NCBI GenBank assembly: GCA_947503155.1 | Contig: CANNCL010000001.1 | Coordinates: 806,001-870,000 of the forward strand | Direction of reading: 5' to 3' | DNA: 64,000 bases | Source of the DNA: an uncultured Erythrobacter sp. | GTDB taxonomy: Bacteria; Pseudomonadota; Alphaproteobacteria; Sphingomonadales; Sphingomonadaceae | In this document: positions 1 to 64,000 of the stretch, piece after piece | Position numbering within the stretch: the stretch's first letter is position 1 | Layout: the number at the start of each line of letters is the position of its first letter | The notes under the pieces: model-generated | Database searches by the model: none | What the model saw: the letters and a program-made list of their open reading frames with translations, nothing else | What the model was told of the DNA's origin: nothing | Made by a program: the position numbers and the translations under genes

Positions 1-1795
1 TCTTGATGCGCTGGCTAAAGCTGGGCGAATTGAAGCGGATCATGCCCGCATTTTGGGCGAGGGTTATGACCGATTGCGCGTGATCGAGCACCGATTGCAG
101 ATGGTGAATGATCGCCAAACACACAGCCTGCCCGAAGGCGCGGCATTGGACGGTGCCGCACAGCTTGACGGTTTGGCAGATGGCGCGGCTCTGGTCGCAG
201 AACTGACCGAGCTGACCGACTGCACAGGGAGCATTTACGAAAGCCTGATCGGGGAGGAGAAGCGCGTCCTTCCCGCGGCGCCGCCGCCCAATGAACGGGC
301 TGAGGCGCTAAGGGCGCTTGGTTTCAAAAAACCCACTGCGCTCGCTACGCGCATCGAAGAATGGCGCGACGGACGCTTTTCTGCCATTCGATCGCCGCAG
401 GCACTTGAAGTATTCGACCGTTTGCTCCCGGCCTTGCTCAGGGCGTTTGCACAAAGCGATGATCCCGCGCGGGCGGTTATTCGCTGGCAGAATGTGATTG
501 AGCGCAGCCAGTCAGCAATCACGCTTTTCCATTTGCTCGCGGCGCAGCCTGAATTGTTAGAGCGGCTGGTTGCTGCCCTCACACTTTCGCCGATCCTCGC
601 GGATGAGCTTGGCCGTCGGCCTGAATTGTTAGATGCATTGATCGACCGCCAGCCGATTGACCCGCAGTCACTCGGCCCGCAATCACTTGGCAATCAAACC
701 GCCGACCAAATGCGCAGCGGCGCCGCGCGCGATGATTATGAGGCACAGCTCGATGCCATTCGCCATGTGACAAGTGAACAGCGCTTCACTTTGGGTATCA
801 GCCTGATCGAAGCCGAATACCCCCCGGCGATCATTGGCGCGGCGCTTTCCTCCACCGCAGAAGCAGCAATCTCAGTTGCAGCAGAGGCGGCGACCAAAGA
901 ATTCGCCAAGGCCCACGGTGTTATACAAGGCAGCGAGCTGGTGATTTTAGGCCTAGGGCGCTTGGGCGGCGGTGCGCTGACACATGCGTCTGACCTCGAT
1001 ATTATCTACCTTTTCACTGGTGATTTCGCGGCGCAATCTGATGGCGCGCGTCCACTGGGCGCGACGCTATATTTCAACCGCCTCTCCAGCCGGGTTAGCG
1101 CCGCACTTTCCGTCCCGACCGCTCAGGGCGCGCTTTATGAGGTCGACACCCGATTGAGACCGCAGGGCAAGCAAGGGCCGCTCGCTGTTTCGACCGAAGC
1201 CTTCGCCAAATATCAGCGTGAAAGTGCGTGGACATGGGAACATATGGCGCTGACGAGAGGGCGCGTTCTGGTCGGGTCTGATACCGCCCGAAAAGAGGTG
1301 CAGGCCGCCATCTCAGATGTCCTTTTGAAACCCCGCGATCACGCTAAGCTGCGCAATGCAGTTTTGGAAATGCGCGGCGAGATGGCGCAGCACAAGAACC
1401 CGCGCGGGCCGCTGGATGTGAAATTGTTGCGCGGCGGATTGGTGGACATGGAATTCCTCGTCCACTTCCTTCAATTGCGCCATGCGGCCGAATTTGCTGA
1501 AGAAATACCCAATGCGTTCAATCCCGATTTGATGACCGCAATTGAGGCTATGACAGAGCACGGCGTGCTGAGCGCGGAAATGCCCGCCGCCTATCGCTTA
1601 ATGACCGATATGCTGGTCGCAGGAAGATTGCTGGCACCGGATTGCACAAAGCCGCCGCCTGCCGCTGCAAGAGCTCTTGCGCGTGCGTGCGAGCGGGCTA
1701 GCTATGCGGACTTGACGCGCGACCTTGCCGTTTGCCGGCAGAGTGTCGCGGCGAGTTGGGCCGACATATTTGAACAGCAATTGGAGTTAGAATGA
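1..1795 (+). CDS. glnE: Glutamine synthetase adenylyltransferase/deadenylase, 3' part
   Basis: The gene is cut by the window edge; about 597 C-terminal residues are visible in a frame open from base 2, while family members have about 900-1000. The enzyme adds or removes AMP on glutamine synthetase in response to PII and nitrogen status. The visible part starts in the tail of the N-terminal deadenylylating half (EHRLQMVNDRQTHSLP) and contains the second nucleotidyltransferase core, LGLGRLGGGALTHASDLDI, near visible residues 313-335, followed by the helical PII-uridylyltransferase-like region with DTRLRPQGKQGPL. It overlaps the next gene by ATGA, so the two are probably translationally coupled. 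Confidence 0.95.
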   Translation, partial: LDALAKAGRIEADHARILGEGYDRLRVIEHRLQMVNDRQTHSLPEGAALDGAAQLDGLADGAALVAELTELTDCTGSIYESLIGEEKRVLPAAPPPNERAEALRALGFKKPTALATRIEEWRDGRFSAIRSPQALEVFDRLLPALLRAFAQSDDPARAVIRWQNVIERSQSAITLFHLLAAQPELLERLVAALTLSPILADELGRRPELLDALIDRQPIDPQSLGPQSLGNQTADQMRSGAARDDYEAQLDAIRHVTSEQRFTLGISLIEAEYPPAIIGAALSSTAEAAISVAAEAATKEFAKAHGVIQGSELVILGLGRLGGGALTHASDLDIIYLFTGDFAAQSDGARPLGATLYFNRLSSRVSAALSVPTAQGALYEVDTRLRPQGKQGPLAVSTEAFAKYQRESAWTWEHMALTRGRVLVGSDTARKEVQAAISDVLLKPRDHAKLRNAVLEMRGEMAQHKNPRGPLDVKLLRGGLVDMEFLVHFLQLRHAAEFAEEIPNAFNPDLMTAIEAMTEHGVLSAEMPAAYRLMTDMLVAGRLLAPDCTKPPPAAARALARACERASYADLTRDLAVCRQSVAASWADIFEQQLELE

Positions 1796-2268
1796 TGAGT
1801 GATTTTGCCGGGGCTGGCGATGTGATGCCTGATATTGCAATGGGCACGCCCGATGGCGGCTTGGTCAAACCGTCCGACTTCAAAGGCCGCAAACTGGTCG
1901 TATTTTTCTACCCGAAGGACAACACGCCCGGCTGTACCACCGAAGCCAAAGACTTCACCGCGATGAAGAGCGATTTTGATGCGGCGGGCACCGATTTGCT
2001 CGGCGTAAGCAAAGACAGCGCGAAAAAGCACCTCAATTTCATCGCGAAACACGACCTGACCACGCCGCTTGCGAGTGATGCAGAAGACAATGGCTTGTCT
2101 GACACACTCGGCATCTGGACCGAGAAACAGATGTACGGAAAGACCTATATGGGCATGGTGCGTTCGACCTATCTGGTCGGCCCGGACGGCAAAATCGCGC
2201 AAGTGTGGAACAAGGTAAAAGTCAAAGGCCACGCCGCAGAAGTCCTCGCCGCTGCACAGGCTCTCTGA
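1792..2268 (+). CDS. bcp: Thioredoxin-dependent thiol peroxidase (Bcp/PrxQ peroxiredoxin)
   Basis: 158 aa, a normal length for the family. It reduces hydroperoxides in the cytoplasm with electrons from thioredoxin. The peroxidatic cysteine is Cys48 in NTPGCTTE, after the strand VVFFYPKDN. It is the only cysteine in the protein, so the resolving cysteine seen in many PrxQ members is absent and resolution must involve another thiol. A second ATG lies one codon inside (MMSDF), so the start is uncertain by one residue. It overlaps glnE by 4 bases and is followed after 7 bases by a DUF455 gene. Confidence 0.95.
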   Translation: MMSDFAGAGDVMPDIAMGTPDGGLVKPSDFKGRKLVVFFYPKDNTPGCTTEAKDFTAMKSDFDAAGTDLLGVSKDSAKKHLNFIAKHDLTTPLASDAEDNGLSDTLGIWTEKQMYGKTYMGMVRSTYLVGPDGKIAQVWNKVKVKGHAAEVLAAAQAL

Positions 2269-2275
2269 TCGCCGC

Positions 2276-3067
2276 ATGGAAACGGTTTCATCCGCCATTC
2301 GTAACGCGCTGCTAACCGGCAATCCGCAAGCCAAATGCTTTGCTGCGCGCGATGTGGCGCGGCGGTGGCGGATGGGACGGTTGGCGTTTGAATTCGATGC
2401 CGCGATGCCAGATACGCCCGCCTGGCCCGATCGGCCCGAATTGCTTGAGCCGAAACAAATGCCCAAGCGCGGCAAATTTGGTTCAGAACGCGGGCGGATC
2501 GCGCTGTGGCATTCTTTGGCGCATATCGAATTTGTGGCGATTGATCTTGCACTGGATATGGCCGGGCGCTTTGGGAAAGAGATGGGAGAGGAATTTGTCT
2601 CCGATTTTCTCTATGTGGCCGGTGATGAAGCGATGCATTTTGCCCTGCTCGCACGAAAGCTCGAAACGCTGGGCAGCCATTACGGGGCATTGCCCGCGCA
2701 TGGCGGGTTGTGGGAAGCGGCGCATGAGACGCGCCGCGACGTCGCCGCGCGGCTGGCGGTGGTGCCGATGGTGCTGGAGGCGCGAGGTCTAGACGTGACA
2801 CCCGCGACGCTGGGCCGGGTTCGCGCGGCCGGGGATGAGCATGGGGCACGAATTCTCGCGCGCATTCTTGACGATGAAATTCGTCATGTCAGATTCGGCA
2901 CCAAACACTTTTTGCGGCAAGCCGAGGCGAGCGGTAAGATTCCCGAAACCTTGTGGAAATCACTGGTTCGCGCACACTTTCGAGGGCCGATTAAGCCGCC
3001 ATTTAACGACTCAGCGCGTCTTGCAGCCGGTTTGTCGCGCGGTTTTTACGAAGATGTTGCGAATTAA
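2276..3067 (+). CDS. DUF455 ferritin-like protein
   Basis: 263 aa. The protein matches the DUF455 family as I know it: a lead-in PWPDRPELLEP-type segment, the MPKRGKFGSERGR block, then helices carrying the Glu/His pattern of a ferritin-like fold (HSLAHIEFVAIDLAL, GDEAMHFALLARKLE, DDEIRHVRFG). The repeated E-x(n)-E-x2-H pattern suggests a di-iron centre and a MiaE-like oxidoreductase, but the substrate is unknown. No signal peptide or membrane segment is seen. It follows bcp after 7 bases and is probably cotranscribed with glnE-bcp. Confidence 0.85.
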   Translation: METVSSAIRNALLTGNPQAKCFAARDVARRWRMGRLAFEFDAAMPDTPAWPDRPELLEPKQMPKRGKFGSERGRIALWHSLAHIEFVAIDLALDMAGRFGKEMGEEFVSDFLYVAGDEAMHFALLARKLETLGSHYGALPAHGGLWEAAHETRRDVAARLAVVPMVLEARGLDVTPATLGRVRAAGDEHGARILARILDDEIRHVRFGTKHFLRQAEASGKIPETLWKSLVRAHFRGPIKPPFNDSARLAAGLSRGFYEDVAN

Positions 3068-3223
3068 CGAATCGCGCCGATAACCCTCGTTACAACGCGG
3101 CGTTCGTATGAATTCTGCATTTCGGTTGATGCGCGAGACGGGGCAGAAGCGCTCCAAAATAACATAGCAATTTGCGTGCAACCAAACCAAACATGGCGCA
3201 TCGCCAGACAGGACCGGGTCAGT

Positions 3224-3985
3224 ATGTTTACGCTTTTGAAGCGTCCTATTTCAAAGTTCGCCGCCGCATTATGCGCCGCGTCGGCTTTGCTTGCGGCTAG
3301 TCCGGCTGCAGCCAATTCTTCTGCCAATGCCGCCGCTTCCGCCGATGTGACCGAACCCGTTCGTGATATTCAGGACGGAACGCTGGACCGGGGTGATGAA
3401 CGGTTCAGTGAATTGTTTGCAAGCTGGTCTGCGCTCGACAGTTCCGGCCCTCAGGTTGCTGGCACTGTGCCGACTATTACCCAGCGCCCAACGATTTCAG
3501 TGCCTTCGCGTATGCCACTTGCTGGCGCGCGGATGAGCAGCGGTTATGGAATGCGCAATCACCCTGTTTTGCGCCAACGTCGCCGCCACAATGGCGTCGA
3601 TCTTGCTGCGCCGACCGGCACGCCGGTTTACGCCACCGCTGACGGCCTTATTGGCCGCGCGGACTGGTTCTCCAGCTACGGCCTTTATATTAGCATTGAT
3701 CACGGCGCAGATCTCGAAACGCGCTATGCACATATGTCGCGCCTCGCGGTTGCTGCGGGTGAAAGCGTGAAGAAGGGCGATCTGATTGGATATGTCGGTT
3801 CAACCGGCCGCTCCACTGGTCCGCATCTGCATTATGAGGTTCGCGTTAACGGGGTTGCGGTCAATCCGATCCCTTATATGGTCGAAAGCGAAGAGCAGAC
3901 CCGAATGGTTGCAAACTATTCCGAGGCTGGAAATGATAATTTGTTGCCTGGACGCCGGCGCGCTGGTGCGGCTGGCGGTCAATAG
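3224..3985 (+). CDS. Secreted M23 family (LytM-type) metallopeptidase
   Basis: 253 aa from the ATG chosen here; an upstream in-frame GTG at 3176 would put 16 charged residues before the signal peptide and is less likely. Residues 1-32 form a signal peptide (FAAALCAASALLAASPAAA). A low-complexity linker is followed by the LytM domain, with zinc motif HNGVDLA near residue 122 and HLHYEV near residue 201. Such enzymes cut peptidoglycan cross-links or activate amidases in the periplasm. All zinc ligands are present, so the enzyme looks active. A strong terminator follows the gene. Confidence 0.93.
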   Translation: MFTLLKRPISKFAAALCAASALLAASPAAANSSANAAASADVTEPVRDIQDGTLDRGDERFSELFASWSALDSSGPQVAGTVPTITQRPTISVPSRMPLAGARMSSGYGMRNHPVLRQRRRHNGVDLAAPTGTPVYATADGLIGRADWFSSYGLYISIDHGADLETRYAHMSRLAVAAGESVKKGDLIGYVGSTGRSTGPHLHYEVRVNGVAVNPIPYMVESEEQTRMVANYSEAGNDNLLPGRRRAGAAGGQ

Positions 3986-4047
3986 GCCGCATGTAAGAGC
4001 TACCCGCCTGGAAGCGGGTCGGGCATCGGAGAGGGTGTCCGAGTTTG

Positions 4048-4076
4048 GGCGGCGGGTTTACCCGCCGCCTTTTTTT
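4048..4076 (+). terminator. Rho-independent terminator after the M23 gene
   Basis: A perfect 9-bp stem (GGCGGCGGG / CCCGCCGCC) with a TTTA loop is followed directly by seven T residues. It closes the glnE-bcp-DUF455-M23 run. Confidence 0.92.
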
Positions 4077-4217
4077 GTGCCTCTCATCAAAATCAGTTTC
4101 TACTCCGTACTGTTTTCGCTTGAGTGATTGCCGCGCTTCGCTAGCCTTGCTCCTGAGAGATTGCAGCCGCGAACTGCCGCAACAAGCAGGGAGGCGGTGG
4201 ATGCAAAGGAGAGAACT

Positions 4218-5768
4218 ATGAACACACAGCCCATCGCGCACCCAATTGCGCATGCCGCAAACCGCCCCAATCACCCCGCTGTCATTATGGCGGGGAGCGG
4301 TAAGCAGCAAACCTATGGCGAGCTTGACCAATCGGCGAACCGGTTTGCGCAATTGCTGCGTGGGCGCGGATTGGCGGCGAATGATGCCTTTGCTGTCCTG
4401 CTCGAGAACCGCATCGAATATTTCACCCTTGTTTGGGGGTCGCAGCGCGCAGGAACATTGTTGGTGCCGATTTCCACCCGGCTAACCGCGCCAGAGATCG
4501 CCTATATTCTAAACGATAGCGGGGCAAAGCTGCTCATCACTTCGCCCGCTTTTGATACTGTGATGACGGATATCCGCAAAGAATGCCCAGATCTCGAGGT
4601 GCTGACGACCGGCAGCGGCGGCGCGGATGGTTTCGATTCTGCGCTCACCAGTCACCCGGCAGAGCCAATCGCAGATCAACGCGCTGGCGCGACAATGCTC
4701 TACAGTTCGGGGACGACTGGCCGGCCCAAGGGCATCCGGCCCGCCCCGCCAGAGGACCCCAACCCGCAGGCGATGATCCCATTTCTCGGCCTTGCAACTA
4801 TGGGCGCGGGGATGCCCGCAGATGGCTCCATGATATACCTTTCGCCTGCGCCGCTTTATCATGCTGCACCGCTTGCATGGTGCGGGGCGGCACAGCGATT
4901 GGGCGCGACCTTGGTCGTCCTTGAAAAATTCGAACCCGAAGCCGCGCTTGCGGCGATTGAGAAATACAAAATCACCGATAGCCAGTGGGTGCCGACGCAT
5001 TTCGTTCGCTTCCTAAAACTCGATCCCGAAATCCGAACGAAATATGATTTGTCGAGCCACAAGCGCGCTTTGCACGCGGCCGCGCCGTGCCCTGTTCCGA
5101 TCAAACAAGAGATGATCGAATGGTGGGGGCCGATCGTGAATGAATATTATGCGGGCAGTGAAGGGATTGGGATGACGATGATCGGGGCTAAGGATTGGCT
5201 CACGCATCCCGGATCAGTCGGCCGGTCCATCCACGGCACTCTGCATGTTTGCGGGGCCGATGGCGAAGAGGTTGGCGCCAATGAAGACGGCCTGATTTAT
5301 TTCGAAAATACGCTTTTGCCGACCTATCATAACGATCCAGAAAAGACCGCAGATGCGATGCACCCGAAAGGGTGGATGACGCTGGGTGATATTGGGCATG
5401 TTGATCCTGATGGCTTTTTGTTTTTGACTGATCGTAAGAGCCACATGATCATTTCGGGCGGGGTGAATATCTATCCGCAAGAGATTGAGAACCTGCTGAT
5501 CACGCATGACAAGGTGATGGATGCGGCGGTAATCGGCGCTCCGTGCCCCGACCTTGGCGAGAAAGTCGTCGCGGTTGTGCAGCCCATCAATGTGGCGGAG
5601 GCTGGCGACGATTTGGAAGCAGAATTGCGCGAATTTCTCGCTCCGGAACTTGCCCGGATTAAGATGCCCAAACTGTTTGATTTCCGCCCAGAATTGCCGC
5701 GAGAGGCCAATGGGAAACTCTATAAGCGCGAATTGCGCGATGAATATGAGGCGAAAGCCGCATCATGA
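4218..5768 (+). CDS. Acyl-CoA synthetase (AMP-binding, class I adenylate-forming)
   Basis: 516 aa from the ATG that follows AAGGAGAG at a good distance; the open frame runs 30 codons further up without a good ribosome site. It adenylates a carboxylic acid and transfers it to CoA. The P-loop YSSGTTGRPKG lies near residues 162-172, the hinge region LGDIGHVDPDGFLFLTDRKS and GGVNIYPQEIENLL near residues 395-430, and the C-terminal catalytic lysine block NGKLYKRELRDEY at the end. The substrate cannot be read from sequence. It overlaps the P450 gene by 4 bases (ATGA), so an oxygenated or branched acid is a reasonable guess. Confidence 0.92.
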   Translation: MNTQPIAHPIAHAANRPNHPAVIMAGSGKQQTYGELDQSANRFAQLLRGRGLAANDAFAVLLENRIEYFTLVWGSQRAGTLLVPISTRLTAPEIAYILNDSGAKLLITSPAFDTVMTDIRKECPDLEVLTTGSGGADGFDSALTSHPAEPIADQRAGATMLYSSGTTGRPKGIRPAPPEDPNPQAMIPFLGLATMGAGMPADGSMIYLSPAPLYHAAPLAWCGAAQRLGATLVVLEKFEPEAALAAIEKYKITDSQWVPTHFVRFLKLDPEIRTKYDLSSHKRALHAAAPCPVPIKQEMIEWWGPIVNEYYAGSEGIGMTMIGAKDWLTHPGSVGRSIHGTLHVCGADGEEVGANEDGLIYFENTLLPTYHNDPEKTADAMHPKGWMTLGDIGHVDPDGFLFLTDRKSHMIISGGVNIYPQEIENLLITHDKVMDAAVIGAPCPDLGEKVVAVVQPINVAEAGDDLEAELREFLAPELARIKMPKLFDFRPELPREANGKLYKRELRDEYEAKAAS

Positions 5769-7057
5769 CCGGCCCTGCAACGCTCTCGACCGATCTCGCC
5801 AAAACGGTGATCGACCCCCACGCCTATGCAGAATGGGACGGGTTACTGGATGTTTTTGATCAGATTCGCACGGACACTCCGGTCGCCAAGGTCATGCCCG
5901 AGACTGAAGGATTGTTTGAGCCATTTTGGCTCATCACTCGTCACGAAGATGTGATGCGGATTTCAAAAGATAATCAAACATTTTTAAACAATCCGCGCCC
6001 GGTCGTGTTTAGTTTTAACCAAGCCATCGAGTTCAGCCGAGCGGCAACGGGTTCTAACATGCTGGTGGATTCGCTGGTTGTGTTCGACGCGCCGGTTCAC
6101 CCGAAATATCGTAAACTGACCCAAGAATGGTTCATGCCGCGCAATTTGAAACGGCTTGAGGATGAAATTCGCGCTCTGGCGGCTCGCACGGTTGATGCGA
6201 TGATCGAGGCGGGGCCGGAGGTCGATTTTGCCGAAGCGGTGGCAGGGCCGTATCCGCTGCGAGTGGTGATGCAGATATTAGGCGTGGAGCCAGAGGACGA
6301 GCCGCGCATGCAGATGCTGACGCAGCAGTTGTTTGGCGGGCAGGATGCAGACCTATCTGGATCTGGCATGGAGAATATGTCAGCCGAACAAGTCGTGGCT
6401 CTGGTCGCGGGTGCGGTGAAGAGTTTCGAAGATTACTTCGCGCAGATTGCCGAAGATCGCAGAGCCAATCCGACAGACGATGTCGCAAGCGTAATCGCGA
6501 ACGCTACCGTCGATGGCAAGCCGCTGCCCCCGCGTGATATGGCGGGGTATTACATCATCGTAGCGACCGCCGGTCACGACACAACCAGCGCGTCCACTGC
6601 TGGCGCGATGATGGCGCTAGCCAATGACCCGGAACAATTTGCACGGGTGAAGGCCGACCGGTCATTATTGCCCGGCATTGTCGAAGAGGCGATTCGTTGG
6701 ACCAGCCCGGTTCAGCATTTCATGCGCACCGCCGCCGAAGATGTCGAAATTGGCGGCCAGCGCGTGAAAAAGGGCGATTGGATGATGATCAATTACGTCG
6801 CCGCCAATCACGATCCGGCGCAATTTGATGATCCGCGCCGGTTTGATGCGGCGCGCACGCCCAATCGGCATCTCGCATTTGGGGCAGGCGCGCATCAATG
6901 CCTCGGCCTGCATCTGGCGCGGCTTGAAATGCGGATTTTGTTTGAAGCCTTGCTAGACCGTATCGAAACGGTCGAGCCAGCGGGCGAGGCGAAACGCGCG
7001 ACGAGCACTTTCGTTGGCGGCTTGAAGTCGCTGCCGCTCAAGATCACACCTGTTTAA
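5765..7057 (+). CDS. Cytochrome P450
   Basis: 430 aa, a soluble bacterial P450 with no membrane anchor. The I-helix oxygen-activation motif is AGHDTTSA (about residues 268-275), the K-helix ExxR is EEAIR (about 306-310), and the heme loop is FGAGAHQCLGLHLAR with the thiolate ligand at Cys379. It needs a ferredoxin and a reductase, and neither is encoded nearby. Translational coupling to the acyl-CoA synthetase upstream suggests both work on one lipid-like or terpenoid substrate, as in several actinobacterial and sphingomonad catabolic gene pairs. The subfamily is not assigned. Confidence 0.96.
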   Translation: MTGPATLSTDLAKTVIDPHAYAEWDGLLDVFDQIRTDTPVAKVMPETEGLFEPFWLITRHEDVMRISKDNQTFLNNPRPVVFSFNQAIEFSRAATGSNMLVDSLVVFDAPVHPKYRKLTQEWFMPRNLKRLEDEIRALAARTVDAMIEAGPEVDFAEAVAGPYPLRVVMQILGVEPEDEPRMQMLTQQLFGGQDADLSGSGMENMSAEQVVALVAGAVKSFEDYFAQIAEDRRANPTDDVASVIANATVDGKPLPPRDMAGYYIIVATAGHDTTSASTAGAMMALANDPEQFARVKADRSLLPGIVEEAIRWTSPVQHFMRTAAEDVEIGGQRVKKGDWMMINYVAANHDPAQFDDPRRFDAARTPNRHLAFGAGAHQCLGLHLARLEMRILFEALLDRIETVEPAGEAKRATSTFVGGLKSLPLKITPV

Positions 7058-7289
7058 GCCTTAGATATGGGTACGGTCACGCAACAATACAAGGCAACGG
7101 GGTTAAATAAAGTTGCAAACAAGAACTATCGCAGCACTTTGGCCGATTTTCCTGTTAAAACGCCACAACATGTGTTAATACTCCATTCATGGGAAAAACT
7201 TGGGAAATTGGCGCTGTGTCTCTTGAAATGGGGTTTGCGGCGGGACTCTTTGTGAGTTTGGAATGCGAGTTCTTTAAAGCGGTGTCGGT

Positions 7290-7931
7290 ATGACTTTGCT
7301 TGAGCCGCACAACCTGCCTTTTGCAATCGCGCTCGGTTCATTGTTCGCAATTGGCTTTCTTCAAATCATCGGAGCAGGCGACTTATTCGAAGGCGCTGGT
7401 GATGTTGAGATCGACCTAGATGCGGATATGGCAGACGGGCTGGAGGCCAGCGGAATTCTCGATGGCGTCTTCAGTGTGCTTGGGATTGGCCGAGTGCCGT
7501 TCCTAATTTGGCTGTCCAGCTTGCTGTTCGTCTTCACCGTGACAGGGGTGGTTGGGCAAGCGCTCATCAATAGCGCGATGGGATCGCCATTATCTGCTGG
7601 ACTTGCGGGCCTGTTGGCGGGCGCGGCTGCGGTGCCTCTAAATGGTATCGTGATCCGTCCGATTGAAAAACTGCTGCCTAAGGATGAGACGACGGCTGTG
7701 GGCCTACAAAGCCTGGTTCGGCGCGACGCTGTGATCCAAACGGGCACCGCCCGATCGGCATCGCCGGCACGCGCCAAAGTCAAAGATGCTTTCGGGCATC
7801 CCCATTATGTAATGGTCGAACCGCATGATTCAGATGCGGAATTGGCCGAGGGTGAAACCGTGCTTCTGGTACGACGCGAAGGAGAACTCTTCTTCGGTGT
7901 GCGTTACGAAAGCCCGCTGCTTCAGCCCTGA
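7290..7931 (+). CDS. yqiJ: YqiJ-like inner membrane protein with OB-fold tail
   Basis: 213 aa, the usual length of YqiJ. Membrane segments are visible at about residues 10-25 (FAIALGSLFAIGFLQII), 65-85 (FLIWLSSLLFVFTVTGV) and 95-115. The last 80 residues form the soluble NfeD/OB-like part (ETAVGLQSLVRRDAVIQTGTA). YqiJ is the NfeD-type partner of flotillin YqiK and is thought to help form membrane microdomains. The yqiK gene follows after 23 bases, which supports the call. The 232-base region upstream is AT-richer than its surroundings and probably carries the promoter. Confidence 0.85.
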   Translation: MTLLEPHNLPFAIALGSLFAIGFLQIIGAGDLFEGAGDVEIDLDADMADGLEASGILDGVFSVLGIGRVPFLIWLSSLLFVFTVTGVVGQALINSAMGSPLSAGLAGLLAGAAAVPLNGIVIRPIEKLLPKDETTAVGLQSLVRRDAVIQTGTARSASPARAKVKDAFGHPHYVMVEPHDSDAELAEGETVLLVRREGELFFGVRYESPLLQP

Positions 7932-7954
7932 TTGTAAGATTGTTTGGAGGAAAT

Positions 7955-9673
7955 ATGGGATTGCTAGACTACGTATTCATCGTTGGCGGCGGCATGGTGC
8001 TGCTGCTCATCATCTTGATCGCATTGTCGACATTGTACCGGCGCGCTTCGAAGGAAACAGCCTTCGTTCGGACCGGGGTTGGCGGCGAGAAAGTCGTCAT
8101 GAATGGCGGCGCACTGGTGTTGCCGGTGTTTCATGAGACCATGCCGGTCAATATGAACACTTTGGTGTTGGCGGTCATTCGCCGCGATGGAGAGGCGCTG
8201 ATTACGCTCGACCGCTTGCGGATCGACGTGAAGGCAGAATTCTATGTCCGCGTCCGCCCTGACGCCGGTGCAATCGGCATGGCTGCGCAGACTTTGGGTC
8301 AACGCACAATGCAACCTGAGATGCTCAAAGACCTTGTCGAAGGTAAATTTGTCGATGCGCTCCGCTCTGTGGCGGCTGGGATGAGCATGAATGAACTGCA
8401 CGAGCAGCGCGCGGATTTCGTGCAAAAGGTGCAGCAAGTGTCGTCCAACGATCTGGCGATGAACGGGCTAGAACTGGAATCAGTCTCGCTCACCGGGCTC
8501 GACCAAACCAGTATCGAACACTTCAATGCCAACAATGCGTTTGATGCCGAAGGTCTGACCAAGCTGACCGAACAAATCGAAGCGCGCAAGAAACTGCGCA
8601 ACGATATTGAGCAAGACACGCGGGTGCAGATGGAAACGAAGAACCTCGAAGCGGACACGAAGAGCTTCGAAATTGGGCGTGACCAAGAATATGCGCGCCT
8701 GTCGCAAGAGCGCGAAGTCGAGGTGCGCCGTGCGGCTCAGATGGCGGAAATCGCCCGCGAACAGGCGGAACGGACACGCGAAGCGGATGCCGCCAAGATT
8801 GAGGCCAAGCGGCAAGTGGATAGCCAGCAAATTGAGGCTGACCGGACCGTTGAAGAGGCGCGGATTGATCAGGTCCGCTCCCTCGAAATCGCTCGTCAAG
8901 AACAGCAGATCGCGGTTCAGAATAAGAGCCGCGAGGAAAGTCAGGCCAAGGCTGAGGCAGACGGAGCCCGTGCAATGGCGGTCGCAGCTGAGGAACAGGT
9001 TACTACGGCGCGCGAAAGCGAGATCGCAGAACGTCAGAAAAAGATCGAACTGATCGAGGCGGCCAAGCAAGCCGAACGCGAAGCGATTGGCATCAAGGTC
9101 GAAGCCGAAGCTGAGAAGGACGCCGCAACCAACCGAGCCGAGGCTGCGCGGTTGGAAGCCAAGGGTGAGGCCGATGCAGAAGTGCTGCGCGCCGAAGCCG
9201 ACCGTGTGCGCTTCGAAGTCGAAGCAGCCGGTCAGCAAGCGGTGAACGAAGCCGCGAATATCCTGTCGATGGACCAGATCAGCTTGCAGACGAAATTAGC
9301 GCTGCTCGAAGTGCTGCCTGAGGTCATCAAGGAAAGCGCCAAGCCGATGGAAGCGATTGATTCGATCAAAATCGTACAAGTCGATGGGCTTACGCAGAAT
9401 GGCGGCTCAGGCGGTTCTGGCGGCGGTGCCGGCGGTTCTGGTGGCGGCTCGGGAAACCTTGCCAGTGATGCGGTCTCCGCCGCGCTCGCCTACCGCGCAC
9501 AGGCACCCGTGCTTGACGGTCTGATGAAAGAGCTCGGCCTCGACGGATCGTCGCTCGGCACGCTGGTTCAAGCAGCGGCTAAGGATGTGAAGGCAGGGCC
9601 CGAAACTGCGGCGCTACCGCTCGAAAACCCGTTGAGTGAGGAATCGGATCAAGACAGCGTCGATTCCGATTAG
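7955..9673 (+). CDS. yqiK: Flotillin-family protein YqiK
   Basis: 572 aa from the ATG behind TTTGGAGG at 7944-7950. An N-terminal membrane helix (VFIVGGGMVLLLIILIALS) is followed by an SPFH/PHB domain (about residues 35-200), then a long Ala/Glu/Arg coiled coil (about 210-440, with repeats such as EAEAEKDAATNRAEAARLEA). A Gly/Ser linker lies near residues 480-500 and a final helical tail follows. Flotillins scaffold detergent-resistant microdomains and oligomerise through the coiled coil. The Gly/Ser linker before the tail is unusual enough to note. It forms a two-gene unit with yqiJ. Confidence 0.93.
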   Translation: MGLLDYVFIVGGGMVLLLIILIALSTLYRRASKETAFVRTGVGGEKVVMNGGALVLPVFHETMPVNMNTLVLAVIRRDGEALITLDRLRIDVKAEFYVRVRPDAGAIGMAAQTLGQRTMQPEMLKDLVEGKFVDALRSVAAGMSMNELHEQRADFVQKVQQVSSNDLAMNGLELESVSLTGLDQTSIEHFNANNAFDAEGLTKLTEQIEARKKLRNDIEQDTRVQMETKNLEADTKSFEIGRDQEYARLSQEREVEVRRAAQMAEIAREQAERTREADAAKIEAKRQVDSQQIEADRTVEEARIDQVRSLEIARQEQQIAVQNKSREESQAKAEADGARAMAVAAEEQVTTARESEIAERQKKIELIEAAKQAEREAIGIKVEAEAEKDAATNRAEAARLEAKGEADAEVLRAEADRVRFEVEAAGQQAVNEAANILSMDQISLQTKLALLEVLPEVIKESAKPMEAIDSIKIVQVDGLTQNGGSGGSGGGAGGSGGGSGNLASDAVSAALAYRAQAPVLDGLMKELGLDGSSLGTLVQAAAKDVKAGPETAALPLENPLSEESDQDSVDSD

Positions 9674-9723
9674 TACGAAACCGCCGATTAACGCCGCCGC
9701 AAAATACGGCCAAAACACATAAG

Positions 9724-9769
9724 AGGCTCCGGCCGCGCTGCTTACAAGCAATGCGGTTCGGGGCCTTTT
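9724..9769 (+). terminator. Probable terminator between yqiK and galU
   Basis: A long imperfect hairpin (AGGCTCCGG... paired with ...CGGGGCCT, about 16 pairs with one bulge) ends in TTTTC on the plus strand. The minus-strand side has no T run, so it should mainly serve yqiK. It lies between convergent genes. Confidence 0.6.
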
Positions 9770-9787
9770 CGTATCTAAGCGCTGAAA

Positions 9788-10666
9788 CTAGCCGAGCAGC
9801 TTTTGCGCCATCGCGCGCACATCTGCGCCCATATCCTCGCGCTGCAGTGCCAGCGCCAAGGTCGCCTCGACAAAGCCAAGCTTGCTGCCGCAATCATAGC
9901 GATTGCCGTCGAAGGTCACTGCGTGAAACGGCTGGGTACCGATCATCCGGGCCATCGCATCAGTCAGCTGAATTTCCCCGCCTGCACCTTTGCCCTGTGT
10001 TTCCAGCGTGCGCATGACTTCGGGTTGGAGGATATACCGGCCAGAAATAATCTTGTTCGAAGGCGCCTCGGCCCGCGGCGGCTTTTCAACCAACCCTTTG
10101 ACCTCGGTCAACGCCCCGCTCACTGCGCCGGGGTCAATTACGCCGTAACTTGAAACCTCTTCATCGGGCACTTCAAGCACACTGATGAGATTGCCGCCGA
10201 CCTCTTCATACGCCTCAACCATCTGCTTCATACAGCCCGTGCCGCCTGCTTTCCCGACCATCAATTCATCGGGCAGGAAAATCGCGAAAGGTTCGTCCCC
10301 CACGATCGCGCGCGCGCACCATATTGCGTGACCCAACCCCATCGGCACTTGCTGGCGCACGGTGATGATATCGCCTGGCGTGGCGCGCGTTGGGTCAAGC
10401 ACGCTCAAATCCTTGCCGCGCTCGCTCATGGTTTTTTCAAGCTCATAGGCGATGTCGAAATGTTCAACGATGGCCGATTTGCCGCGCCCCGTGACAAAGA
10501 TCATCTGCTCAATCCCGGCCTCGCGCGCCTCATCCACTGCATATTGGATCAGCGGGCGATCGACGATCGGCAGCAATTCTTTGGGAATCGCTTTGGTCGC
10601 GGGCAAGAACCGCGTGCCTAGACCGGCCACTGGAAAGACGGCTTTTTTAATCGGCTTTTGGGACAT
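9788..10666 (-). CDS. galU: UTP--glucose-1-phosphate uridylyltransferase
   Basis: 292 aa, full length. It makes UDP-glucose from UTP and glucose-1-phosphate for envelope and exopolysaccharide sugars. The N-terminal nucleotide-binding signature [19 protein letters not shown] is intact, followed by [14 protein letters not shown] and the acidic catalytic segment FLPDELMVG; the C-terminal part contains [13 protein letters not shown] and [14 protein letters not shown]. It is divergent from murA, with 128 bases between their starts that must hold both promoters. The exopolysaccharide glycosyltransferase at 20589 may use the same sugar pool. Confidence 0.95.
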
Positions 10667-10794
10667 TTAAACGGGTCTCTCGAAAAATTTGCGGCACACG
10701 CGCCGCCTTGCAAAAACTTCGTGCCTCGCTCGACATGCAAGGTCAATGTTCGGCGTCAGTTGCACGTCTGGCATGTTTCGCTAAGGCTGCAATT

Positions 10795-12075
10795 ATGGAC
10801 AAATTGATCATTCGTGGCGGCAATCGCCTGTCGGGTACTATTCCCATTTCTGGCGCAAAAAATGCGGCATTAACGCTCATACCTTGCGCGCTCTTGACCG
10901 ATGAGCCGGTGACGCTGCGCAATCTCCCGCGGCTGGCCGACATTGATGGGTTTCAGCACCTGATGAATCAGTTCGGTGTGAACACCGCGATCCAAGGCAC
11001 GCGGCCAGAGGATTTTGGGCGCACGATGCGGCTTGAAGGGACACGGATTACATCAACTGTCGCGCCCTATGATCTTGTGCGGAAAATGCGCGCTTCGATC
11101 CTTGTCCTGGGGCCAATGTTGGCGCGCTCTGGCGAGGCAACTGTGTCGATGCCCGGTGGTTGCGCAATCGGGAACCGCCCGATTGATTTGCACCTAAAGG
11201 CGCTTGAAGCATTCGGCGCCGAAATTGAGCTGACGCAAGGATATGTGAAAGCAATCGCCCCTGATGGCGGTTTGCCGGGCGGCGATTTCGATTTTCCGGT
11301 CGTGTCGGTTGGCGCGACAGAAAACGCTTTGATGGCGGCGGTACTTGCAAATGGAACCTCCCGCTTAACCGGCGCCGCGCGTGAACCCGAAATTGTGGAT
11401 TTGTGCAATCTGCTGACCGCGATGGGGGCGGAGATCGAAGGGATCGGGACATCGGACGTTACCGTTCACGGCGTCAAACGTCTGAACGGGGCCACTTACA
11501 AAGTTATGCCAGACCGGATCGAGGCGGGTTCCTACGCCTGCGCGGCGGCGATCACAGGCGGCGAAGTGCGGCTAGAGGGGGCGAATGCCGCCGATATGAT
11601 TTCGACGCTTTCGGCGCTGCGCAATATTGGCCTGGAAATCAAAGAAGATGCCAAAGGCGTGAATGTGGCGGCCAATGGCCCGCTCAAGCCGGTTGATCTG
11701 ACCACCGCGCCATTCCCCGGCCTTGCCACCGATATGCAGGCCCAGTTGATGAGCCTGTTATGCAAGGCGGAAGGGACCAGCGTCCTTAAGGAAACCATCT
11801 TCGAGAACCGTTTCATGCATGTGCCCGAGCTAACCCGGATGGGCGCCGACATTTCGACGCAGGGGCGCACCGCTGTGGTGAAAGGGCCAGCGCAGCTGAC
11901 CGGCGCCGAGGTTATGGCAACCGATTTGCGCGCTTCCATGAGCCTGATTATCGCGGCGCTTGCTGCGGAGGGTGAGACGCAAGTGCGGCGGATTTATCAC
12001 CTTGATCGCGGCTATGAGCGGCTGGAAGAAAAACTTCAATTGGTCGGCGCGGATATTGAGCGGGTGGACGACTAA
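10795..12075 (+). CDS. murA: UDP-N-acetylglucosamine 1-carboxyvinyltransferase
   Basis: 426 aa from MDKLIIRGG, the canonical N-terminus; 29 further in-frame codons upstream do not resemble the family. It transfers enolpyruvate to UDP-GlcNAc, the first committed step of peptidoglycan synthesis. The fosfomycin-reactive catalytic cysteine is Cys123 in [14 protein letters not shown]. The [13 protein letters not shown] and [17 protein letters not shown] segments and the substrate-binding KNAA motif near the N-terminus are intact. It ends 5 bases from the stop of the convergent ribbon-helix-helix gene, which leaves no room for a terminator. Confidence 0.97.
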
Positions 12076-12080
12076 GCCTC

Positions 12081-12326
12081 TTACGAAGCATTCGTCACTA
12101 GCCAAATGCGGATTGCGCTGGCGAGGCCGGGCGGCGTTTCGGCTTTTATTCGCTCTGCATCGATTTGACCGACCAAGGCGTTGATTGGCACGTCGGCGCG
12201 CAATGCCGCTTGCTTCAGCATGTCCCAAAATAGCGGTTCTAAGCTGATCGAGGTCTTGTGCCCGGCGATCTGGACAGAGCGTTTCACCGGCGGATGATAG
12301 GGCGGAACATTTTGGGGCACGTTCAC
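12081..12326 (-). CDS. Ribbon-helix-helix domain protein (RHH_4 type)
   Basis: 81 aa. The segment VKRSVQIAGHKTSISLEPLFWDMLKQAALRADVPIN followed by ALVGQIDAER is the typical RHH_4 pattern: one beta-strand that inserts in the DNA groove and two helices. It is probably a small dimeric DNA-binding regulator, but no target can be named. Its ATG overlaps the stop of the preceding DUF2805 gene by 4 bases. It is convergent with murA, 5 bases stop to stop. Confidence 0.8.
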   Translation of the reverse strand: MNVPQNVPPYHPPVKRSVQIAGHKTSISLEPLFWDMLKQAALRADVPINALVGQIDAERIKAETPPGLASAIRIWLVTNAS

Positions 12327-12556
12327 TTATAATGTTCCCGCCGGTCTGAGAAATCCCGCACGCGTTTGCGCCACGCGCGATAGCTGCCCGGTTTAAGCCG
12401 GTCCCGCATCAGCGCCTTCACATCCTTTTCCGCCACGCCAAATTCGCGGTTTATCGTGTCAAAGCTCGTGTGATCGCTCAGCGCCATTTCGATGATCGCG
12501 CTTATCTCTGCCTCAGTCATTTCGCGGTCCAAAGCGTTGTTTCCACCAGCACTCAT
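12323..12556 (-). CDS. DUF2805 / TIGR03643 family small protein
   Basis: 77 aa from the ATG that overlaps the upstream gene's stop (ATGA at 12553-12556). The body EISAIIEMALSDHTSFDTIN, then FGVAEKDVKALMR and KPGSYRAWRKRV, matches the DUF2805 family as I recall it. Its spacing of short helices suggests a helix-turn-helix fold, with a conserved basic tail (WRKRVRDFSDRREHYK). The function is unknown. It is sandwiched by 4-base overlaps on both sides, so it is translated together with the secreted protein upstream and the RHH protein downstream. Confidence 0.75.
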   Translation of the reverse strand: MSAGGNNALDREMTEAEISAIIEMALSDHTSFDTINREFGVAEKDVKALMRDRLKPGSYRAWRKRVRDFSDRREHYK

Positions 12557-13437
12557 AGCGGCGTTTCTTGCATGCTCGCCCAATCGTCATAAGTGAAACG
12601 GGTAACGGTGGACCGCATGCGGCGAAGCTCATCGGTCTGGCTAGGTTTGATCACAAGCTCTTCCACCTCTGATGTCCTTCCCCACACAAGTCCGGCGTCA
12701 TCGACTTCGAATTCGATCCTGATCGTTCCGCTGGTTTCCACTTCGGCTTCCGCAATAAGCGCATCCTCAAAGGCCAACGTCTCGCCGTTCATTTCTGCCA
12801 CTGCCACCGCCACTTCTGCGCCTTTGCGCCGCGCCCAATCACTATCCAACTCCGCTTCGGCAATAAACAGCCGGCGGTTGCCGCGCATCCCAGCTTCGCG
12901 CAAATATGCGGAGATCCCGTAGCCCGGTATATCCAGCAATACCCCTTCCGCGATGGTTCCAGGGCGCATGTCGTTTGCCTCGATCACCTCAATTACAGCT
13001 GCGGGGTCGCAGCGAATTTGCACTGCGGTCCATGTGAAGAGCCAGCGCGAGCAGGCATCACGGGTCCAATCCGCCGATGCGAGCCATTCATCGACGCGCG
13101 CATCAAGCTCTTGTGCGTTGAGGACGCGTTTGTCGCCGTTCGGTCCGATCAGGACCCGCGCGGGATACATCCAGATCGCACTGCCGCGCGCATCTGCGGG
13201 GTCTTGCGGGATCGAATAGTCGATCTCGGTTCCGTCGGCGCTTTGCGCGATAACCCGCTCGGTTAGAGCAGTGCGCCCGCTTGCGCTCCCGCTACTGGAA
13301 CCGGCTTGTATAAAGCTGGTCTCATAGGTTTGGACCAGCACGTAATCGGGTTGGGACGCGGCCGCGGCGGCTGCCGACAATGCAAAGCCAACCGCAAGAC
13401 CGCAGAATTTCATAAGTGAGCGCGTTGCACCTTTCAT
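12553..13437 (-). CDS. Secreted protein of unknown function
   Basis: 294 aa. A signal peptide is clear (KFCGLAVGFALSAAAAAASQ, residues 10-29), so the product is periplasmic or exported. The mature part has no motif I recognise. It has one cysteine pair region (DACSRWLFTWTAVQIRCDP) that could form a disulfide, and a final acidic half rich in beta-prone segments (SGTIRIEFEVDDAGLVWG). It is translationally coupled to the DUF2805 gene downstream and follows the RidA gene by 10 bases, so all four minus-strand genes may form one transcript. Confidence 0.7.
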   Translation of the reverse strand: MKGATRSLMKFCGLAVGFALSAAAAAASQPDYVLVQTYETSFIQAGSSSGSASGRTALTERVIAQSADGTEIDYSIPQDPADARGSAIWMYPARVLIGPNGDKRVLNAQELDARVDEWLASADWTRDACSRWLFTWTAVQIRCDPAAVIEVIEANDMRPGTIAEGVLLDIPGYGISAYLREAGMRGNRRLFIAEAELDSDWARRKGAEVAVAVAEMNGETLAFEDALIAEAEVETSGTIRIEFEVDDAGLVWGRTSEVEELVIKPSQTDELRRMRSTVTRFTYDDWASMQETPL

Positions 13438-13447
13438 AATATCTTGC

Positions 13448-13843
13448 CTACGCCACAGCAGTTGCTTCGATTTCGACCATGATATCGGGATGATACAGCT
13501 CCTTCACGCCTAGGAGGGTACTGACAATTTCCGCACCCGCTTCGCCGTGGATCGGCATCACTTGTTCTGCCACCTCCATAAAGGCAGCAACGTCGGTGAC
13601 GTAGAAATTGAGGCGCACGATATTGGTGGCGTCCATCCCGGCTGAATTCAGCGCATCGAGCAAACATTGCCACGCGGCCTTGTATTGCGCGACGAAATCG
13701 CCGGGATGCATGGGCGCGCCTTCGGCATCTGATGCGGTCTGACCAGAAAGATAGAGCGTGCGCTGTCCGCCAGAAACTTCGACAGCGTGGTTGAGCCCGA
13801 AGCCTTGGAGCCAAGGGGTCGGATTGTGGGTGGTTTTTTTCAT
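13448..13843 (-). CDS. RidA/YjgF/UK114 family protein
   Basis: 131 aa, the family's normal size. Members form trimers and hydrolyse reactive enamine/imine intermediates or take part in related deaminations. The pattern SGGQRTLYLSGQTASD, QYKAAWQCLLDALNSAG, NIVRLNFYVTDVAAF and the C-terminal strand HPDIMVEIEATAVA fit the fold; the active-site arginine expected near residue 105 in archetypal RidA is not obvious, so it may belong to a non-archetypal subgroup. A GGAG ribosome site lies 11 bases before the ATG. It follows phaB after 24 bases. Confidence 0.85.
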   Translation of the reverse strand: MKKTTHNPTPWLQGFGLNHAVEVSGGQRTLYLSGQTASDAEGAPMHPGDFVAQYKAAWQCLLDALNSAGMDATNIVRLNFYVTDVAAFMEVAEQVMPIHGEAGAEIVSTLLGVKELYHPDIMVEIEATAVA

Positions 13844-13867
13844 CCTAGTTTCTCCGTTTCACGCCGA

Positions 13868-14590
13868 TCAATACATGTGTTGACCGCCATTGATACTCAT
13901 CGTGGAACCAGTGACGAACCCGGCATCTTCGCTGCACAGAAAACTAACGCCGCGCGCGATTTCGCTGGCTTGGCCAAGCCGCCCCACCGGAATCCCTGCA
14001 ACGATTTTCTCAAGCACATTGTCGGGCACTGCGGCGACCATATCGGTGTCGATATAGCCCGGCGCGATAGCGTTGACCGTGATGCCCAAACGCGCGCCTT
14101 CTTGAGCGAGCGCCTTGGTGAAACCGTGAATACCGGATTTTGCGGCGGCATAGTTCACTTGGCCATATTGTCCCGCTTGCCCGTTGATAGAGCCAATATT
14201 GACGATCCGCCCCCACTTGCGCTCTCGCATCCCGGGAAAACATGCCTTTGACATGTTGAAGCATCCGCCAAGGTTGATGCGCATCACATCATGCCAATCA
14301 TCATAGGTCATTTTATGCAAAGTACCGTCGCGGGTGATTCCGGCATTGTTGACCACTATGTCAATCGGGCCGATTTCCTGCGCGACACGCTCGCATCCGG
14401 CCAGCGTCGCTTCGTGATCGCCGACATCCCATTTGAAGCATTTGACCCCGATGCTTTCTTCGCAAGCGCGCGCGGCATCATCATTGCCGGCATAATTGGC
14501 GACGACGGTGAAGCCGTCTGACATAAGCTGCTGGCAAATCGCGCGCCCGATCCCGCGCGTTCCTCCGGTGACAATGGCAACACGGCTCAT
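13868..14590 (-). CDS. phaB: Acetoacetyl-CoA reductase
   Basis: 240 aa from the ATG preceded by AGGAGG; a longer frame up to 14647 has no such site. It is an SDR enzyme that reduces acetoacetyl-CoA to (R)-3-hydroxybutyryl-CoA with NADPH for polyhydroxybutyrate synthesis. Visible motifs are the cofactor loop TGGTRGIG, NNAG, the catalytic Ser in NIGSINGQ and YAAAK, and the PhaB-typical QAGQYGQVNYAAAKSGIHGF block. The phaA and phaC genes are not in the window, but a PHB depolymerase gene is at 43207. A separate FabG role is possible but the block just named favours PhaB. Confidence 0.88.
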   Translation of the reverse strand: MSRVAIVTGGTRGIGRAICQQLMSDGFTVVANYAGNDDAARACEESIGVKCFKWDVGDHEATLAGCERVAQEIGPIDIVVNNAGITRDGTLHKMTYDDWHDVMRINLGGCFNMSKACFPGMRERKWGRIVNIGSINGQAGQYGQVNYAAAKSGIHGFTKALAQEGARLGITVNAIAPGYIDTDMVAAVPDNVLEKIVAGIPVGRLGQASEIARGVSFLCSEDAGFVTGSTMSINGGQHMY

Positions 14591-14627
14591 GCTCAATCCT
14601 CCTATTAGCTGAAAGATGAAGCGTAGG

Positions 14628-14648
14628 CTTGCCGTAACGTCAGGCAAG
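14628..14648. promoter_or_regulatory. Inverted repeat upstream of phaB, possible operator
   Basis: CTTGCC and GGCAAG arms are separated by nine bases, centred about 48 bases upstream of the phaB start. The position suits an operator or part of a promoter, and no specific regulator can be named. It abuts the terminator of the upstream gene. Confidence 0.35.
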
Positions 14649-14671
14649 AAAAAACCCCGACAAAGCGGGGT
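14648..14671 (-). terminator. Terminator after the secreted protein gene (minus strand)
   Basis: The stem ACCCCG / CGGGGT has a six-base loop and is followed on the minus strand by a run of T residues (the A run at 14649-14654). It separates the gene at 14702-15532 from phaB. Confidence 0.8.
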
Positions 14672-14701
14672 CTTTCGGTAAATGTCACCGGCGAGAACCG
14701 A

Positions 14702-15532
14702 TTAGAAGCGGATCTGCGTCCCGACATAAACCGCTTGGCTGTCCTGAACCGAATTGGTCACCGGATCCAGGCGATCGCGTTCTTGCGACAGGCGCACACC
14801 GGCGGTCACATCAAGATTGGGCGAAAGGCGGAAGCTGCCGCCGACATCGACCGTTTGTGAGCTCAGTGCGTCAAGTGTGTTGGGCGAGCGTCCTGTCACT
14901 GTTTCGCCCTCTAGCTCAATCCGCGTTTGGAGGCGGCTAGGCTCATCCTGACGGGTGGGTTGCGCAGGTTCAAATTCGGACAGATCGGGCATGTTCGGGT
15001 TCGCCATCCGAGTGGCAGCGGCCAAATTGCGTGTTCCAGCGTCGCGAACGGCATCTGGAAGCGAAACGGCGGATGGATTGGATGGTACAGGCTGTGTGCG
15101 CGCGAAACTTTGATAACCGCGCGCCGTGCCAAGGTTAAACCGGCTTGCTTGAAGGCCTGCAATACCAGATCCGGTTCCCGGCTTGGTCTGAGCCGCAGAT
15201 CGTATGGAAATCGCTTGCGCGGTTTGATCGTCGATACGAACCGCGACGGTCACGGTCCGATCGCTGCTAACGGTGCTCGCACCGGCTGGTGTGAAGCGAA
15301 TGCCGCGTTCGCGCGCTTTATCAGCGACGCGGGCGGCCAATTCAGGATCTACAGATGCCGGAGTGAACAGATCGAATGTCGAATCGATAGTCGAATCGTC
15401 GCCACCCAAACCAACGACCGCCAAACCAGCAGATGGCAATGCCAGCACCAATGCCGCAAGCGCACCAAACAGCGGCAGCTTAAGCTGCTTTCCCGCTGTT
15501 TTTGTACGCATTTGTGTCATTTCATGCCCCAT
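14702..15532 (-). CDS. Secreted protein of unknown function with outer-membrane-like C-terminus
   Basis: 276 aa; in-frame ATG codons at 5 and 8 codons inside are also possible starts because no strong ribosome site decides. A signal peptide spans about residues 16-40 (LKLPLFGALAALVLALPSAGLA). The mature part has an acidic segment, a beta-rich stretch (SDRTVTVAVRIDDQ), a Pro/Ser-rich middle and a C-terminal pair of amphipathic strands that end in a phenylalanine (DVTAGVRLSQERDRLD, AVYVGTQIRF). That ending resembles outer-membrane beta-signals, but two or three strands are too few for a barrel unless it oligomerises. The family is not recognised. Confidence 0.65.
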   Translation of the reverse strand: MGHEMTQMRTKTAGKQLKLPLFGALAALVLALPSAGLAVVGLGGDDSTIDSTFDLFTPASVDPELAARVADKARERGIRFTPAGASTVSSDRTVTVAVRIDDQTAQAISIRSAAQTKPGTGSGIAGLQASRFNLGTARGYQSFARTQPVPSNPSAVSLPDAVRDAGTRNLAAATRMANPNMPDLSEFEPAQPTRQDEPSRLQTRIELEGETVTGRSPNTLDALSSQTVDVGGSFRLSPNLDVTAGVRLSQERDRLDPVTNSVQDSQAVYVGTQIRF

Positions 15533-15880
15533 CCGGTCACTGAAGATAATTCTAAGCCCTAATGAAGCATGGTGCTCCTGAACCTACGATGATTACCGTC
15601 ACGGCCGATCTATTGAGGTTTAGTGATAAGTCTGTGAAGCCGTTCTACGCAATCGTTTCTACCTCCATACAGGACCTTATCGAGTCACCTGTTGCGCTCA
15701 GCACACAGATTCCCGGCGTCCCAAGCCCCTCAGATCGCAGCTATTAAGCGGGCGTACAGACGACTCTGTGCTAGAAAAGTCGGAAGATTCCGCCGGTATT
15801 CCCCCGCTTTGGGGCAATTTGGGCGTTTCAACAGCCTTGCCGCACCGGGCAAGCCCGGTATAGAGCGACAGGATACATAA
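15533..15880. other. 348-base divergent intergenic region
   Basis: This is the only gap over 300 bases. It lies between divergent genes and must hold promoters for both. A short palindrome CCGGGCAAGCCCGG (15845-15858) sits 22 bases upstream of the DUF3576 start. A 61-codon open frame at 15562-15747 has no ribosome site or recognisable product. Nothing else was identified. Confidence 0.5.
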
Positions 15881-16351
15881 GTGAGGGATTTTACCGCCGT
15901 GACACGCGCCACCAATGCATTTTTGAAATCGACACGACTCGCTGGCCTTGCGGCAGCGATTGGTATGCTGGCGGCCTGCGGCGGCAACGAACGGCCCACC
16001 AGCCAGCTTCAGGCTTCACAGGTCAATGCGATCGGCGTGAATGCCTATCTGTGGCGCGGCGCTCTGGACACGCTGAGCTTTGCGCCGCTTTTGTCGGCAG
16101 ATAGCAATGGCGGCGTCATCGTGACCGATTGGTATGCGAACCCCAGCAACCCGAATGAACGGGTGAAGGTCACTGTGACAATCCTCGATCAAGATTTGCG
16201 CGCCGATGCTCTGCGCGTCGCAGCGTCTCGCCAAGTTGCCCAAGGTGGCGGCTGGGTTGATGCGCCGGTTCAGGCGGCAACTGTGCAAAAACTTGAGGAC
16301 ATTATCCTCACAAAGGCGCGCGATTTGCGCCGTCAGGCAGTGACAGGCTGA
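15881..16351 (+). CDS. DUF3576 lipoprotein
   Basis: 156 aa starting at GTG. A lipobox-type signal ([14 protein letters not shown], cysteine near residue 33) marks a lipoprotein. The body matches DUF3576: [52 protein letters not shown] and the closing [16 protein letters not shown]. Family members are conserved in alphaproteobacteria next to leuS and lptE, which suggests a role in outer-membrane assembly; the role itself is unproven. leuS follows after 25 bases. Confidence 0.88.
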
Positions 16352-16376
16352 GCGCTTTAGTTCTAGCGCATCTGTC

Positions 16377-18887
16377 ATGACTGAAACTCGATTCGATCCG
16401 TCTTCTGCTGACGGGCGCTGGCAGCGCGCGTGGCACGAGGCGGGCACATTCACCGCCGATTCCAATAGCGATAAGCCTAAGAGCTACATCCTTGAGATGT
16501 TCCCCTATCCATCGGGGCGCATCCATATGGGCCATGTGCGCAATTACACGATGGGCGACGTGCTGGCGCGCTATAAGAAGATGCAAGGCTACGAAGTGCT
16601 CCACCCGATGGGCTGGGATGCGTTCGGAATGCCGGCGGAAAACGCGGCGATGGAAAAGAAGGTCCATCCAGGCAGCTGGACCCGTTCCAACATCGAAGCG
16701 ATGAAAGAGCAATTGCAGCGTATCGGTTTTGCGCTGGATTGGACGCGCGAATTTGCGACCTGTGACCCGGAATATTACGGCCATGAACAGGCGCTGTTCC
16801 TCGATATGTATGCCAGCGATCTGGTTTACCGCCGTTCCAGCGAAGTGAACTGGGACCCGGTCGATATGACCGTGCTGGCGAATGAGCAGGTGATCGACGG
16901 CAAGGGCTGGCGTTCCGGCGCTGAGGTGGAAAAGCGCAAGCTGGATCAGTGGTTCTTAAAGATCACCGATTTTGCTGACGAATTGCTGGATGGGCTGGGC
17001 GATCTGAAGCATTGGCCCGACAAGGTTCGGCTGATGCAGGAAAACTGGATCGGCAAAAGCCAAGGGCTTGAGTTCAGTTTTGACCTGTCCAATGGCCAAA
17101 AATTGCCGGTTTACACCACACGTCCTGACACGATCTTTGGATCGAGTTTCTGCGCGATTGCAGCGGATCATCCGATAGCTCAGGCGCTGGCCACCGATAG
17201 CGCGGAAGTCACCGACTTCATTGAGGAATGTAAGCGCGGCGGGACGACCGCGGCGGCGCTGGAGACGGCGGAAAAGCTCGGCTATCGCACCCCGATCACC
17301 GCGCGCCATCCGTTCACGGGCGAGGCCATGCCGGTCTTCATCGCGAACTTTGTCCTTATGGATTACGGCACGGGCGCGGTCATGGGCGTACCGGGCCATG
17401 ATCAGCGCGACTTTGAATTCGCGACCAAATACGACCTGCCGATTGCGCGCGTGGTTGCCGCAGATCCGGCTCAGGCGAGTGCGCCGATGGGCGGAGAAGC
17501 GGAGGCGGGTGACGGTGTAATCGTCAATTCAGATTTCCTCGATGGCAAGTCGGTTGATGATGCGAAGGCGGATGTCATCACCCGCGCCGAAAGTGGCGGC
17601 TGGGGCGAAGGCAAGACCGTCTGGCGGCTTCGCGATTGGGGCGTTTCGCGGCAACGATATTGGGGGACACCGATCCCTTTCATTCACTGCGCCAAATGCG
17701 ACATTGTCCCGGTTCCTAAGGATCAGCTGCCGGTCACTCTGCCGGATGATGTCGATTTTGAGACGCCGGGCAACCCGCTTGAACGCCACCCCACATGGAA
17801 GCACACGACCTGCCCCAAATGCGGCGGCGCGGCGGAGCGGGAGACCGATACGCTCGACACTTTCACCAATTCGAGCTGGTATTTCCTGCGCTTTGCCAGC
17901 CAGCCCGCCGATGCACCGTTTGACCCGGCAGAAATCGCCAAATGGATGCCGGTGCAGCATTATATTGGCGGGATTGAACACGCGATCCTGCACCTGCTCT
18001 ATGCGCGGTTCTGGACGCGGGCGCTGTCGCATATCGGCAAGTTTGATGTGAAAGAGCCGTTTGCCGCGCTGTTTACGCAGGGCATGGTCACGCATGAGAC
18101 CTATAGCCTTGGTGACGGCAGCTGGTTGTCGCCGGATGAAGTGCGCAAAGACGGTGCCGATTGGACCCGCATCGAAGACGGAGCGCCTGTCACTTCTGGC
18201 CGCGTCGTCAAAATGTCGAAATCGAAGAAGAACGTCGTCGATCCCGACAATATTATCGCCAATTACGGCGCAGATGCAGTGCGCTGGTTCATGTTGTCCG
18301 ACAGCCCGCCGGAACGTGATTTGCCGTGGTCTGAAAGCGGCATCGAAGGGTGCTACCGCTTTGTTCAGCGGCTATGGCGCTTGTTCGGGCACTATGACCC
18401 GGCTGCGACTGGCGAAGACAAAGCCCTCGCGCGCAAGGCCCACCAAGCCATCGTCGCTGTGGCCGAGGACATCGAAGCGCTTGGTTTCAACAAAGCGGTC
18501 GCGCGTATTTACGAGCTGACCGGCGCAGCGGAGAAAGCTGCGCCGAGCGAGTCGCGCAACTTCGCTATTCGAGCAATTCTACACCTGATCGCGCCGATGA
18601 TGCCGCACCTTGCCGAAGAGGCATATTCGGTCATGGGTGAGAGCGCCCTGATCGCAGATGCTGCATGGCCCGCGCATGATCCGGCAATGCTGGTGGAGGA
18701 TGAAGTGACAATCGCCGTTCAGCACAAAGGCAAGCTGCGCGATACGCTCACCGTGCCTAAGGGTGCGCCAAAAGAGGACCTCGAAGCGCTTGCGCTGGCT
18801 AGCGAGAAGGTTCAGCGTTCTTTGGACGGCGCAGAAGTGCGCAAGGTGATTGTGGTGCCTGATAGATTGGTGAACATCGTTACGTGA
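16377..18887 (+). CDS. leuS: Leucyl-tRNA synthetase
   Basis: 836 aa, full length. It is a class I aminoacyl-tRNA synthetase that charges tRNA-Leu. The HIGH-type motif is HMGH in [15 protein letters not shown] near residue 50. The editing CP1 domain includes [14 protein letters not shown] and the [14 protein letters not shown] block. The KMSKS motif is at residues 612-616, followed by [11 protein letters not shown], and a C-terminal tRNA-binding domain closes the protein. It shares its last base with the start of lptE. Confidence 0.98.
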
Positions 18888-19402
18888 TGCAAAGAAGCGC
18901 TGCCCTGCTGGTTCTTGCCCTGTGTGTCCCGATGACGGGATGCGGGCTTCAGCCTATGTATGCAGGCGGCTCTAATTCGGTCGTGGCACAGGGGCTGGCG
19001 GCTGTTGATGTTCCCGCGATCCCGGGGCGCGACGGTTGGCTGGTGCGCAATGCTCTGCAAAACAGGCTGCATGTAGCGGGCGAGGCGACACCCGCCTACC
19101 GCCTCGACGTGCGACTTGATGATGCGCTCGAAGCATTGGGCGTGCTCAATGATGACACGATCAGCCGCGAACGCCGCATCTTACGCTCCCGCTACCAATT
19201 GATTGATCTGGCGACGGGCGAGATTTTGCTCGATGCGACCGCAGGATCGGATGCCGGTATCGACGTCGTGTCCAGCGAATATGCGACCATCGCCGCTGAA
19301 CAGCGGGCGCTCGAAAACCTCGCCATAGAAGTGGCCGAACGGATGGCGACGCAGATTGCCTTGGTGCTGAGGGAGCGGGAGCGCGCCGCAGAAGCTCAGT
19401 GA
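18887..19402 (+). CDS. lptE: LPS-assembly lipoprotein LptE
   Basis: 171 aa from the ATG that overlaps the leuS stop; a GTG one codon earlier is equally possible. The signal ends in a lipobox (LCVPMTGCGLQPMY) typical of LptE, and the mature part has the family's beta-sandwich pattern (YRLDVRLDDALEALGV, RSRYQLIDLATGEILL, ALENLAIEVAERMATQIAL). LptE plugs the LptD barrel at the outer membrane and guides LPS insertion. The order leuS-lptE-holA is well known in alphaproteobacteria and supports the call. Confidence 0.88.
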   Translation: MQRSAALLVLALCVPMTGCGLQPMYAGGSNSVVAQGLAAVDVPAIPGRDGWLVRNALQNRLHVAGEATPAYRLDVRLDDALEALGVLNDDTISRERRILRSRYQLIDLATGEILLDATAGSDAGIDVVSSEYATIAAEQRALENLAIEVAERMATQIALVLRERERAAEAQ

Positions 19403-19421
19403 GTAATCCAGTGAGCATCTG

Positions 19422-20462
19422 GTGAAGGCGACGCAGAAAGACTTCGCGCGGGGCCTGCCCAATTCGGCCGGGCAAGCGTCGATCTTCTTTTTTTGCGGCC
19501 CTGACGAGGCGGGCGCTTCTGCTGCGGCCAATAAAATCGTCGAAGCTTTGCCCGATGCGGGTGAGCGGATTGAATTGTCTGGCGCTGATCTGCGCCGCGA
19601 TCCGGCGCTTTTGGGAGATGAAGCGCGCTCCTCCTCTTTGTTCGGTGACACGCGGCATATTTGGGTGAGGGCGGCCGGGGATGAGGCGCATGACGCGTTG
19701 AAAGCCCTCATCGAAACAAGCGAAGCGGGCGCGGGCGATGCGGCTCCGATCCTAATTGTTGCAACCGCCGCCACGGATAAATCGCGTACGGCGAAACTGC
19801 TTGAGAAACGCCGCGATGCTTTGGTGGCGATGTTCTATCCGCCGGATTTGATGAGCGTTGCTGTGACCGTGCGCGCGATGGCCGATGCCGCCGGATTGCG
19901 ATTGGGCGGAGATTTGGCCGAACGTATTGCGCGCGGATCAGGGCTTGATGTGCGGCTTGCGCAATCAGAGGTCGATAAGCTGGCACTCTATATGGATGCC
20001 GGTCCGCAATCGCCTAAGACTGCCGCTGTCGAGGATTATGCAGAGATTGGCGCTGCCACAGAAGAGGACGGTTTCGGCCCAGTCGTCAACGCTGTGATGG
20101 GCGGTGAACTCGCCAAGTTGACCGGAGAAATCCGGCGGATGAAAGAGCTGGGCCTTAACCCTGTTGGGCTGCTTTTGGCGTTGGAGCGGCGTGCGGCGCA
20201 ACTTGCGAATATCTCTGCCAAACTTGGCCCGCGCGGATCAATCGACAATTTGGGGCGCGGCGAGAAGGCACAGCTCGGCATCTTTTGGAAAGAAGAGCGC
20301 GAGATCCGCCAACAGCTTTCCAACTGGCAGGCGCGCAAGCTTGACCGCCTAATCCCGCGACTTATCGCCCTGCACCGCAGCTTGCTTAGCAACAGTCAGG
20401 CCGCCGAACTCTTGCTTGCTCAAGACCTTACCGAGATCGCCAGATTCGCCGCAAGACGGTAG
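19422..20462 (+). CDS. holA: DNA polymerase III subunit delta
   Basis: 346 aa with a GTG start 19 bases after lptE. Delta opens the beta clamp within the clamp-loader complex. The N-terminal AAA+-like part lacks a working P-loop, as usual for delta (SIFFFCGPDEAGASAAANKI). The clamp-contacting region ARSSSLFGDTRHIWV and the C-terminal collar domain (LGLNPVGLLLALERRAAQL, AAELLLAQDLTEIARFA) follow. No distinct terminator is seen behind it; 126 bases separate it from the glycosylphosphotransferase gene. Confidence 0.9.
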   Translation: MKATQKDFARGLPNSAGQASIFFFCGPDEAGASAAANKIVEALPDAGERIELSGADLRRDPALLGDEARSSSLFGDTRHIWVRAAGDEAHDALKALIETSEAGAGDAAPILIVATAATDKSRTAKLLEKRRDALVAMFYPPDLMSVAVTVRAMADAAGLRLGGDLAERIARGSGLDVRLAQSEVDKLALYMDAGPQSPKTAAVEDYAEIGAATEEDGFGPVVNAVMGGELAKLTGEIRRMKELGLNPVGLLLALERRAAQLANISAKLGPRGSIDNLGRGEKAQLGIFWKEEREIRQQLSNWQARKLDRLIPRLIALHRSLLSNSQAAELLLAQDLTEIARFAARR

Positions 20463-20532
20463 CAAAATCGGACAGCTTTCTAATTCGCAGTCGCACAATG
20501 TGAGTTTTTGTGTGTAGAGGCTTAAAGAATGC

Positions 20533-20548
20533 TAAGGGATATTCCTTA
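20533..20548. promoter_or_regulatory. AT-centred palindrome upstream of the glycosylphosphotransferase gene
   Basis: TAAGG and CCTTA arms flank GATATT, so 14 of 16 positions are symmetric. It lies about 40 bases before the gene start, where an operator or -10 region would be. The regulator is unknown. Confidence 0.3.
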
Positions 20549-20588
20549 AGTAGCGTTCCGGGGGGACGCCCGGGGGAACAAAGAGCGT

Positions 20589-21992
20589 ATGAACAAGCTT
20601 ACGGGATCTCTTCATGAAGAGACCCAGTCAGATCAGGTTGAACGCAAGATCGCGCCTTCGCTAGAGCGCCGGCGCCTGCGCGCCTATGCGTTGCTGCTGC
20701 TGATTGATGCGGCGTTGCTGCATTTGGCGTTCGCGTTTGCCAGCTTGCTCTACGAAGGTGTCTGGTGGCAGCCGCGCAATATGCTGGTCGTGCAGACTAT
20801 CCTGCCCGTCTACTTCACCATTGCTTTGTACAATGAAAGCTATGGCGGAAAAGCGCTAGGCAATTGGATTTTTGCCGCAAAACAAGCGCTTACGGCTCTA
20901 TTGGTTTCTGCTGCACTGTTGAACTTCGTGGCGTTCTACACCAAATCTAACGCGCAGTTTTCGCGTGTTTCGGTGACTTTGGGGCTGATTATCTCTGCCT
21001 TGGCCATTCTTGCGCTGCGGCGTTTGATGCCGATTGTGATCGCAAAATTTTGGGGTGGGCGCACGACCAATCGGCTCATCATCAAAGATGGCGGTCCGAG
21101 TTTTGATCTCGATAATTCGATCTCAATTTCGGCAAGCAAATACAATCTCGATCCTGCCAGTCACGATCCCTTTATGCTCGACCGATTGGGCAAACTGCTA
21201 CAGAATCAGGATAAGGTCGTCGTCAGCTGCCCTAGCGAACGGCGCGAAGCTTGGGCTTTTCTGCTCAAATCCACCGGAGTTTACGGCGAGATAGTGAGCG
21301 AACCGGCGCATTCCTTGGGCGCAACCGATGTTCATCGGTATGAGGGGCAGGAGCGCACAACACTGGTGGTTTCAACCGGTCCATTGGGTCTGCGTTCGCG
21401 CATTTCGAAGCGGTTGTTTGATATCATTATTGCCGGCGGCGCGCTCATCGCTTTGTCGCCGGTGCTGCTGGTGGTGGCCGCTAAGATCAAGCTTGAGGAT
21501 GGCGGCCCCGTGCTCTTCATTCAACGCCGTTTGGGCCGGGGCAATAAATTCTTCAACATGCTCAAATTCCGATCCATGAAGGTCGAACAGAACGACGCGA
21601 ATGGCGAACGTTCAACCGGGCGCGAAGATGATCGCATCACGAAAATGGGTGCGTTTATTCGGCGCACCAGCATTGATGAATTGCCGCAGATCATCAACGT
21701 CCTGCGCGGCGATATGTCGATTGTTGGACCCCGTCCGCACGCTTTAGGCAGCCAAGCCAACAACAAGTTTTTCTGGGAAGTGGACGCGCAATATTGGCGT
21801 CGCCACTGCTTGAAGCCGGGCCTTACCGGCCTTGCCCAAGTGCGCGGCCACCGCGGCGCAACAGAAGTGGAGAAGGACCTGACCGATAGGCTTCAGTCAG
21901 ACCTTGAATATATCTCCGGCTGGTCATTGCGGCGCGATTTGGAGATCGTGTTTCAGACCGTTCTCGTCTTGAAGCACGACAACGCCTATTGA
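20589..21992 (+). CDS. Exopolysaccharide polyprenyl glycosylphosphotransferase
   Basis: 467 aa. The N-terminal half has four or five membrane helices (YALLLLIDAALLHLAFAFAS, TALLVSAALLNFVAFY, LGLIISALAILALRR). The C-terminal half is a complete bacterial sugar transferase domain (KRLFDIIIAGGALIALSP, FRSMKVE, SIDELPQIINVLRGDMSIVG, PRPHA, GLTGLAQVRGHRG). It transfers a sugar phosphate to undecaprenyl phosphate as the first step of a surface polysaccharide, in the WcaJ/ExoY manner. No other polysaccharide genes flank it; exosortase A-type glycan genes lie at 36969-39947. UDP-glucose from galU would be a plausible donor. Confidence 0.93.
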   Translation: MNKLTGSLHEETQSDQVERKIAPSLERRRLRAYALLLLIDAALLHLAFAFASLLYEGVWWQPRNMLVVQTILPVYFTIALYNESYGGKALGNWIFAAKQALTALLVSAALLNFVAFYTKSNAQFSRVSVTLGLIISALAILALRRLMPIVIAKFWGGRTTNRLIIKDGGPSFDLDNSISISASKYNLDPASHDPFMLDRLGKLLQNQDKVVVSCPSERREAWAFLLKSTGVYGEIVSEPAHSLGATDVHRYEGQERTTLVVSTGPLGLRSRISKRLFDIIIAGGALIALSPVLLVVAAKIKLEDGGPVLFIQRRLGRGNKFFNMLKFRSMKVEQNDANGERSTGREDDRITKMGAFIRRTSIDELPQIINVLRGDMSIVGPRPHALGSQANNKFFWEVDAQYWRRHCLKPGLTGLAQVRGHRGATEVEKDLTDRLQSDLEYISGWSLRRDLEIVFQTVLVLKHDNAY

Positions 21993-21997
21993 TTTGT

Positions 21998-22021
21998 GAT
22001 CGTCCGTCCGGGCGATCTTTT
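21998..22021 (+). terminator. Terminator after the glycosylphosphotransferase gene
   Basis: An eight-pair stem with one wobble (GATCGTCC / GGGCGATC) and a GTCC loop is followed by TTTTC. It starts six bases after the stop codon. Confidence 0.75.
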
Positions 22022-22110
22022 CGGCGCGTGCCTCCCGCTTCACTTTGTGCTGCGACAGGCACCAACTTGCGCTGGCACCATCGGATTTGATCGGTTTGGG
22101 AAGGCGGAGG

Positions 22111-22677
22111 TTAGTCGTTCTGCGGGACGGTGAATGTACCCGTTACCCGGCCATTCGATCCTTCGGTGCCCGGCGCATTTCCGCCGCCGCTGGACCGGCC
22201 ATCGACGGTTGAAAGCCCGCTCGCCAAGTCAATAACCAGCCGCCCGCCATTGAGCGTATCGCCGCCCCGGCGCAGCGAAACATTGCCTGCCATTGTGATG
22301 ATCCGCCGGTCGAAATCATAGACCGCGACATCGCCGCTGGCTCGCTCATTCCCGCGTGTCACGACCACGCCGCCATTGGCAGTGATCCGCGCCACGTCGA
22401 GCGATCCGTCATCGGTGTAATTCGCCAACATCCGGTTGGACCGCAGGGTCAGGCCCGCCTGATTGACGATCACGCCGCCGGTCAACACCACGCGGTTTGC
22501 TCTGTCATCAAAGTCGATTGAGCCGGCATCAAAGGATACCGGCGCGCTGGTGTTGTGCGCGGCGATCCCCTGCGCGTTCAGCGCGATGCTGCCCGCCAGC
22601 GCCGTCGTGAGAACAAATCCGCCGGCCGCCCATGTGAGCGCGATTTTACGAATGCTGGGTTGCTGTTTTTTGATCAT
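22111..22677 (-). CDS. lptA: LptA/OstA-like LPS transport protein
   Basis: 188 aa. After a signal anchor (ALTWAAGGFVLTTALAGSIAL), the beta-jellyroll pattern of OstA proteins appears as repeated short strands (FDAGSIDFDDRANRVVLTGG, LRSNRMLANYTDDGS, GDVAVYDFDRRIITMAGNV, LNGGRLVIDLASG). LptA bridges the inner and outer membranes and carries LPS across the periplasm. The C-terminal 30 residues are Gly/Ser-rich. It starts on the stop of lptC. The usual lptB does not follow; the next gene downstream lies on the other strand. Confidence 0.88.
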   Translation of the reverse strand: MIKKQQPSIRKIALTWAAGGFVLTTALAGSIALNAQGIAAHNTSAPVSFDAGSIDFDDRANRVVLTGGVIVNQAGLTLRSNRMLANYTDDGSLDVARITANGGVVVTRGNERASGDVAVYDFDRRIITMAGNVSLRRGGDTLNGGRLVIDLASGLSTVDGRSSGGGNAPGTEGSNGRVTGTFTVPQND

Positions 22678-23342
22678 CAGGGCACTCTCAATTCGCCGGG
22701 CACCATCGTCAGCCGGGCATTGCCATCCAGTGTAAATCGCCGCGCATCCAATTGCGCGCGCATCGCATCGGCTTCGAATGTGCCCGCTGGGACTGATCCC
22801 GACACGCCGTCATCGCCGCTCATTGTTCGGGCTTCAAGGTCGAAAGCAACCCCGCTCGCCGTCATCGTATAACCATCCGCTGTGCGCACTCGAACCACGC
22901 CTTCGACTTCTACGACCTCCGCGTTGATGTCATAGACACCGCCAGGAGCAGATAGCCGCGCTGGGCCATCATCAAGCAGGATTTGCGCCATCAAATCCTG
23001 CATCCGCACGAGGCCCTCTGAGCTGGATCGCTGCACCGCCTCGCCCGCCGTCAACGAGAATGGCCGTCCAAGATCATCGCGGCCCCGGTACATCGCATTG
23101 TCGACGCTCAACCGTTCATCGATCACCGCAACCTTTGTCCGGTCGAGCAGAAAGCTAACCTCTCCGCGCGGCGACAAAGGCGTGATAATCATCAGCGCCG
23201 CGAGCACCCCGACGCCCATCGGCAAAACCCGCGCTAGAAAACCGACCAATTTGTCATGACTTCCCCCCGGCGCGGCGAAGTCCTGTCGCTTTCCGCGCAG
23301 TTCCTGCGCCTGGCTGGTTTCGATGCGGCGTGTGATGACCAT
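22677..23342 (-). CDS. lptC: LPS export protein LptC
   Basis: 221 aa, a single-pass inner-membrane protein. A cytoplasmic N-terminus of about 35 residues is followed by a membrane helix (FLARVLPMGVGVLAALMIIT), then a periplasmic jellyroll with the LptC-type DMSxP-like region replaced by NAMYRGRDDLGRPFSLTAG and paired strands up to the end. LptC receives LPS from the LptBFG exporter and passes it to LptA, whose gene follows with a shared base. An exonuclease gene lies 9 bases upstream. Confidence 0.88.
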   Translation of the reverse strand: MVITRRIETSQAQELRGKRQDFAAPGGSHDKLVGFLARVLPMGVGVLAALMIITPLSPRGEVSFLLDRTKVAVIDERLSVDNAMYRGRDDLGRPFSLTAGEAVQRSSSEGLVRMQDLMAQILLDDGPARLSAPGGVYDINAEVVEVEGVVRVRTADGYTMTASGVAFDLEARTMSGDDGVSGSVPAGTFEADAMRAQLDARRFTLDGNARLTMVPGELRVP

Positions 23343-23351
23343 AGCGGGTTC

Positions 23352-23987
23352 TTAGGCGTAGTGACCTTCATTGTGGCTGAATATGTCGCGGCCATCCCAG
23401 CCAGCAATGTCGAGCAGCGCGCGTGTCGGCAGGAAGTCGAAACAGGCCTGCGCAATATCCATCCGCCCTTCGCGTTCCAGCCGCACGGTCAATTCAGAGC
23501 GCAAAGCATGGAGGTAGCGCACATCGGACGCGGCATAATCGCGCTGCGCCTCGCTCAAAACAGGACCGCCCCAATCGGAGGATTGCTGGTGCTTGGAAAT
23601 GTCCGCATTCAGCAATTCGGTAGCGAGGTTTTTTAGCCCGTGCCGATCGGTATAGGTCCGAACCAGCTTGCTGCCGATTTTCGTGCAGAACACCGGCCCG
23701 GCCATCACGCCGAGATAATATTGGATCGCCGCCAGATCGAACCGCGCATAGTGATAGAGCTTCACCCGCGACTGGTCCTCCAGCAGCGCGCACAGATTAG
23801 GCGCGTCATACTCGCTGCCGGGGTTAAAGCGCACAAGGTGCTCATCGCCCGAACCGTCGCTGATCTGGACCACGCATAGCCGGTCGCGGTGGGTGATTAG
23901 ACCCATCGTTTCTGTATCGACCGCCAGTGCGCTCGTGCCTTTAAGGACGCCCGCAGGCAGGTCTTCTTCATGGAAATGTACTGTCAT
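23352..23987 (-). CDS. Ribonuclease D-like 3'-5' exonuclease
   Basis: 211 aa, about the size of the exonuclease domain alone; the HRDC domains of E. coli RNase D are missing. The DEDDy residues are visible: AVDTETMGL (Asp and Glu), HYARFDLAAI (Asp), and YAASDVRYL (Tyr and Asp). Such short forms in alphaproteobacteria trim 3' ends of structured RNA. It is first in the rnd-lptC-lptA run, a common order in sphingomonads. It is divergent from ung with 83 bases between starts. Confidence 0.9.
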   Translation of the reverse strand: MTVHFHEEDLPAGVLKGTSALAVDTETMGLITHRDRLCVVQISDGSGDEHLVRFNPGSEYDAPNLCALLEDQSRVKLYHYARFDLAAIQYYLGVMAGPVFCTKIGSKLVRTYTDRHGLKNLATELLNADISKHQQSSDWGGPVLSEAQRDYAASDVRYLHALRSELTVRLEREGRMDIAQACFDFLPTRALLDIAGWDGRDIFSHNEGHYA

Positions 23988-24070
23988 CGCCCCGCCATTA
24001 CGCGGATTGGGGATAGAGGGAAAGAGGTGTCTCGCGCCTTTGCCCCCCAGCAGTGTAGCTTTGGGCGCAT

Positions 24071-24769
24071 ATGAACCTTGATGCGATCCCTGAAAGCTGG
24101 CGCGGCGCGCTTGAACCGGCTTTGTCTACGCCCGAAGCCGGCAAGCTGGGCAGGTGGCTGCGCGCCCAAGAGGAGGCAGGCAAAGTCATCTATCCGCCGC
24201 GCGGCGAAAGGCTTGCCGCTTTGGCGATGACCCCGCTGGAGGAGGTGCGCGCCGTAATCCTTGGCCAAGACCCTTATCATGGGCAGGATAATGGGGTGGG
24301 CCAAGCGCATGGGCTGAGTTTTTCGGTCAAAGACGGCGTTAAACCGCCGCCGTCGCTCGCCAATATCTTCAAGGAGCTGGAGAGTGACCTTGGTATCGCT
24401 CGCCCCGCAACCGGCGATCTGACGCCGTGGGCGAAGCAAGGCGTGTTGTTGCTCAACAACACGCTGACGGTGGAGGATGGCAAAGCGGGCAGCCATGCCG
24501 GGCGCGGCTGGGACGCTATCACCGATGCTGCGGTGGATGCGGTGGCGCGACGGGGGGAGCCAACGGTGTTCGTCTTGTGGGGCAGCCATGCGGCGAAGAA
24601 GGCGGGGCGGGTGAAGGCGTTGGGAGCAGCCTCGCACCACCTGATCCTCAAATCCCCGCATCCCAGCCCGCTGTCTTCCTATCGCGGCTTCTTCGGGTCG
24701 CGGCCATTCAGTCAGGCAAATGCGTTTTTGTCGGAGCATGGCCGGGGAGAGATCGACTGGTCGCTCTGA
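24071..24769 (+). CDS. ung: Uracil-DNA glycosylase (family 1)
   Basis: 232 aa, full length. It removes uracil from DNA as the first step of base excision repair. The catalytic Asp67 lies in GQDPYHGQ, the uracil-binding region continues with AHGLSFSV, the Asn-containing motif is LLNNTLTVE, and the DNA-intercalation loop is HPSPLSSYRGFFG. All family motifs are present. No SOS box was seen in the short upstream gap. Confidence 0.97.
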   Translation: MNLDAIPESWRGALEPALSTPEAGKLGRWLRAQEEAGKVIYPPRGERLAALAMTPLEEVRAVILGQDPYHGQDNGVGQAHGLSFSVKDGVKPPPSLANIFKELESDLGIARPATGDLTPWAKQGVLLLNNTLTVEDGKAGSHAGRGWDAITDAAVDAVARRGEPTVFVLWGSHAAKKAGRVKALGAASHHLILKSPHPSPLSSYRGFFGSRPFSQANAFLSEHGRGEIDWSL

Positions 24770-24774
24770 GACGC

Positions 24775-24862
24775 TTGAACCCCTTTGGCCACTTTTGAAA
24801 ACAAACGCCGTGTCCATAAATCTCTGTGAAAAATAGAGATTTCGGGCCTTGCGAGGGTTCAA
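24775..24862. repeat. Nested inverted repeats between ung and the DksA-like gene
   Basis: Outer arms TTGAACCC (24775-24782) and GGGTTCAA (24855-24862) enclose GGCC (24787-24790) with GGCC (24845-24848), and an inner hairpin AAATCTCT (24818-24825) / AGAGATTT (24835-24842). The parts nest in order, so a long stem with bulges can form in RNA from either strand. There is no T run, so it is not a simple terminator. Confidence 0.45.
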
Positions 24863-24957
24863 AGTGTGACTTTCCATTTTGCGAAATTGGTGAGGCGATG
24901 ATCAGCCTGTGAGGAGCGCACCTTGCCTCACCCGCGCATGTGTAGGAAAGTCGCGCC

Positions 24958-25287
24958 ATGACTGAGAACGAGGCCAAAGCCGCGTTGATCGCAAGGCAGG
25001 CTGAATTGGCCGAAGAGGACCGCATTAGCGGAGACGCCCGCGCGCCCGTCACTCTGCAACAAGACAGCGTCGGACGCCTGTCGCGTATGGACGCGATGCA
25101 GCAGCAAGCCATGGCTCAGGCACAGGAACGGCGGCGCGGTCAGGAACGCGTGCGGATCACAGCGGCGCTGGCTCGGATCGAGGAGGGGGAATGGGGCTAT
25201 TGCGGGCGCTGCGGAGAAGAAATCGCACCGGCGCGGTTGAGCCACGATCCCAGTGCGGCGATGTGTGTGGGGTGCGCCAATGGATAG
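24958..25287 (+). CDS. DksA/TraR-type C4 zinc finger protein
   Basis: 109 aa. An N-terminal helical region (about residues 1-75, a likely coiled coil, MDAMQQQAMAQAQERRRGQ) is followed by the C4 zinc finger CGRC...CVGC near the C-terminus. Proteins of this group insert the coiled coil in the RNA polymerase secondary channel and adjust stringent-type transcription. It is shorter than DksA (about 150 aa) and longer than TraR, so it is a small paralogue rather than DksA itself. The target promoters are unknown. Confidence 0.88.
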   Translation: MTENEAKAALIARQAELAEEDRISGDARAPVTLQQDSVGRLSRMDAMQQQAMAQAQERRRGQERVRITAALARIEEGEWGYCGRCGEEIAPARLSHDPSAAMCVGCANG

Positions 25288-25446
25288 CCGGCAGACATAG
25301 CCGGCACACATAGCAAGCGCGAGCGCGCGCTGCGCGGTGGCAAGGCGATTGTCGTTTTTTACCAACGTCATAGGGCGGACGCTGCCTACTTTGCGGCATC
25401 AAAAATGCGCCCCAACCGGAGCGCGGCTATTGGAGGCCCCAAAACA

Positions 25447-25962
25447 ATGCGCGAAATGCAGAAACCCCTATGGCTAGGAATTGCCGCCACACTCCTTGCG
25501 CCTTCGGCTGTGCAGGCTCAATCACAGGCTGCTACCGGGGCTGAGAACCCGCGCATCTACCTGCTTGAGCTGGACAATTCCGTCGATGAAACCTGCGGCG
25601 CAACCGACCGGGAGGCGCGCATGATGGCGGCAGCGGTTCTGACCTTTGCCGATTTTAGCGTCGAGACAAGTCCCCGGCAGAACGATCTGTATGGCAGGCT
25701 TGATGTGCATCTGGAGTCCGCGCCAGACGAGCGGGGCTGCGCTGGATATGTGTCTTTCTCGATCTCCGAAGGGCAGCAGGTTCAATCGCATTATGACGGC
25801 CTGAACCGCCGGGCCAACGCAATTTATTGCAACGACAGCCGCTTTGTCGCGTTTGGTTCAGCAGAGGAAGGCGCAGCATTCTACGATGCCGTGCGTTTCA
25901 GTGTCGAAGCCTGCATCGCCGCTTTTGAACGCGGCCGTTCGTATGGCCGGCCCGCTGGGTAA
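25447..25962 (+). CDS. Secreted protein of unknown function
   Basis: 171 aa from the ATG behind GGAGG at 25432-25436. The signal peptide is clear (LWLGIAATLLAPSAVQAQ). The mature part has four cysteines (DETCGATDRE, DERGCAGYVSF, AIYCNDSRF, SVEACIAAF) that could form two disulfides. No known family was recognised. The stop codon lies in an inverted repeat shared with the stop of the convergent dioxygenase gene 11 bases away. Confidence 0.7.
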   Translation: MREMQKPLWLGIAATLLAPSAVQAQSQAATGAENPRIYLLELDNSVDETCGATDREARMMAAAVLTFADFSVETSPRQNDLYGRLDVHLESAPDERGCAGYVSFSISEGQQVQSHYDGLNRRANAIYCNDSRFVAFGSAEEGAAFYDAVRFSVEACIAAFERGRSYGRPAG

Positions 25963-25973
25963 GGGAGCGCCGG

Positions 25974-26777
25974 TTACCCGTTACGCTGATATTCGGGATA
26001 TTCCGGCTTTAGAAACACTGGCCGATAATCCGCACGATTGATCGTGTTGTAACGGATCTGCGCGGTGTAGCGCACGCTGTCTTGGGTCACATTGACGCCG
26101 GAGGAATGCAGCAGGTCCATATTGATGAAGGCGATATCGCCCGCCTCTGCCTCCACCGTGATGAAGCGCGATGTGTCGTGATCGTCCATATCGGCGGTGT
26201 ATTGCTCAGAAGCGAAACCGTTCGCTTCGGCATAGTCGCGCGGCAAGCGGCCGTCATTATGTGTGCCCGGTGCGATGATGACCGAACCGTTATCCTTGGT
26301 TGCGGTATTCAACGGAATCCATGCGACCAGATGGTCGGTGCCCGCGCCGTTCTCTAGGAAATAGCTCGCATCTTGGTGCCATGTGCGGATGTTGCGCGCA
26401 TCGCCGGGGATATCAAACCGGAATGCGGGGCTGACCGAACCCAAATTGTTGATGTCGTCCATTTCAAGCAAGGTTTGAACCATGCCAGTAATGTCGATAT
26501 CGGCGAAGAACTGGCGCAGCGCCCATGACGATTGGATCGTCTGATAAATCCAAGACGAGCTGGATGGATTGGCTTTCTTAAGTGCGATCAGAGCCTCGTT
26601 GAGCACTCTATGATCATTTGCCGTGCTGCCGCTCTCAAGCCGAATAACATGCGCCACCGATGCCATCAGTGCATCAATCGGTGCGGTGTCGATAACCCCG
26701 CGCAGCACGACATACCCGTCGCGCGCATAGGTTTCGAGGTCAGAGCGACAAATCTGGCGAGTAAGCGGGGCGTGCAA
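25974..26777 (-). CDS. Phytanoyl-CoA dioxygenase family protein
   Basis: 267 aa from a TTG start that sits 7 bases behind AAGGAG; the frame is open 19 codons further to an ATG at 26834 without a ribosome site. It is a non-haem iron, 2-oxoglutarate-dependent oxygenase. The iron ligands are visible as HQDAS and the distal His in LLHSSG, with the 2-oxoglutarate arginine in RYTAQIR. Family members hydroxylate acyl-CoAs, ectoine or other small molecules; the substrate here is unknown. Neighbouring genes do not narrow it down. Confidence 0.88.
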   Translation of the reverse strand: MHAPLTRQICRSDLETYARDGYVVLRGVIDTAPIDALMASVAHVIRLESGSTANDHRVLNEALIALKKANPSSSSWIYQTIQSSWALRQFFADIDITGMVQTLLEMDDINNLGSVSPAFRFDIPGDARNIRTWHQDASYFLENGAGTDHLVAWIPLNTATKDNGSVIIAPGTHNDGRLPRDYAEANGFASEQYTADMDDHDTSRFITVEAEAGDIAFINMDLLHSSGVNVTQDSVRYTAQIRYNTINRADYRPVFLKPEYPEYQRNG

Positions 26778-26911
26778 GGGGCGACTCCTTAAAGATAGGG
26801 CAGAACCTTTAAGGACAATAATAAACACCTGCAATCCCTGGGCACTTTACCTAAGAACTGTGCGGAAATGCGCGGTTAAGACTGTGATTTAAGGCGCTGT
26901 CTTTAGTAAAA

Positions 26912-27646
26912 TTAGGGCTGTGTTGTTTCCGATTGGCGCGGCGGCAACTTGCGCAATTCAAGCGGCCATTCCCCGCCATTCACGCGCAAAATGCCGTCTT
27001 CGAGCACGCCGCTCATCCCGGTGAAATCGGCAACATCTATGTCATTGGCGTGAAACTCAAATCGGATCGTTTGGCCCGGCCCTGCCGCGAATGTGTCCGC
27101 GATGTCATAGACTGGCGATGTCACATTGTGGATCGATTGCACCAATTGCAGGCTTTGCGGGGTGTCGCATTCACCCGCTGGCGGGGACCATCCTTCACGC
27201 GGGATTTGCTCGTTGAACTGCGCGCCATTAGCGCAGGTGAGCTTGGCATTGGCATGAGGGAAGGGTTCGCCGTTGGTTGCCCAGACCACTTTGACTAAGG
27301 GGCCGCCCGCAGAGCCCTCTGCGCCGTTTTCATTCCCCGACCATCTGAATTCAGGCGGTACTGGCACGGGATCGCTGGTGAAGAAAATGAACTCGCCGCG
27401 TTGCCGCCAAGTCCCTGCCGCGCGCAGGTCAAGCGCGCCGACAGACACGCCCCATGCAAACGTGCCGTCTTCGCGAATGATCATGCCCATCGCGGTTTCA
27501 AACGAATTGCCGTTGTACCGCCCGATGAATTCGGAGGGCTGTTCTGGCTCTGCTGCCTGTGTTTCTCGCGTGTCTGCGCTTTCGCCGTGAGCCGCAAGTG
27601 GGAGTGATAGGGCGAGAGCGAGCGCGCCGAACACTTTGTGTTTCAT
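26912..27646 (-). CDS. Secreted protein of unknown function
   Basis: 244 aa. The signal peptide is VFGALALALSLPLAAHGE. The mature part begins with a Gln/Glu-rich linker, then a beta-rich domain with repeated aromatic strands (FIGRYNGNSFETAMGMIIRE, FAWGVSVGALDLRAAGTWRQ, FIFFTSDP), which resembles small carbohydrate-binding or lipocalin-like folds only in a general way. Two cysteines (KLTCANGAQ, AGECDTP) may pair. It starts one base after the porin gene's stop, so the two are cotranscribed and probably act together at the cell surface. Confidence 0.68.
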   Translation of the reverse strand: MKHKVFGALALALSLPLAAHGESADTRETQAAEPEQPSEFIGRYNGNSFETAMGMIIREDGTFAWGVSVGALDLRAAGTWRQRGEFIFFTSDPVPVPPEFRWSGNENGAEGSAGGPLVKVVWATNGEPFPHANAKLTCANGAQFNEQIPREGWSPPAGECDTPQSLQLVQSIHNVTSPVYDIADTFAAGPGQTIRFEFHANDIDVADFTGMSGVLEDGILRVNGGEWPLELRKLPPRQSETTQP

Positions 27647-27647
27647 C

Positions 27648-29039
27648 TTAGAAATCCGCTGTCAGCCGCGCCCCGACCGTGACCCCGGTGCTGCGAAAGG
27701 CGACGGCGCTATCGACCACTTGCACATTCGCGGTGAAGCCAAGTCCGTCAGCAATGCCGTAAGTGTAGAACGCCTCCACGCCCTGTTCGTCTTCGATCCC
27801 GAGGCGAAAGGCGATGTCATCGACCAATTCATCAGTCAGCGAATATTGGAAATAGGCGAGGCCAAAACGGTCTTGTGGGCGGAAACGCGGATTGCCGGAA
27901 ACGCCGAAATAGCCCGAATAATCTAGGAACGTCGGATCGCCCATGGATGCTTGGAACCGGGCCAGAATACCCCAACCTTTGCCGCGCGCCTCTGGATAGA
28001 GTTTGACGAATTGATAGGCGGACAATTGCACGGCCAATTCGCCGCTTTCATTGCCGAATGTGCCGAACGGTTGCGGCGGCGGAGTGAGCGCGCGCGGGAG
28101 GATGTCGACGGCAAAACTGTCACGGGTCGATCCGACAACGGCGAAATTATAGACGCCCGGCATTCCGCCAAAGCGCGTGCGCACAGCGGCGGAGGCGAGG
28201 AATCCGACGCCGCTTTCAAAGCCAGTTTCGAACCCAGTGCGCTGATATTGGCTATCGGGGTCAAACACCCATAGGCGGTAAATCATGTTGCCCTTGGGCA
28301 CTTGCAGCGCCGCACCGGTCAGCGTGTTTGGCACGACTGCGGTCGGAGGCAGGGCGAGGCCGAGATTTTGAAACCCAAAATGACCATCACTCGCCACGAT
28401 CGGCAATTGACCTGAAATATCAAGGACGTTGATCTTGCCAACTTCGAGCGTCGCGCCTGAATTCCACTGATATTCGACGCTGGCCGACAGGTCGAAATCG
28501 CCCGATCCTTCGGGCCGGAAAAGCGCGGTGTTGCCTGGGATCAGGCCGATTTCACCATTGGAGGTTTTGCCCCAAGTGTATTCCGGGCGAATTTTCAGCG
28601 TGAGATTGCTGGGGCCGCCATAAAAGCTGCCGCGCACTTCGAGATAGCCATCCACGCGCCCCGAATACCGAGCAAGCGAGCGGGCATCACCAGAAACGGG
28701 CACATCGACAAATTGCGAGGCCACAATCCGCAGATCGACATCTTTGGGAGGAGGCGGAGCGGTTGGGGCAGCAGCGGGTGCAGCAGCAGGTGCACCGGAT
28801 TGAGGAGCCAGCGCGGCGCGGTCATCTGCCGGAAGCGTGACGCGCGCGCCCTCTCCGCTTGCCGCCAGCACAAAAGCCTCAGCCGAAATCGCTTCGTCGC
28901 TGAATGCAAGGTCACTGGGCGTTTCAGCAAGCGCCGGAGCGCCTGATACAAGCGCAAACACGCTTGCCGCGAATCCCAAAACCCCAGCTCTATGGCTGAT
29001 AAAATGCGTCACGACCCTCAATCCCTTCTTTGGGCGCAT
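27648..29039 (-). CDS. Putative OprB-like outer membrane porin
   Basis: 463 aa from ATG 29039, which gives a clean signal peptide (AGVLGFAASVFALVSGAPALA). A Pro/Ala-rich linker (about residues 90-110) precedes a beta-barrel with repeated aromatic amphipathic strands and a final F (GVTVGARLTADF). The segments PRFRPQDRFGLAYFQYS and VEAFYTYGIADGLGFTANVQ resemble OprB carbohydrate-selective porins. The substrate is not known. The small secreted protein encoded next after one base is a likely partner. Confidence 0.72.
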   Translation of the reverse strand: MRPKKGLRVVTHFISHRAGVLGFAASVFALVSGAPALAETPSDLAFSDEAISAEAFVLAASGEGARVTLPADDRAALAPQSGAPAAAPAAAPTAPPPPKDVDLRIVASQFVDVPVSGDARSLARYSGRVDGYLEVRGSFYGGPSNLTLKIRPEYTWGKTSNGEIGLIPGNTALFRPEGSGDFDLSASVEYQWNSGATLEVGKINVLDISGQLPIVASDGHFGFQNLGLALPPTAVVPNTLTGAALQVPKGNMIYRLWVFDPDSQYQRTGFETGFESGVGFLASAAVRTRFGGMPGVYNFAVVGSTRDSFAVDILPRALTPPPQPFGTFGNESGELAVQLSAYQFVKLYPEARGKGWGILARFQASMGDPTFLDYSGYFGVSGNPRFRPQDRFGLAYFQYSLTDELVDDIAFRLGIEDEQGVEAFYTYGIADGLGFTANVQVVDSAVAFRSTGVTVGARLTADF

Positions 29040-29229
29040 CGGCGTCCTATTGGGAACCAACCGTGCGCGTCTTTGGATGTGGCAGGTGAACCACCCGCCT
29101 TCGCGCGGGTCAATAGATCGCAAATCTTTACACGCGCTTAGCAACTGGTCTGTTGCCTCAACACGCCATGCCAATGCCCTTTATTGGCGCCCATCTGAGT
29201 GCCCATCTGAGCGCGCATGTAAGCCCTGA

Positions 29230-30666
29230 TTAGCGGGGCAGTTCGGTCACACCCATCAATGCCTGATCCACGGCGCGCGCGCATTGGCGGCCCTCTCTGA
29301 TGGCCCAAACGACCAGACTTTGGCCCCGGCGCATATCCCCGCAGGCGAAGACATTTTCCGCGCTGGTCGCGTAATTTTCGGTGTCGGCTGCGACATTGCC
29401 GCGGTCCGTCAATTCAACGCCGGCTTGTTCGAGCAGGCCCGCCTTTTTCGGTCCGACAAAACCCATCGCAAGAAAGATCAGATCGGCCTGTATGGTGAAT
29501 TCGCTACCGGCGATTTCCTGCATCGCGCCTTCTGCCCATTCGACGCGCACGCATTCGAGGCCAGTGACCGTTTCGCCGTCACCAACAACGCGTTTCGCGA
29601 GCACGGCCCAATCGCGGGCAACGCCTTCTTCATGGCTGGATGACGTGCGCAATTTCAGCGGCCAATCCGGCCACGTCATCGCCTTATCTTCTTTTTCCGG
29701 CGGTTTAGGCATGATCTCAAGCTGAGTCACACTGGCCGCGCCTTGCCGGTTAGAGGTTCCCACGCAGTCGCTGCCGGTGTCGCCGCCGCCGATCACGACG
29801 ACATGTTTGCCGGTCGCTTTCAACGTCCCGCGCGGCGCGGCGCGTTCTTCTTCATCGCCCGCATTGCGCTTGTTCTGCTGCGTCAGGAATTCCATCGCCA
29901 TGCGGACGCCCGGCATTTCTGCGCCGGGAATGGCCAATCCGCGCGCGTCTTCGGCGCCGCCTGACAGGACAACCGCGTCAAAGTTCTCTTCCAAGCTTTT
30001 GAACGAGATATCGACACCGACCTCTTTGCTGGTGCGAATCTCGACGCCTTCGGCTTCCATTTGGAGGCACCGGCGAGAGATGAGGTTCTTCTCCATCTTG
30101 AAATCGGGAATACCGTAACGCAGCAATCCCCCGACGCGGTCGCTTTTTTCAAACAAAGTTACCGAATGCCCCGCGCGGGCGAGTTGCTGAGCGCAGGCCA
30201 TTCCCGCTGGGCCGGACCCCACCACGGCGACCGATTTGCCGGTCTTTTTCTCGGGAATCTGCGGAGTGACCCAGCCTTCATTCCACCCGCGATCAATAAT
30301 CGCCGCTTCGATGCTCTTGATCGTAACCGGTTGATCGACAATGTTGAGCGTGCAGGACGCCTCGCACGGGGCAGGGCAAATGCGGCCAGTGAATTCAGGG
30401 AAATTGTTCGTGCTGTGCAGCACGTCCAGCGCGTTCTTCCAATCATTCTCATAGACCAGATGGTTCCAGTCCGGGATCATGTTGTTCACCGGGCACCCGT
30501 TGTGACAATAGGGGATGCCGCAATCCATGCAGCGCGAGGCTTGGCTGGAAAGCACTTCGTCGCTGGGCTGCACCACAAATTCGCGGTAATTGCCAAGGCG
30601 TTCTTTGGGGTCGAGATAGTCGCGTTCGCGCCGATCCAATTCGAGAAATCCGGTGTCTTTACCCAT
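29230..30666 (-). CDS. gltD: Glutamate synthase small subunit
   Basis: 478 aa. It supplies electrons from NADPH to the large subunit for the GOGAT reaction (glutamine plus 2-oxoglutarate to two glutamates). The N-terminal iron-sulfur motif is [17 protein letters not shown], the FAD site [18 protein letters not shown] and the NADPH site GGGDTGSDC. The gene follows gltB after 11 bases on the same strand. Confidence 0.97.
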
Positions 30667-30677
30667 TGTCTGTACCT

Positions 30678-33600
30678 TTATTCCGCCGCGACCGAGGCGG
30701 CGTCTTCGCGCTCAGCAGCCATCGCTTGGAGCGCGTTTTTGTAATCTGTCGGCATCACTTTGACGAAATTGCCGATTGCTGTGTCCCAATCATTCAGCAA
30801 TGCGCTGGCCGCGGCACTGCCGGTGTGGAGTTGATGCCGTTCAATCAAGATGCGCAGACGGTCTGCATCATGCCGCAGCATGTCGCCCATGCCGAAATCA
30901 TGCACGCTCGTGCCGCGTTGCTGCGGGCGCCCGGTGCCGTCTTCGGCATCCGCCTCGCCAGAGATTGGCATCAATTCAACCTGCGCATGGTTCACACGGG
31001 TTTTGAACGATCCATCGGGGTCATAGACATAGGCGACCCCCCCGCTCATTCCGGCAGCAAAGTTGCGGCCCGTCGCGCCCAGCACAACCACTACGCCGCC
31101 GGTCATATATTCGCAGGCATGATCCCCGGCGCCTTCGACGACGGCAATCGCGCCTGAATTACGCACGGCAAACCGTTCGCCTGCGACGCCGCTAAAATAG
31201 GCTTCGCCTGCAACCGCGCCGTAAAGCACCGTGTTGCCGACGATGATGTTCTCGCTCGATGTGCGCGCGGAGCTTTCGGGTGGGCGCACGATGATCCGTC
31301 CGCCTGACAGCCCTTTGCCGACATAGTCATTGGCATCGCCGATCAGATCAAGCGTGACACCGTGAGCCAGCCAAGCGCCGCAGCTTTGCCCTGCAACCCC
31401 GGTGAGGTTGATGCGAACCGTGTCCACCGGCAAGCCTTCGTGCCCATGCGCCTTGGCAATTTCGCCAGACAGCATTGTGCCGACGGTGCGGTTCACATTG
31501 CGGACCTCGTAATCCAGTTGCACTGGATTTTTGGCCGCAATCGCATCCCGGCTATCCGCGATCAAAGCGTTATCCATCGCCGCACCAAGACCGTGATCCT
31601 GAACGCCGGTTTGGTGCAGGGATTGGCCCTCTTCCAACTCGACTTGATGCAGGATGCGCGACAGGTTGATCCCGCGCGCTTTCCAATGACGATGCATCCG
31701 CGTCATATCGAGCCGGTCGACCCGGCCCACCATTTCCTCAACCGTGCGGAAGCCCAATTCGGCCATGATCCCGCGCAATTCTTCGGCGACGAAGAACATG
31801 TAATTGACCACATGCTCAGGCTGACCCGTAAAGCGGGCGCGCAGCACCGGGTCTTGCGTGGCAACGCCAACCGGACAAGTGTTGAGATGACATTTGCGCA
31901 TCATGATACAGCCGGCCGCGATCAGCGGCGCAGTGGCAAAGCCAAATTCATCCGCGCCCAGCAATGCACCAATAGCCACATCGCGGCCGGTGCGCAGACC
32001 GCCATCGACTTGCACCGCGATGCGGCTGCGTAGATTGTTGAGCAGCAATGTCTGCTGTGTCTCGGCAAGGCCGATTTCCCACGGCGAACCGGCATGGGTC
32101 AGGCTGGTCAGCGGCGAAGCGCCGGTCCCGCCATCATAGCCGGAGATCGTTACGTGATCCGCGCGCGCTTTTGAAACGCCAGCGGCGACCGTGCCGACGC
32201 CGACTTCGGAGACAAGCTTCACCGAAATACGCGCATCAGTGTTCACGTTTTTGAGATCATGGATCAGCTGAGCGAGGTCTTCGATAGAGTAAATATCGTG
32301 ATGCGGCGGCGGCGAAATCAGGCCCACGCCCGGTGTCGAATGCCGGACCGCGCCGATCCGCTTGTCGACTTTGTGGCCGGGCAATTGCCCCCCTTCGCCG
32401 GGTTTTGCGCCCTGCGCCATCTTGATCTGGATATCGTCGGAATTGACCAGATATTCGGTCGTCACGCCAAAGCGCCCCGACGCGACTTGCTTAATCCGGC
32501 TGCGCATCGAATCGCCGTTTTCCATTGGGGTAAAACGGAACGGTTCTTCGCCGCCTTCGCCTGTGTTCGAGCGCCCGCCAATGCGGTTCATCGCCAGCGC
32601 CATGGTCGAATGCGCTTCGTGGCTGATCGAACCGAGGCTCATCGCGCCAGTGCTAAAGCGTTTTACGATTTCGCTGGCGGGTTCGACCTCGTCCAGCGGG
32701 ATCGCAGAATCGGCGTTCTTGAATTCCAGCAATCCGCGAATGGTTAGTAGCCGTTCCGACTGTTCATTCACCGACTTGGCAAATTCTTCGTAATTCTTTG
32801 CGTCGCCTTTGCCATCATTGGCGCGCACAGCATGTTGCAATTGCGCTACGTTTTCAGGCGTCCATGCGTGCTCTTCGCCGCGCAGGCGGTATTGATAGAT
32901 ACCGCCGACATCCAGCATCCCCTTATAGAGCGGGTTATCACCGTAAGCCTGCGCGTGGCGGCGCACGCTTTCTTCGGCGATTTCGGCCAGACCAGCGCCT
33001 TCGATAGTCGTCGCTGTACCGGTGAAATAGGTTTCGACGAAAGCGGTCGAAAGGCCCACCGCGTCAAAGATCTGCGCCCCGCAATAACTTTGGTAGGTCG
33101 AGATGCCCATCTTGGACATGACCTTGCGGATACCCTTGCCGATGGCCTTGATATAGTTTTGTTCGACTTTCTCGGCGGAGAAATCGGCATGTTTGCGCGC
33201 GCGAATATCTTCGAGCGTTTCAAACGCGACATAGGGATTGATCGCCTCTGCTCCGTAACCGGCCAGAACGCAGAAATGGTGTACTTCGCGCGCTTCGCCG
33301 GTTTCGATAACAAGCCCGGTTTGCATCCGCAGGCCTTGCCTCACCAGATGATGATGCACCGCCGCTGTTGCCAGCAAAGCAGGCATTGGCACGCGGTCTT
33401 CGCTTTGCGCGCGGTCGGATAGGACGAGGATGTTCTGATCCTGCAAAACCGCCTCTGTCGCGGCCCAGCACATTTCTTTCAGCGCTTGCTCCAACCCTTC
33501 CGGTCCAGCACTCGCATCCCACGTAATATCAATCGTTTCGCACCGGAATGCCCCGTCCAGCACCGCTTCGACCGACCGCATTTTGGCGAGGTCTTCATTG

Positions 33601-35330
33601 GTGAGGATCGGTTGTTCGACCTCCAGCCGTTTATGCGTACCGGCATCATGGCCCAGCAGATTGGGGCGCGGGCCGATCATCGACAGCAGGCTCATCACCA
33701 ATTCTTCGCGGATTGGATCAATCGGCGGATTGGTGACCTGCGCAAAATTCTGTTTGAAATAATCGTAGAGCAGCCGCGCTTTGTCCGACAGGACCGCAAT
33801 TGGCGTGTCAGTGCCCATCGACCCAATCGGATCGTCGCCTTTGACTGCCATCGGCTCAAGAAAGCGCGAGATGTCTTCTTGCGTATATCCGAATGCCTGT
33901 TGGCGTTGCAGCAATGTGGTCGAATGTTCTGCCACTTCGGACAGTTCCGGCTCAATCTCGCGAATATCGGCGATCTTGAACTGCGCTTCCTTCAGCCACT
34001 TTGCGTAAGGCTCTGACCGCGTCAGATCAGCCTTCAGCTCCGCATCTTCGATGATGCGGCCTTGTTCTAGGTCGATCAGCAGCATCTTGCCCGGTTGCAA
34101 GCGCCATTTGCGGATGATGTCTTCCTCTGCAAACGGCAAGACGCCGCTTTCCGAGGCTAGGCACACGACATCGTCTTTGGTCACGCAAAAACGTGCGGGG
34201 CGCAGGCCGTTGCGGTCCAATGTCGCGCCAATTTGGCGGCCATCGGTAAAGCAAACCGCTGCCGGGCCGTCCCACGGCTCCATCAAAGCCGCGTGATATT
34301 CGTAAAATGCCCGGCGTTCCGGGTCCATCAGATCATTGCCGTTCCACGCCTCTGGGATCAGCATCATCATTGCGTGTGCCAGCGAATATCCGCCTGCCAG
34401 CAGCAATTCGAGCGCATTATCAAGACACGCCGTGTCTGATTGCCCATGCGGAATAATCGGCCACATTTTGTCGAGGTCAGGCCCGAGCAATTCGCTTTCC
34501 ATCGTCCGGCGGCGCGCATTCATCCAATTCACATTGCCGCGTACCGTGTTGATCTCGCCATTATGCGCGATGAAGCGGAACGGATGAGCGAGTTTCCAGC
34601 TTGGGAATGTGTTGGTGGAAAAGCGCTGGTGAACCAGGCCGAACGCGCTGACGCATTCGGGATCGCGCAGATCGTCGTAAAAGCTTTGCACCTGCGTCGC
34701 CAGCAACAGCCCTTTATAGACAATCGTCCGGCTCGAAACGCTCGGCATATATGTGTCTAGGACATTCGGCAGATCGTGTTTCACCGCAAGTTTTGCGAGC
34801 GGGTTGAGCGTTTGTTTGCGGATCGCGAGCAATTTGCGCTCAAACGCATCTTGATCTTCGCAAGCCTCCCCGCGTGTGATGATCGCCTGCTGGATAACGG
34901 GCATCGACGCGATAACCGCATCGCCAAGACCTTCTTGTGTGATCGGCACATCGCGCCAACCGATCAGGCGCTGGCCTTCTTTCTCGGCAAGTTTTGCGAA
35001 CCGGTCCGCAACGAAGCCGCGTGCGGCCTCGTCCTGAGGCATGAAACACATCGCGACCGCATAGTGGCCCTGTTGAGGCAGATCATGGCCATGATCGCTC
35101 GCCCAGCGGCGAATCAGCGCGTCTGGGATTTGCATCAACAAGCCTGCGCCGTCACCCAAAAGTGGATCGGCTCCAACCGCGCCGCGGTGGTCCAGCTTCG
35201 CCAGAATTTCCAGCGATTGCTCCACAATTGTGTGGCTGCGTTCGCCCTTAATATGGGCAACCATGCCCACACCGCAGGCGTCATGTTCGTTAGCGGGGTC
35301 GTAGAGACCCTGGGAATTGGGGTATCCCAT
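30678..35330 (-). CDS. gltB: Glutamate synthase large subunit
   Basis: 1550 aa. The amidotransferase nucleophile is Cys19 in [13 protein letters not shown], so 18 residues must be removed to expose it. The central and FMN-binding synthase domains include [10 protein letters not shown], the [13 protein letters not shown] segment, and the [3Fe-4S] cysteines in [15 protein letters not shown]. The C-terminal GxGxG domain runs to the end ([26 protein letters not shown]). Together with GlnA regulation by GlnE, it forms the nitrogen assimilation route. No sigma-54 site was visible in the 257-base gap upstream. Confidence 0.98.
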
Positions 35331-35587
35331 GGCAAAGATCCGTTCTGTCAGATGCCATTACTGCGAGGCCGTTTTACGGAGTGCAGCAGTGGCGTAGATG
35401 GCGAGCGCACCGGGTCTAGGCAATGCCTATAGGCCGGGCCGCGCTTCGTTCGCCTCTCCTTTGCCGACGCAAACGCGATTTTGCAACCGCGAAGCGCGCA
35501 GTAATATTACAGGAACGCAAAGCCTGTCTTTAGTTTGATTGCGCCACCAGCAGCGGCCTGAGCAAAAATGCGCGAATTTTGCGGGTA

Positions 35588-36904
35588 TTAGGCCGCGCCG
35601 CGCAGGTTTTGCAATTTGACCAGCGCATCACGCAATTCGCGTTCGGTCTGACCCAATTCGCTTTCTTGTGCCGTTTCGTCCCCGCCATTGGCGGCGGTCG
35701 GAATTGGCTGATCAAAGCCGCGCTCTGTGAACAGAGTGAGCGCCTTTAGGGCGTCCGCCAAAGCGGCATCCCGGCCAACCGCATTTTTCGGCAGACGAGA
35801 CCGTTCGGCCTGTTGATGTTCGTGCAAAGCCCCGGCGAAACGTTCAACCATCTGGACCAGGCTGAGGTCTTCTGTTGGGGTCTGCCGCAATTTGTTGAGC
35901 GCGCCAGAGGGCGATACACTCGGAACGGCGCGAGGTTTCGGCGGAGTTGCCGCGGCAATAGGTGCCGGGACTGCTTCCTCTTCGACCCATACCGCATTGC
36001 GTCCGGGCAGTTCGGCAAATTCGCCGAGGTCCAGCGCGACCGGCTTTTCAGCCAGTGTTTCGGCTTCTGGGGCGAATTGCGTCAGGCTCCACGAGCCGCC
36101 GGAACCGGGCCGGCCAAGCGGCTGTTTCGCGGGGGCGGTTTTTGTGGTGAGCACGGCAGCTGGTTTTGGGGCCGGTTTCGGAGCTGGTTCGGGCGCATCT
36201 TCAGCAGCTTCAGGCGAGGCCGCTTCACAAGTCGCACCTTCGCAGGTCGCACCTTCGCAAGTCTCGATCAAAGCAGTCTTAAAATGGCTGCGGGTAAAGC
36301 CGGATTGTTCTTCCTCTTCATCCGCTGCGTAGCAGTCGCCGGGTTCTTCGATATCGTATCCGCGCTGTGACAATTCGCCCAAGGTTGGCTGAGGGTCAGA
36401 TGTGCCCGTGCTTTCTTCCGGGGCTTCGTCAAAAAGCTCCTCGAATTCGCCATCTTCAGCAATTTCGGCTTCATTGCCAAAGGGCATTTTGTCGATCGGT
36501 GCATCAAGGCTGTCGCTGCCCAGCTCGGCGGCGGGGTCGATCGGACGCACGCGGCGTGATGAAACGGCGGAGATAACGGAAACCTGTTCAGCGGCTCTGC
36601 GTGCTTTTTCGCGAAAAGCGGAGGCAATTACAAAAGCCAAGCCCGCACCGAGCAATGCCGCAACGCCGGCAAAAGCAAATTTCGCCGCGCCGCCCATTGC
36701 GCCAAGCCCGCTGAGTGTGGCGATCCGCGCAATTGCGCTGGCTGGCAAAACGATAACGATCAGGCCCAGCAAAGCCGCGCCCCAACCCGTCAATATCGGC
36801 ACGAAGAGGCCATGCGTAGCGATTGAAGCGGGTGAGCTCTTCGACCGAACACGCTGCGCTTTGCGTGCCTCAGGCTCTTTTTCGAAATATTCCCTAAGCC
36901 GCAT
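35588..36904 (-). CDS. Membrane protein with long acidic tail, unknown function
   Basis: 438 aa. A basic N-terminus is followed by two membrane helices (PILTGWGAALLGLIVIVLPA and FAFAGVAALLGAGLAFVIAS, about residues 35-100), then a long acidic, Pro/Ala-rich and probably disordered stretch (about 130-330) and a C-terminal helical part (LVQMVERFAGALHEHQQAER, QTERELRDALVKLQNL). The disordered part holds repeats of CEGAT from a 15-base DNA tandem. No family was recognised. It stands alone between gltB and the exosortase-type glycan genes. Confidence 0.7.
   Translation of the reverse strand: MRLREYFEKEPEARKAQRVRSKSSPASIATHGLFVPILTGWGAALLGLIVIVLPASAIARIATLSGLGAMGGAAKFAFAGVAALLGAGLAFVIASAFREKARRAAEQVSVISAVSSRRVRPIDPAAELGSDSLDAPIDKMPFGNEAEIAEDGEFEELFDEAPEESTGTSDPQPTLGELSQRGYDIEEPGDCYAADEEEEQSGFTRSHFKTALIETCEGATCEGATCEAASPEAAEDAPEPAPKPAPKPAAVLTTKTAPAKQPLGRPGSGGSWSLTQFAPEAETLAEKPVALDLGEFAELPGRNAVWVEEEAVPAPIAAATPPKPRAVPSVSPSGALNKLRQTPTEDLSLVQMVERFAGALHEHQQAERSRLPKNAVGRDAALADALKALTLFTERGFDQPIPTAANGGDETAQESELGQTERELRDALVKLQNLRGAA
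36226..36270. repeat. 15-base in-frame tandem repeat
   Basis: Three imperfect copies of 15 bases (GGTCGCACCTT core, at 36226, 36241 and 36256) lie inside the membrane protein gene and encode CEGAT-type pentapeptides. The length keeps the frame, so copy-number change would lengthen or shorten the disordered linker. Confidence 0.7.
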
Positions 36905-36968
36905 GGTGCCCCTTATCGGCGATAGTGCCGATTAATTATCTATGATGAGCAAAGGTCCGTGTTCGTCC

Positions 36969-38246
36969 CTAGGCCCGCAAACCCTGTTCTTGTGGTTCGG
37001 GCACGCGCCCATCCCCATGACTACGCTGTGCTAGCAAGAGATGGTAAACGTCGAGATAACGCCGCACATTCGTATGCCAATCGTGGCGAGATTGAACATG
37101 GTCGACGCCGCGCGCCCGGATCGCGTCCCATTCTGAGCGCGAAGAAAGCAATTCTGCCAAGGCAGCTGCGCAAGCGGCCGGGTCATCGGGCGGGAAGAGA
37201 AATCCTGTTTCGCCGTGGGTGATCAATTCGCGGTGTCCGCCGACATTGGATGCGGCAACGATTCGCCGCTGCGCCATCGCCTCCAGCGGTTTGAGCGGCG
37301 TGACGAGATCGGTGAGGCGCGAATGTTTGCGCGGATAGGCCAGCACATCGATTAGCGAATAATAGCGCTCCACCTCTGCATGTGGAACGCGGCCGGTGAA
37401 AAAGACCGATTCGGGTTCAGGCAATTTCGCTGCGGCTGCGCGCCATTCGCCGTCCATCGCGCCCGCGCCAACCAGCAAGAGCCGGGCACCGGGATGGTCT
37501 TTGCGCAAATGCGGCATGGCGGCGATCAGGTCATCGACGCCCTCATAGTCGTAAAAACTGCCGATATAGCCGATCACTGGATCGCCCGCTCGCAATCCCA
37601 ACTCATTCCCTAGCGAATCGTCGCGCGTGGGTGGGTCGCCGAATAATGTGAGATCAACACCGTTGGGCATCACGCCAATCTTTCCCGGTGCGATACCGCG
37701 CGCGATCAAATCATCGCGCAGTCCCTGACAAATGGTGAAGAGCGCATCGACGCGGCCCGCAATTTGAGTCTCTAGACTGCGGGTGAGCCGATATTTGGCT
37801 GATCCTTCGCTGCCGGTGCGGTTGCCAACAGCGGCGTCTTCCCAAAAGGCGCGGATTTCATAGACAATCGGAATGTTCAGCGCCCGCGCGGCGCGCAAAG
37901 CGCCGCCGCCATTGAGCGCGGGCGAATGGGCGTGGATGATGTCGGGCCGCCATGTTTTGGCCAGTTCTTGTATCGAAGATGACAGCGCCGCCATCTCGCG
38001 AAACTCGCTCACCATGACCGGGCCGCTTGGTTTGCCCGGCGTGCGGTGAAAGGTCAGTCCATCGAAAACTTCGTTATGTGAATCTGTTTGCGCGTCCCAT
38101 TCCGCTTCCTGATTATGCCGCTGCGATGTGATCCCGCGAACTTCCAACCCTGCGGCTTCCTGCGCCTTTAATATGGCGCGGGTGCGAAAGGTGTAGCCGC
38201 TATGCAGCGGCAGCGAATGGTCAAGGACATGAAGAATGCGCGTCAT
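36969..38246 (-). CDS. Glycosyltransferase, exosortase A system-associated
   Basis: 425 aa from MTRILHVLDH, with AAAGG about ten bases upstream; the frame extends 7 codons further up. The N-terminal LHVLDHSLPLHSGYTFRTR is the signature I associate with the PEP-CTERM/exosortase A glycosyltransferase group (TIGR04063). A GT4 (GT-B) donor-binding half follows: GYIGSFYDYEGVDDLI, VFFTGRVPHAEVERYY, and TPLKPLEAMAQRR with the conserved Glu. It probably adds a sugar in surface polysaccharide or glycoprotein synthesis in the cytoplasm. It is divergent from the O-glycosylation ligase unit with about 67 bases between starts. Confidence 0.88.
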   Translation of the reverse strand: MTRILHVLDHSLPLHSGYTFRTRAILKAQEAAGLEVRGITSQRHNQEAEWDAQTDSHNEVFDGLTFHRTPGKPSGPVMVSEFREMAALSSSIQELAKTWRPDIIHAHSPALNGGGALRAARALNIPIVYEIRAFWEDAAVGNRTGSEGSAKYRLTRSLETQIAGRVDALFTICQGLRDDLIARGIAPGKIGVMPNGVDLTLFGDPPTRDDSLGNELGLRAGDPVIGYIGSFYDYEGVDDLIAAMPHLRKDHPGARLLLVGAGAMDGEWRAAAAKLPEPESVFFTGRVPHAEVERYYSLIDVLAYPRKHSRLTDLVTPLKPLEAMAQRRIVAASNVGGHRELITHGETGFLFPPDDPAACAAALAELLSSRSEWDAIRARGVDHVQSRHDWHTNVRRYLDVYHLLLAQRSHGDGRVPEPQEQGLRA

Positions 38247-38313
38247 GGCATGAGCCTTTAGCGCCATTGTGCTTAACGCCGCGTCAACCGCGTGTCTCTA
38301 TGGCGCATAGGCA

Positions 38314-38517
38314 ATGATCGATTACATCTCTCTCGCACTTGGCCACGGGCTGCTCGCTGCCGCATTCTTGCGGCTGGTGATGCGCGATGATTTGGACGTT
38401 GATCTGCGGCTAAAAGATATTGCCGACGAAAACGATGCCGAACGCGCCGCTGCGACGAATGCGGGCCGGGCTTCTCGCCGGCGCAATCCCCGCGGAACTG
38501 ATGGCGAGAGCAACTGA
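38314..38517 (+). CDS. Small membrane-linked protein upstream of the O-glycosylation ligase
   Basis: 67 aa. One hydrophobic N-terminal helix (YISLALGHGLLAAAFLRLVM) is followed by a charged, basic and probably disordered tail. The stop codon overlaps the ATG of the next gene by one base, which argues that it is a real translated gene and not a chance frame. No family is recognised; it could be a helper of the ligase. Confidence 0.55.
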   Translation: MIDYISLALGHGLLAAAFLRLVMRDDLDVDLRLKDIADENDAERAAATNAGRASRRRNPRGTDGESN

Positions 38518-39947
38518 TGCTTGATCTCGTTTTCATCTGTTTCATCGCTTACGTGCTGATGCTTGGCCTGCGCCGCCCGTTTCTGTGGGTGCTGCTTTAT
38601 GTCTATATCGACATTATCGCGCCGCAGCGGATCGGGTATTCACTCATCACCGAATTGCAGGTTTCGCTGATCGCTTTTGCTGCGGCGTTTGGTGGATGGC
38701 TGTTGCTCGACCGCAAAGAAGGATCGCGTTTTTCACTGCGTCAATTCTTGATGCTGTTATTGCTCGTCTATTCTTGGTGGACGTTGCAGGGTTCAGCCTT
38801 TCCCGAATCGGCGGCGACCAAGTGGGATTGGGTGTGGAAAGCATTGCTGTTCGCAATCTTCCTGCCGCTAACCGTGACCACCCGCGCCCGGATAGAAGCT
38901 TTGGCGCTTACTTTGGTTCTGTCGATTGCGACGATCGTGATCGGGACAGGAATGAAGACCGTTTTGGGCGGCGGCGGTTATGGCAATCTCAAATTCTTCG
39001 TTCAGGACAATAGCGGGATCTATGAAAGCTCTACATTGGCCACAGTCGCCATCGCGCTGATCCCGCTGGTCGCTTGGTTCACCCGGTATGGCACGATCTT
39101 TCGTCCGCATTGGACCGTCAGCGTGTTTGCTTTGGCTCTCATTTTTTCCAGCTTGCTCATCCCGATCGGTACAGAGGCGCGCACCGGTCTCTTGTGTATT
39201 GCTGCGCTCGGCATCTTGTTGCTGCGTTATACAAAGCGGCGTTTTGCGTTTGTCGCGGCGGCCGGAGTGCTGGGCCTCACCGCTTTGCCGTTCTTGCCTG
39301 CGAGCTATTACGAACGCATGGCAACAATCGCTCAGCCGGGCGGCGATGAAAGCGCCTCCACCCGCGTTGCCGTGTGGGAATGGACAATCGACTATGCCAG
39401 TCGCAATCCGATGGGCGGCGGGTTCGATTCCTACCGTGCGAACAGCTTCACCTACACCATGCCTGTGCGCGAAGAGGTCGGAAACACCACCTCGGTCCAA
39501 TATCGCGAGGTCGTTGATGAAGGGCGCGCATTCCATTCGGCCCTGTTCGAAATTCTGGGCGAGCAAGGGTATCCCGGACTTATCATCTGGCTCACGCTCC
39601 ATGGGCTGGGCGTGGTCCAGATGGAGCGGATTTACCGCCGTTGGAAAGGCGCAGATGACGAATCCGAGGCGTGGATTTCACCTCTTGCCGCGTCGCTGCA
39701 AATGGCGAGCCTGATCTATCTGGTCGGCGCGCTGTTTCAGGGGATCGCGTATCAACCGGTGATGCTCATGATTATTGGGCTGCAAATCGGGCTCAATTCC
39801 TATGTGAAACGGCTCGAATCGGCAAAGGGCACATTTGCGGGGTCTGGCCCGAAACAGGCGAAGCTTTCACCGTCTGCTGCCCGCGCGGAGCGTTTGCGCA
39901 ATGCCGCAAAGGCAAAGCCAAAGAGCAAGCGTGCCGTAACGGCATAG
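38517..39947 (+). CDS. Putative O-glycosylation ligase, exosortase A-associated
   Basis: 476 aa, a polytopic membrane protein with about ten helices. The N-terminal FICFIAYVLMLGLRRPFLWV with DIIAPQRIGYS fits the TIGR03097/DUF5935 group, and the Wzy_C-type middle region carries PIGTEARTGLLCIAALG and a periplasmic loop with GGGFDSYRANSFTY and FHSALFEILGEQGYPGL. Such proteins are thought to transfer or polymerise glycans in exosortase A systems. The C-terminal 50 residues are basic and disordered. Exosortase A itself is not in this window. Confidence 0.85.
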   Translation: MLDLVFICFIAYVLMLGLRRPFLWVLLYVYIDIIAPQRIGYSLITELQVSLIAFAAAFGGWLLLDRKEGSRFSLRQFLMLLLLVYSWWTLQGSAFPESAATKWDWVWKALLFAIFLPLTVTTRARIEALALTLVLSIATIVIGTGMKTVLGGGGYGNLKFFVQDNSGIYESSTLATVAIALIPLVAWFTRYGTIFRPHWTVSVFALALIFSSLLIPIGTEARTGLLCIAALGILLLRYTKRRFAFVAAAGVLGLTALPFLPASYYERMATIAQPGGDESASTRVAVWEWTIDYASRNPMGGGFDSYRANSFTYTMPVREEVGNTTSVQYREVVDEGRAFHSALFEILGEQGYPGLIIWLTLHGLGVVQMERIYRRWKGADDESEAWISPLAASLQMASLIYLVGALFQGIAYQPVMLMIIGLQIGLNSYVKRLESAKGTFAGSGPKQAKLSPSAARAERLRNAAKAKPKSKRAVTA

Positions 39948-40083
39948 CTTCACATGCCCTAAAACGCGCGCTTGCATACGTTGCACTGGCGGGTTTGATA
40001 CGCCATGTAGCCTCTCAATTGAAGCGTCCGCGCCCGGCATTGCTGGGGCGATTGGTGGACGTAAGGATGAGAGGAAGAACCCT

Positions 40084-40533
40084 ATGACACCGCAAGAATT
40101 GGCCGCAAAAGTCGGCGAAACAATCGGCACCAGCGAATGGGTCGAAATGAGCCAAGAAAAGATCAACATGTTCGCGGATGCGACCGGTGATCACCAATTC
40201 ATCCACGTCAACGAAGAAGCCGCAAAGATGACGCCATTTGGCGGAACCATCGCCCACGGTTTCATGACGCTGTCGATGATGCCTTATCTTGGCGCGAACA
40301 GCGACACGCCGAAACTTGATGGCGTGAAAATGGGCGTCAATTATGGCGGCAACAAATGCCGTTTCCTCGCCCCAGTGCGCGCGGGAAAACGTATTCGCGG
40401 CATCTGGAAATTGACCGAAATGAATGAAAAGCGCCCGGGTCAATGGCAACAGACCTGCGAAGTGACGATGGAAATCGAAGGCGAAGATACGCCAGCGCTC
40501 ATCTGCGAGTGGATCACACTTTACTTCGTTTAA
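40084..40533 (+). CDS. MaoC family dehydratase ((R)-enoyl-CoA hydratase type)
   Basis: 149 aa, a single hot-dog domain. The hydratase-2 motif is complete: ATGDHQFIHVNEEAA with catalytic Asp and His, then FGGTIAHGFMTLS. It interconverts 2-enoyl-CoA and 3-hydroxyacyl-CoA. An AGAGGAAG ribosome site precedes the ATG. The thiolase gene follows after about 90 bases, so both may serve one beta-oxidation or PHA-precursor route. Confidence 0.92.
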   Translation: MTPQELAAKVGETIGTSEWVEMSQEKINMFADATGDHQFIHVNEEAAKMTPFGGTIAHGFMTLSMMPYLGANSDTPKLDGVKMGVNYGGNKCRFLAPVRAGKRIRGIWKLTEMNEKRPGQWQQTCEVTMEIEGEDTPALICEWITLYFV

Positions 40534-40559
40534 GCCGACCGGTTTTTTGAATTTGAACT

Positions 40560-40579
40560 GGCCCTATTAAATTAGGGCC
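40560..40579. promoter_or_regulatory. Palindrome between the MaoC and thiolase genes
   Basis: GGCCCTA and TAGGGCC arms flank TTAAAT. A strong hairpin forms 27 bases after the MaoC stop and 47 bases before the thiolase start, but no T run follows. It may be an operator, an RNA-processing hairpin or a weak terminator. Confidence 0.4.
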
Positions 40580-40626
40580 GCCCTATCGTAGGCTTCGGCC
40601 TTACGTTTTTGAAAGGACACACCCCC

Positions 40627-41808
40627 ATGTCACGTGACGCAGTCATCGTCTCTACCGCCCGCACGCCAATTGGCCGCGCATATAAGGGCGGCTTTAATTC
40701 CACCCCTGGTGCCACACTCGGTGCCTATTCGTTCAAACCAGCCGTAGAGCGCGCCGGTATCGACGCCGCTGAAATCGACGATGTCGTTTGGGGCGCTGTC
40801 CTCACTCAGGGCACGCAGGCCGGCAACATCGCCCGCCAAGTCGCTCTGCGCGGCGGTGCGCCTGTGTCGGTTGCGGCGCAAACGATTGATCGTCAGTGTT
40901 CATCCGGCTTGATGGCGATTGCCACGGCGGCGAAGCAGATCGTTGTCGACAATATGGACGTTGTCGTTGGCGGCGGTCAGGATTCCATCTCGATGGTCCA
41001 GACCCCTGAAATGCGCGTAGCGATGGATAAATCGCTGCTCGCCATGCACGGCAATGTTTATATGCCGATGCTGCAAACGGCTGAAACCGTGGCCAAGCGC
41101 TACAATGTTAGCCGCGATGCGCAGGACGAATACGCTCTGCAATCGCAAATGCGCACAGCCGCTGGCCAAGAAGCGGGCAAATTCGATGACGAAATCGTGC
41201 CCGTCACCACGAAAATGATGGTGAAAGACAAAGCGACCGGCGAAGTCAGCGAAGTCGAGCACACATTCAGCAAGGACGAAGGCAACCGCCCAACAACGAC
41301 GCTCGAAGGTCTTCAGGGTCTTCAGCCAGTGATGGGCCCCGGCAATTGCATCACCGCCGGTAACGCGTCGCAATTGTCCGATGGTTCGTCGGCATCTGTG
41401 CTCATGGAAGCCAAGCTTGCTGAGCAAAAAGGTCTTCAACCACTTGGCCGTTATGTCGGCATGGCGGTTGCGGGCACAGAGCCTGATGAAATGGGCATTG
41501 GTCCTGTTTTCGCGATCCCGAAATTGCTCAAGCAAACCGGCCTGAAAATGGACGATATCGGCCTGTGGGAACTCAACGAAGCGTTTGCGGTGCAGGTTCT
41601 GCATTGCCGCGACACTTTGGGCATTGATAACGACATTCTCAACGTCAATGGCGGCTCGATCTCGATCGGCCACCCATACGGCATGACCGGCGCACGTTGC
41701 ACCGGCCACGCCTTGATCGAAGGCAAGCGCCGCGGTGCGAAATACGTCGTTGTGACTATGTGCGTCGGCGGCGGCATGGGCGCAGCGGGACTTTTCGAAG
41801 TGTTTTGA
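40627..41808 (+). CDS. Acetyl-CoA C-acyltransferase (thiolase)
   Basis: 393 aa from the ATG behind GAAAGGAC; an upstream TTG in frame is less likely. The nucleophilic Cys91 lies in [10 protein letters not shown], the general-base region is [10 protein letters not shown] with [10 protein letters not shown], and the second cysteine is in [13 protein letters not shown]. It cleaves 3-ketoacyl-CoA or runs in the biosynthetic direction. The chain-length preference cannot be told. It may work with the MaoC hydratase encoded just upstream. Confidence 0.94.
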
Positions 41809-41830
41809 TGGGTCTTTTTCGCTCGCGGTA

Positions 41831-41907
41831 ATTCGCTTCGCGAATACCTCCGCGGGGGCGGCCTGACCGGCCGACGCGCGGTCGCGCTTGCGAAGCCTAA
41901 TGGCTTC
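41831..41907. repeat. Cluster of three small hairpins after the thiolase gene
   Basis: ATTCGC/GCGAAT (41831-41845), CGGCC/GGCCG (41859-41873) and GAAGCC/GGCTTC (41892-41907) lie in one GC-rich stretch that codes for nothing. The style resembles the intergenic hairpins at 43123-43203 and 63066-63090. Confidence 0.45.
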
Positions 41908-41937
41908 GAGGTGCTGGTCGCAAAGAGGTTTTGATGA

Positions 41938-41972
41938 AGGCGGCTTAGGAGCGATCCTGCGCCGCCTTTTTC
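41938..41972 (+). terminator. Rho-independent terminator before the DUF4126 gene
   Basis: The stem AGGCGGC / GCCGCCT has an inner AGGA/TCCT pairing and is followed by a T-rich tail (TTTTCTTT). It should end the thiolase transcript. Confidence 0.8.
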
Positions 41973-42002
41973 TTTGTCAGCGTTTCAGGCTACATTCTTC
42001 AA

Positions 42003-42602
42003 ATGGGTATAATGGAAATCATCGGGATCGCAGGCAGTGTCAGCCTCTTGGCAGGTTGGCGGCTGTATCTGTGCGTGTTTGCAACGGGGCTAGCGATGCG
42101 GCTGGGCGCGCTTCCGGTGCCGGAGCATTTGGCGAGCCTTGGTGTGCTAGAAAACCCATGGGTTATGGGCGCGGCGGCGGTTGCGGCTATCGCGGAATTC
42201 TTCGCCGATAAAGTCATGTGGCTCGATAGTTTGTGGGACACGGTCCATACCTTCATTCGTCCGGTTGGCGGGGCATTGCTGGCGCTGACTATCGTCGATC
42301 CATCGGACCCAGCGACGCAGGTGATTGCGTTCATACTTGGCGGCGGGGCGAGCTTTCTAGCGCATGGCGGAAAGGCCAGCGCGCGCGCCGTGGTCAACAC
42401 TTCGCCAGAGCCGGTAAGCAATGCGCTGGTTTCAACCGGTGAGGACGTGGCGACCGTGGCGCTGCTGTATGTGGCGTATGAATACCCGACGGTTGCGGCG
42501 GCTGTTGCGGGCGTGTTGTTGGTGATTGTGGCCGGGCTGCTGTGGATGGCGCAGCGGATTATCAAGCGGGTGTTTTTTCGGCAGCCGAAGGCTGACAGCT
42601 AA
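42003..42602 (+). CDS. DUF4126 membrane protein
   Basis: 199 aa; an ATG three codons inside is also possible. It is a small polytopic protein with glycine-rich helices (EIIGIAGSVSLLAGWRLYLC, PWVMGAAAVAAIAEFFADKV, GVLLVIVAGLLWMAQ). The central NTSPEPVSN block and the FFADKVMWLDSLWDTVHTFI region match DUF4126 as I know it. Its role is unknown. It starts 30 bases after the terminator tail and is followed after 3 bases by the low-GC orphan gene. Confidence 0.8.
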   Translation: MGIMEIIGIAGSVSLLAGWRLYLCVFATGLAMRLGALPVPEHLASLGVLENPWVMGAAAVAAIAEFFADKVMWLDSLWDTVHTFIRPVGGALLALTIVDPSDPATQVIAFILGGGASFLAHGGKASARAVVNTSPEPVSNALVSTGEDVATVALLYVAYEYPTVAAAVAGVLLVIVAGLLWMAQRIIKRVFFRQPKADS

Positions 42603-42605
42603 CTC

Positions 42606-43112
42606 ATGACGCGAGAGGAATGGGACCAATCGAGTGATGCAACAGCCATGTTACGCGCGCTCTATGTCGAGAAACCAAAGCGTTTTCGCAAACAACTAAA
42701 GCAGGTGCATCGCTTCCTAATCGCATGCAGCTGGAAGCAAGTGCACCTTATACCTCAAGAGAGCATTCGAGAAGGTTTGAAAGGAGGCGAAAAATGGATT
42801 GCTGGCGAGATAGACAATGAAGAACTCAACCGCTTGAACTATCATGCGGAGGGGGCGGCATTCTTCCTCGATTACTGCAAAAAGCCTGAGGACATCAGGC
42901 GCATCGAAGCATGGATAGCCGGGATAAAGCAACTCAATGGGACGTCATTTGAAGCCGCCAGAGATGTTCTCAAGCGGGCAGCATACTTTGGTCAAGGTTC
43001 GATGATCTATCCAACGTTGCGACCGGGTCCATGGATCGGTCGATTGTTCGACTCAGAATTTGTCTGCGCTGATTTATTGCGCGAGCATTTGGCGCCGATC
43101 CTACCCGATTAG
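42606..43112 (+). CDS. Orphan cytoplasmic protein, Planctomycete-like N-terminal pattern
   Basis: 168 aa, no signal peptide or membrane segment. The opening MTREEWDQSSDATAMLRAL, followed by a basic helix and ACSWKQVHLIPQES and later EKWIAGEIDNEELNRL, recalls a domain common in planctomycete proteins (MTEAEW...PMLxFL...). The match is from memory and loose. The base composition is visibly lower in GC than in the neighbours, and it uses rare codons such as ATA and AGA, which suggests transfer. It lies 3 bases after DUF4126 and lacks a clear ribosome site. Confidence 0.6.
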   Translation: MTREEWDQSSDATAMLRALYVEKPKRFRKQLKQVHRFLIACSWKQVHLIPQESIREGLKGGEKWIAGEIDNEELNRLNYHAEGAAFFLDYCKKPEDIRRIEAWIAGIKQLNGTSFEAARDVLKRAAYFGQGSMIYPTLRPGPWIGRLFDSEFVCADLLREHLAPILPD

Positions 43113-43122
43113 CGATGCAAAA

Positions 43123-43203
43123 CGGTCACGCAGTGACCGCAAGGGCGCCCGCCCGCCCGCAGGCCCAAAGGGCCGAGGAAATCGCGCCCCGGGTGGGGTG
43201 CGC
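43123..43203. repeat. Three-hairpin GC-rich element between convergent genes
   Basis: CGGTCAC/GTGACCG (43123-43139), GGCCC/GGGCC (43162-43174) and GCGCCCC/GGGG-GCGC (43184-43203) follow one another. The element ends three bases before the phaZ stop codon and ten bases after the orphan's stop, so it may end transcription from both sides. Confidence 0.5.
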
Positions 43204-43206
43204 AAA

Positions 43207-44454
43207 TCAAGAATGCGCGGCCACAAATTCCTCAACCACAGGCGCAACCTTGTCGCGCCAGCGGCTGCCGTTGAAGATGCCATAATGCCCGGCCCCTTCG
43301 GCCATGTAATAGCGCTTCTTCTTCTCAGACAGGCCGCTCGCCAGCTTCAACGCCGCCTTAGTCTGACCGAGCCCTGAAATATCGTCACGTTCGCCTTCGA
43401 TGGCGAGCAGGGCAGTGTCGGTGATCTGGGTCAGGTCGACGACCTCGCCCTTATGCTCAAATGTGCCCCTGGGGATGGAGTGTTTCTGGAACACTTCCTC
43501 GACCGTTTGCAGGTAGAATTCGGCGGTCATGTCGCACACGGCGCGGTATTCGTCGTAGAAATCCTTGGTCGCCTGCGCGCTCGCATCGTCGCCAGCGGTC
43601 AGATGTTTGTACATCTCATAATGGCTCATCATGTGGCTTTGCAGGTTCATGCTCATAAACGCCGAAAGCTGCATGAAACCGGGGTAAACCTTGCGTCCAG
43701 CGCCGCGATAATTCTTTGGCACGGTCGCAATCACGCTCTGGCGGAACCATGCGATCGGACGTTTCATCGCGTGATCATTGACCGAGGTGGGGCTTTCGCG
43801 CGTATCAATCGGCCCGCCCATCATCGTCAATGTCGCGGGCGCGGCGGATGATTTGCGTTGGTTGAGCAAGGCCGTCGCGGCGAAGGCAGGAACCGAAGGC
43901 TGGCAAACCGCTAGCATATGCGGACGCTGACCGGGCGCAACGCCTTCGATATATTCAAGGAATTCGATCAGATAATCGATATAGGTGTCGAGGTTGAAAT
44001 CGCCCTCTTGCATCGGCACGGTTGAGGCGTCGGCCCAATCGGTGATGTACACTTCGTGGCTGACCAGCATCCGTTCGACCGTTCCGCGCAGCAACGTGGC
44101 GTAATGGCCGCTCATCGGAGCAACGATCAACATTTTGGGGCGCGCGGTGTCGTCGGCATCATCCACCCCGTCCAAACGGAAGCGTTTGAGATCGCCAAAA
44201 GGCCGGTTCATCACGGTCGCTTCGATCACAGGATAAAGCGAGCCGCCGCTTTCAATTTCGGTGATGCCGAAAGCAGGTTTGCCGTAAGGCGCGGTCGCAT
44301 GGGCGAACACTTCGAGCGCATTGGCGGCCATCGGCATCACACCCATTTTACCAAACGGATTGGCAGAATTGGTCATGATAGAGGCGCTGATCGAAGCGAT
44401 CGAACTGACGCTGTTCATCCAGCTGCGCTGAATTTCATAGGCGTGGTAAAGCAT
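43207..44454 (-). CDS. phaZ: Intracellular polyhydroxybutyrate depolymerase family protein
   Basis: 415 aa. The start MLYHAYEIQRSW is the typical N-terminus of intracellular depolymerases. The catalytic cysteine is probably Cys184 in AVCQPSVPA, in place of a lipase-box serine, as in the PhaZ1 type. Later family blocks include MMGGPIDTRESPTSVN, FYDEYRAVCDMTAEFYLQTV and a His near the C-terminus in EGAGHYGIFNGSRW. The enzyme mobilises stored PHB in the cytoplasm. phaB at 13868 belongs to the same metabolism. A palindrome lies 80 bases upstream. Confidence 0.9.
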   Translation of the reverse strand: MLYHAYEIQRSWMNSVSSIASISASIMTNSANPFGKMGVMPMAANALEVFAHATAPYGKPAFGITEIESGGSLYPVIEATVMNRPFGDLKRFRLDGVDDADDTARPKMLIVAPMSGHYATLLRGTVERMLVSHEVYITDWADASTVPMQEGDFNLDTYIDYLIEFLEYIEGVAPGQRPHMLAVCQPSVPAFAATALLNQRKSSAAPATLTMMGGPIDTRESPTSVNDHAMKRPIAWFRQSVIATVPKNYRGAGRKVYPGFMQLSAFMSMNLQSHMMSHYEMYKHLTAGDDASAQATKDFYDEYRAVCDMTAEFYLQTVEEVFQKHSIPRGTFEHKGEVVDLTQITDTALLAIEGERDDISGLGQTKAALKLASGLSEKKKRYYMAEGAGHYGIFNGSRWRDKVAPVVEEFVAAHS

Positions 44455-44533
44455 GGTTTTGGCCCGTCCGGGTTTGCGCGCGACCCCTCACGCGGCGTGT
44501 TTTATTACACACCCAAATGGGCCTTTGCGGCTC

Positions 44534-44550
44534 ATTGTGCAATGCACAAT
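44534..44550. promoter_or_regulatory. Candidate PhaR-type operator between phaZ and the ABC exporter gene
   Basis: Perfect arms ATTGTGC and GCACAAT flank AAT, centred near 44542. It is 80 bases upstream of phaZ and 85 bases upstream of the exporter gene on the other strand. PhaR, the PHB-responsive repressor of alphaproteobacteria, is known to bind TGC/GCA-rich dyads, which fits. This is inference. Confidence 0.4.
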
Positions 44551-44634
44551 TTTCGCGTCAATCCCGTGCCGGGTCAAAACTGTGTGCTTTTTGCAGGTGA
44601 AATTTGCGCAAGTCGTGACTAGATCAGGGCAGAT

Positions 44635-46512
44635 ATGAACGGGGACACCACCGAAATCAGCGCGGCAGAACGCGCAGGCGCCGAAAACGAAGGCACCGCA
44701 ATCGAAACCGAGGCAGCTGAGGCCGAGGGGCAAGAAGACGCGTCTGCGGCAAAGAAGCCGCGTTCACTCGCGCCGTTGCGTATGGTGTTCCGAGAAGCGG
44801 GCAAATACCCCGCTCAAATCGGTTTTGCGCTGTTGTCTTTGGTGGTGACTGCCGCTGCTACTTTGGCGATTCCGTGGCGGTTTAAGGTAATTATTGACGA
44901 TGCGTTTGGCGGGGCCGCTGGGCCTGCTGAAATCACCCAGGCGTTTCAATATCTTCTGATGATCGTGCTCGTCCTTGGCTTTGGGACCGCGGCGCGGTTT
45001 TATTTCGTGAGCTGGATTGGTGAACGGGTGGTCGCCGATATCCGGCTTCGGGTTCAGGAGAACCTGCTGCGGATGTCGCCAGGGTTTTATGAAAAGAACA
45101 GCCCTAAGGAAATTTCCAGCCGGATGACATCGGACACGGCGATCATCGAAACGGTGGTTGGGACAACGGTATCCGTTGCTTTGCGCAACACGTTGACGGG
45201 CATAGGCGGTATCGCCTTGCTGCTTTACATCGCGCCGACGCTGACATTGGGTTTGTTGATCGGGATTCCGATGGTGATCCTGCCGATTGTGTTTTTTGGG
45301 CGAAAGATCCGCGCCATCTCGCGCGACAGCCAAGACCGCGTGGCGGATGTCGGCGCCTATGTCAGCGAGGTGCTGTCCGCGATGAAAATCGTCCAGAGCT
45401 TTGGTCAGGAAACCCGCGAGGCGGGCCGGTTTAGCGATGTGGTGGAGCGCACGTTTGAAACCGCGCGCAAACGCATCATCTTACGCTCTGCGATGACGTC
45501 GATTGTTATTGTGCTGATTTTTGGCGGCATAACGATGGCGATGTGGCGCGGTGCATTGGCCGTTTCAGAAGGGGTGATTAGCGGCGGGACTATCGCGGCG
45601 TTTGTCCTGACCGGCGGCTTGGTCGCAGGGGCGATGGGTTCGCTAACCGAAGTGTATGGCGATTTGCTGCGCGGGGCGGGCGCGGCCAGCCGGCTGGCGG
45701 AATTGCTAGAGGCAAAACCGATTATTGCGGCGCCAGAGCGTCCTGAAAGCCTGCCCAATCCGCCGCGCGGCAGCCTGTCTTTCCGCAATATCACATTCCG
45801 TTATCCGGCGCGTCCCGAGACCCCCGCGCTGAGGGACTTTAACCTTGAGATTGAGCCGGGTGAGACGGTGGCCATTGTGGGGCCGTCGGGCGCGGGTAAA
45901 TCCACTTTGTTCCAACTTACCGAACGGTTCTATGACCCGCAGGTTGGTACGATCCGGCTTGACGGTGTGCCGCTGACCAAAGCCGATCCCGCCGATATTC
46001 GCGAACGTATGGCGCTTGTTCCCCAAGACGGCGTGCTATTCAGCGCCAATGCCCGCGACAATCTGCGTTACGGCAAATGGGACGCGAGTGATGAGGAAAT
46101 CTGGGACGCAGCACGCGCGGCGAATGCGGAAAAATTCCTGCGCGAATTGCCCAAAGGTCTGGACACTTATCTGGGTGAAGGCGGCGCGCAATTGTCGGGC
46201 GGCCAGCAACAGCGCGTGGCTATTGCTCGCGCCTTGCTGAGGGATGCGCCGATCCTGCTGCTGGATGAAGCAACCAGCGCGTTGGATGCCGAAAGCGAAC
46301 AATTGGTGCAGCAAGCGCTCGACGTTTTGATGAAGGAGCGGACCACTCTGGTTATTGCCCACCGTCTTGCCACAGTGCGGGCGGCGGACCGGATCATCGT
46401 TTTGGACAATGGCGAGATTGCAGAGCAGGGCACGCACGTAGAATTGAGCGCGGCGGGCGGGCTTTATGCGCGGCTGGCGTCGCTGCAATTTGCGGCCAAC
46501 GAAGCGGCCTAA
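44635..46512 (+). CDS. ABC exporter, fused membrane and ATPase domains (MsbA-like)
   Basis: 625 aa. An acidic N-terminal extension (about 45 residues) precedes six membrane helices (QIGFALLSLVVTAAATLAIP to VLIFGGITMAMWRGALA), then the nucleotide-binding domain from about residue 385. Walker A is GPSGAGKST near 416, the signature is LSGGQQQR and Walker B is ILLLDEATSALD. It is a homodimeric half-transporter; MsbA-type lipid export is possible, but drug or other lipid substrates are equally open. The M13 peptidase gene follows after about 134 bases. Confidence 0.93.
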   Translation: MNGDTTEISAAERAGAENEGTAIETEAAEAEGQEDASAAKKPRSLAPLRMVFREAGKYPAQIGFALLSLVVTAAATLAIPWRFKVIIDDAFGGAAGPAEITQAFQYLLMIVLVLGFGTAARFYFVSWIGERVVADIRLRVQENLLRMSPGFYEKNSPKEISSRMTSDTAIIETVVGTTVSVALRNTLTGIGGIALLLYIAPTLTLGLLIGIPMVILPIVFFGRKIRAISRDSQDRVADVGAYVSEVLSAMKIVQSFGQETREAGRFSDVVERTFETARKRIILRSAMTSIVIVLIFGGITMAMWRGALAVSEGVISGGTIAAFVLTGGLVAGAMGSLTEVYGDLLRGAGAASRLAELLEAKPIIAAPERPESLPNPPRGSLSFRNITFRYPARPETPALRDFNLEIEPGETVAIVGPSGAGKSTLFQLTERFYDPQVGTIRLDGVPLTKADPADIRERMALVPQDGVLFSANARDNLRYGKWDASDEEIWDAARAANAEKFLRELPKGLDTYLGEGGAQLSGGQQQRVAIARALLRDAPILLLDEATSALDAESEQLVQQALDVLMKERTTLVIAHRLATVRAADRIIVLDNGEIAEQGTHVELSAAGGLYARLASLQFAANEAA

Positions 46513-46646
46513 TTCGCAGGCGCCGCTCGGCGTGTTTAAGCGAAGTTTCGACCAAGCGCTGGTTCAGCGCGACCAGCGGCAACCTTGCGCCGCAGGACCG
46601 GCTAAGCCAACATCACGAGAGATTTCAAAACAACGGGGACACGCAC

Positions 46647-48854
46647 ATGATCCGCACCACAAAACTCCTGCTCGCCGGGACTGCCGCGCTTGCACTTTCC
46701 AGCGCCGCGATTGCAGGCGATGGCCATGGAACCGAACACGCCACCGACCACGGCATTCCGGGCGAGAATATCGAGCTGCTCGAAGCGCATGATGACCTTG
46801 AGGCGGAGCTGGAAACTGGCACGCCGACAATGGATTTTGGCACGTGGGGCGTGGGCACCAGCCTGATCGATAGCGATGTAAATCCGGGCGATGATTTCAA
46901 CGCCTATGTGAATGGCAAGTGGATTGCCGCGAACGAAATTCCGGCGGATCGCCAACGTTTCGGCGCATTCGACATGCTACGCGAGGGCGCGACGCAGGAC
47001 GTTCGGTCGCTGGTGGAAACATTGGTCGCCTCCGATCCCGCGCCGGGAACACAGGCGCGCCGGATCGTCGATGCTTACAACGCCTATCTTGATGTTGATG
47101 CGATTGACGCAAGCGGCCTTGCGCCAGCTCAGCCTTATCTCGCAGAGATTTACGGCGCGGCTGATTTAGAAGCACTGGCCCGATTGTTCGGCACACCCGG
47201 TTACCCTTCGCTTGTCAGCGCAGGCGTCACCATCGATGCCCGCAACCCAACCCAATATGCGGTCGGCATCGGGTTTGACGGAATGGGCCTACCTGACCGC
47301 GATTATTACCTCGTCGATTCAGAGAGCAATCTGGAAATTCGCGCGGCCTATTTGGAATATCTCGCCACCATCCTCGGTGCAGCGGGTTACAGCGACCCCG
47401 CGGGCGCAGCGGCGGCAGTATATGGGTTTGAGCGGCAAGTTGCTGAGTTGGAATGGGCGCGGCAGATTTTCCGCATTCCAACGCTGACTTACAATGAGCT
47501 GACCCCAGACGAATTGAACGCGATTGCGGGCGATTTCCCGATTGCGGCTGTCCTTGAATCGGCGCAGCTTAGCGGACAACCGCGCTTCCTTGCCGGTCAA
47601 TTGCCGCCGACACCGGAAGAAATCGAAGAAGCGGGACTGTCTCAGGAACAGATCGACATGATCGGCGGCGGTTTGCCGGCGATGATGGAATTGCTGACAG
47701 AAACGCCGCTGGCCACGATCAAAGCGTATATGGCGACCCGTTTCCTTTCCGGGAATGCGGCGGTTCTCTCCAGAGATCTGGATGAAGCCAATTTCGAGTT
47801 TTACGGCAAGACGATCAGTGGCCGCGAAGAACAGCAGGAACGCTGGAAACGCGCGATTGGCGCGGTTGAGGGTTCGATCGGCGAACAGCTCGGCGCGCTA
47901 TATGTGGAACAATATTTCCCGCCTGAAAGCAAAGCGCAGATGGATGAGCTGGTCGCGAATCTGACCCGGTCCATGAACCAAGCGCTGGATAACAACGAAT
48001 GGATGACGCCCGAAACCATTGCAGAAGCACGCGCGAAGCTGAACGGTTTTGTCCCGATGATTGGCTATCCGAGCGAGTTCAAAACCTATGATGGTCTTGA
48101 TATCTCCGCTGATGATCCGCTGGGTAATCGGATGGCGACGGTTCGCTGGGACGATGAAGATTCGCGTTCGCGCCTCGGCACGGATGTTGATCCGAGCGAG
48201 TGGGGAATGTTCCCGCAAACGGTGAACGCCTATTATTCGCCGCTCACCAATCGCATCGTCTTTCCTGCGGCGATCCTCCAACCGCCATTCTTTAACGGCG
48301 ATGCCGACCCGGCGGTTAATTACGGCGGTATTGGCGCGGTGATCGGGCATGAAATCGGGCACGGTTATGACGACCAAGGGTCGCAATTCGACGCGACCGG
48401 CACTCTGCGCAATTGGTGGCAGGACGGAGACCGCGAAGGCTTCGTTCAGTTCACCGATCAAATGGCAGGCTTCATCGAAGCATACTGCCCGGTTGAAAGC
48501 CCCGAAGGTCCGGTGTGCCTGCGCGGCGGACAATCGATGGGCGAAACGCTCGGCGATGTGGTCGGCCTGCAAATGGCATATCGCGCCTACCGCCTGTCAT
48601 TGAACGGCGAAGAGGCCCCTGTGATTGATGGCCTGTCCGGCGATCAGCGCTTCTTCCTCGGCTTTGCGCAAATCTGGCGCGGGATGGAGCGTGAGGCGAG
48701 CCTGCGCAACCGCGTGATGACCGCGAACCACCCTCCTGGCGAATTCCGCCTGAACAATGCCGTGCGGCATTTGGATGCATGGTACGAAGCGTTCGGCGTT
48801 AGCGAGGGCGACGCGCTGTATCTGCCGCCAGAGGAACGCGTGCGCATCTGGTAA
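46647..48854 (+). CDS. M13 family zinc metallopeptidase (PepO/neprilysin type)
   Basis: 735 aa. The signal peptide is LLLAGTAALALSSAAIAG. The zinc motif HEIGH is at residues 568-572 in VIGHEIGHGYDDQG, with the third ligand region GETLGDVVGLQMAYRAY downstream, and the substrate-binding VNAYYSPLTNRIVFPAAILQ and NHPPGEFRLNN blocks are intact. The last residues are RVRIW, as family members end in a tryptophan. It cleaves peptides in the periplasm or at the surface. A His-rich stretch lies after the signal peptide (GHGTEHATDHG), which may bind metal. Confidence 0.94.
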   Translation: MIRTTKLLLAGTAALALSSAAIAGDGHGTEHATDHGIPGENIELLEAHDDLEAELETGTPTMDFGTWGVGTSLIDSDVNPGDDFNAYVNGKWIAANEIPADRQRFGAFDMLREGATQDVRSLVETLVASDPAPGTQARRIVDAYNAYLDVDAIDASGLAPAQPYLAEIYGAADLEALARLFGTPGYPSLVSAGVTIDARNPTQYAVGIGFDGMGLPDRDYYLVDSESNLEIRAAYLEYLATILGAAGYSDPAGAAAAVYGFERQVAELEWARQIFRIPTLTYNELTPDELNAIAGDFPIAAVLESAQLSGQPRFLAGQLPPTPEEIEEAGLSQEQIDMIGGGLPAMMELLTETPLATIKAYMATRFLSGNAAVLSRDLDEANFEFYGKTISGREEQQERWKRAIGAVEGSIGEQLGALYVEQYFPPESKAQMDELVANLTRSMNQALDNNEWMTPETIAEARAKLNGFVPMIGYPSEFKTYDGLDISADDPLGNRMATVRWDDEDSRSRLGTDVDPSEWGMFPQTVNAYYSPLTNRIVFPAAILQPPFFNGDADPAVNYGGIGAVIGHEIGHGYDDQGSQFDATGTLRNWWQDGDREGFVQFTDQMAGFIEAYCPVESPEGPVCLRGGQSMGETLGDVVGLQMAYRAYRLSLNGEEAPVIDGLSGDQRFFLGFAQIWRGMEREASLRNRVMTANHPPGEFRLNNAVRHLDAWYEAFGVSEGDALYLPPEERVRIW

Positions 48855-48878
48855 GGATGATTGAGGATTATTGACATG

Positions 48879-48906
48879 AGCCCCGCATCCGGCTTGGAGC
48901 GGGGCT
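48879..48906 (+). promoter_or_regulatory. Hairpin abutting the uppP start codon
   Basis: AGCCCCGC (48879-48886) and GCGGGGCT (48899-48906) are perfectly complementary with a 12-base loop, and the ATG follows after one base. The only SD-like bases before uppP (GGGG) lie in the second arm, so a folded message would hide them. It could limit translation or act as an unusual weak terminator for the peptidase gene. Confidence 0.45.
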
Positions 48907-48907
48907 T

Positions 48908-49765
48908 ATGACTTTCCTCCAAATGCTCCTCATCGCGGTGGTCCAAGGGATTACCGAATTTCTACCGATATCTTCGTCGGGCCATCTCATCCTGATCTCT
49001 GTTTTCACAGGGTTCGAGGATCAAGGTCCGATGATCGATATTGCGGTGCATGTTGGCTCGCTGCTGGCGATCATTGTCTATTTCTTCAAAGACGTGATGG
49101 GCCTTGCGCGCGGCGGCTTTGCCAGCGTTGGGATCGGCGCAAACAACCCAGGCGCAAAGGCGGAACGTAAGCTGTTCTGGTGGATCGTGCTGGGCACGGT
49201 GCCCGCCGTTATCTTTGGATTTGCGATTAAGCTGGGGTTCCTCGATGCCTTCGTCCGAAGCCAATTTGGACTGGAGATCGGCACAGAGGGTTTGATGGAT
49301 GCGCTGCGCATCACCGATCTGATTGCGGTTAATCTGATTTTCTATGGCATCCTGCTCGGCCTCGCGGACTATTTCGGCAAAGAGGATAAAACCTTTGAGC
49401 AAATGACATGGCGCGACGGTTTGCTCGTCGGCATGGCTCAGGCGCTGGCGCTGATCCCTGGGACCAGCCGTTCGGGCGTTACGATGACAGCGGCGCGCCT
49501 CTTGGGTTATGGCCGGTTCGAAGCGGCGCGTTTCTCATTCCTGCTTTCGATACCTGCCGTGGCGGGCGCGGGGGTGCTGATTATCCCAGACCTGTTGGAA
49601 GCCGATAGCGCGCTGTTGGTTGAGGCGCTCATTACCGGCGTCATGACCTTTATCGCGGCGTTTGCAACGATGGCGTTCTTGATGAATTTCCTGAAGCGGG
49701 CATCGATGTTGGTGTTTGTTTTATACCGGATCGCGATGGGCTGCGCGCTGCTCTATTTCTTCTAA
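48908..49765 (+). CDS. uppP: Undecaprenyl-diphosphatase
   Basis: 285 aa, an integral membrane enzyme with about eight helices. It dephosphorylates undecaprenyl pyrophosphate so the lipid carrier can be reused in peptidoglycan and polysaccharide synthesis; it also confers bacitracin tolerance. The two active-site motifs are EFLPISSSGHLIL near residue 20 and PGTSRSGVTMTAAR near residue 190. The start is fixed by the canonical N-terminus MTFLQMLLIAVVQGITEF. A hairpin immediately upstream may influence its translation. Confidence 0.96.
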   Translation: MTFLQMLLIAVVQGITEFLPISSSGHLILISVFTGFEDQGPMIDIAVHVGSLLAIIVYFFKDVMGLARGGFASVGIGANNPGAKAERKLFWWIVLGTVPAVIFGFAIKLGFLDAFVRSQFGLEIGTEGLMDALRITDLIAVNLIFYGILLGLADYFGKEDKTFEQMTWRDGLLVGMAQALALIPGTSRSGVTMTAARLLGYGRFEAARFSFLLSIPAVAGAGVLIIPDLLEADSALLVEALITGVMTFIAAFATMAFLMNFLKRASMLVFVLYRIAMGCALLYFF

Positions 49766-49852
49766 ATCCGCACCTTTGCAATTCTTCGCGGAACCATCAT
49801 ACCGCGTCGGTCATTGGTGCATTATATACACTGAAGAAGGTTTTCGAGTTTC

Positions 49853-50110
49853 ATGGCATTGCTGCTGCTCATTGTAATCGGACTTAGCACGGGATGGTTT
49901 GCGTCGATCGTCGCGCGGACCGATGCGCCGCGCGACATTCTGAAACAGATGGGCGCGGGGTTGATCGCCAGCTTGGTCGCTGGGTTATTGCTCAATTCTG
50001 GAACGGTGATGGGCGGGCTTTCGCTGATCGCTCTTGGTGCAGCGATTGCGGCATCTATCGCGATTTTGGTGGCCTATCACGCCGTAACGCAGCCGAGCGG
50101 CGAAGGTTAG
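49853..50110 (+). CDS. Small membrane protein, GlsB/YeaQ-like
   Basis: 85 aa with three glycine-rich membrane helices (LLIVIGLSTGWFASIVA, MGAGLIASLVAGLLLNSG, LIALGAAIAASIAILVAYHA). The G-x3-G spacing and size are like the transglycosylase-associated GlsB/YeaQ proteins, whose role is unclear and linked to stress in some bacteria. The stop lies 3 bases from the stop of the convergent phenylalanine hydroxylase gene. Confidence 0.65.
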   Translation: MALLLLIVIGLSTGWFASIVARTDAPRDILKQMGAGLIASLVAGLLLNSGTVMGGLSLIALGAAIAASIAILVAYHAVTQPSGEG

Positions 50111-50113
50111 ACC

Positions 50114-51058
50114 CTAAACCGCCTCTGCCCCACTGCCGCGGCCGCCGCGCAAGTGATATTCTTGGCTGCCCCGGTCCACGACATTATCGACATCGATGAT
50201 TGCTGAATTCGCATAGGTGAAATTCGCCGCGAGGCTATTGTACAGCCGGTCAAAATCACGCTCCACCGTCTGGCGGAACAGGTCGTCGAAACTCTCAATC
50301 ACGAAATAGGTCGGTTGCAGATCGCTAATGACGTAATCGGTGCGCATCACGCGGTCGACATTGAGCATGATCCGGTTCGGGCTTTTGGCCTCAACTGCAA
50401 AGCGCGCCTCTGTCGGGCCGGACAGGATACCAGCACCGTAGGCGCGGATTCCCTCGGCCTCTTCGATCAAGCCAAACTCAACCGTGTACCAATAAAGCGC
50501 GCCCAGCGCCTTGAGCCGGTTATACCGCATGGCTTTCCATCCGGCGCGGCCATATTCCTGCATATAATCGGCATAGACCGGATCGGTCAGCATCGGCACA
50601 TGGCCAAAGACATCGTGAAACACGTCGGGTTCTTGGATGTAATCGAACGTTTCGCGTGTTCGGATGAAATTGCCCGCCGGGAAACGGCGATTGGCGAGAT
50701 GCCAAAAGAACACCCGATCCGGGATCAACATCGGCACGGGCACAACGGTCCATCCGGTCAGCTTGTCCAGCTCCTCAGACAGTGCACCAAATTCAGGGAT
50801 GCCGCCGCGCGATAGGTCAAGTTTGTCGAGCCCAGCAATAAAAGCGGTCGCCGCGCGTCCGGGTAACACGTCCATTTGCCGCGCAAAAAGGTCATTCCAA
50901 ACCGCATGATCCTCGCTCGAATATTGCGTCTGCGCAGGCTCCAACCAATCTGCGCCCAGATGCGCGGGTTTGGTCAGCGGTGCAGTGAACACACCTTCAT
51001 CCAGCTCGGGGAGCTTCGAATAATCGATCTCGGGATCAGCAAGTGTGGCCATAACCAT
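50114..51058 (-). CDS. phhA: Phenylalanine 4-monooxygenase
   Basis: 314 aa from ATG 51058; a second ATG two codons inside is also possible, and the longer open frame overlaps the ppk2 gene and does not resemble the family. It hydroxylates phenylalanine to tyrosine with iron and a tetrahydropterin. The iron ligands are His148 and His153 in FHDVFGHVP and Glu194 in YTVEFGL. It lacks the regulatory domain of animal enzymes, as is normal in bacteria. It is divergent from ppk2 over about 55 bases and convergent with the GlsB-like gene. Confidence 0.96.
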   Translation of the reverse strand: MVMATLADPEIDYSKLPELDEGVFTAPLTKPAHLGADWLEPAQTQYSSEDHAVWNDLFARQMDVLPGRAATAFIAGLDKLDLSRGGIPEFGALSEELDKLTGWTVVPVPMLIPDRVFFWHLANRRFPAGNFIRTRETFDYIQEPDVFHDVFGHVPMLTDPVYADYMQEYGRAGWKAMRYNRLKALGALYWYTVEFGLIEEAEGIRAYGAGILSGPTEARFAVEAKSPNRIMLNVDRVMRTDYVISDLQPTYFVIESFDDLFRQTVERDFDRLYNSLAANFTYANSAIIDVDNVVDRGSQEYHLRGGRGSGAEAV

Positions 51059-51113
51059 ATATTTGTGACTACCATCGCGGGGATACAAGGACAATTGAGA
51101 AGGAATGCGCAGT

Positions 51114-51902
51114 ATGTCGAAGGGTGGGGCCTTGAAGGGCAAAGAATATCGCAAGCTGCTCGATCCGATGACCGAAGAGCTGGTCGGGATGGCACGCTGG
51201 GCACGGATGACGGGCGCGCGGATCGTCGTTATTTTCGAAGGGCGCGATACGGCGGGCAAGGGCGGCGCAATCCGTGCGGTGCGTGACAAGCTGAACCCGC
51301 GCCAATGCCGTACGGTGGCCCTATCCAAGCCGAGCGAGGATGAACTGACCCAGTGGTATTTTCAGCGTTACATCGCGCATTTGCCCCATGCAGGCGAGAT
51401 CGTGCTGTTTGATCGCAGCTGGTATAACCGCGCCGGGGTAGAAAAGGTGATGGGTTATGCTGATGAGAATCAAGTTGAGCGGTTCCTTGAGCAGGTTCCA
51501 GTGTTTGAAAAACTGCTCGCTGATGACGGGATCATGGTGTTCAAATACTGGCTTACCACGGATCAGGAAAATCAGGAAGAGCGCCTGCGCGAACGGCTTG
51601 ATGACCCGCTGAAACGTTGGAAATTGTCGCCGGTCGATCTGGCGGCGCGCGAACAATATGACGCCTATACGGATGCGCGAGAGGCGATGCTGAGGGCAAC
51701 GCATTACGATCATGCGCCGTGGACTCTGGTGGATTTCAACGATCAAAAACGCGGGCGGCTGACGCTGATCCGGGATTTGCTCGACCGGTTGCCCGATACA
51801 CATGTGGAGCCTGCGCCGATTGAGTTTCCCAAGATGGCCGATGACCTGAAGGCGGAAAGCTATTCGGTCATGGAGCCGATTGAGGATTTTCCCATCGGTT
51901 AG
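51114..51902 (+). CDS. ppk2: Polyphosphate kinase 2
   Basis: 262 aa from the second ATG, with AAGGA nine bases upstream; the first ATG at 51105 would sit directly on that site. PPK2 moves phosphate between polyphosphate and nucleoside di- or monophosphates. Walker A is GRDTAGKGG, the lid region carries FQRYIAHLPHAGEIVLF, and Walker B is DRSWYNRAGVE. It is a single-domain protein; whether it prefers GDP, ADP or AMP cannot be told. It ends 9 bases from the stop of the convergent dehydratase gene. Confidence 0.94.
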   Translation: MSKGGALKGKEYRKLLDPMTEELVGMARWARMTGARIVVIFEGRDTAGKGGAIRAVRDKLNPRQCRTVALSKPSEDELTQWYFQRYIAHLPHAGEIVLFDRSWYNRAGVEKVMGYADENQVERFLEQVPVFEKLLADDGIMVFKYWLTTDQENQEERLRERLDDPLKRWKLSPVDLAAREQYDAYTDAREAMLRATHYDHAPWTLVDFNDQKRGRLTLIRDLLDRLPDTHVEPAPIEFPKMADDLKAESYSVMEPIEDFPIG

Positions 51903-51911
51903 GCCGCAAGG

Positions 51912-52772
51912 TTAGAGCGTCACCGAAGCTTTCGTCACTTGCCGGCCATCCTTGGCGAAGGCGCCTAGCTCGTAGCCCTCCTCGCTCTCGCGCATGGCGA
52001 GGTGCAATTCCTCGCCCGCAATCGCCGGAGACATTCCGCGAAATTCAAAATGGCGCGCCCGGTTCTCGCCCAGCTGCGACGCTGCCAGTTGCAGCAAAAG
52101 GCTAGCAGTCAGCGGACCGTGCACAACCAGCCCGCGATAGCGTTCCACATTCGAGGCATAGGGTGCATCGTAATGGATCCTGTGGGTGTTGAAGGTCAGC
52201 GCCGAATATCGCATCAGCAGGCGCGGATCGGGCGTGAGTTTGCGCACTGCACTCCATTCGGATGTGCCGAATGTGCTCTGAGACGTGTCCGCAGATGGTG
52301 CAGCCGGGCTAAGCGGTGCGTCCGGCGCAGCGGCATCGCGGTAAACCAGCGTTTGCGTTTCCCGCACTGAAACTGTGCCGCCTGCGCTTGTCTCATGTTC
52401 GACATTGACGAAGGCGAGTTTTCCGCTGCTGCCGTCCTTCTCTTTGATGGAGGCAATGCGGCTGGTGCGTTCAATCGCCGCGCCGATAGCGATCGGCGCA
52501 TGAAAGGTGATCGCGCTTGATGCCCACATGCGGCGCGGCATGGGGAATGGGGGCAGGAAACTGGCATCGCTGTCATCGCGGGCGGGATGTCCGTCTTCGC
52601 CCAACGCGGACGTTGGCGCTTTGGGTGTGCAGAGCGCAAAGTGAATGCCCTGCGGCATGATTGCGGGATCCGGGATAGGCAGATCAAACGTCGCGAGCCA
52701 CCGTGCGGCCAGCGCTTCGTCTAGCCGGTCGCTCGCACGTTGTTCGCGCCCGATCCATGCCTCAAAGCTCAC
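51912..52772 (-). CDS. FAS1-like/MaoC dehydratase family acyl-CoA hydratase
   Basis: 286 aa with two hot-dog halves: an N-terminal FAS1-like dehydratase part (MPRRMWASSAITFHAPIAIG) and a C-terminal MaoC-type part with FNTHRIHYDAPYA and YRGLVVHGPLTASLLL, where His and Asp of the hydratase site are expected. The layout is that of mesaconyl-C4-CoA hydratase-like and HTD2-type enzymes. It hydrates an enoyl-CoA in the cytoplasm. It overlaps the thiolase gene by 4 bases and is last in the minus-strand operon. Confidence 0.85.
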   Translation of the reverse strand: MSFEAWIGREQRASDRLDEALAARWLATFDLPIPDPAIMPQGIHFALCTPKAPTSALGEDGHPARDDSDASFLPPFPMPRRMWASSAITFHAPIAIGAAIERTSRIASIKEKDGSSGKLAFVNVEHETSAGGTVSVRETQTLVYRDAAAPDAPLSPAAPSADTSQSTFGTSEWSAVRKLTPDPRLLMRYSALTFNTHRIHYDAPYASNVERYRGLVVHGPLTASLLLQLAASQLGENRARHFEFRGMSPAIAGEELHLAMRESEEGYELGAFAKDGRQVTKASVTL

Positions 52773-53995
52773 GTCGCCCGCTCAAACACCGCCGCTATCC
52801 CCTGTCCGCCGCCGATGCACATTGTCTCCAACCCATAGCGAACATCTCGCCGGTGCATTTCTGCGGCCATATCGGCCAAGATACGCCCGCCCGTCGCGCC
52901 GATGGGATGGCCGAGCGAGATGCCCGAGCCGTTTACGTTGAGAATATCGCGGCGGCTGTCATCACCGCTCCAACCCCAGCCTTTCAGCACGGCCAGCACT
53001 TGCGGGGCGAATGCCTCGTTCAGTTCGACCATGCCGATATCGTCCCACGAATATCCGCGCCGTTCAAACAAGCGCTCTACCGCTGGCACAGGGCCGATAC
53101 CCATACGCGAAGGGTCGCAGCCCGCCGCTGCCCAGCCGCCAAACCACAGGCTTGGCTCCAGACCGAGTTCGTCGAGCTTGTCTTCGGCGACAACCAAACA
53201 CGCCGCCGCCGCGTCGTTTTGCTGGCTGGCATTGCCTGCGGTCACAATCGCATCGGGGTCGCGTTTCAAGTCGAGCGCGCGCAATTTCGCAAGGCTATCC
53301 GCCGACGCATCGGCGCGGAAACCTTCGTCGCGAGCAAATGTGATCGGATCACCCCGGCGCTGGGGCACATCAACCGGCACCAATTGCGCGTCAAATTTGC
53401 CCGCATCCCACGCCGCCGCCGCATTCTGGTGGCTGCGCACTGCGAACGCATCGGCATCCTCGCGGCTGATATCGTAATCCTTGGCAAGGTTCTCTGCTGT
53501 CTCGATCATGCCGGTGATCACACCGAAACGCTCAATCGGCTGGCTCATCAACCGTCCGCGTGACAACCGGTCATGCATGGTGATGTCGCCCATCCGCGCG
53601 CCGCCGCGCCCTTGCAAAGTATAATGTTCGACATTGGACATGCTTTCGCACCCGCCCGCGACGACCACATCTGCCATGCCGGTTTCGACCATCATCGCCG
53701 CATTGGCGACCGCCTGAAGCCCTGATCCGCAGCGCCTATCCAGCTGATAACCGGGCACCTCCAACGGCAACCCCGCCGCGAGCCAAGACCAGTGCCCGAT
53801 GGCCGGAGCCTCTGCATTGCCATATCCTTGCGAGAACACGACATCGTCGACGCGTTCTGGGTTGATCCCGCTGCGTTCGACCAGCGCTTTTAGGATGATC
53901 GCGCCAAGCTCGCCCGCGTTCAGGCTGGATAACCCGCCGAGGAATTTGCCTACGGGTGTGCGCAGAGGCGATACGATAGCTGCTCTTCTAGTCAT
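52769..53995 (-). CDS. Acetyl-CoA acetyltransferase-type thiolase
   Basis: 408 aa. The nucleophile is Cys89 in DRRCGSGLQAVAN, followed by GGCESMSN, the NASQQNDAAAA block, NEAFAPQVLAV, GHPIGATGGR and the second cysteine in MCIGGGQGIAAVF. All thiolase motifs are present. It probably releases acetyl-CoA (or propionyl-CoA) at the end of the pathway encoded by this operon. The ATG overlaps the stop of the CoA-transferase gene by one base. Confidence 0.95.
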   Translation of the reverse strand: MTRRAAIVSPLRTPVGKFLGGLSSLNAGELGAIILKALVERSGINPERVDDVVFSQGYGNAEAPAIGHWSWLAAGLPLEVPGYQLDRRCGSGLQAVANAAMMVETGMADVVVAGGCESMSNVEHYTLQGRGGARMGDITMHDRLSRGRLMSQPIERFGVITGMIETAENLAKDYDISREDADAFAVRSHQNAAAAWDAGKFDAQLVPVDVPQRRGDPITFARDEGFRADASADSLAKLRALDLKRDPDAIVTAGNASQQNDAAAACLVVAEDKLDELGLEPSLWFGGWAAAGCDPSRMGIGPVPAVERLFERRGYSWDDIGMVELNEAFAPQVLAVLKGWGWSGDDSRRDILNVNGSGISLGHPIGATGGRILADMAAEMHRRDVRYGLETMCIGGGQGIAAVFERAT

Positions 53996-55251
53996 CAGCG
54001 GTCCTTTTCAGTGCGGGCCTTATCAGAAAGGGCGACGGTCCCGGCATCCACCAATTTGCCAATGGCGCCGCTGGAAAGGCCCAGTCGCTCGGCCAGAATT
54101 TCTTCCGAATGCTGACCGAGATAGGGCGCAGGCGCAGGCGCACCGGCATCTTGATCCGGCAAATTCGCGAAAGACCGCGTGGCGGGATATTCAAAGCCCG
54201 ATGGATTGGCGGGTGAGGGACCGAATAACGGATTGTCTGTGACCAGCTCAGGGTCGCTCGCCGCCTCATGCGCGGTGCGGTATTTTTCGAAGGTGCAACC
54301 ATTCGCCGCCATGCGCGCGGATAGCCCCTTGTAATCAAGGCTGCTGGCGACGGATTGGAATATGTCAAACAAAGCATGGCGGTGCTTAAAGCGGGGGTCG
54401 TCGCCATCCGAGAATTTGACACCGACCGCGGCCTCCAACTTGCCAATGGGCGCGGTGACGCCAAACGCCTCGACCAACCCGTTCCATTGTTTCGCCGTGA
54501 GCGCTGCGACCATGAACCGCGTGCCGTCCTTGCTGCGGAAATCGCGTCCGAATGCGCCCCAGATCGCATTGCCAAGGCGCGGACGGTCGCCGCCGCGATA
54601 GAGCATTTCGGCAAACATTCCCGAATTCGCCGCCGTGCCAATCGCAACATCACCCAATGGCACGCGCACTTCGCTGCCCGCCCCCGACGCATCGCGGTGG
54701 CGCAACGCGGCAAGCATCGCAAAGGCGCAATAAGCGCCGGTGATGAAATCCCATGCGGGTAGGACTTGGTTGATCGGCGGGGCGGTATCAATTTCCCATT
54801 CTTCCGGCCCCGTCATCAGCGGATAACCGCTGGCGGCGTTAACGGTGAAATCCATCGCCTGACGCCCATCGTGCCAGCCCATGATGCGCACCGATGTCAT
54901 ATCGGGTGCGCCGTCTGTCTGGGCCGCTTTCATCGCCGCGTGCGACAGAAAGCTCTTTTCGGGCAAGTTGGTGATGCACTGTCCGGTCTTGGCTGCCAAT
55001 TCGACACACAATTCGCGCCCTTCGCCGCTGCGCAAATCCAACGCGACCGATTTCTTGGCGCGGTTGAGGTTTTCCCAAGACAGCGAGCGCCCCTCTTTGG
55101 TCAGCATATAGCGGTCATAATCCAGCCCGCCTGTCTTATGATCGACACGGATGACTTCGGCGCCCATTTGCGCGCAATAGAGGCCCGCTGTCGGGGATGC
55201 GACAAAGCTGGAGACCTCTATGATCGAGAGGTCGTTGAGAAGATTATACAT
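53995..55251 (-). CDS. CaiB/BaiF family CoA-transferase
   Basis: 418 aa from the ATG behind AAGGAACC; the frame is open 10 codons further up. It is a class III CoA-transferase (formyl-CoA transferase fold). Family features are the N-terminal IIEVSSFVASPTAGLYCAQM with GAEVIRVD, NLNRAKKSVALDL, and a later active-site region; the usual catalytic Asp is expected near residue 170 (NQVLPAWDFITGAYCAF). It activates or transfers CoA to the acid degraded by the neighbouring enzymes. The donor and acceptor are unknown. Confidence 0.9.
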   Translation of the reverse strand: MYNLLNDLSIIEVSSFVASPTAGLYCAQMGAEVIRVDHKTGGLDYDRYMLTKEGRSLSWENLNRAKKSVALDLRSGEGRELCVELAAKTGQCITNLPEKSFLSHAAMKAAQTDGAPDMTSVRIMGWHDGRQAMDFTVNAASGYPLMTGPEEWEIDTAPPINQVLPAWDFITGAYCAFAMLAALRHRDASGAGSEVRVPLGDVAIGTAANSGMFAEMLYRGGDRPRLGNAIWGAFGRDFRSKDGTRFMVAALTAKQWNGLVEAFGVTAPIGKLEAAVGVKFSDGDDPRFKHRHALFDIFQSVASSLDYKGLSARMAANGCTFEKYRTAHEAASDPELVTDNPLFGPSPANPSGFEYPATRSFANLPDQDAGAPAPAPYLGQHSEEILAERLGLSSGAIGKLVDAGTVALSDKARTEKDR

Positions 55252-55302
55252 AAGGTTCCTTGTTGCGTGCGGGCCGGACAACCGTCTGGCCCTTGTGCCA
55301 AG

Positions 55303-55370
55303 CCGCCCTCTCCCCCTCCCTTCTGCCCTCTAGGATAGAATTCCGGGTGGAAGGGAGGGGGAGAGGGCGG
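55303..55370. repeat. 20-bp perfect inverted repeat with 28-base spacer
   Basis: The arms at 55303-55322 and 55351-55370 are exactly complementary over 20 bases, C/T-rich on one side and G/A-rich on the other (CCGCCCTCTCC... / ...GGAGAGGGCGG). It lies between the acyl-CoA dehydrogenase and CoA-transferase genes of one operon, 51 bases before the latter start. No T run follows in the reading direction of the operon, so it looks like a mobile palindromic element or an RNA-stability hairpin. Confidence 0.8.
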
Positions 55371-55384
55371 TTTAACACCCTAGA

Positions 55385-56569
55385 CTAAGACGCATTCTCC
55401 CATTCGCGCAGCATGTGTTTGGCGATCTGGAGCTGTAGGATCTGGGTCGTCCCTTCGTAAATTCGGTAAATGCGTGCATCGCGGTAGAACCGTTCTGCGT
55501 CATATTCGGCAAGGTAACCCGCGCCGCCATATACCTGCACCACGCGGTCCACCACGCGGCCACACATTTCGGAGGCGAAAACTTTGAATGCGGCGGCTTT
55601 GACGAGGATATTCTCGCCCCGGTCGGCGCGTTCTGTCACGTCTTTCATCATCGCCTCGGCGGCGTAAATTTCGATCTCGCTATCGGCTAGCATCGCCTGA
55701 ATTAGCTGAAAATTGGCAATCGGTTCGCCAAACGCTTTGCGCTCATTGGCGTATTGGATCGCGGAATTCAGCGCCCGCCGGGCGTATCCGGTTGCCGCCG
55801 CGCCGACAGAAATGCGGCCATTATCGAGGCTCTGCATCGCAAAACGGAAACCCTTGCCGGTTTCCCCGCCCAGCAAAGCGTCGCCCGGCACTTTCACATT
55901 GTCGAGCATAATGTCGGAGATATGCGAGCCGGATTGCCCCATTTTTTTGTCCGGCGATCCGGTCGACATGCCCGGAGTGTCCATCGGCACCAGAAACGCG
56001 CTGACATGCGCATTTTTGGGCAAGGCGTCCTTTTCCGTGCGCGCCATGATCAGAGCGACATCGGCGTGAGGCGCATTGGTGATGTAGCGTTTTGTCCCGT
56101 TGAGAACCCAGCCATTGCCATCGGGGTCGGGCGTGGCGGTGGTTGCCATTGCGGCGCTGTCGCTGCCTGAACCGGGTTCGGTCAGGCCGAAACACGCGAT
56201 TTTTCCTTCGGCCAACTTGGGATACCATTCGGCGCGCTGTGCCTCTGTCGCGCCGTTTTTGAGCGCACTGGCAAACATCCCGACATTGATTGAGAAGATC
56301 GAACGATATGCCGGCGCGGCGTTGCTCATCATGTTCACGACGCGCGCATATTGCGTCATATTCAATCCTGCGCCGCCATATTCCTCCGGCACCGACAATC
56401 CGAACAGACCCATATCGCGCATTTCATCAATGATGACTGGCGGAATGGCGTCGTTCTCGATCATTTCGCTTTCTGCTGGGATCAGGCGCTCTTTGACATA
56501 GCGTTCCAATTGCTCGGCGAATTGTTCGAATGTCTCGGCATCCATGCCTTGGCCGGTCCCGGTACTCAT
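55385..56569 (-). CDS. Acyl-CoA dehydrogenase
   Basis: 394 aa. It oxidises an acyl-CoA to the 2-enoyl-CoA with FAD and passes electrons to ETF. FAD- and substrate-binding blocks are CFGLTEPGSGSDSAAM, NGTKRYITNAPHADVAL, and VQVYGGAGYLAEYDAER. The catalytic glutamate is in RIYEGTTQI near the C-terminus. The order acyl-CoA dehydrogenase, CoA-transferase, thiolase and hydratase suits a short beta-oxidation-like route. Its start overlaps the stop of a small lipoprotein gene by 4 bases. Confidence 0.95.
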   Translation of the reverse strand: MSTGTGQGMDAETFEQFAEQLERYVKERLIPAESEMIENDAIPPVIIDEMRDMGLFGLSVPEEYGGAGLNMTQYARVVNMMSNAAPAYRSIFSINVGMFASALKNGATEAQRAEWYPKLAEGKIACFGLTEPGSGSDSAAMATTATPDPDGNGWVLNGTKRYITNAPHADVALIMARTEKDALPKNAHVSAFLVPMDTPGMSTGSPDKKMGQSGSHISDIMLDNVKVPGDALLGGETGKGFRFAMQSLDNGRISVGAAATGYARRALNSAIQYANERKAFGEPIANFQLIQAMLADSEIEIYAAEAMMKDVTERADRGENILVKAAAFKVFASEMCGRVVDRVVQVYGGAGYLAEYDAERFYRDARIYRIYEGTTQILQLQIAKHMLREWENAS

Positions 56570-56847
56570 TCGGCATCACTTTCTGCTGTGTTTATGGCTG
56601 CTGTGTCTTCGGTTGGGGCGGCTTCGGCGGGGGTGTCACCGCTTTGTTCGGTGGGCAGCGGCCCATCAATAGGCGGCAATGTGCCTTCGGGCAGGCGCCG
56701 CTCATCCAGCATCTCCGCCGCTTCTTCGAGCGCCGCTGCTTCGCCTTCGCTCACCGCTCCCGGCGCGCTGCCGGTTGACGGGTTGCAGGCCGCCAGCGCC
56801 AAAATCGCCGCTGACAATCCTGCTGCCGTAACCCATTTATCCGCCAT
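56566..56847 (-). CDS. Small lipoprotein of unknown function
   Basis: 93 aa. The signal ends in a lipobox (AILALAACNP), followed by an acidic, Ala/Glu/Pro-rich and probably unstructured tail (GEAAALEEAAEMLDERRLP). The gene's ATGA overlap with the acyl-CoA dehydrogenase start indicates translational coupling, which is odd for a lipoprotein and a cytoplasmic enzyme. The family is not recognised. Confidence 0.65.
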   Translation of the reverse strand: MADKWVTAAGLSAAILALAACNPSTGSAPGAVSEGEAAALEEAAEMLDERRLPEGTLPPIDGPLPTEQSGDTPAEAAPTEDTAAINTAESDAE

Positions 56848-56849
56848 TC

Positions 56850-57188
56850 TTACTCTTCCGAGATGGCGTCGATCGCTGCGGCGGCCTCTGCGGCCATCGC
56901 GGCTTCAGCAGCCTCAGCAGCAGCAATTGCCTCATCGGCGACGGCGGCTGCATCATCGGCGACCGCTTCTGTCGTGATTGGATCGGGCGCATTGGCCGCA
57001 GGATCAACCGGCGGACCAAGGGCCTCTTCATCCACCACAGGTTCCTCAGCAATCGGCTCAAGCGCTTCATCAGCGGGCATTTCAACCGTTTCAGGCATGG
57101 CCTCGGTCGACGCGTCATTGCTGTTCCCGCAGGCGGCAACAGCCAAAGCGGCGGTGCCAATCACGGCGAATTGTGCGAATTTCTTCAT
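56850..57188 (-). CDS. Small acidic lipoprotein of unknown function
   Basis: 112 aa from the ATG behind GAGGAGA; the open frame extends upstream without a signal peptide. The lipobox is ALAVAACGNSN. The mature part is almost entirely Ala/Glu/Pro/Asp (EEPVVDEEALGPPVDPAANA and an Ala/Glu run near the end), so it is probably disordered or helical. It precedes a second lipoprotein gene by 2 bases, and both lie at the head of the CoA operon. No function can be assigned. Confidence 0.65.
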   Translation of the reverse strand: MKKFAQFAVIGTAALAVAACGNSNDASTEAMPETVEMPADEALEPIAEEPVVDEEALGPPVDPAANAPDPITTEAVADDAAAVADEAIAAAEAAEAAMAAEAAAAIDAISEE

Positions 57189-57349
57189 GGGGTTTCTCCT
57201 CATTATCCCTCGAACAGGGTGTCCCGTAAATTCCTGTGAATGTGTAGCGGGATGGGCCGGGTTAAGCCAAGCGCCAATTGATGCACCGGAACGGCACAGT
57301 ATCGCTGAAGCCGCAGTATAAAAGGCCAAAACGCTGTAAAACCGTGGTC

Positions 57350-58378
57350 ATGGTACAAAACCCCGCAAAAGCTCGCTCGACCGCCAACAATTCTGGCGCG
57401 ATGGAATTCGCGAACCGTATCGCCAACTCGCTCGATTGGGTGTTTCTCGCTTTGATCCTCGGTCTAGGATTGCTGATCATCCCGGCATCCTCTGCATCGG
57501 CGCAAAATAGCGGGCCGTTCACAATCGCGGAAACGGGGCGCAGTTTTGGCTCGCTGCAAGGGGCGGTCAATGCGATCGGTGATCAACGCGGCACGATCAA
57601 CATAGCGCCCGGCACATACCGCCAATGCGCGGTGCAGTCGGCGGGCGTGGTCATCTATGCCGCCGAAGAATTTGGCACCGTGACTTTCGAGCGCACCGCC
57701 TGCGAAGGCAAAGCGGCCTTGGTCCTGCGCGGATTAGGCGCGGAAGTGCGCGGGATTACCTTTTCGAACATCACCGTGAGTGACGGCAATGGCGCAGGCA
57801 TCCGGCTTGAAAGAGGCGCGCTGAATGTGGCGTATTCCCGGTTCCTCAACAGCCAGCAGGGCATTTTGACCGGCGATGATCCGGCCGGGCGCATTTATAT
57901 CATGCGTTCTACCTTTAGCGGGCTTGGCACTTGCGAGAACTCGGCGGGCTGTGCGCATTCGATTTATATTGGCAATTACGGCGAATTGACCGTGCGCGAA
58001 AGCCGTTTTGAACGCGGGCGCGGGGGGCATTATGTGAAAGCACGCAGCGCAACTGTGATGATTGAGGATAACAGTTTCGACGATGCAGCAGGCAGCGCGA
58101 CGAATTACATGATCGATCTGCCCGCAGGCAGCCGCGGGGCAATCGCGAACAATTGGTTCATTCAAGGTCGGGACAAAGAGAATTACTCGGCATTCATCGC
58201 CTTGGGTGCGGAAACGGTGCTGCATTCATCCGACGGATTGGCGGTTACGGGGAACGAAGCGCGGTTTGTGCCAGGGCTTCAGCGTTCCAGCGTGTTTCTG
58301 GCCGATTGGACGGGTTCGCGGGTCGATATGTCGGGCAACACGCTTGCCAGCGGCCTGACGGATTATGAGCGGCGCTAA
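57350..58378 (+). CDS. Right-handed parallel beta-helix protein, secreted
   Basis: 342 aa from ATG 57350; a shorter start at 57401 (MEFANRIANS) cannot be excluded, as no ribosome site decides. A membrane/signal segment (LDWVFLALILGLGLLIIPA) is followed by a region with repeating short strands typical of a beta-helix (GITFSNITVSDGNGAGIRLE, IYIMRSTFSGLGTC, YGELTVRESRFERG, VMIEDNSFDDAAG, IANNWFIQ). Such folds bind or cut polysaccharides. Acidic catalytic residues are not obvious. It is divergent from the lipoprotein genes over about 160 bases. Confidence 0.72.
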   Translation: MVQNPAKARSTANNSGAMEFANRIANSLDWVFLALILGLGLLIIPASSASAQNSGPFTIAETGRSFGSLQGAVNAIGDQRGTINIAPGTYRQCAVQSAGVVIYAAEEFGTVTFERTACEGKAALVLRGLGAEVRGITFSNITVSDGNGAGIRLERGALNVAYSRFLNSQQGILTGDDPAGRIYIMRSTFSGLGTCENSAGCAHSIYIGNYGELTVRESRFERGRGGHYVKARSATVMIEDNSFDDAAGSATNYMIDLPAGSRGAIANNWFIQGRDKENYSAFIALGAETVLHSSDGLAVTGNEARFVPGLQRSSVFLADWTGSRVDMSGNTLASGLTDYERR

Positions 58379-58398
58379 ACCTTAGCGCGCAGGGTTTT

Positions 58399-59124
58399 TC
58401 AAAGGTCGGGATCGTAACGCAAGTCGACTTCGAAACCGAGTTCTTCGCCAAGCACGCCGGCCCGCGCGGTCATCTGTTCCATTTGCGCGTCAGTGGCGCT
58501 TTCGGCCATCAGCTCTAGGTTCATCGCGCCTTCTTCATTGCCTAAAACGGCGGCCAGCATGAACCATGCGCCTGCTTCGGTGCTATCTTGGGGTACACCC
58601 TGCCCCAATGCGAACAGCACGCCCACGCCTTTCATCCCTTGCGTGTTACCTGCCTGCGCAGCGCGCATGTAATTGGCCAGTGACCCTTCGAAATCCTGCG
58701 CGGTGCCGCGCCCGGTTGCTTGCATCACGGCCATGCTCACCATCGCATTGGTGAAACCCTCCTCTGCCGCTTGCTCAAACAAAGCGACTGCGGATTCCAA
58801 CGTGCCAGAGGTCCGCCCCTCATCGATTAAAACTCCGACCCGCCAGCGGGCATAATTGTGGCCCGCGCCAATGGCGATCCGGTAATGGTGGACGGCTTGA
58901 TCGAGATTGGCATCCACCCCCCGGCCTTGATCGAAAAACCACCCCAGCCATTCATGCGCTTTTGCGTCGCCGGCTAAGGCTGCTTCTTTGGCGAGGGTGA
59001 ATGCTTCGCGCTCTTGCCCCTTATCGACCAGTGTTTGGATGGCGGCATCGGCGCTTGATTCTGACGGCTGAGACATGTTGCCGAGGCTGAAAATCAGCGC
59101 GAGGGCCAGGACAAAATATCGCAT
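58399..59124 (-). CDS. Secreted Sel1-repeat (TPR-like) protein
   Basis: 241 aa from the ATG behind AGAGGAC; a longer frame to 59508 overlaps the GNAT gene and does not resemble the family. The signal peptide is YFVLALALIFSLGNMSQ. Three to four Sel1-type helical repeats are visible (HEWLGWFFDQGRGVDANLDQ, ARWRVGVLIDEGRTSG, VSMAVMQATGRGTAQDF, MKGVGVLFALGQGVPQDS). These repeats form a solenoid for protein binding. It is the last gene of the xthA-ribA-GNAT run and ends 20 bases from the convergent beta-helix gene. Confidence 0.85.
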   Translation of the reverse strand: MRYFVLALALIFSLGNMSQPSESSADAAIQTLVDKGQEREAFTLAKEAALAGDAKAHEWLGWFFDQGRGVDANLDQAVHHYRIAIGAGHNYARWRVGVLIDEGRTSGTLESAVALFEQAAEEGFTNAMVSMAVMQATGRGTAQDFEGSLANYMRAAQAGNTQGMKGVGVLFALGQGVPQDSTEAGAWFMLAAVLGNEEGAMNLELMAESATDAQMEQMTARAGVLGEELGFEVDLRYDPDL

Positions 59125-59140
59125 GTGAGGCTGTCCTCTT

Positions 59141-59656
59141 CTATTCAGAAAAACCCGGCGCAAACGATACCGCGCCGCTGGGTAATTTGCCGTCCAGCAA
59201 AAGCGCCTGAAAAAACTCAGGCGGCGGTCCAGCATAGGTGAGCTGAGGGTAATGTTTAAAACCAAAGCGCGGGTAATAAATATTGCTGCCCAACAGGGCG
59301 ATACCCTGCGCCCCGAGCGCCCGCATATCGGCAATTGCTCGTTTGATGATTGCGCCGCCGATGCCGCGGTGATGCAGTTCCGGCCATACCGAAACCGGGC
59401 CGAGGCCGAACCAACCCTGCGCTCCGTCAGTGATAGTGAGCGGCGAAATCGCGATATGACCAACGATCCGCTGCGCGTCTTCGGCCACCAATGATAGAGT
59501 GAGATCACCGTCCGCGCGAAGACGATTCACCAAATGTTGTTCATCGCCGTCGCTGAACGGCATTTCGGCAAAGGCGGCCTTTGTCAGCGCGAAGATGGTG
59601 TCTTCATCGCCCGCTGCCTCTGGCCGGATTGTGATCGGGATTTCTGTCCCGCTCAT
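59141..59656 (-). CDS. GNAT family N-acetyltransferase (YhbS-like)
   Basis: 171 aa. The acetyl-CoA binding pattern appears as VSVWPELHHRGIGGAII (Q/R-x-x-G-x-G/A type), preceded by the beta-strand pair VGHIAISPLTI. The C-terminal part GFKHYPQLTYAGPPPEFF is like YhbS-type enzymes. The substrate is unknown. It overlaps ribA by 4 bases and the Sel1 gene follows after 16 bases. Confidence 0.88.
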   Translation of the reverse strand: MSGTEIPITIRPEAAGDEDTIFALTKAAFAEMPFSDGDEQHLVNRLRADGDLTLSLVAEDAQRIVGHIAISPLTITDGAQGWFGLGPVSVWPELHHRGIGGAIIKRAIADMRALGAQGIALLGSNIYYPRFGFKHYPQLTYAGPPPEFFQALLLDGKLPSGAVSFAPGFSE

Positions 59657-60732
59657 TTTAGCAAATGCCCTGATCTGTCACGTTTGGTGGCGAGATAATG
59701 GGCATTGTGGGGGTTATCGGGCAATTGATGCTGCACCCGTTCACTCACGGTGATCCCGGCATTGGTAAGCGCATCAACCTTTGCAGGATTGTTGGTCATC
59801 AACCGGACTGTCCGCGCGCCCAGCAATTCCAGCATCCGCGCCGCCACAGGGAAATCGCGCGCTTCATCAGGCAGGCCGAGCCGCTGGTTCGCGTCCACAG
59901 TGTCAAAGCCCTGATCTTGCAACCGGTACGCGCGCAATTTGTTGATCAGCCCAATCCCGCGCCCCTCTTGCCGCAGATAAAGCAGCGCGCCCCATCCGCC
60001 GGCTTCGCTGGCGTGATCGGCCATCGCCTTCAGCGCGGCGTCCAATTGCGGGCCGCAATCGCATTTCAAGCTGCCCAGAATATCGCCGGTCAGGCATTCA
60101 GAATGCACCCGAACCAAGGGCTCGCTGTCGCCGCATTGATCACCGATAATGAGCGCGACATGTTCGCGCGTGTCGGCGGTGGAGCGGAATGCAATGATTT
60201 CTGCGTCCGCGCTGGCCGTCACGGGCAAACGGGCGCGGGTTACGATTTGTAAGGCACCGGCGTTTGAATAATGCGCGAGATCCGATGCGGCGATTCTATG
60301 CGGCTCACCCGCATAGAGCGGGTCCACCAAGAAGGCTGGCAAAATGCCTGCAATCCGCGCGAACTCCATGGCTGCGAGAGCTGTTTCTTCCCAACCAATC
60401 GCTTCGGAGCGGAACGGCCCTTTCAACGGATTGTTCAAATCCAGCGCCGGGTCCGCAATCGGAACAGCAGCGCGCATATCGAACGGTTCGCCGCCCCGGA
60501 TCAGCACCGGGGCATGGGGAACAGCGGCATCGCGTTGATTCGCCAGCTTTAGCGTCGCCGCACGCGCCGCTGAGATCAGCATTTTTGGCGCGCTCGCGCC
60601 GCTCGCAATCGCAGTTTCGACCGGAAGTAAGACCGGCCCGTCGTCAAACGCCAAAGGCCAGCCATGACGCAGCGCATCCACCGCCTGCGCAGCGCGGCGT
60701 GATGGGGAAAGGCCGGGCGAGATTTCGCTCAA
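59653..60732 (-). CDS. ribA: GTP cyclohydrolase II with degenerate RibB-like N-terminus
   Basis: 359 aa. Residues from about 180 on form GTP cyclohydrolase II, which opens GTP in the first step of riboflavin synthesis: zinc cysteines Cys213, Cys224 and Cys226 (VHSECLTGDILGSLKCDCG), the RQEGRGIGL catalytic block and the MTNNPAKV tail. Residues 1-175 resemble DHBP synthase (RibB) in spacing (VDALRHGWPLAFDD, AAMEFARIAGILPA) but lack the acidic DREDEGD-like metal motif, so that activity is probably lost. The gene overlaps xthA and the GNAT gene by 4 bases each. Confidence 0.93.
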   Translation of the reverse strand: MSEISPGLSPSRRAAQAVDALRHGWPLAFDDGPVLLPVETAIASGASAPKMLISAARAATLKLANQRDAAVPHAPVLIRGGEPFDMRAAVPIADPALDLNNPLKGPFRSEAIGWEETALAAMEFARIAGILPAFLVDPLYAGEPHRIAASDLAHYSNAGALQIVTRARLPVTASADAEIIAFRSTADTREHVALIIGDQCGDSEPLVRVHSECLTGDILGSLKCDCGPQLDAALKAMADHASEAGGWGALLYLRQEGRGIGLINKLRAYRLQDQGFDTVDANQRLGLPDEARDFPVAARMLELLGARTVRLMTNNPAKVDALTNAGITVSERVQHQLPDNPHNAHYLATKRDRSGHLLK

Positions 60733-61517
60733 ATATCGAACTCAGTGATCAGCGGGATATGATCGGAAGGCTTCTCCCAGCTGCGGGCATCTTCGAGCAG
60801 GCTGTGACCTGTGGATTTCGCCGCCAACTGCGCGCTCGCCCACATGTGATCGAGCCGCCGCCCGCGATCATTTTTGCGCCAATCAGGCGACCGATACGAC
60901 CACCAGCTAAAATACCGCTCAGGATCAGCGATATGTTTGCGGCCCAGATCAACCCAGCCATGCGCATCTTTGAAACGCTGCAATGTCTCCACCTCTAACG
61001 GCGTGTGGCTGACGACTTTCAACAGCTGCTTGTGGCTCCAAACGTCGCTTTCCAGCGGCGCGATGTTGAAGTCGCCCACGATCAGAGAAGGCTTATCGAG
61101 CGAACCTGCCCACCCAATCATCCGTTCGAGAAAGTCGAGTTTCTGACCGAATTTCGCATTCACTTCGCGGTCGGGTGCATCGCCGCCAGCGGGCACATAG
61201 ACATTGTCGACAAACATATCCTTGCCCACCACTTCGACGCCGACATGGCGCGCTTCGCCATTGGCCTGCCAATCGTGGCGGGTAACCTCGCGGATCGGCA
61301 CCCGGCTGACGGTGGCGACGCCGTGATAGCCTTTTTGCCCGTGCACCGCCTGATGCTCATACCCCAGCGCGGCGAAAGCCTCGGCGGGGAACTTGCTCTC
61401 CTCACACTTGATTTCCTGCAAGCATAAGATGTCCGGCGCGTGCTCGGTCAGATATTTTTCGACAATCGGCATGCGCAAGCGAACCGAATTGATGTTCCAG
61501 GTGGCTACAGTGATCAT
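60729..61517 (-). CDS. xthA: Exodeoxyribonuclease III
   Basis: 262 aa, the usual length. It is the main AP endonuclease of base excision repair. The start MITVATWNINSVRLR and motif LCLQEIKCEESKFP (catalytic Glu), the NxD motif in VGDFNIAP, and the C-terminal SDHIPLI are all present. It is the first gene of a run with ribA, GNAT and Sel1 genes, each joined by short overlaps, although the functions are unrelated. Confidence 0.95.
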   Translation of the reverse strand: MITVATWNINSVRLRMPIVEKYLTEHAPDILCLQEIKCEESKFPAEAFAALGYEHQAVHGQKGYHGVATVSRVPIREVTRHDWQANGEARHVGVEVVGKDMFVDNVYVPAGGDAPDREVNAKFGQKLDFLERMIGWAGSLDKPSLIVGDFNIAPLESDVWSHKQLLKVVSHTPLEVETLQRFKDAHGWVDLGRKHIADPERYFSWWSYRSPDWRKNDRGRRLDHMWASAQLAAKSTGHSLLEDARSWEKPSDHIPLITEFDI

Positions 61518-61554
61518 GCGCGCTGATTTAGAGCGGCTCGGTCAGATTTTCCAC

Positions 61555-61572
61555 CTTTCACTTTCGTGTCAT
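61555..61572 (+). promoter_or_regulatory. Putative PHO box before the alkaline phosphatase gene
   Basis: CTTTCAC and GTGTCAT flank four bases, close to the PhoB consensus CTGTCAT-N4-CTGTCAT; each half has six of seven bases right if the variable last base is allowed. The spacing is exact. It is 60 bases upstream of the start codon, which suits phosphate-starvation control. Confidence 0.5.
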
Positions 61573-61631
61573 GATGGTCCGCCACAGCAGAAGGGGATAG
61601 CGAGCCAATCAGATCATTCCGGAGAGACGCC

Positions 61632-63065
61632 ATGATTACGAAGCGTATTACCGCCGCCCTTTGTGCAACCGCCGCCTTATCGCTTGGCGCGTGCACGTCC
61701 ACGGTCAATTATTACGGCGATAAGCAGGCGCTTGAACCGGCCTCTGCGGACGCTTCTGCCGAAGCGCCGCGCGCCAAAAACGTCATCCTGTTTATCGGGG
61801 ATGGGATGGGCATCTCCACGATCACCGCCGCGCGCATTTATGCAGGTCAGAAATTGGGTCAGACCGGCGAGGAATATGTCCTGCCGTTTGAAAATTTTGA
61901 AAATGTTGCGTTGGTCAAAACCTACAATATCAACGCGCAAGTGCCCGACAGCGCCGGAACCGCGACCGCGATGCATTCGGGGGTCAAAACCAATATGGGT
62001 TTTCTGGGTGTCGGCCCAGAAGGCGCGCGCGGATCATGCGCCGACACATTGGCCTATCCGCTGCCATTGCTGGGCGAGGAGGTGAAGGAGCGCGGGCTTG
62101 CTTTGGGTATCGTTTCCACCGCGCGCATCACCCATGCGACCCCGGCCAGCGTCTATGCCCGCGCGACTGAACGCAATTGGGAGGCGTATATCGGGACCGG
62201 CGACGATCAAGACGCTGAGGGTTGCCGGGACATCGCGGCGCAATTGGTCGAAACCGAATTCGATGTCGCGCTTGGCGGCGGAATGCGGTCTTTCTTGGGC
62301 GCAGACCTGGGCGGGCATCGGCGTGACGAGGGCACCGACCTCTCGGCCCTTTGGGCTGAGCGTACCGGCGGCACATTTGTGACCAATTCTGCGCAGTTAG
62401 AAGCCGCTCCGATGGATGCGCCAGTGTTCGGCCTCTTTTCAAGCAGCCACATGACCTACATGGCTCAGCGTGAGGAGGCCTCGTCCGAGCCAACGCTGAC
62501 CGATATGACGGCCCAAGCAATGGCGCGGCTTTCGGCCGATCCCGATGGCTTTTATTTGATGGTCGAATCGGGGCGGATCGATCACGCGCACCATATGGGC
62601 CAAGCGGGCCTCGCACTTGAAGAGACGGCCGAGTTTGCCCGCGCCATCCAATATGCGATCGACAACACTGACCCCGAAGAGACGCTGATCCTCGTCACGG
62701 CCGATCACAGCCATGTTTTTACCATTGCGGGCTATCCGCGCCGCGGGAATGACATTCTTGGGCTGGTTGTGCCGCCAACAAGCGACGGCGAAGTGGCGGA
62801 AGCGACCAGAGCGGCTGATGGCAGGCCCTACACAACTTTGGGCTATGCCAATGGCCCCGGCGCGATTGCGAACCAAGCGGAACGCCCGGTGCCGGAAACC
62901 GGCATTGAAGCCCTGCAACAGGCGGCGATCCCGACCGGCGGAGAGACCCATGCTGGCGAAGACGTCGCGCTGTATGCACGCGGGCCAGGCGCAGAGGGCG
63001 CGCGCGGGGTAATCGAGCAGAATGTGATCTACGACATTATTCGGGGGGCGTTCGGCTGGGAATGA
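61632..63065 (+). CDS. Alkaline phosphatase (PhoA-type), lipoprotein
   Basis: 477 aa. A lipobox (ATAALSLGACTS, cysteine at residue 21) makes it a likely lipoprotein. The metal site starts with ILFIGDGMGIST, the nucleophile is Ser107 in PDSAGTATAM, and the other metal ligands are in ESGRIDHAHHMGQ and TADHSHVF. It cleaves phosphate esters outside the cytoplasm. A strong ribosome site GGAGAGA precedes the ATG. A PHO-box-like site lies upstream, so phosphate regulation is likely. It is convergent with lolA. Confidence 0.94.
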   Translation: MITKRITAALCATAALSLGACTSTVNYYGDKQALEPASADASAEAPRAKNVILFIGDGMGISTITAARIYAGQKLGQTGEEYVLPFENFENVALVKTYNINAQVPDSAGTATAMHSGVKTNMGFLGVGPEGARGSCADTLAYPLPLLGEEVKERGLALGIVSTARITHATPASVYARATERNWEAYIGTGDDQDAEGCRDIAAQLVETEFDVALGGGMRSFLGADLGGHRRDEGTDLSALWAERTGGTFVTNSAQLEAAPMDAPVFGLFSSSHMTYMAQREEASSEPTLTDMTAQAMARLSADPDGFYLMVESGRIDHAHHMGQAGLALEETAEFARAIQYAIDNTDPEETLILVTADHSHVFTIAGYPRRGNDILGLVVPPTSDGEVAEATRAADGRPYTTLGYANGPGAIANQAERPVPETGIEALQQAAIPTGGETHAGEDVALYARGPGAEGARGVIEQNVIYDIIRGAFGWE

Positions 63066-63090
63066 GCGGCCACGTGCTTCGCAAGGCCGC
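63066..63090. repeat. GC-rich hairpin directly after the alkaline phosphatase stop
   Basis: GCGGCC (63066-63071) and GGCCGC (63085-63090) are complementary over a 13-base loop, followed by AAGGCCCGAG, a word with a partial echo (GGGCCGAG) in the element at 43123-43203. Confidence 0.4.
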
Positions 63091-63141
63091 AAGGCCCGAG
63101 CGCGCGATTTAACCCGCCCGCAATTTAACCAAGGCAATAAA

Positions 63142-63176
63142 AAACCCCTGTGCCGGGGGCGGTGGCACAGGGGTTT
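63142..63176. terminator. Strong bidirectional terminator between alkaline phosphatase and lolA
   Basis: A perfect 13-bp stem (AAACCCCTGTGCC / GGCACAGGGGTTT) with a nine-base loop. On the minus strand it is followed by a run of T (the A run at 63138-63144), and on the plus strand by TTTCCTT. It sits between convergent genes and can serve both. Confidence 0.9.
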
Positions 63177-63353
63177 CCTTATTAGCGTTCGTCACGCTTT
63201 TTGCAGGGCGGACTTTTCGAAGCCGGGGCAACAGGGGGGAAACCCTCGGCTCCATCTGCCTTGCCTGATAAGGATTAGGCGCTTTCGGCTTTCACTTATA
63301 TGAACGCGGCCCTAGTTTTGTCGCGTTCTTACAACTTTTCGAGGTCAGACCGT
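63177..63353. other. Noncoding stretch between the terminator and lolA
   Basis: About 177 bases without a plausible gene. It contains a GAGCCG/CGGCTT-type pairing near 63220-63255 and reads, on the minus strand, straight into the 13-bp terminator stem. It may be the 3' untranslated part of the lolA message or hold a small RNA. No known RNA family was recognised. Confidence 0.4.
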
Positions 63354-64000
63354 TCAACGCGGTCGACGAGACGAGCGGCGCGGATCACGGAATTGAAAGG
63401 TGCTTTCTGGAACGGCGATCCCGTAGCGATGATTCGATAGCCGCACCGTCGTCCGGTGATTCTGTGCATCGAGCGCCACCCAATGGGTGAGCTGCAATCC
63501 GCCCGGCGCATTGGGGTTGCGCACGAAGATAAGATTGATCTCGCCAAATTCGGGTTTGCTCGGGTCGCTGACGAAAATGCTCAGCACTTCTGGGCTGCCG
63601 GTTGGCACCAGCGTCCCAAATTGGCGGACATCGCGGTCGGGATCGAGCAGCGCACCCAGCGGTGAATTGCGAATCGGCCAACGCTCAACCTGATTGACCT
63701 CGTAATCGATCATATAGAGCGATCGGCCATTCGAAACGACGAGCAGGTCGGCATCTCTGCCGTAATCAAACCGGATTTTCCCGGGACGTTTCAACGTCAT
63801 GGTCCCCCGCGCGGCGTTGCCTGCGCGGTCGGTCTGCGTGAAATCGGCCCGCATTGTGGAAATCGCGCGCAATGCCGACACCGCGCGGTCCAGATCAGCG
63901 GAAGTGGTTTGCGCGGAGGCCGCAGAGGTGAGGTCGGCCGCCGGCCCACCAAGAGGTAGGCCGAAACCAAGCGCGATGGCTCCGGCAGCGGTGAACGCTA
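63354..64000 (-). CDS. lolA: Outer membrane lipoprotein carrier protein LolA, 3' part
   Basis: The gene runs off the window end; the frame stays open to the edge, and the visible N-terminal end is inside a signal peptide (TAAGAIALGFGLPLGG, then ASAQTTSADL). LolA shuttles lipoproteins through the periplasm to the outer membrane. The mature part shows the LolA pattern: STMRADFTQTDRAGNAARG, KRPGKIRFDYGRDADLLVVS, SLYMIDYEVNQVERWP, SPLGALLDPDRD and a final basic tail. A GTG inside the frame at 63881 is not the start. Confidence 0.9.
   Translation of the reverse strand, partial: AFTAAGAIALGFGLPLGGPAADLTSAASAQTTSADLDRAVSALRAISTMRADFTQTDRAGNAARGTMTLKRPGKIRFDYGRDADLLVVSNGRSLYMIDYEVNQVERWPIRNSPLGALLDPDRDVRQFGTLVPTGSPEVLSIFVSDPSKPEFGEINLIFVRNPNAPGGLQLTHWVALDAQNHRTTVRLSNHRYGIAVPESTFQFRDPRRSSRRPR

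Follow-up and report, generated by a model that had tools for sequence, protein, structure and literature searches.

Short palindromic repeats of several kinds have been described in bacteria, and those closest to the sequence analysed here are REP sequences and REPINs, MITEs, the Rickettsia palindromic elements (RPE) and the Correia elements of Neisseria. In the part of PMC12306157 available to us, REP sequences are defined as palindromic, repeated, extragenic and short (14-40 nt in E. coli), with a common consensus. The same part of that source reports REP candidate counts by RepRanger for Erythrobacter cryptus, the tool's default limit on loop length being 11 nt. REPINs are associated with a RAYT and have conserved outer ends around a variable spacer; the excerpt seen of PMC3116915 describes hairpin-forming inverted repeats with compensatory changes between the arms, extragenic and present in several to many copies. 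MITEs are short, non-coding, palindromic, dispersed and mostly intergenic, are distributed patchily between close species, and have terminal repeats with a body. According to the accessible part of PMC10969869, RPE are alphaproteobacterial palindromes that also occur in frame inside protein genes, and mRNA bearing Correia elements is documented to be cut by RNase III. Our literature search, which reached few subscription papers, found no description of the repeat family reported below.

The window analysed here is a 64,000-nucleotide stretch from an uncultured Erythrobacter sp. It contains an exact inverted repeat at 55303-55370. The original prediction had placed a perfect repeat with 20-bp arms and a 28-base spacer there; the perfect repeat is present, and its arms measured slightly longer, at 21 bp (55303-55323, C/T-rich on the plus strand, and 55350-55370, G/A-rich on the plus strand), which leaves a spacer of 26 bases. 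When mismatches were allowed, the arms extended to 55295-55328 and 55345-55378 (34 nt each, 85% complementary). The whole palindromic repeat, as matched by a covariance model built from 28 copies, covers 55293-55380 (93.1 bits on the plus strand and 64.7 on the minus strand) and is the sole match of the model in the window, with no second site of the family. The central part (55324-55349, plus strand) contains further inner pairs and the loop motif of the family, AGGATA..ATTCCGGG, which according to the family alignment reads on the plus strand, opposite to the operon. Sixty first-order Markov simulations of the window, with spacers up to 60, gave a longest exact inverted repeat of 11.1 bp on average and of 13 bp at most, and the analytic expectation for exact inverted repeats of at least 20 bp is 4e-6 per window. 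A chance origin of the 21-bp repeat is ruled out by these simulations, in agreement with the earlier statement that it is far beyond chance.

The repeat lies within the 133-bp spacer (55252-55384) between two minus-strand genes, which bears out its assignment to the inside of a CoA operon. The upstream gene encodes an acyl-CoA dehydrogenase (55385-56569; PF00441, PF02770 and PF02771) and the downstream gene a family III CoA-transferase (53995-55251; CoA_transf_3, PF02515), the latter with an ATG start inside a longer ORF that begins at a TTG at 55281. The operon-strand RNA (minus strand, 103 nt) folds at -67.1 kcal/mol with a z-score of -7.3, and none of 200 shuffles folded as well. The palindrome is adjoined by a second, small hairpin on the minus strand (55271-55292), which has 9-base arms with one mismatch and a 4-base loop, and by the tail CGCACGCAACAAGGA (55257-55271, minus strand), the assignment of which to the repeat is uncertain. 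Copies in a genome of another genus, G016, also have a small hairpin and then a tail like CGCACGCAACAAAGA, with which the tail in the window agrees in 14 of 15 letters. AAGGA is found within the tail CGCACGCAACAAGGA, upstream of the transferase ATG. Because two relatives without the repeat (G206 and G183) have AAGGAA at the same place, we do not claim the repeat as the donor of the transferase ribosome-binding site, and the AAGGA may equally be native rather than derived from the repeat tail. An Rfam search of the window stretch gave 25 matches, all below the gathering cut-off, of which 24 were microRNA models on the hairpin, on either strand, and the remaining one was a snoRNA model that matched outside the hairpin; four other copies (L141, L143, L148 and L010) gave no match. 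A known Rfam RNA family is ruled out, since the matches are sub-threshold and mainly to microRNA models, as is typical of plain hairpins.

Membership in a dispersed palindromic repeat family had been proposed, together with a search of the genome and its relatives, and this search found further copies in both. In the 3.14-Mb genome of origin, the covariance model gave 16 matches corresponding to eight sites, each matched on both strands, which rules out a unique feature or artefact. BLAST with the 102-bp spacer core located five separate sites in this genome at E below 1e-9. The 15-base arm alone had few near copies in the genome, and neither a first pattern with a short loop nor a contig search with the exact window core gave any match. 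Gene contexts were taken from a simple codon-model gene caller: four sites lie between co-directional genes (the window copy, C1:485719, C1:122221 and C2:365810, the last of these between rpsL and rpsG), two between convergent genes (C3:255433 and C3:24870), one was called divergent (C4:88362), and one is located inside a transporter ORF (C1:61202).

The family extends well beyond this genome. Of 61 congeneric genomes, 40 gave a BLAST match to a 68-base consensus (E <= 0.01), and the covariance model matched 51 of 119 Sphingomonadaceae genomes (43 of 96 genera); these counts, like those for the rpsL-rpsG, symporter and dehydrogenase-transferase loci below, use a consensus or model made from the repeat family itself. 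The exact window palindrome occurred in none of 148 other genomes of the Sphingomonadaceae. All nine loci examined in other genera (L141-L149) were long C-rich/G-rich hairpins. G016 contains at least 19 copies, among them L158, whose arms pair exactly over 33 bp, and a Novosphingobium resinovorum plasmid matches 43% of a G016-type copy at 83.9% identity. The context was determined for 61 copies, many of which are orthologues and thus not independent, after one of 63 regex matches had been dropped as spurious and one of the remaining 62 (L106) had been left out for its short stretch. Between co-directional genes lie 41 of them, 7 between convergent and 9 between divergent genes, and 4 inside one ORF; the divergent and in-ORF copies do not fit a purely 3'-UTR role. 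These searches show that the family is real and dispersed in Erythrobacter and in other Sphingomonadaceae. The consensus, BLAST and alignment results speak against a set of unrelated hairpins with no common core.

The copies are about 68-90 bp long and are generally built of a stem with some 28 or more pairs and a loop of 16-25 bases; a smaller hairpin and a CGCAC-type tail often come next, and a second type with a longer loop also exists. The conserved part is the inner stem beside the loop, and the outer arms and the loop are variable. Across 28 pairs in 28 aligned copies, 93.1% of cells are paired, 54 cells are changed on both sides (shuffled mean 20.9), and the covariation score is 0.214, compared with at most 0.043 when one arm was slid. 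This shows that the arms vary between copies yet remain complementary, the stem being kept by covariation. As a separate observation, the small hairpins beside many copies have arms that are copy-specific but complementary and a GGAT-like loop (GGAT, GGAG or GGAC in at least 22 of 62 copies). A scan of the window for perfect arms of at least 6 bases around GGAT, GGAC or GGAG found no such small hairpin, and the small hairpin of the window copy has the loop GGTT.

The mismatches in the stem bear on whether the repeat is maintained as RNA. Copies oriented with the genes contain 33 G.U and 12 A.C pairs, and those oriented against them contain 3 and 23, respectively; since the ratio reverses with copy orientation, the wobbles follow the element, not transcription. 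With one fixed position left out, 21 G.U and 14 A.C remain in the 28 copies, with 10 and 11 in the inner stem. We do not claim family-wide selection for folding of one RNA strand, because the bias nearly vanishes without this single position. In the window copy, the transcript strand has A.C mismatches where the opposite strand has G.U, so that the copy is not optimised as operon RNA. The lost strand bias and the A.C mismatches of the window copy argue against a general rule of RNA selection for the family.

Two sites at which the repeat recurs were compared in detail. The model matched 20 of the 30 rpsL-rpsG spacers examined (L215-L244; the best-scoring 30 of 48 genomes with a match), some of which have two repeats. 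Eight orthologous copies at this site contain compensatory changes at 4 pairs and 6 cells (shuffled means 1.3 and 1.8). Over their inner 23 pairs, all 22 minority letters lie in the 5' arm, the 3' arm being invariant, and there are 20 G.U, 6 other mismatches and no A.C. From this distribution of letters, either RNA pairing or the 3' arm itself looks to be under selection at the rpsL-rpsG site. Other rpsL-rpsG spacers hold two repeats, and in some of these the first repeat seems by eye to be changed in the other arm, which speaks against the simple RNA-selection reading.

The second recurrent site is the transporter gene, an Na_sulph_symp (PF00939) ORF in which the repeat lies in frame in 6 of 30 loci (C1:61202 in the genome of origin and five congeners; L185-L190). 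These 30 are the best-scoring of 56 genomes with a match, and the loop was readable in 28 of them and unread in 2. The in-frame copies always occupy the same loop and contain no stop codon, and they are of several types and in both orientations. The loop comprises 59-65 residues with the repeat, and 19-36 residues without it in 19 of the 28 readable loci. By eye, the loops of G121, G176 and G149 contain a degenerate copy or another repeat. It was also observed that the loop at L192 (G176) and L193 (G149) holds, in place of the palindrome, a different short repeat with a PSSSEAVGQQ-like peptide, in tandem in G176.

At the dehydrogenase-transferase spacer itself, the repeat is rare. A close transferase orthologue is present in 56 of 61 congeneric genomes, and most congeners retain both genes as a pair; the repeat family occupies the spacer in only four of these 56 loci (the window, G191, G198 and G156). 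Where the transferase is most similar, at 91% in two genomes, the spacers measure 39 and 50 bp and lack the repeat. Forty-seven of the 56 spacers were read and nine were unread: 24 are at most 69 bp long, some with overlapping genes, one is 74 bp, and 22 are at least 93 bp. All 22 of the latter fold at -43 kcal/mol or lower, values taken with no shuffle control. Most of the spacers of at least 93 bp were observed to hold other palindromic repeat families, and other species have almost no spacer (L050-L079 and L100-L125). These other palindromes were not matched by the covariance model and provide its negative control. Away from this operon, a copy present in G198 is missing from G201, with flanks 97.9% and about 80% identical. 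Occupancy at the same locus is thus patchy among relatives, and absence from the operon in most of them speaks against a control site that is both old and particular to this operon.

The repeat family turns over like a MITE- or REP-type repeat. No clean target-site duplication was seen in two comparisons of occupied and empty sites, the flanks of which have diverged, and no transposase (searched for as the Y1 family) or excision product was found for the family. The Y1/RAYT transposase (PF01797) was not found in the genome of origin, where control searches were positive, and was absent from 10 of 11 copy-bearing genomes, including the genome of origin and G016; only G027 had a match. A RAYT-driven REPIN is therefore unsupported.

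Set beside the described systems, the family is like MITEs in being short, palindromic, dispersed, non-coding, largely intergenic and patchily distributed between close species, but differs from them in the lack of a partner transposase in the Y1 search and of a target-site duplication in the two comparisons, and in that nearly the whole unit is palindrome. It has the palindromic, repeated and consensus-sharing nature of REP sequences as defined in the available part of PMC12306157, and 57 of 61 copies lie between genes, with 4 of 61 inside one ORF. We do not file it as a classical REP because, at about 68-90 bp, it is too long and some copies lie in an ORF. RepRanger would probably miss it, given the default loop limit stated in that part of the source. 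It resembles REPINs in its hairpin, compensatory arm changes, mainly extragenic location and copy number; however, a RAYT was found in only one of 11 copy-bearing genomes and its conserved part is the inner stem, not the outer ends, so it was not filed as a REPIN either. The in-frame symporter copies recall RPE, whereas in-frame occurrence here concerns a single gene family, in both orientations, with the rest of the copies mainly intergenic; RPE measure about 150 bp against about 90 bp here, and the likeness drawn is one of description. With Correia elements the family shares, by analogy only, a palindrome within transcripts that is a candidate RNase III substrate.

The window repeat is a copy of a dispersed, non-autonomous palindrome and is not an intrinsic terminator. 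We consider it probable that it acts at the RNA level, where it would most likely separate the fate of the dehydrogenase message from that of the transferase. The copy would have reached this spacer through the spread of the family itself. Within the operon transcript, a very stable RNA hairpin is predicted to fold just after the dehydrogenase stop codon; its stem would be a candidate substrate for RNase III, a block to 3'-5' decay, or both, and the cut or the decay barrier may uncouple the two parts of the mRNA. The suggestion of an RNA-processing site, through which the levels of the two enzymes would come to differ, agrees with this anatomy as a candidate.

The main rival holds the palindrome to be selfish or neutral, simply tolerated where it lies and of no measurable consequence for the operon; this is less probable but still a serious contender. 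It accounts for the occupancy of only 4 of 56 orthologous loci, for the 24 of 47 readable spacers that are at most 69 bp long, some with the genes overlapping, and for the copies in frame inside the transporter gene. However, a very stable stem in a transcript is expected to affect the action of ribonucleases, and the 22 of 47 spacers of at least 93 bp, with other palindromes and folds all at or below -43 kcal/mol, look as though this position favoured hairpins. A regulatory or processing element dedicated to this operon, under selection for the dehydrogenase-to-transferase ratio, would agree with the strong fold and with the placement right after the dehydrogenase stop codon in a conserved gene pair; we regard it as very unlikely because 52 of 56 congeneric loci have the spacer without the repeat, and seven unrelated sites in the same genome also stand against it. 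A transcription terminator ending part of the dehydrogenase transcripts, to which a strong GC-rich hairpin between two genes might point, can practically be dismissed, since an intrinsic terminator is a hairpin followed by a T run, and this hairpin has no T run in the operon direction, as had been noted before; the region 55000-55700 holds no terminator-like site at all (0.8 in shuffles).

Beyond RNA-level uncoupling by the window copy, a wider reading can be put forward speculatively, and we hold it to be rather doubtful. The mobile hairpin might serve throughout the Sphingomonadaceae as an interchangeable RNA cassette, with some copies, such as those at rpsL-rpsG, selected as RNA and others coding, and with neither a RAYT nor a visible target duplication. 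Equally speculatively, this reading would include palindrome families replacing one another in the dehydrogenase-transferase and rpsL-rpsG spacers, and repeat copies that have come to encode part of a membrane transporter loop. If true, the Sphingomonadaceae would have a mobile palindrome family of their own that spreads without the transposase driving REPINs, and its palindromes would remodel operon spacers and at times enter a protein in frame. Several species differ in whether one and the same spacer holds a copy, and with these natural alleles the old question of whether such repeats control operon mRNA or are only tolerated becomes directly testable.
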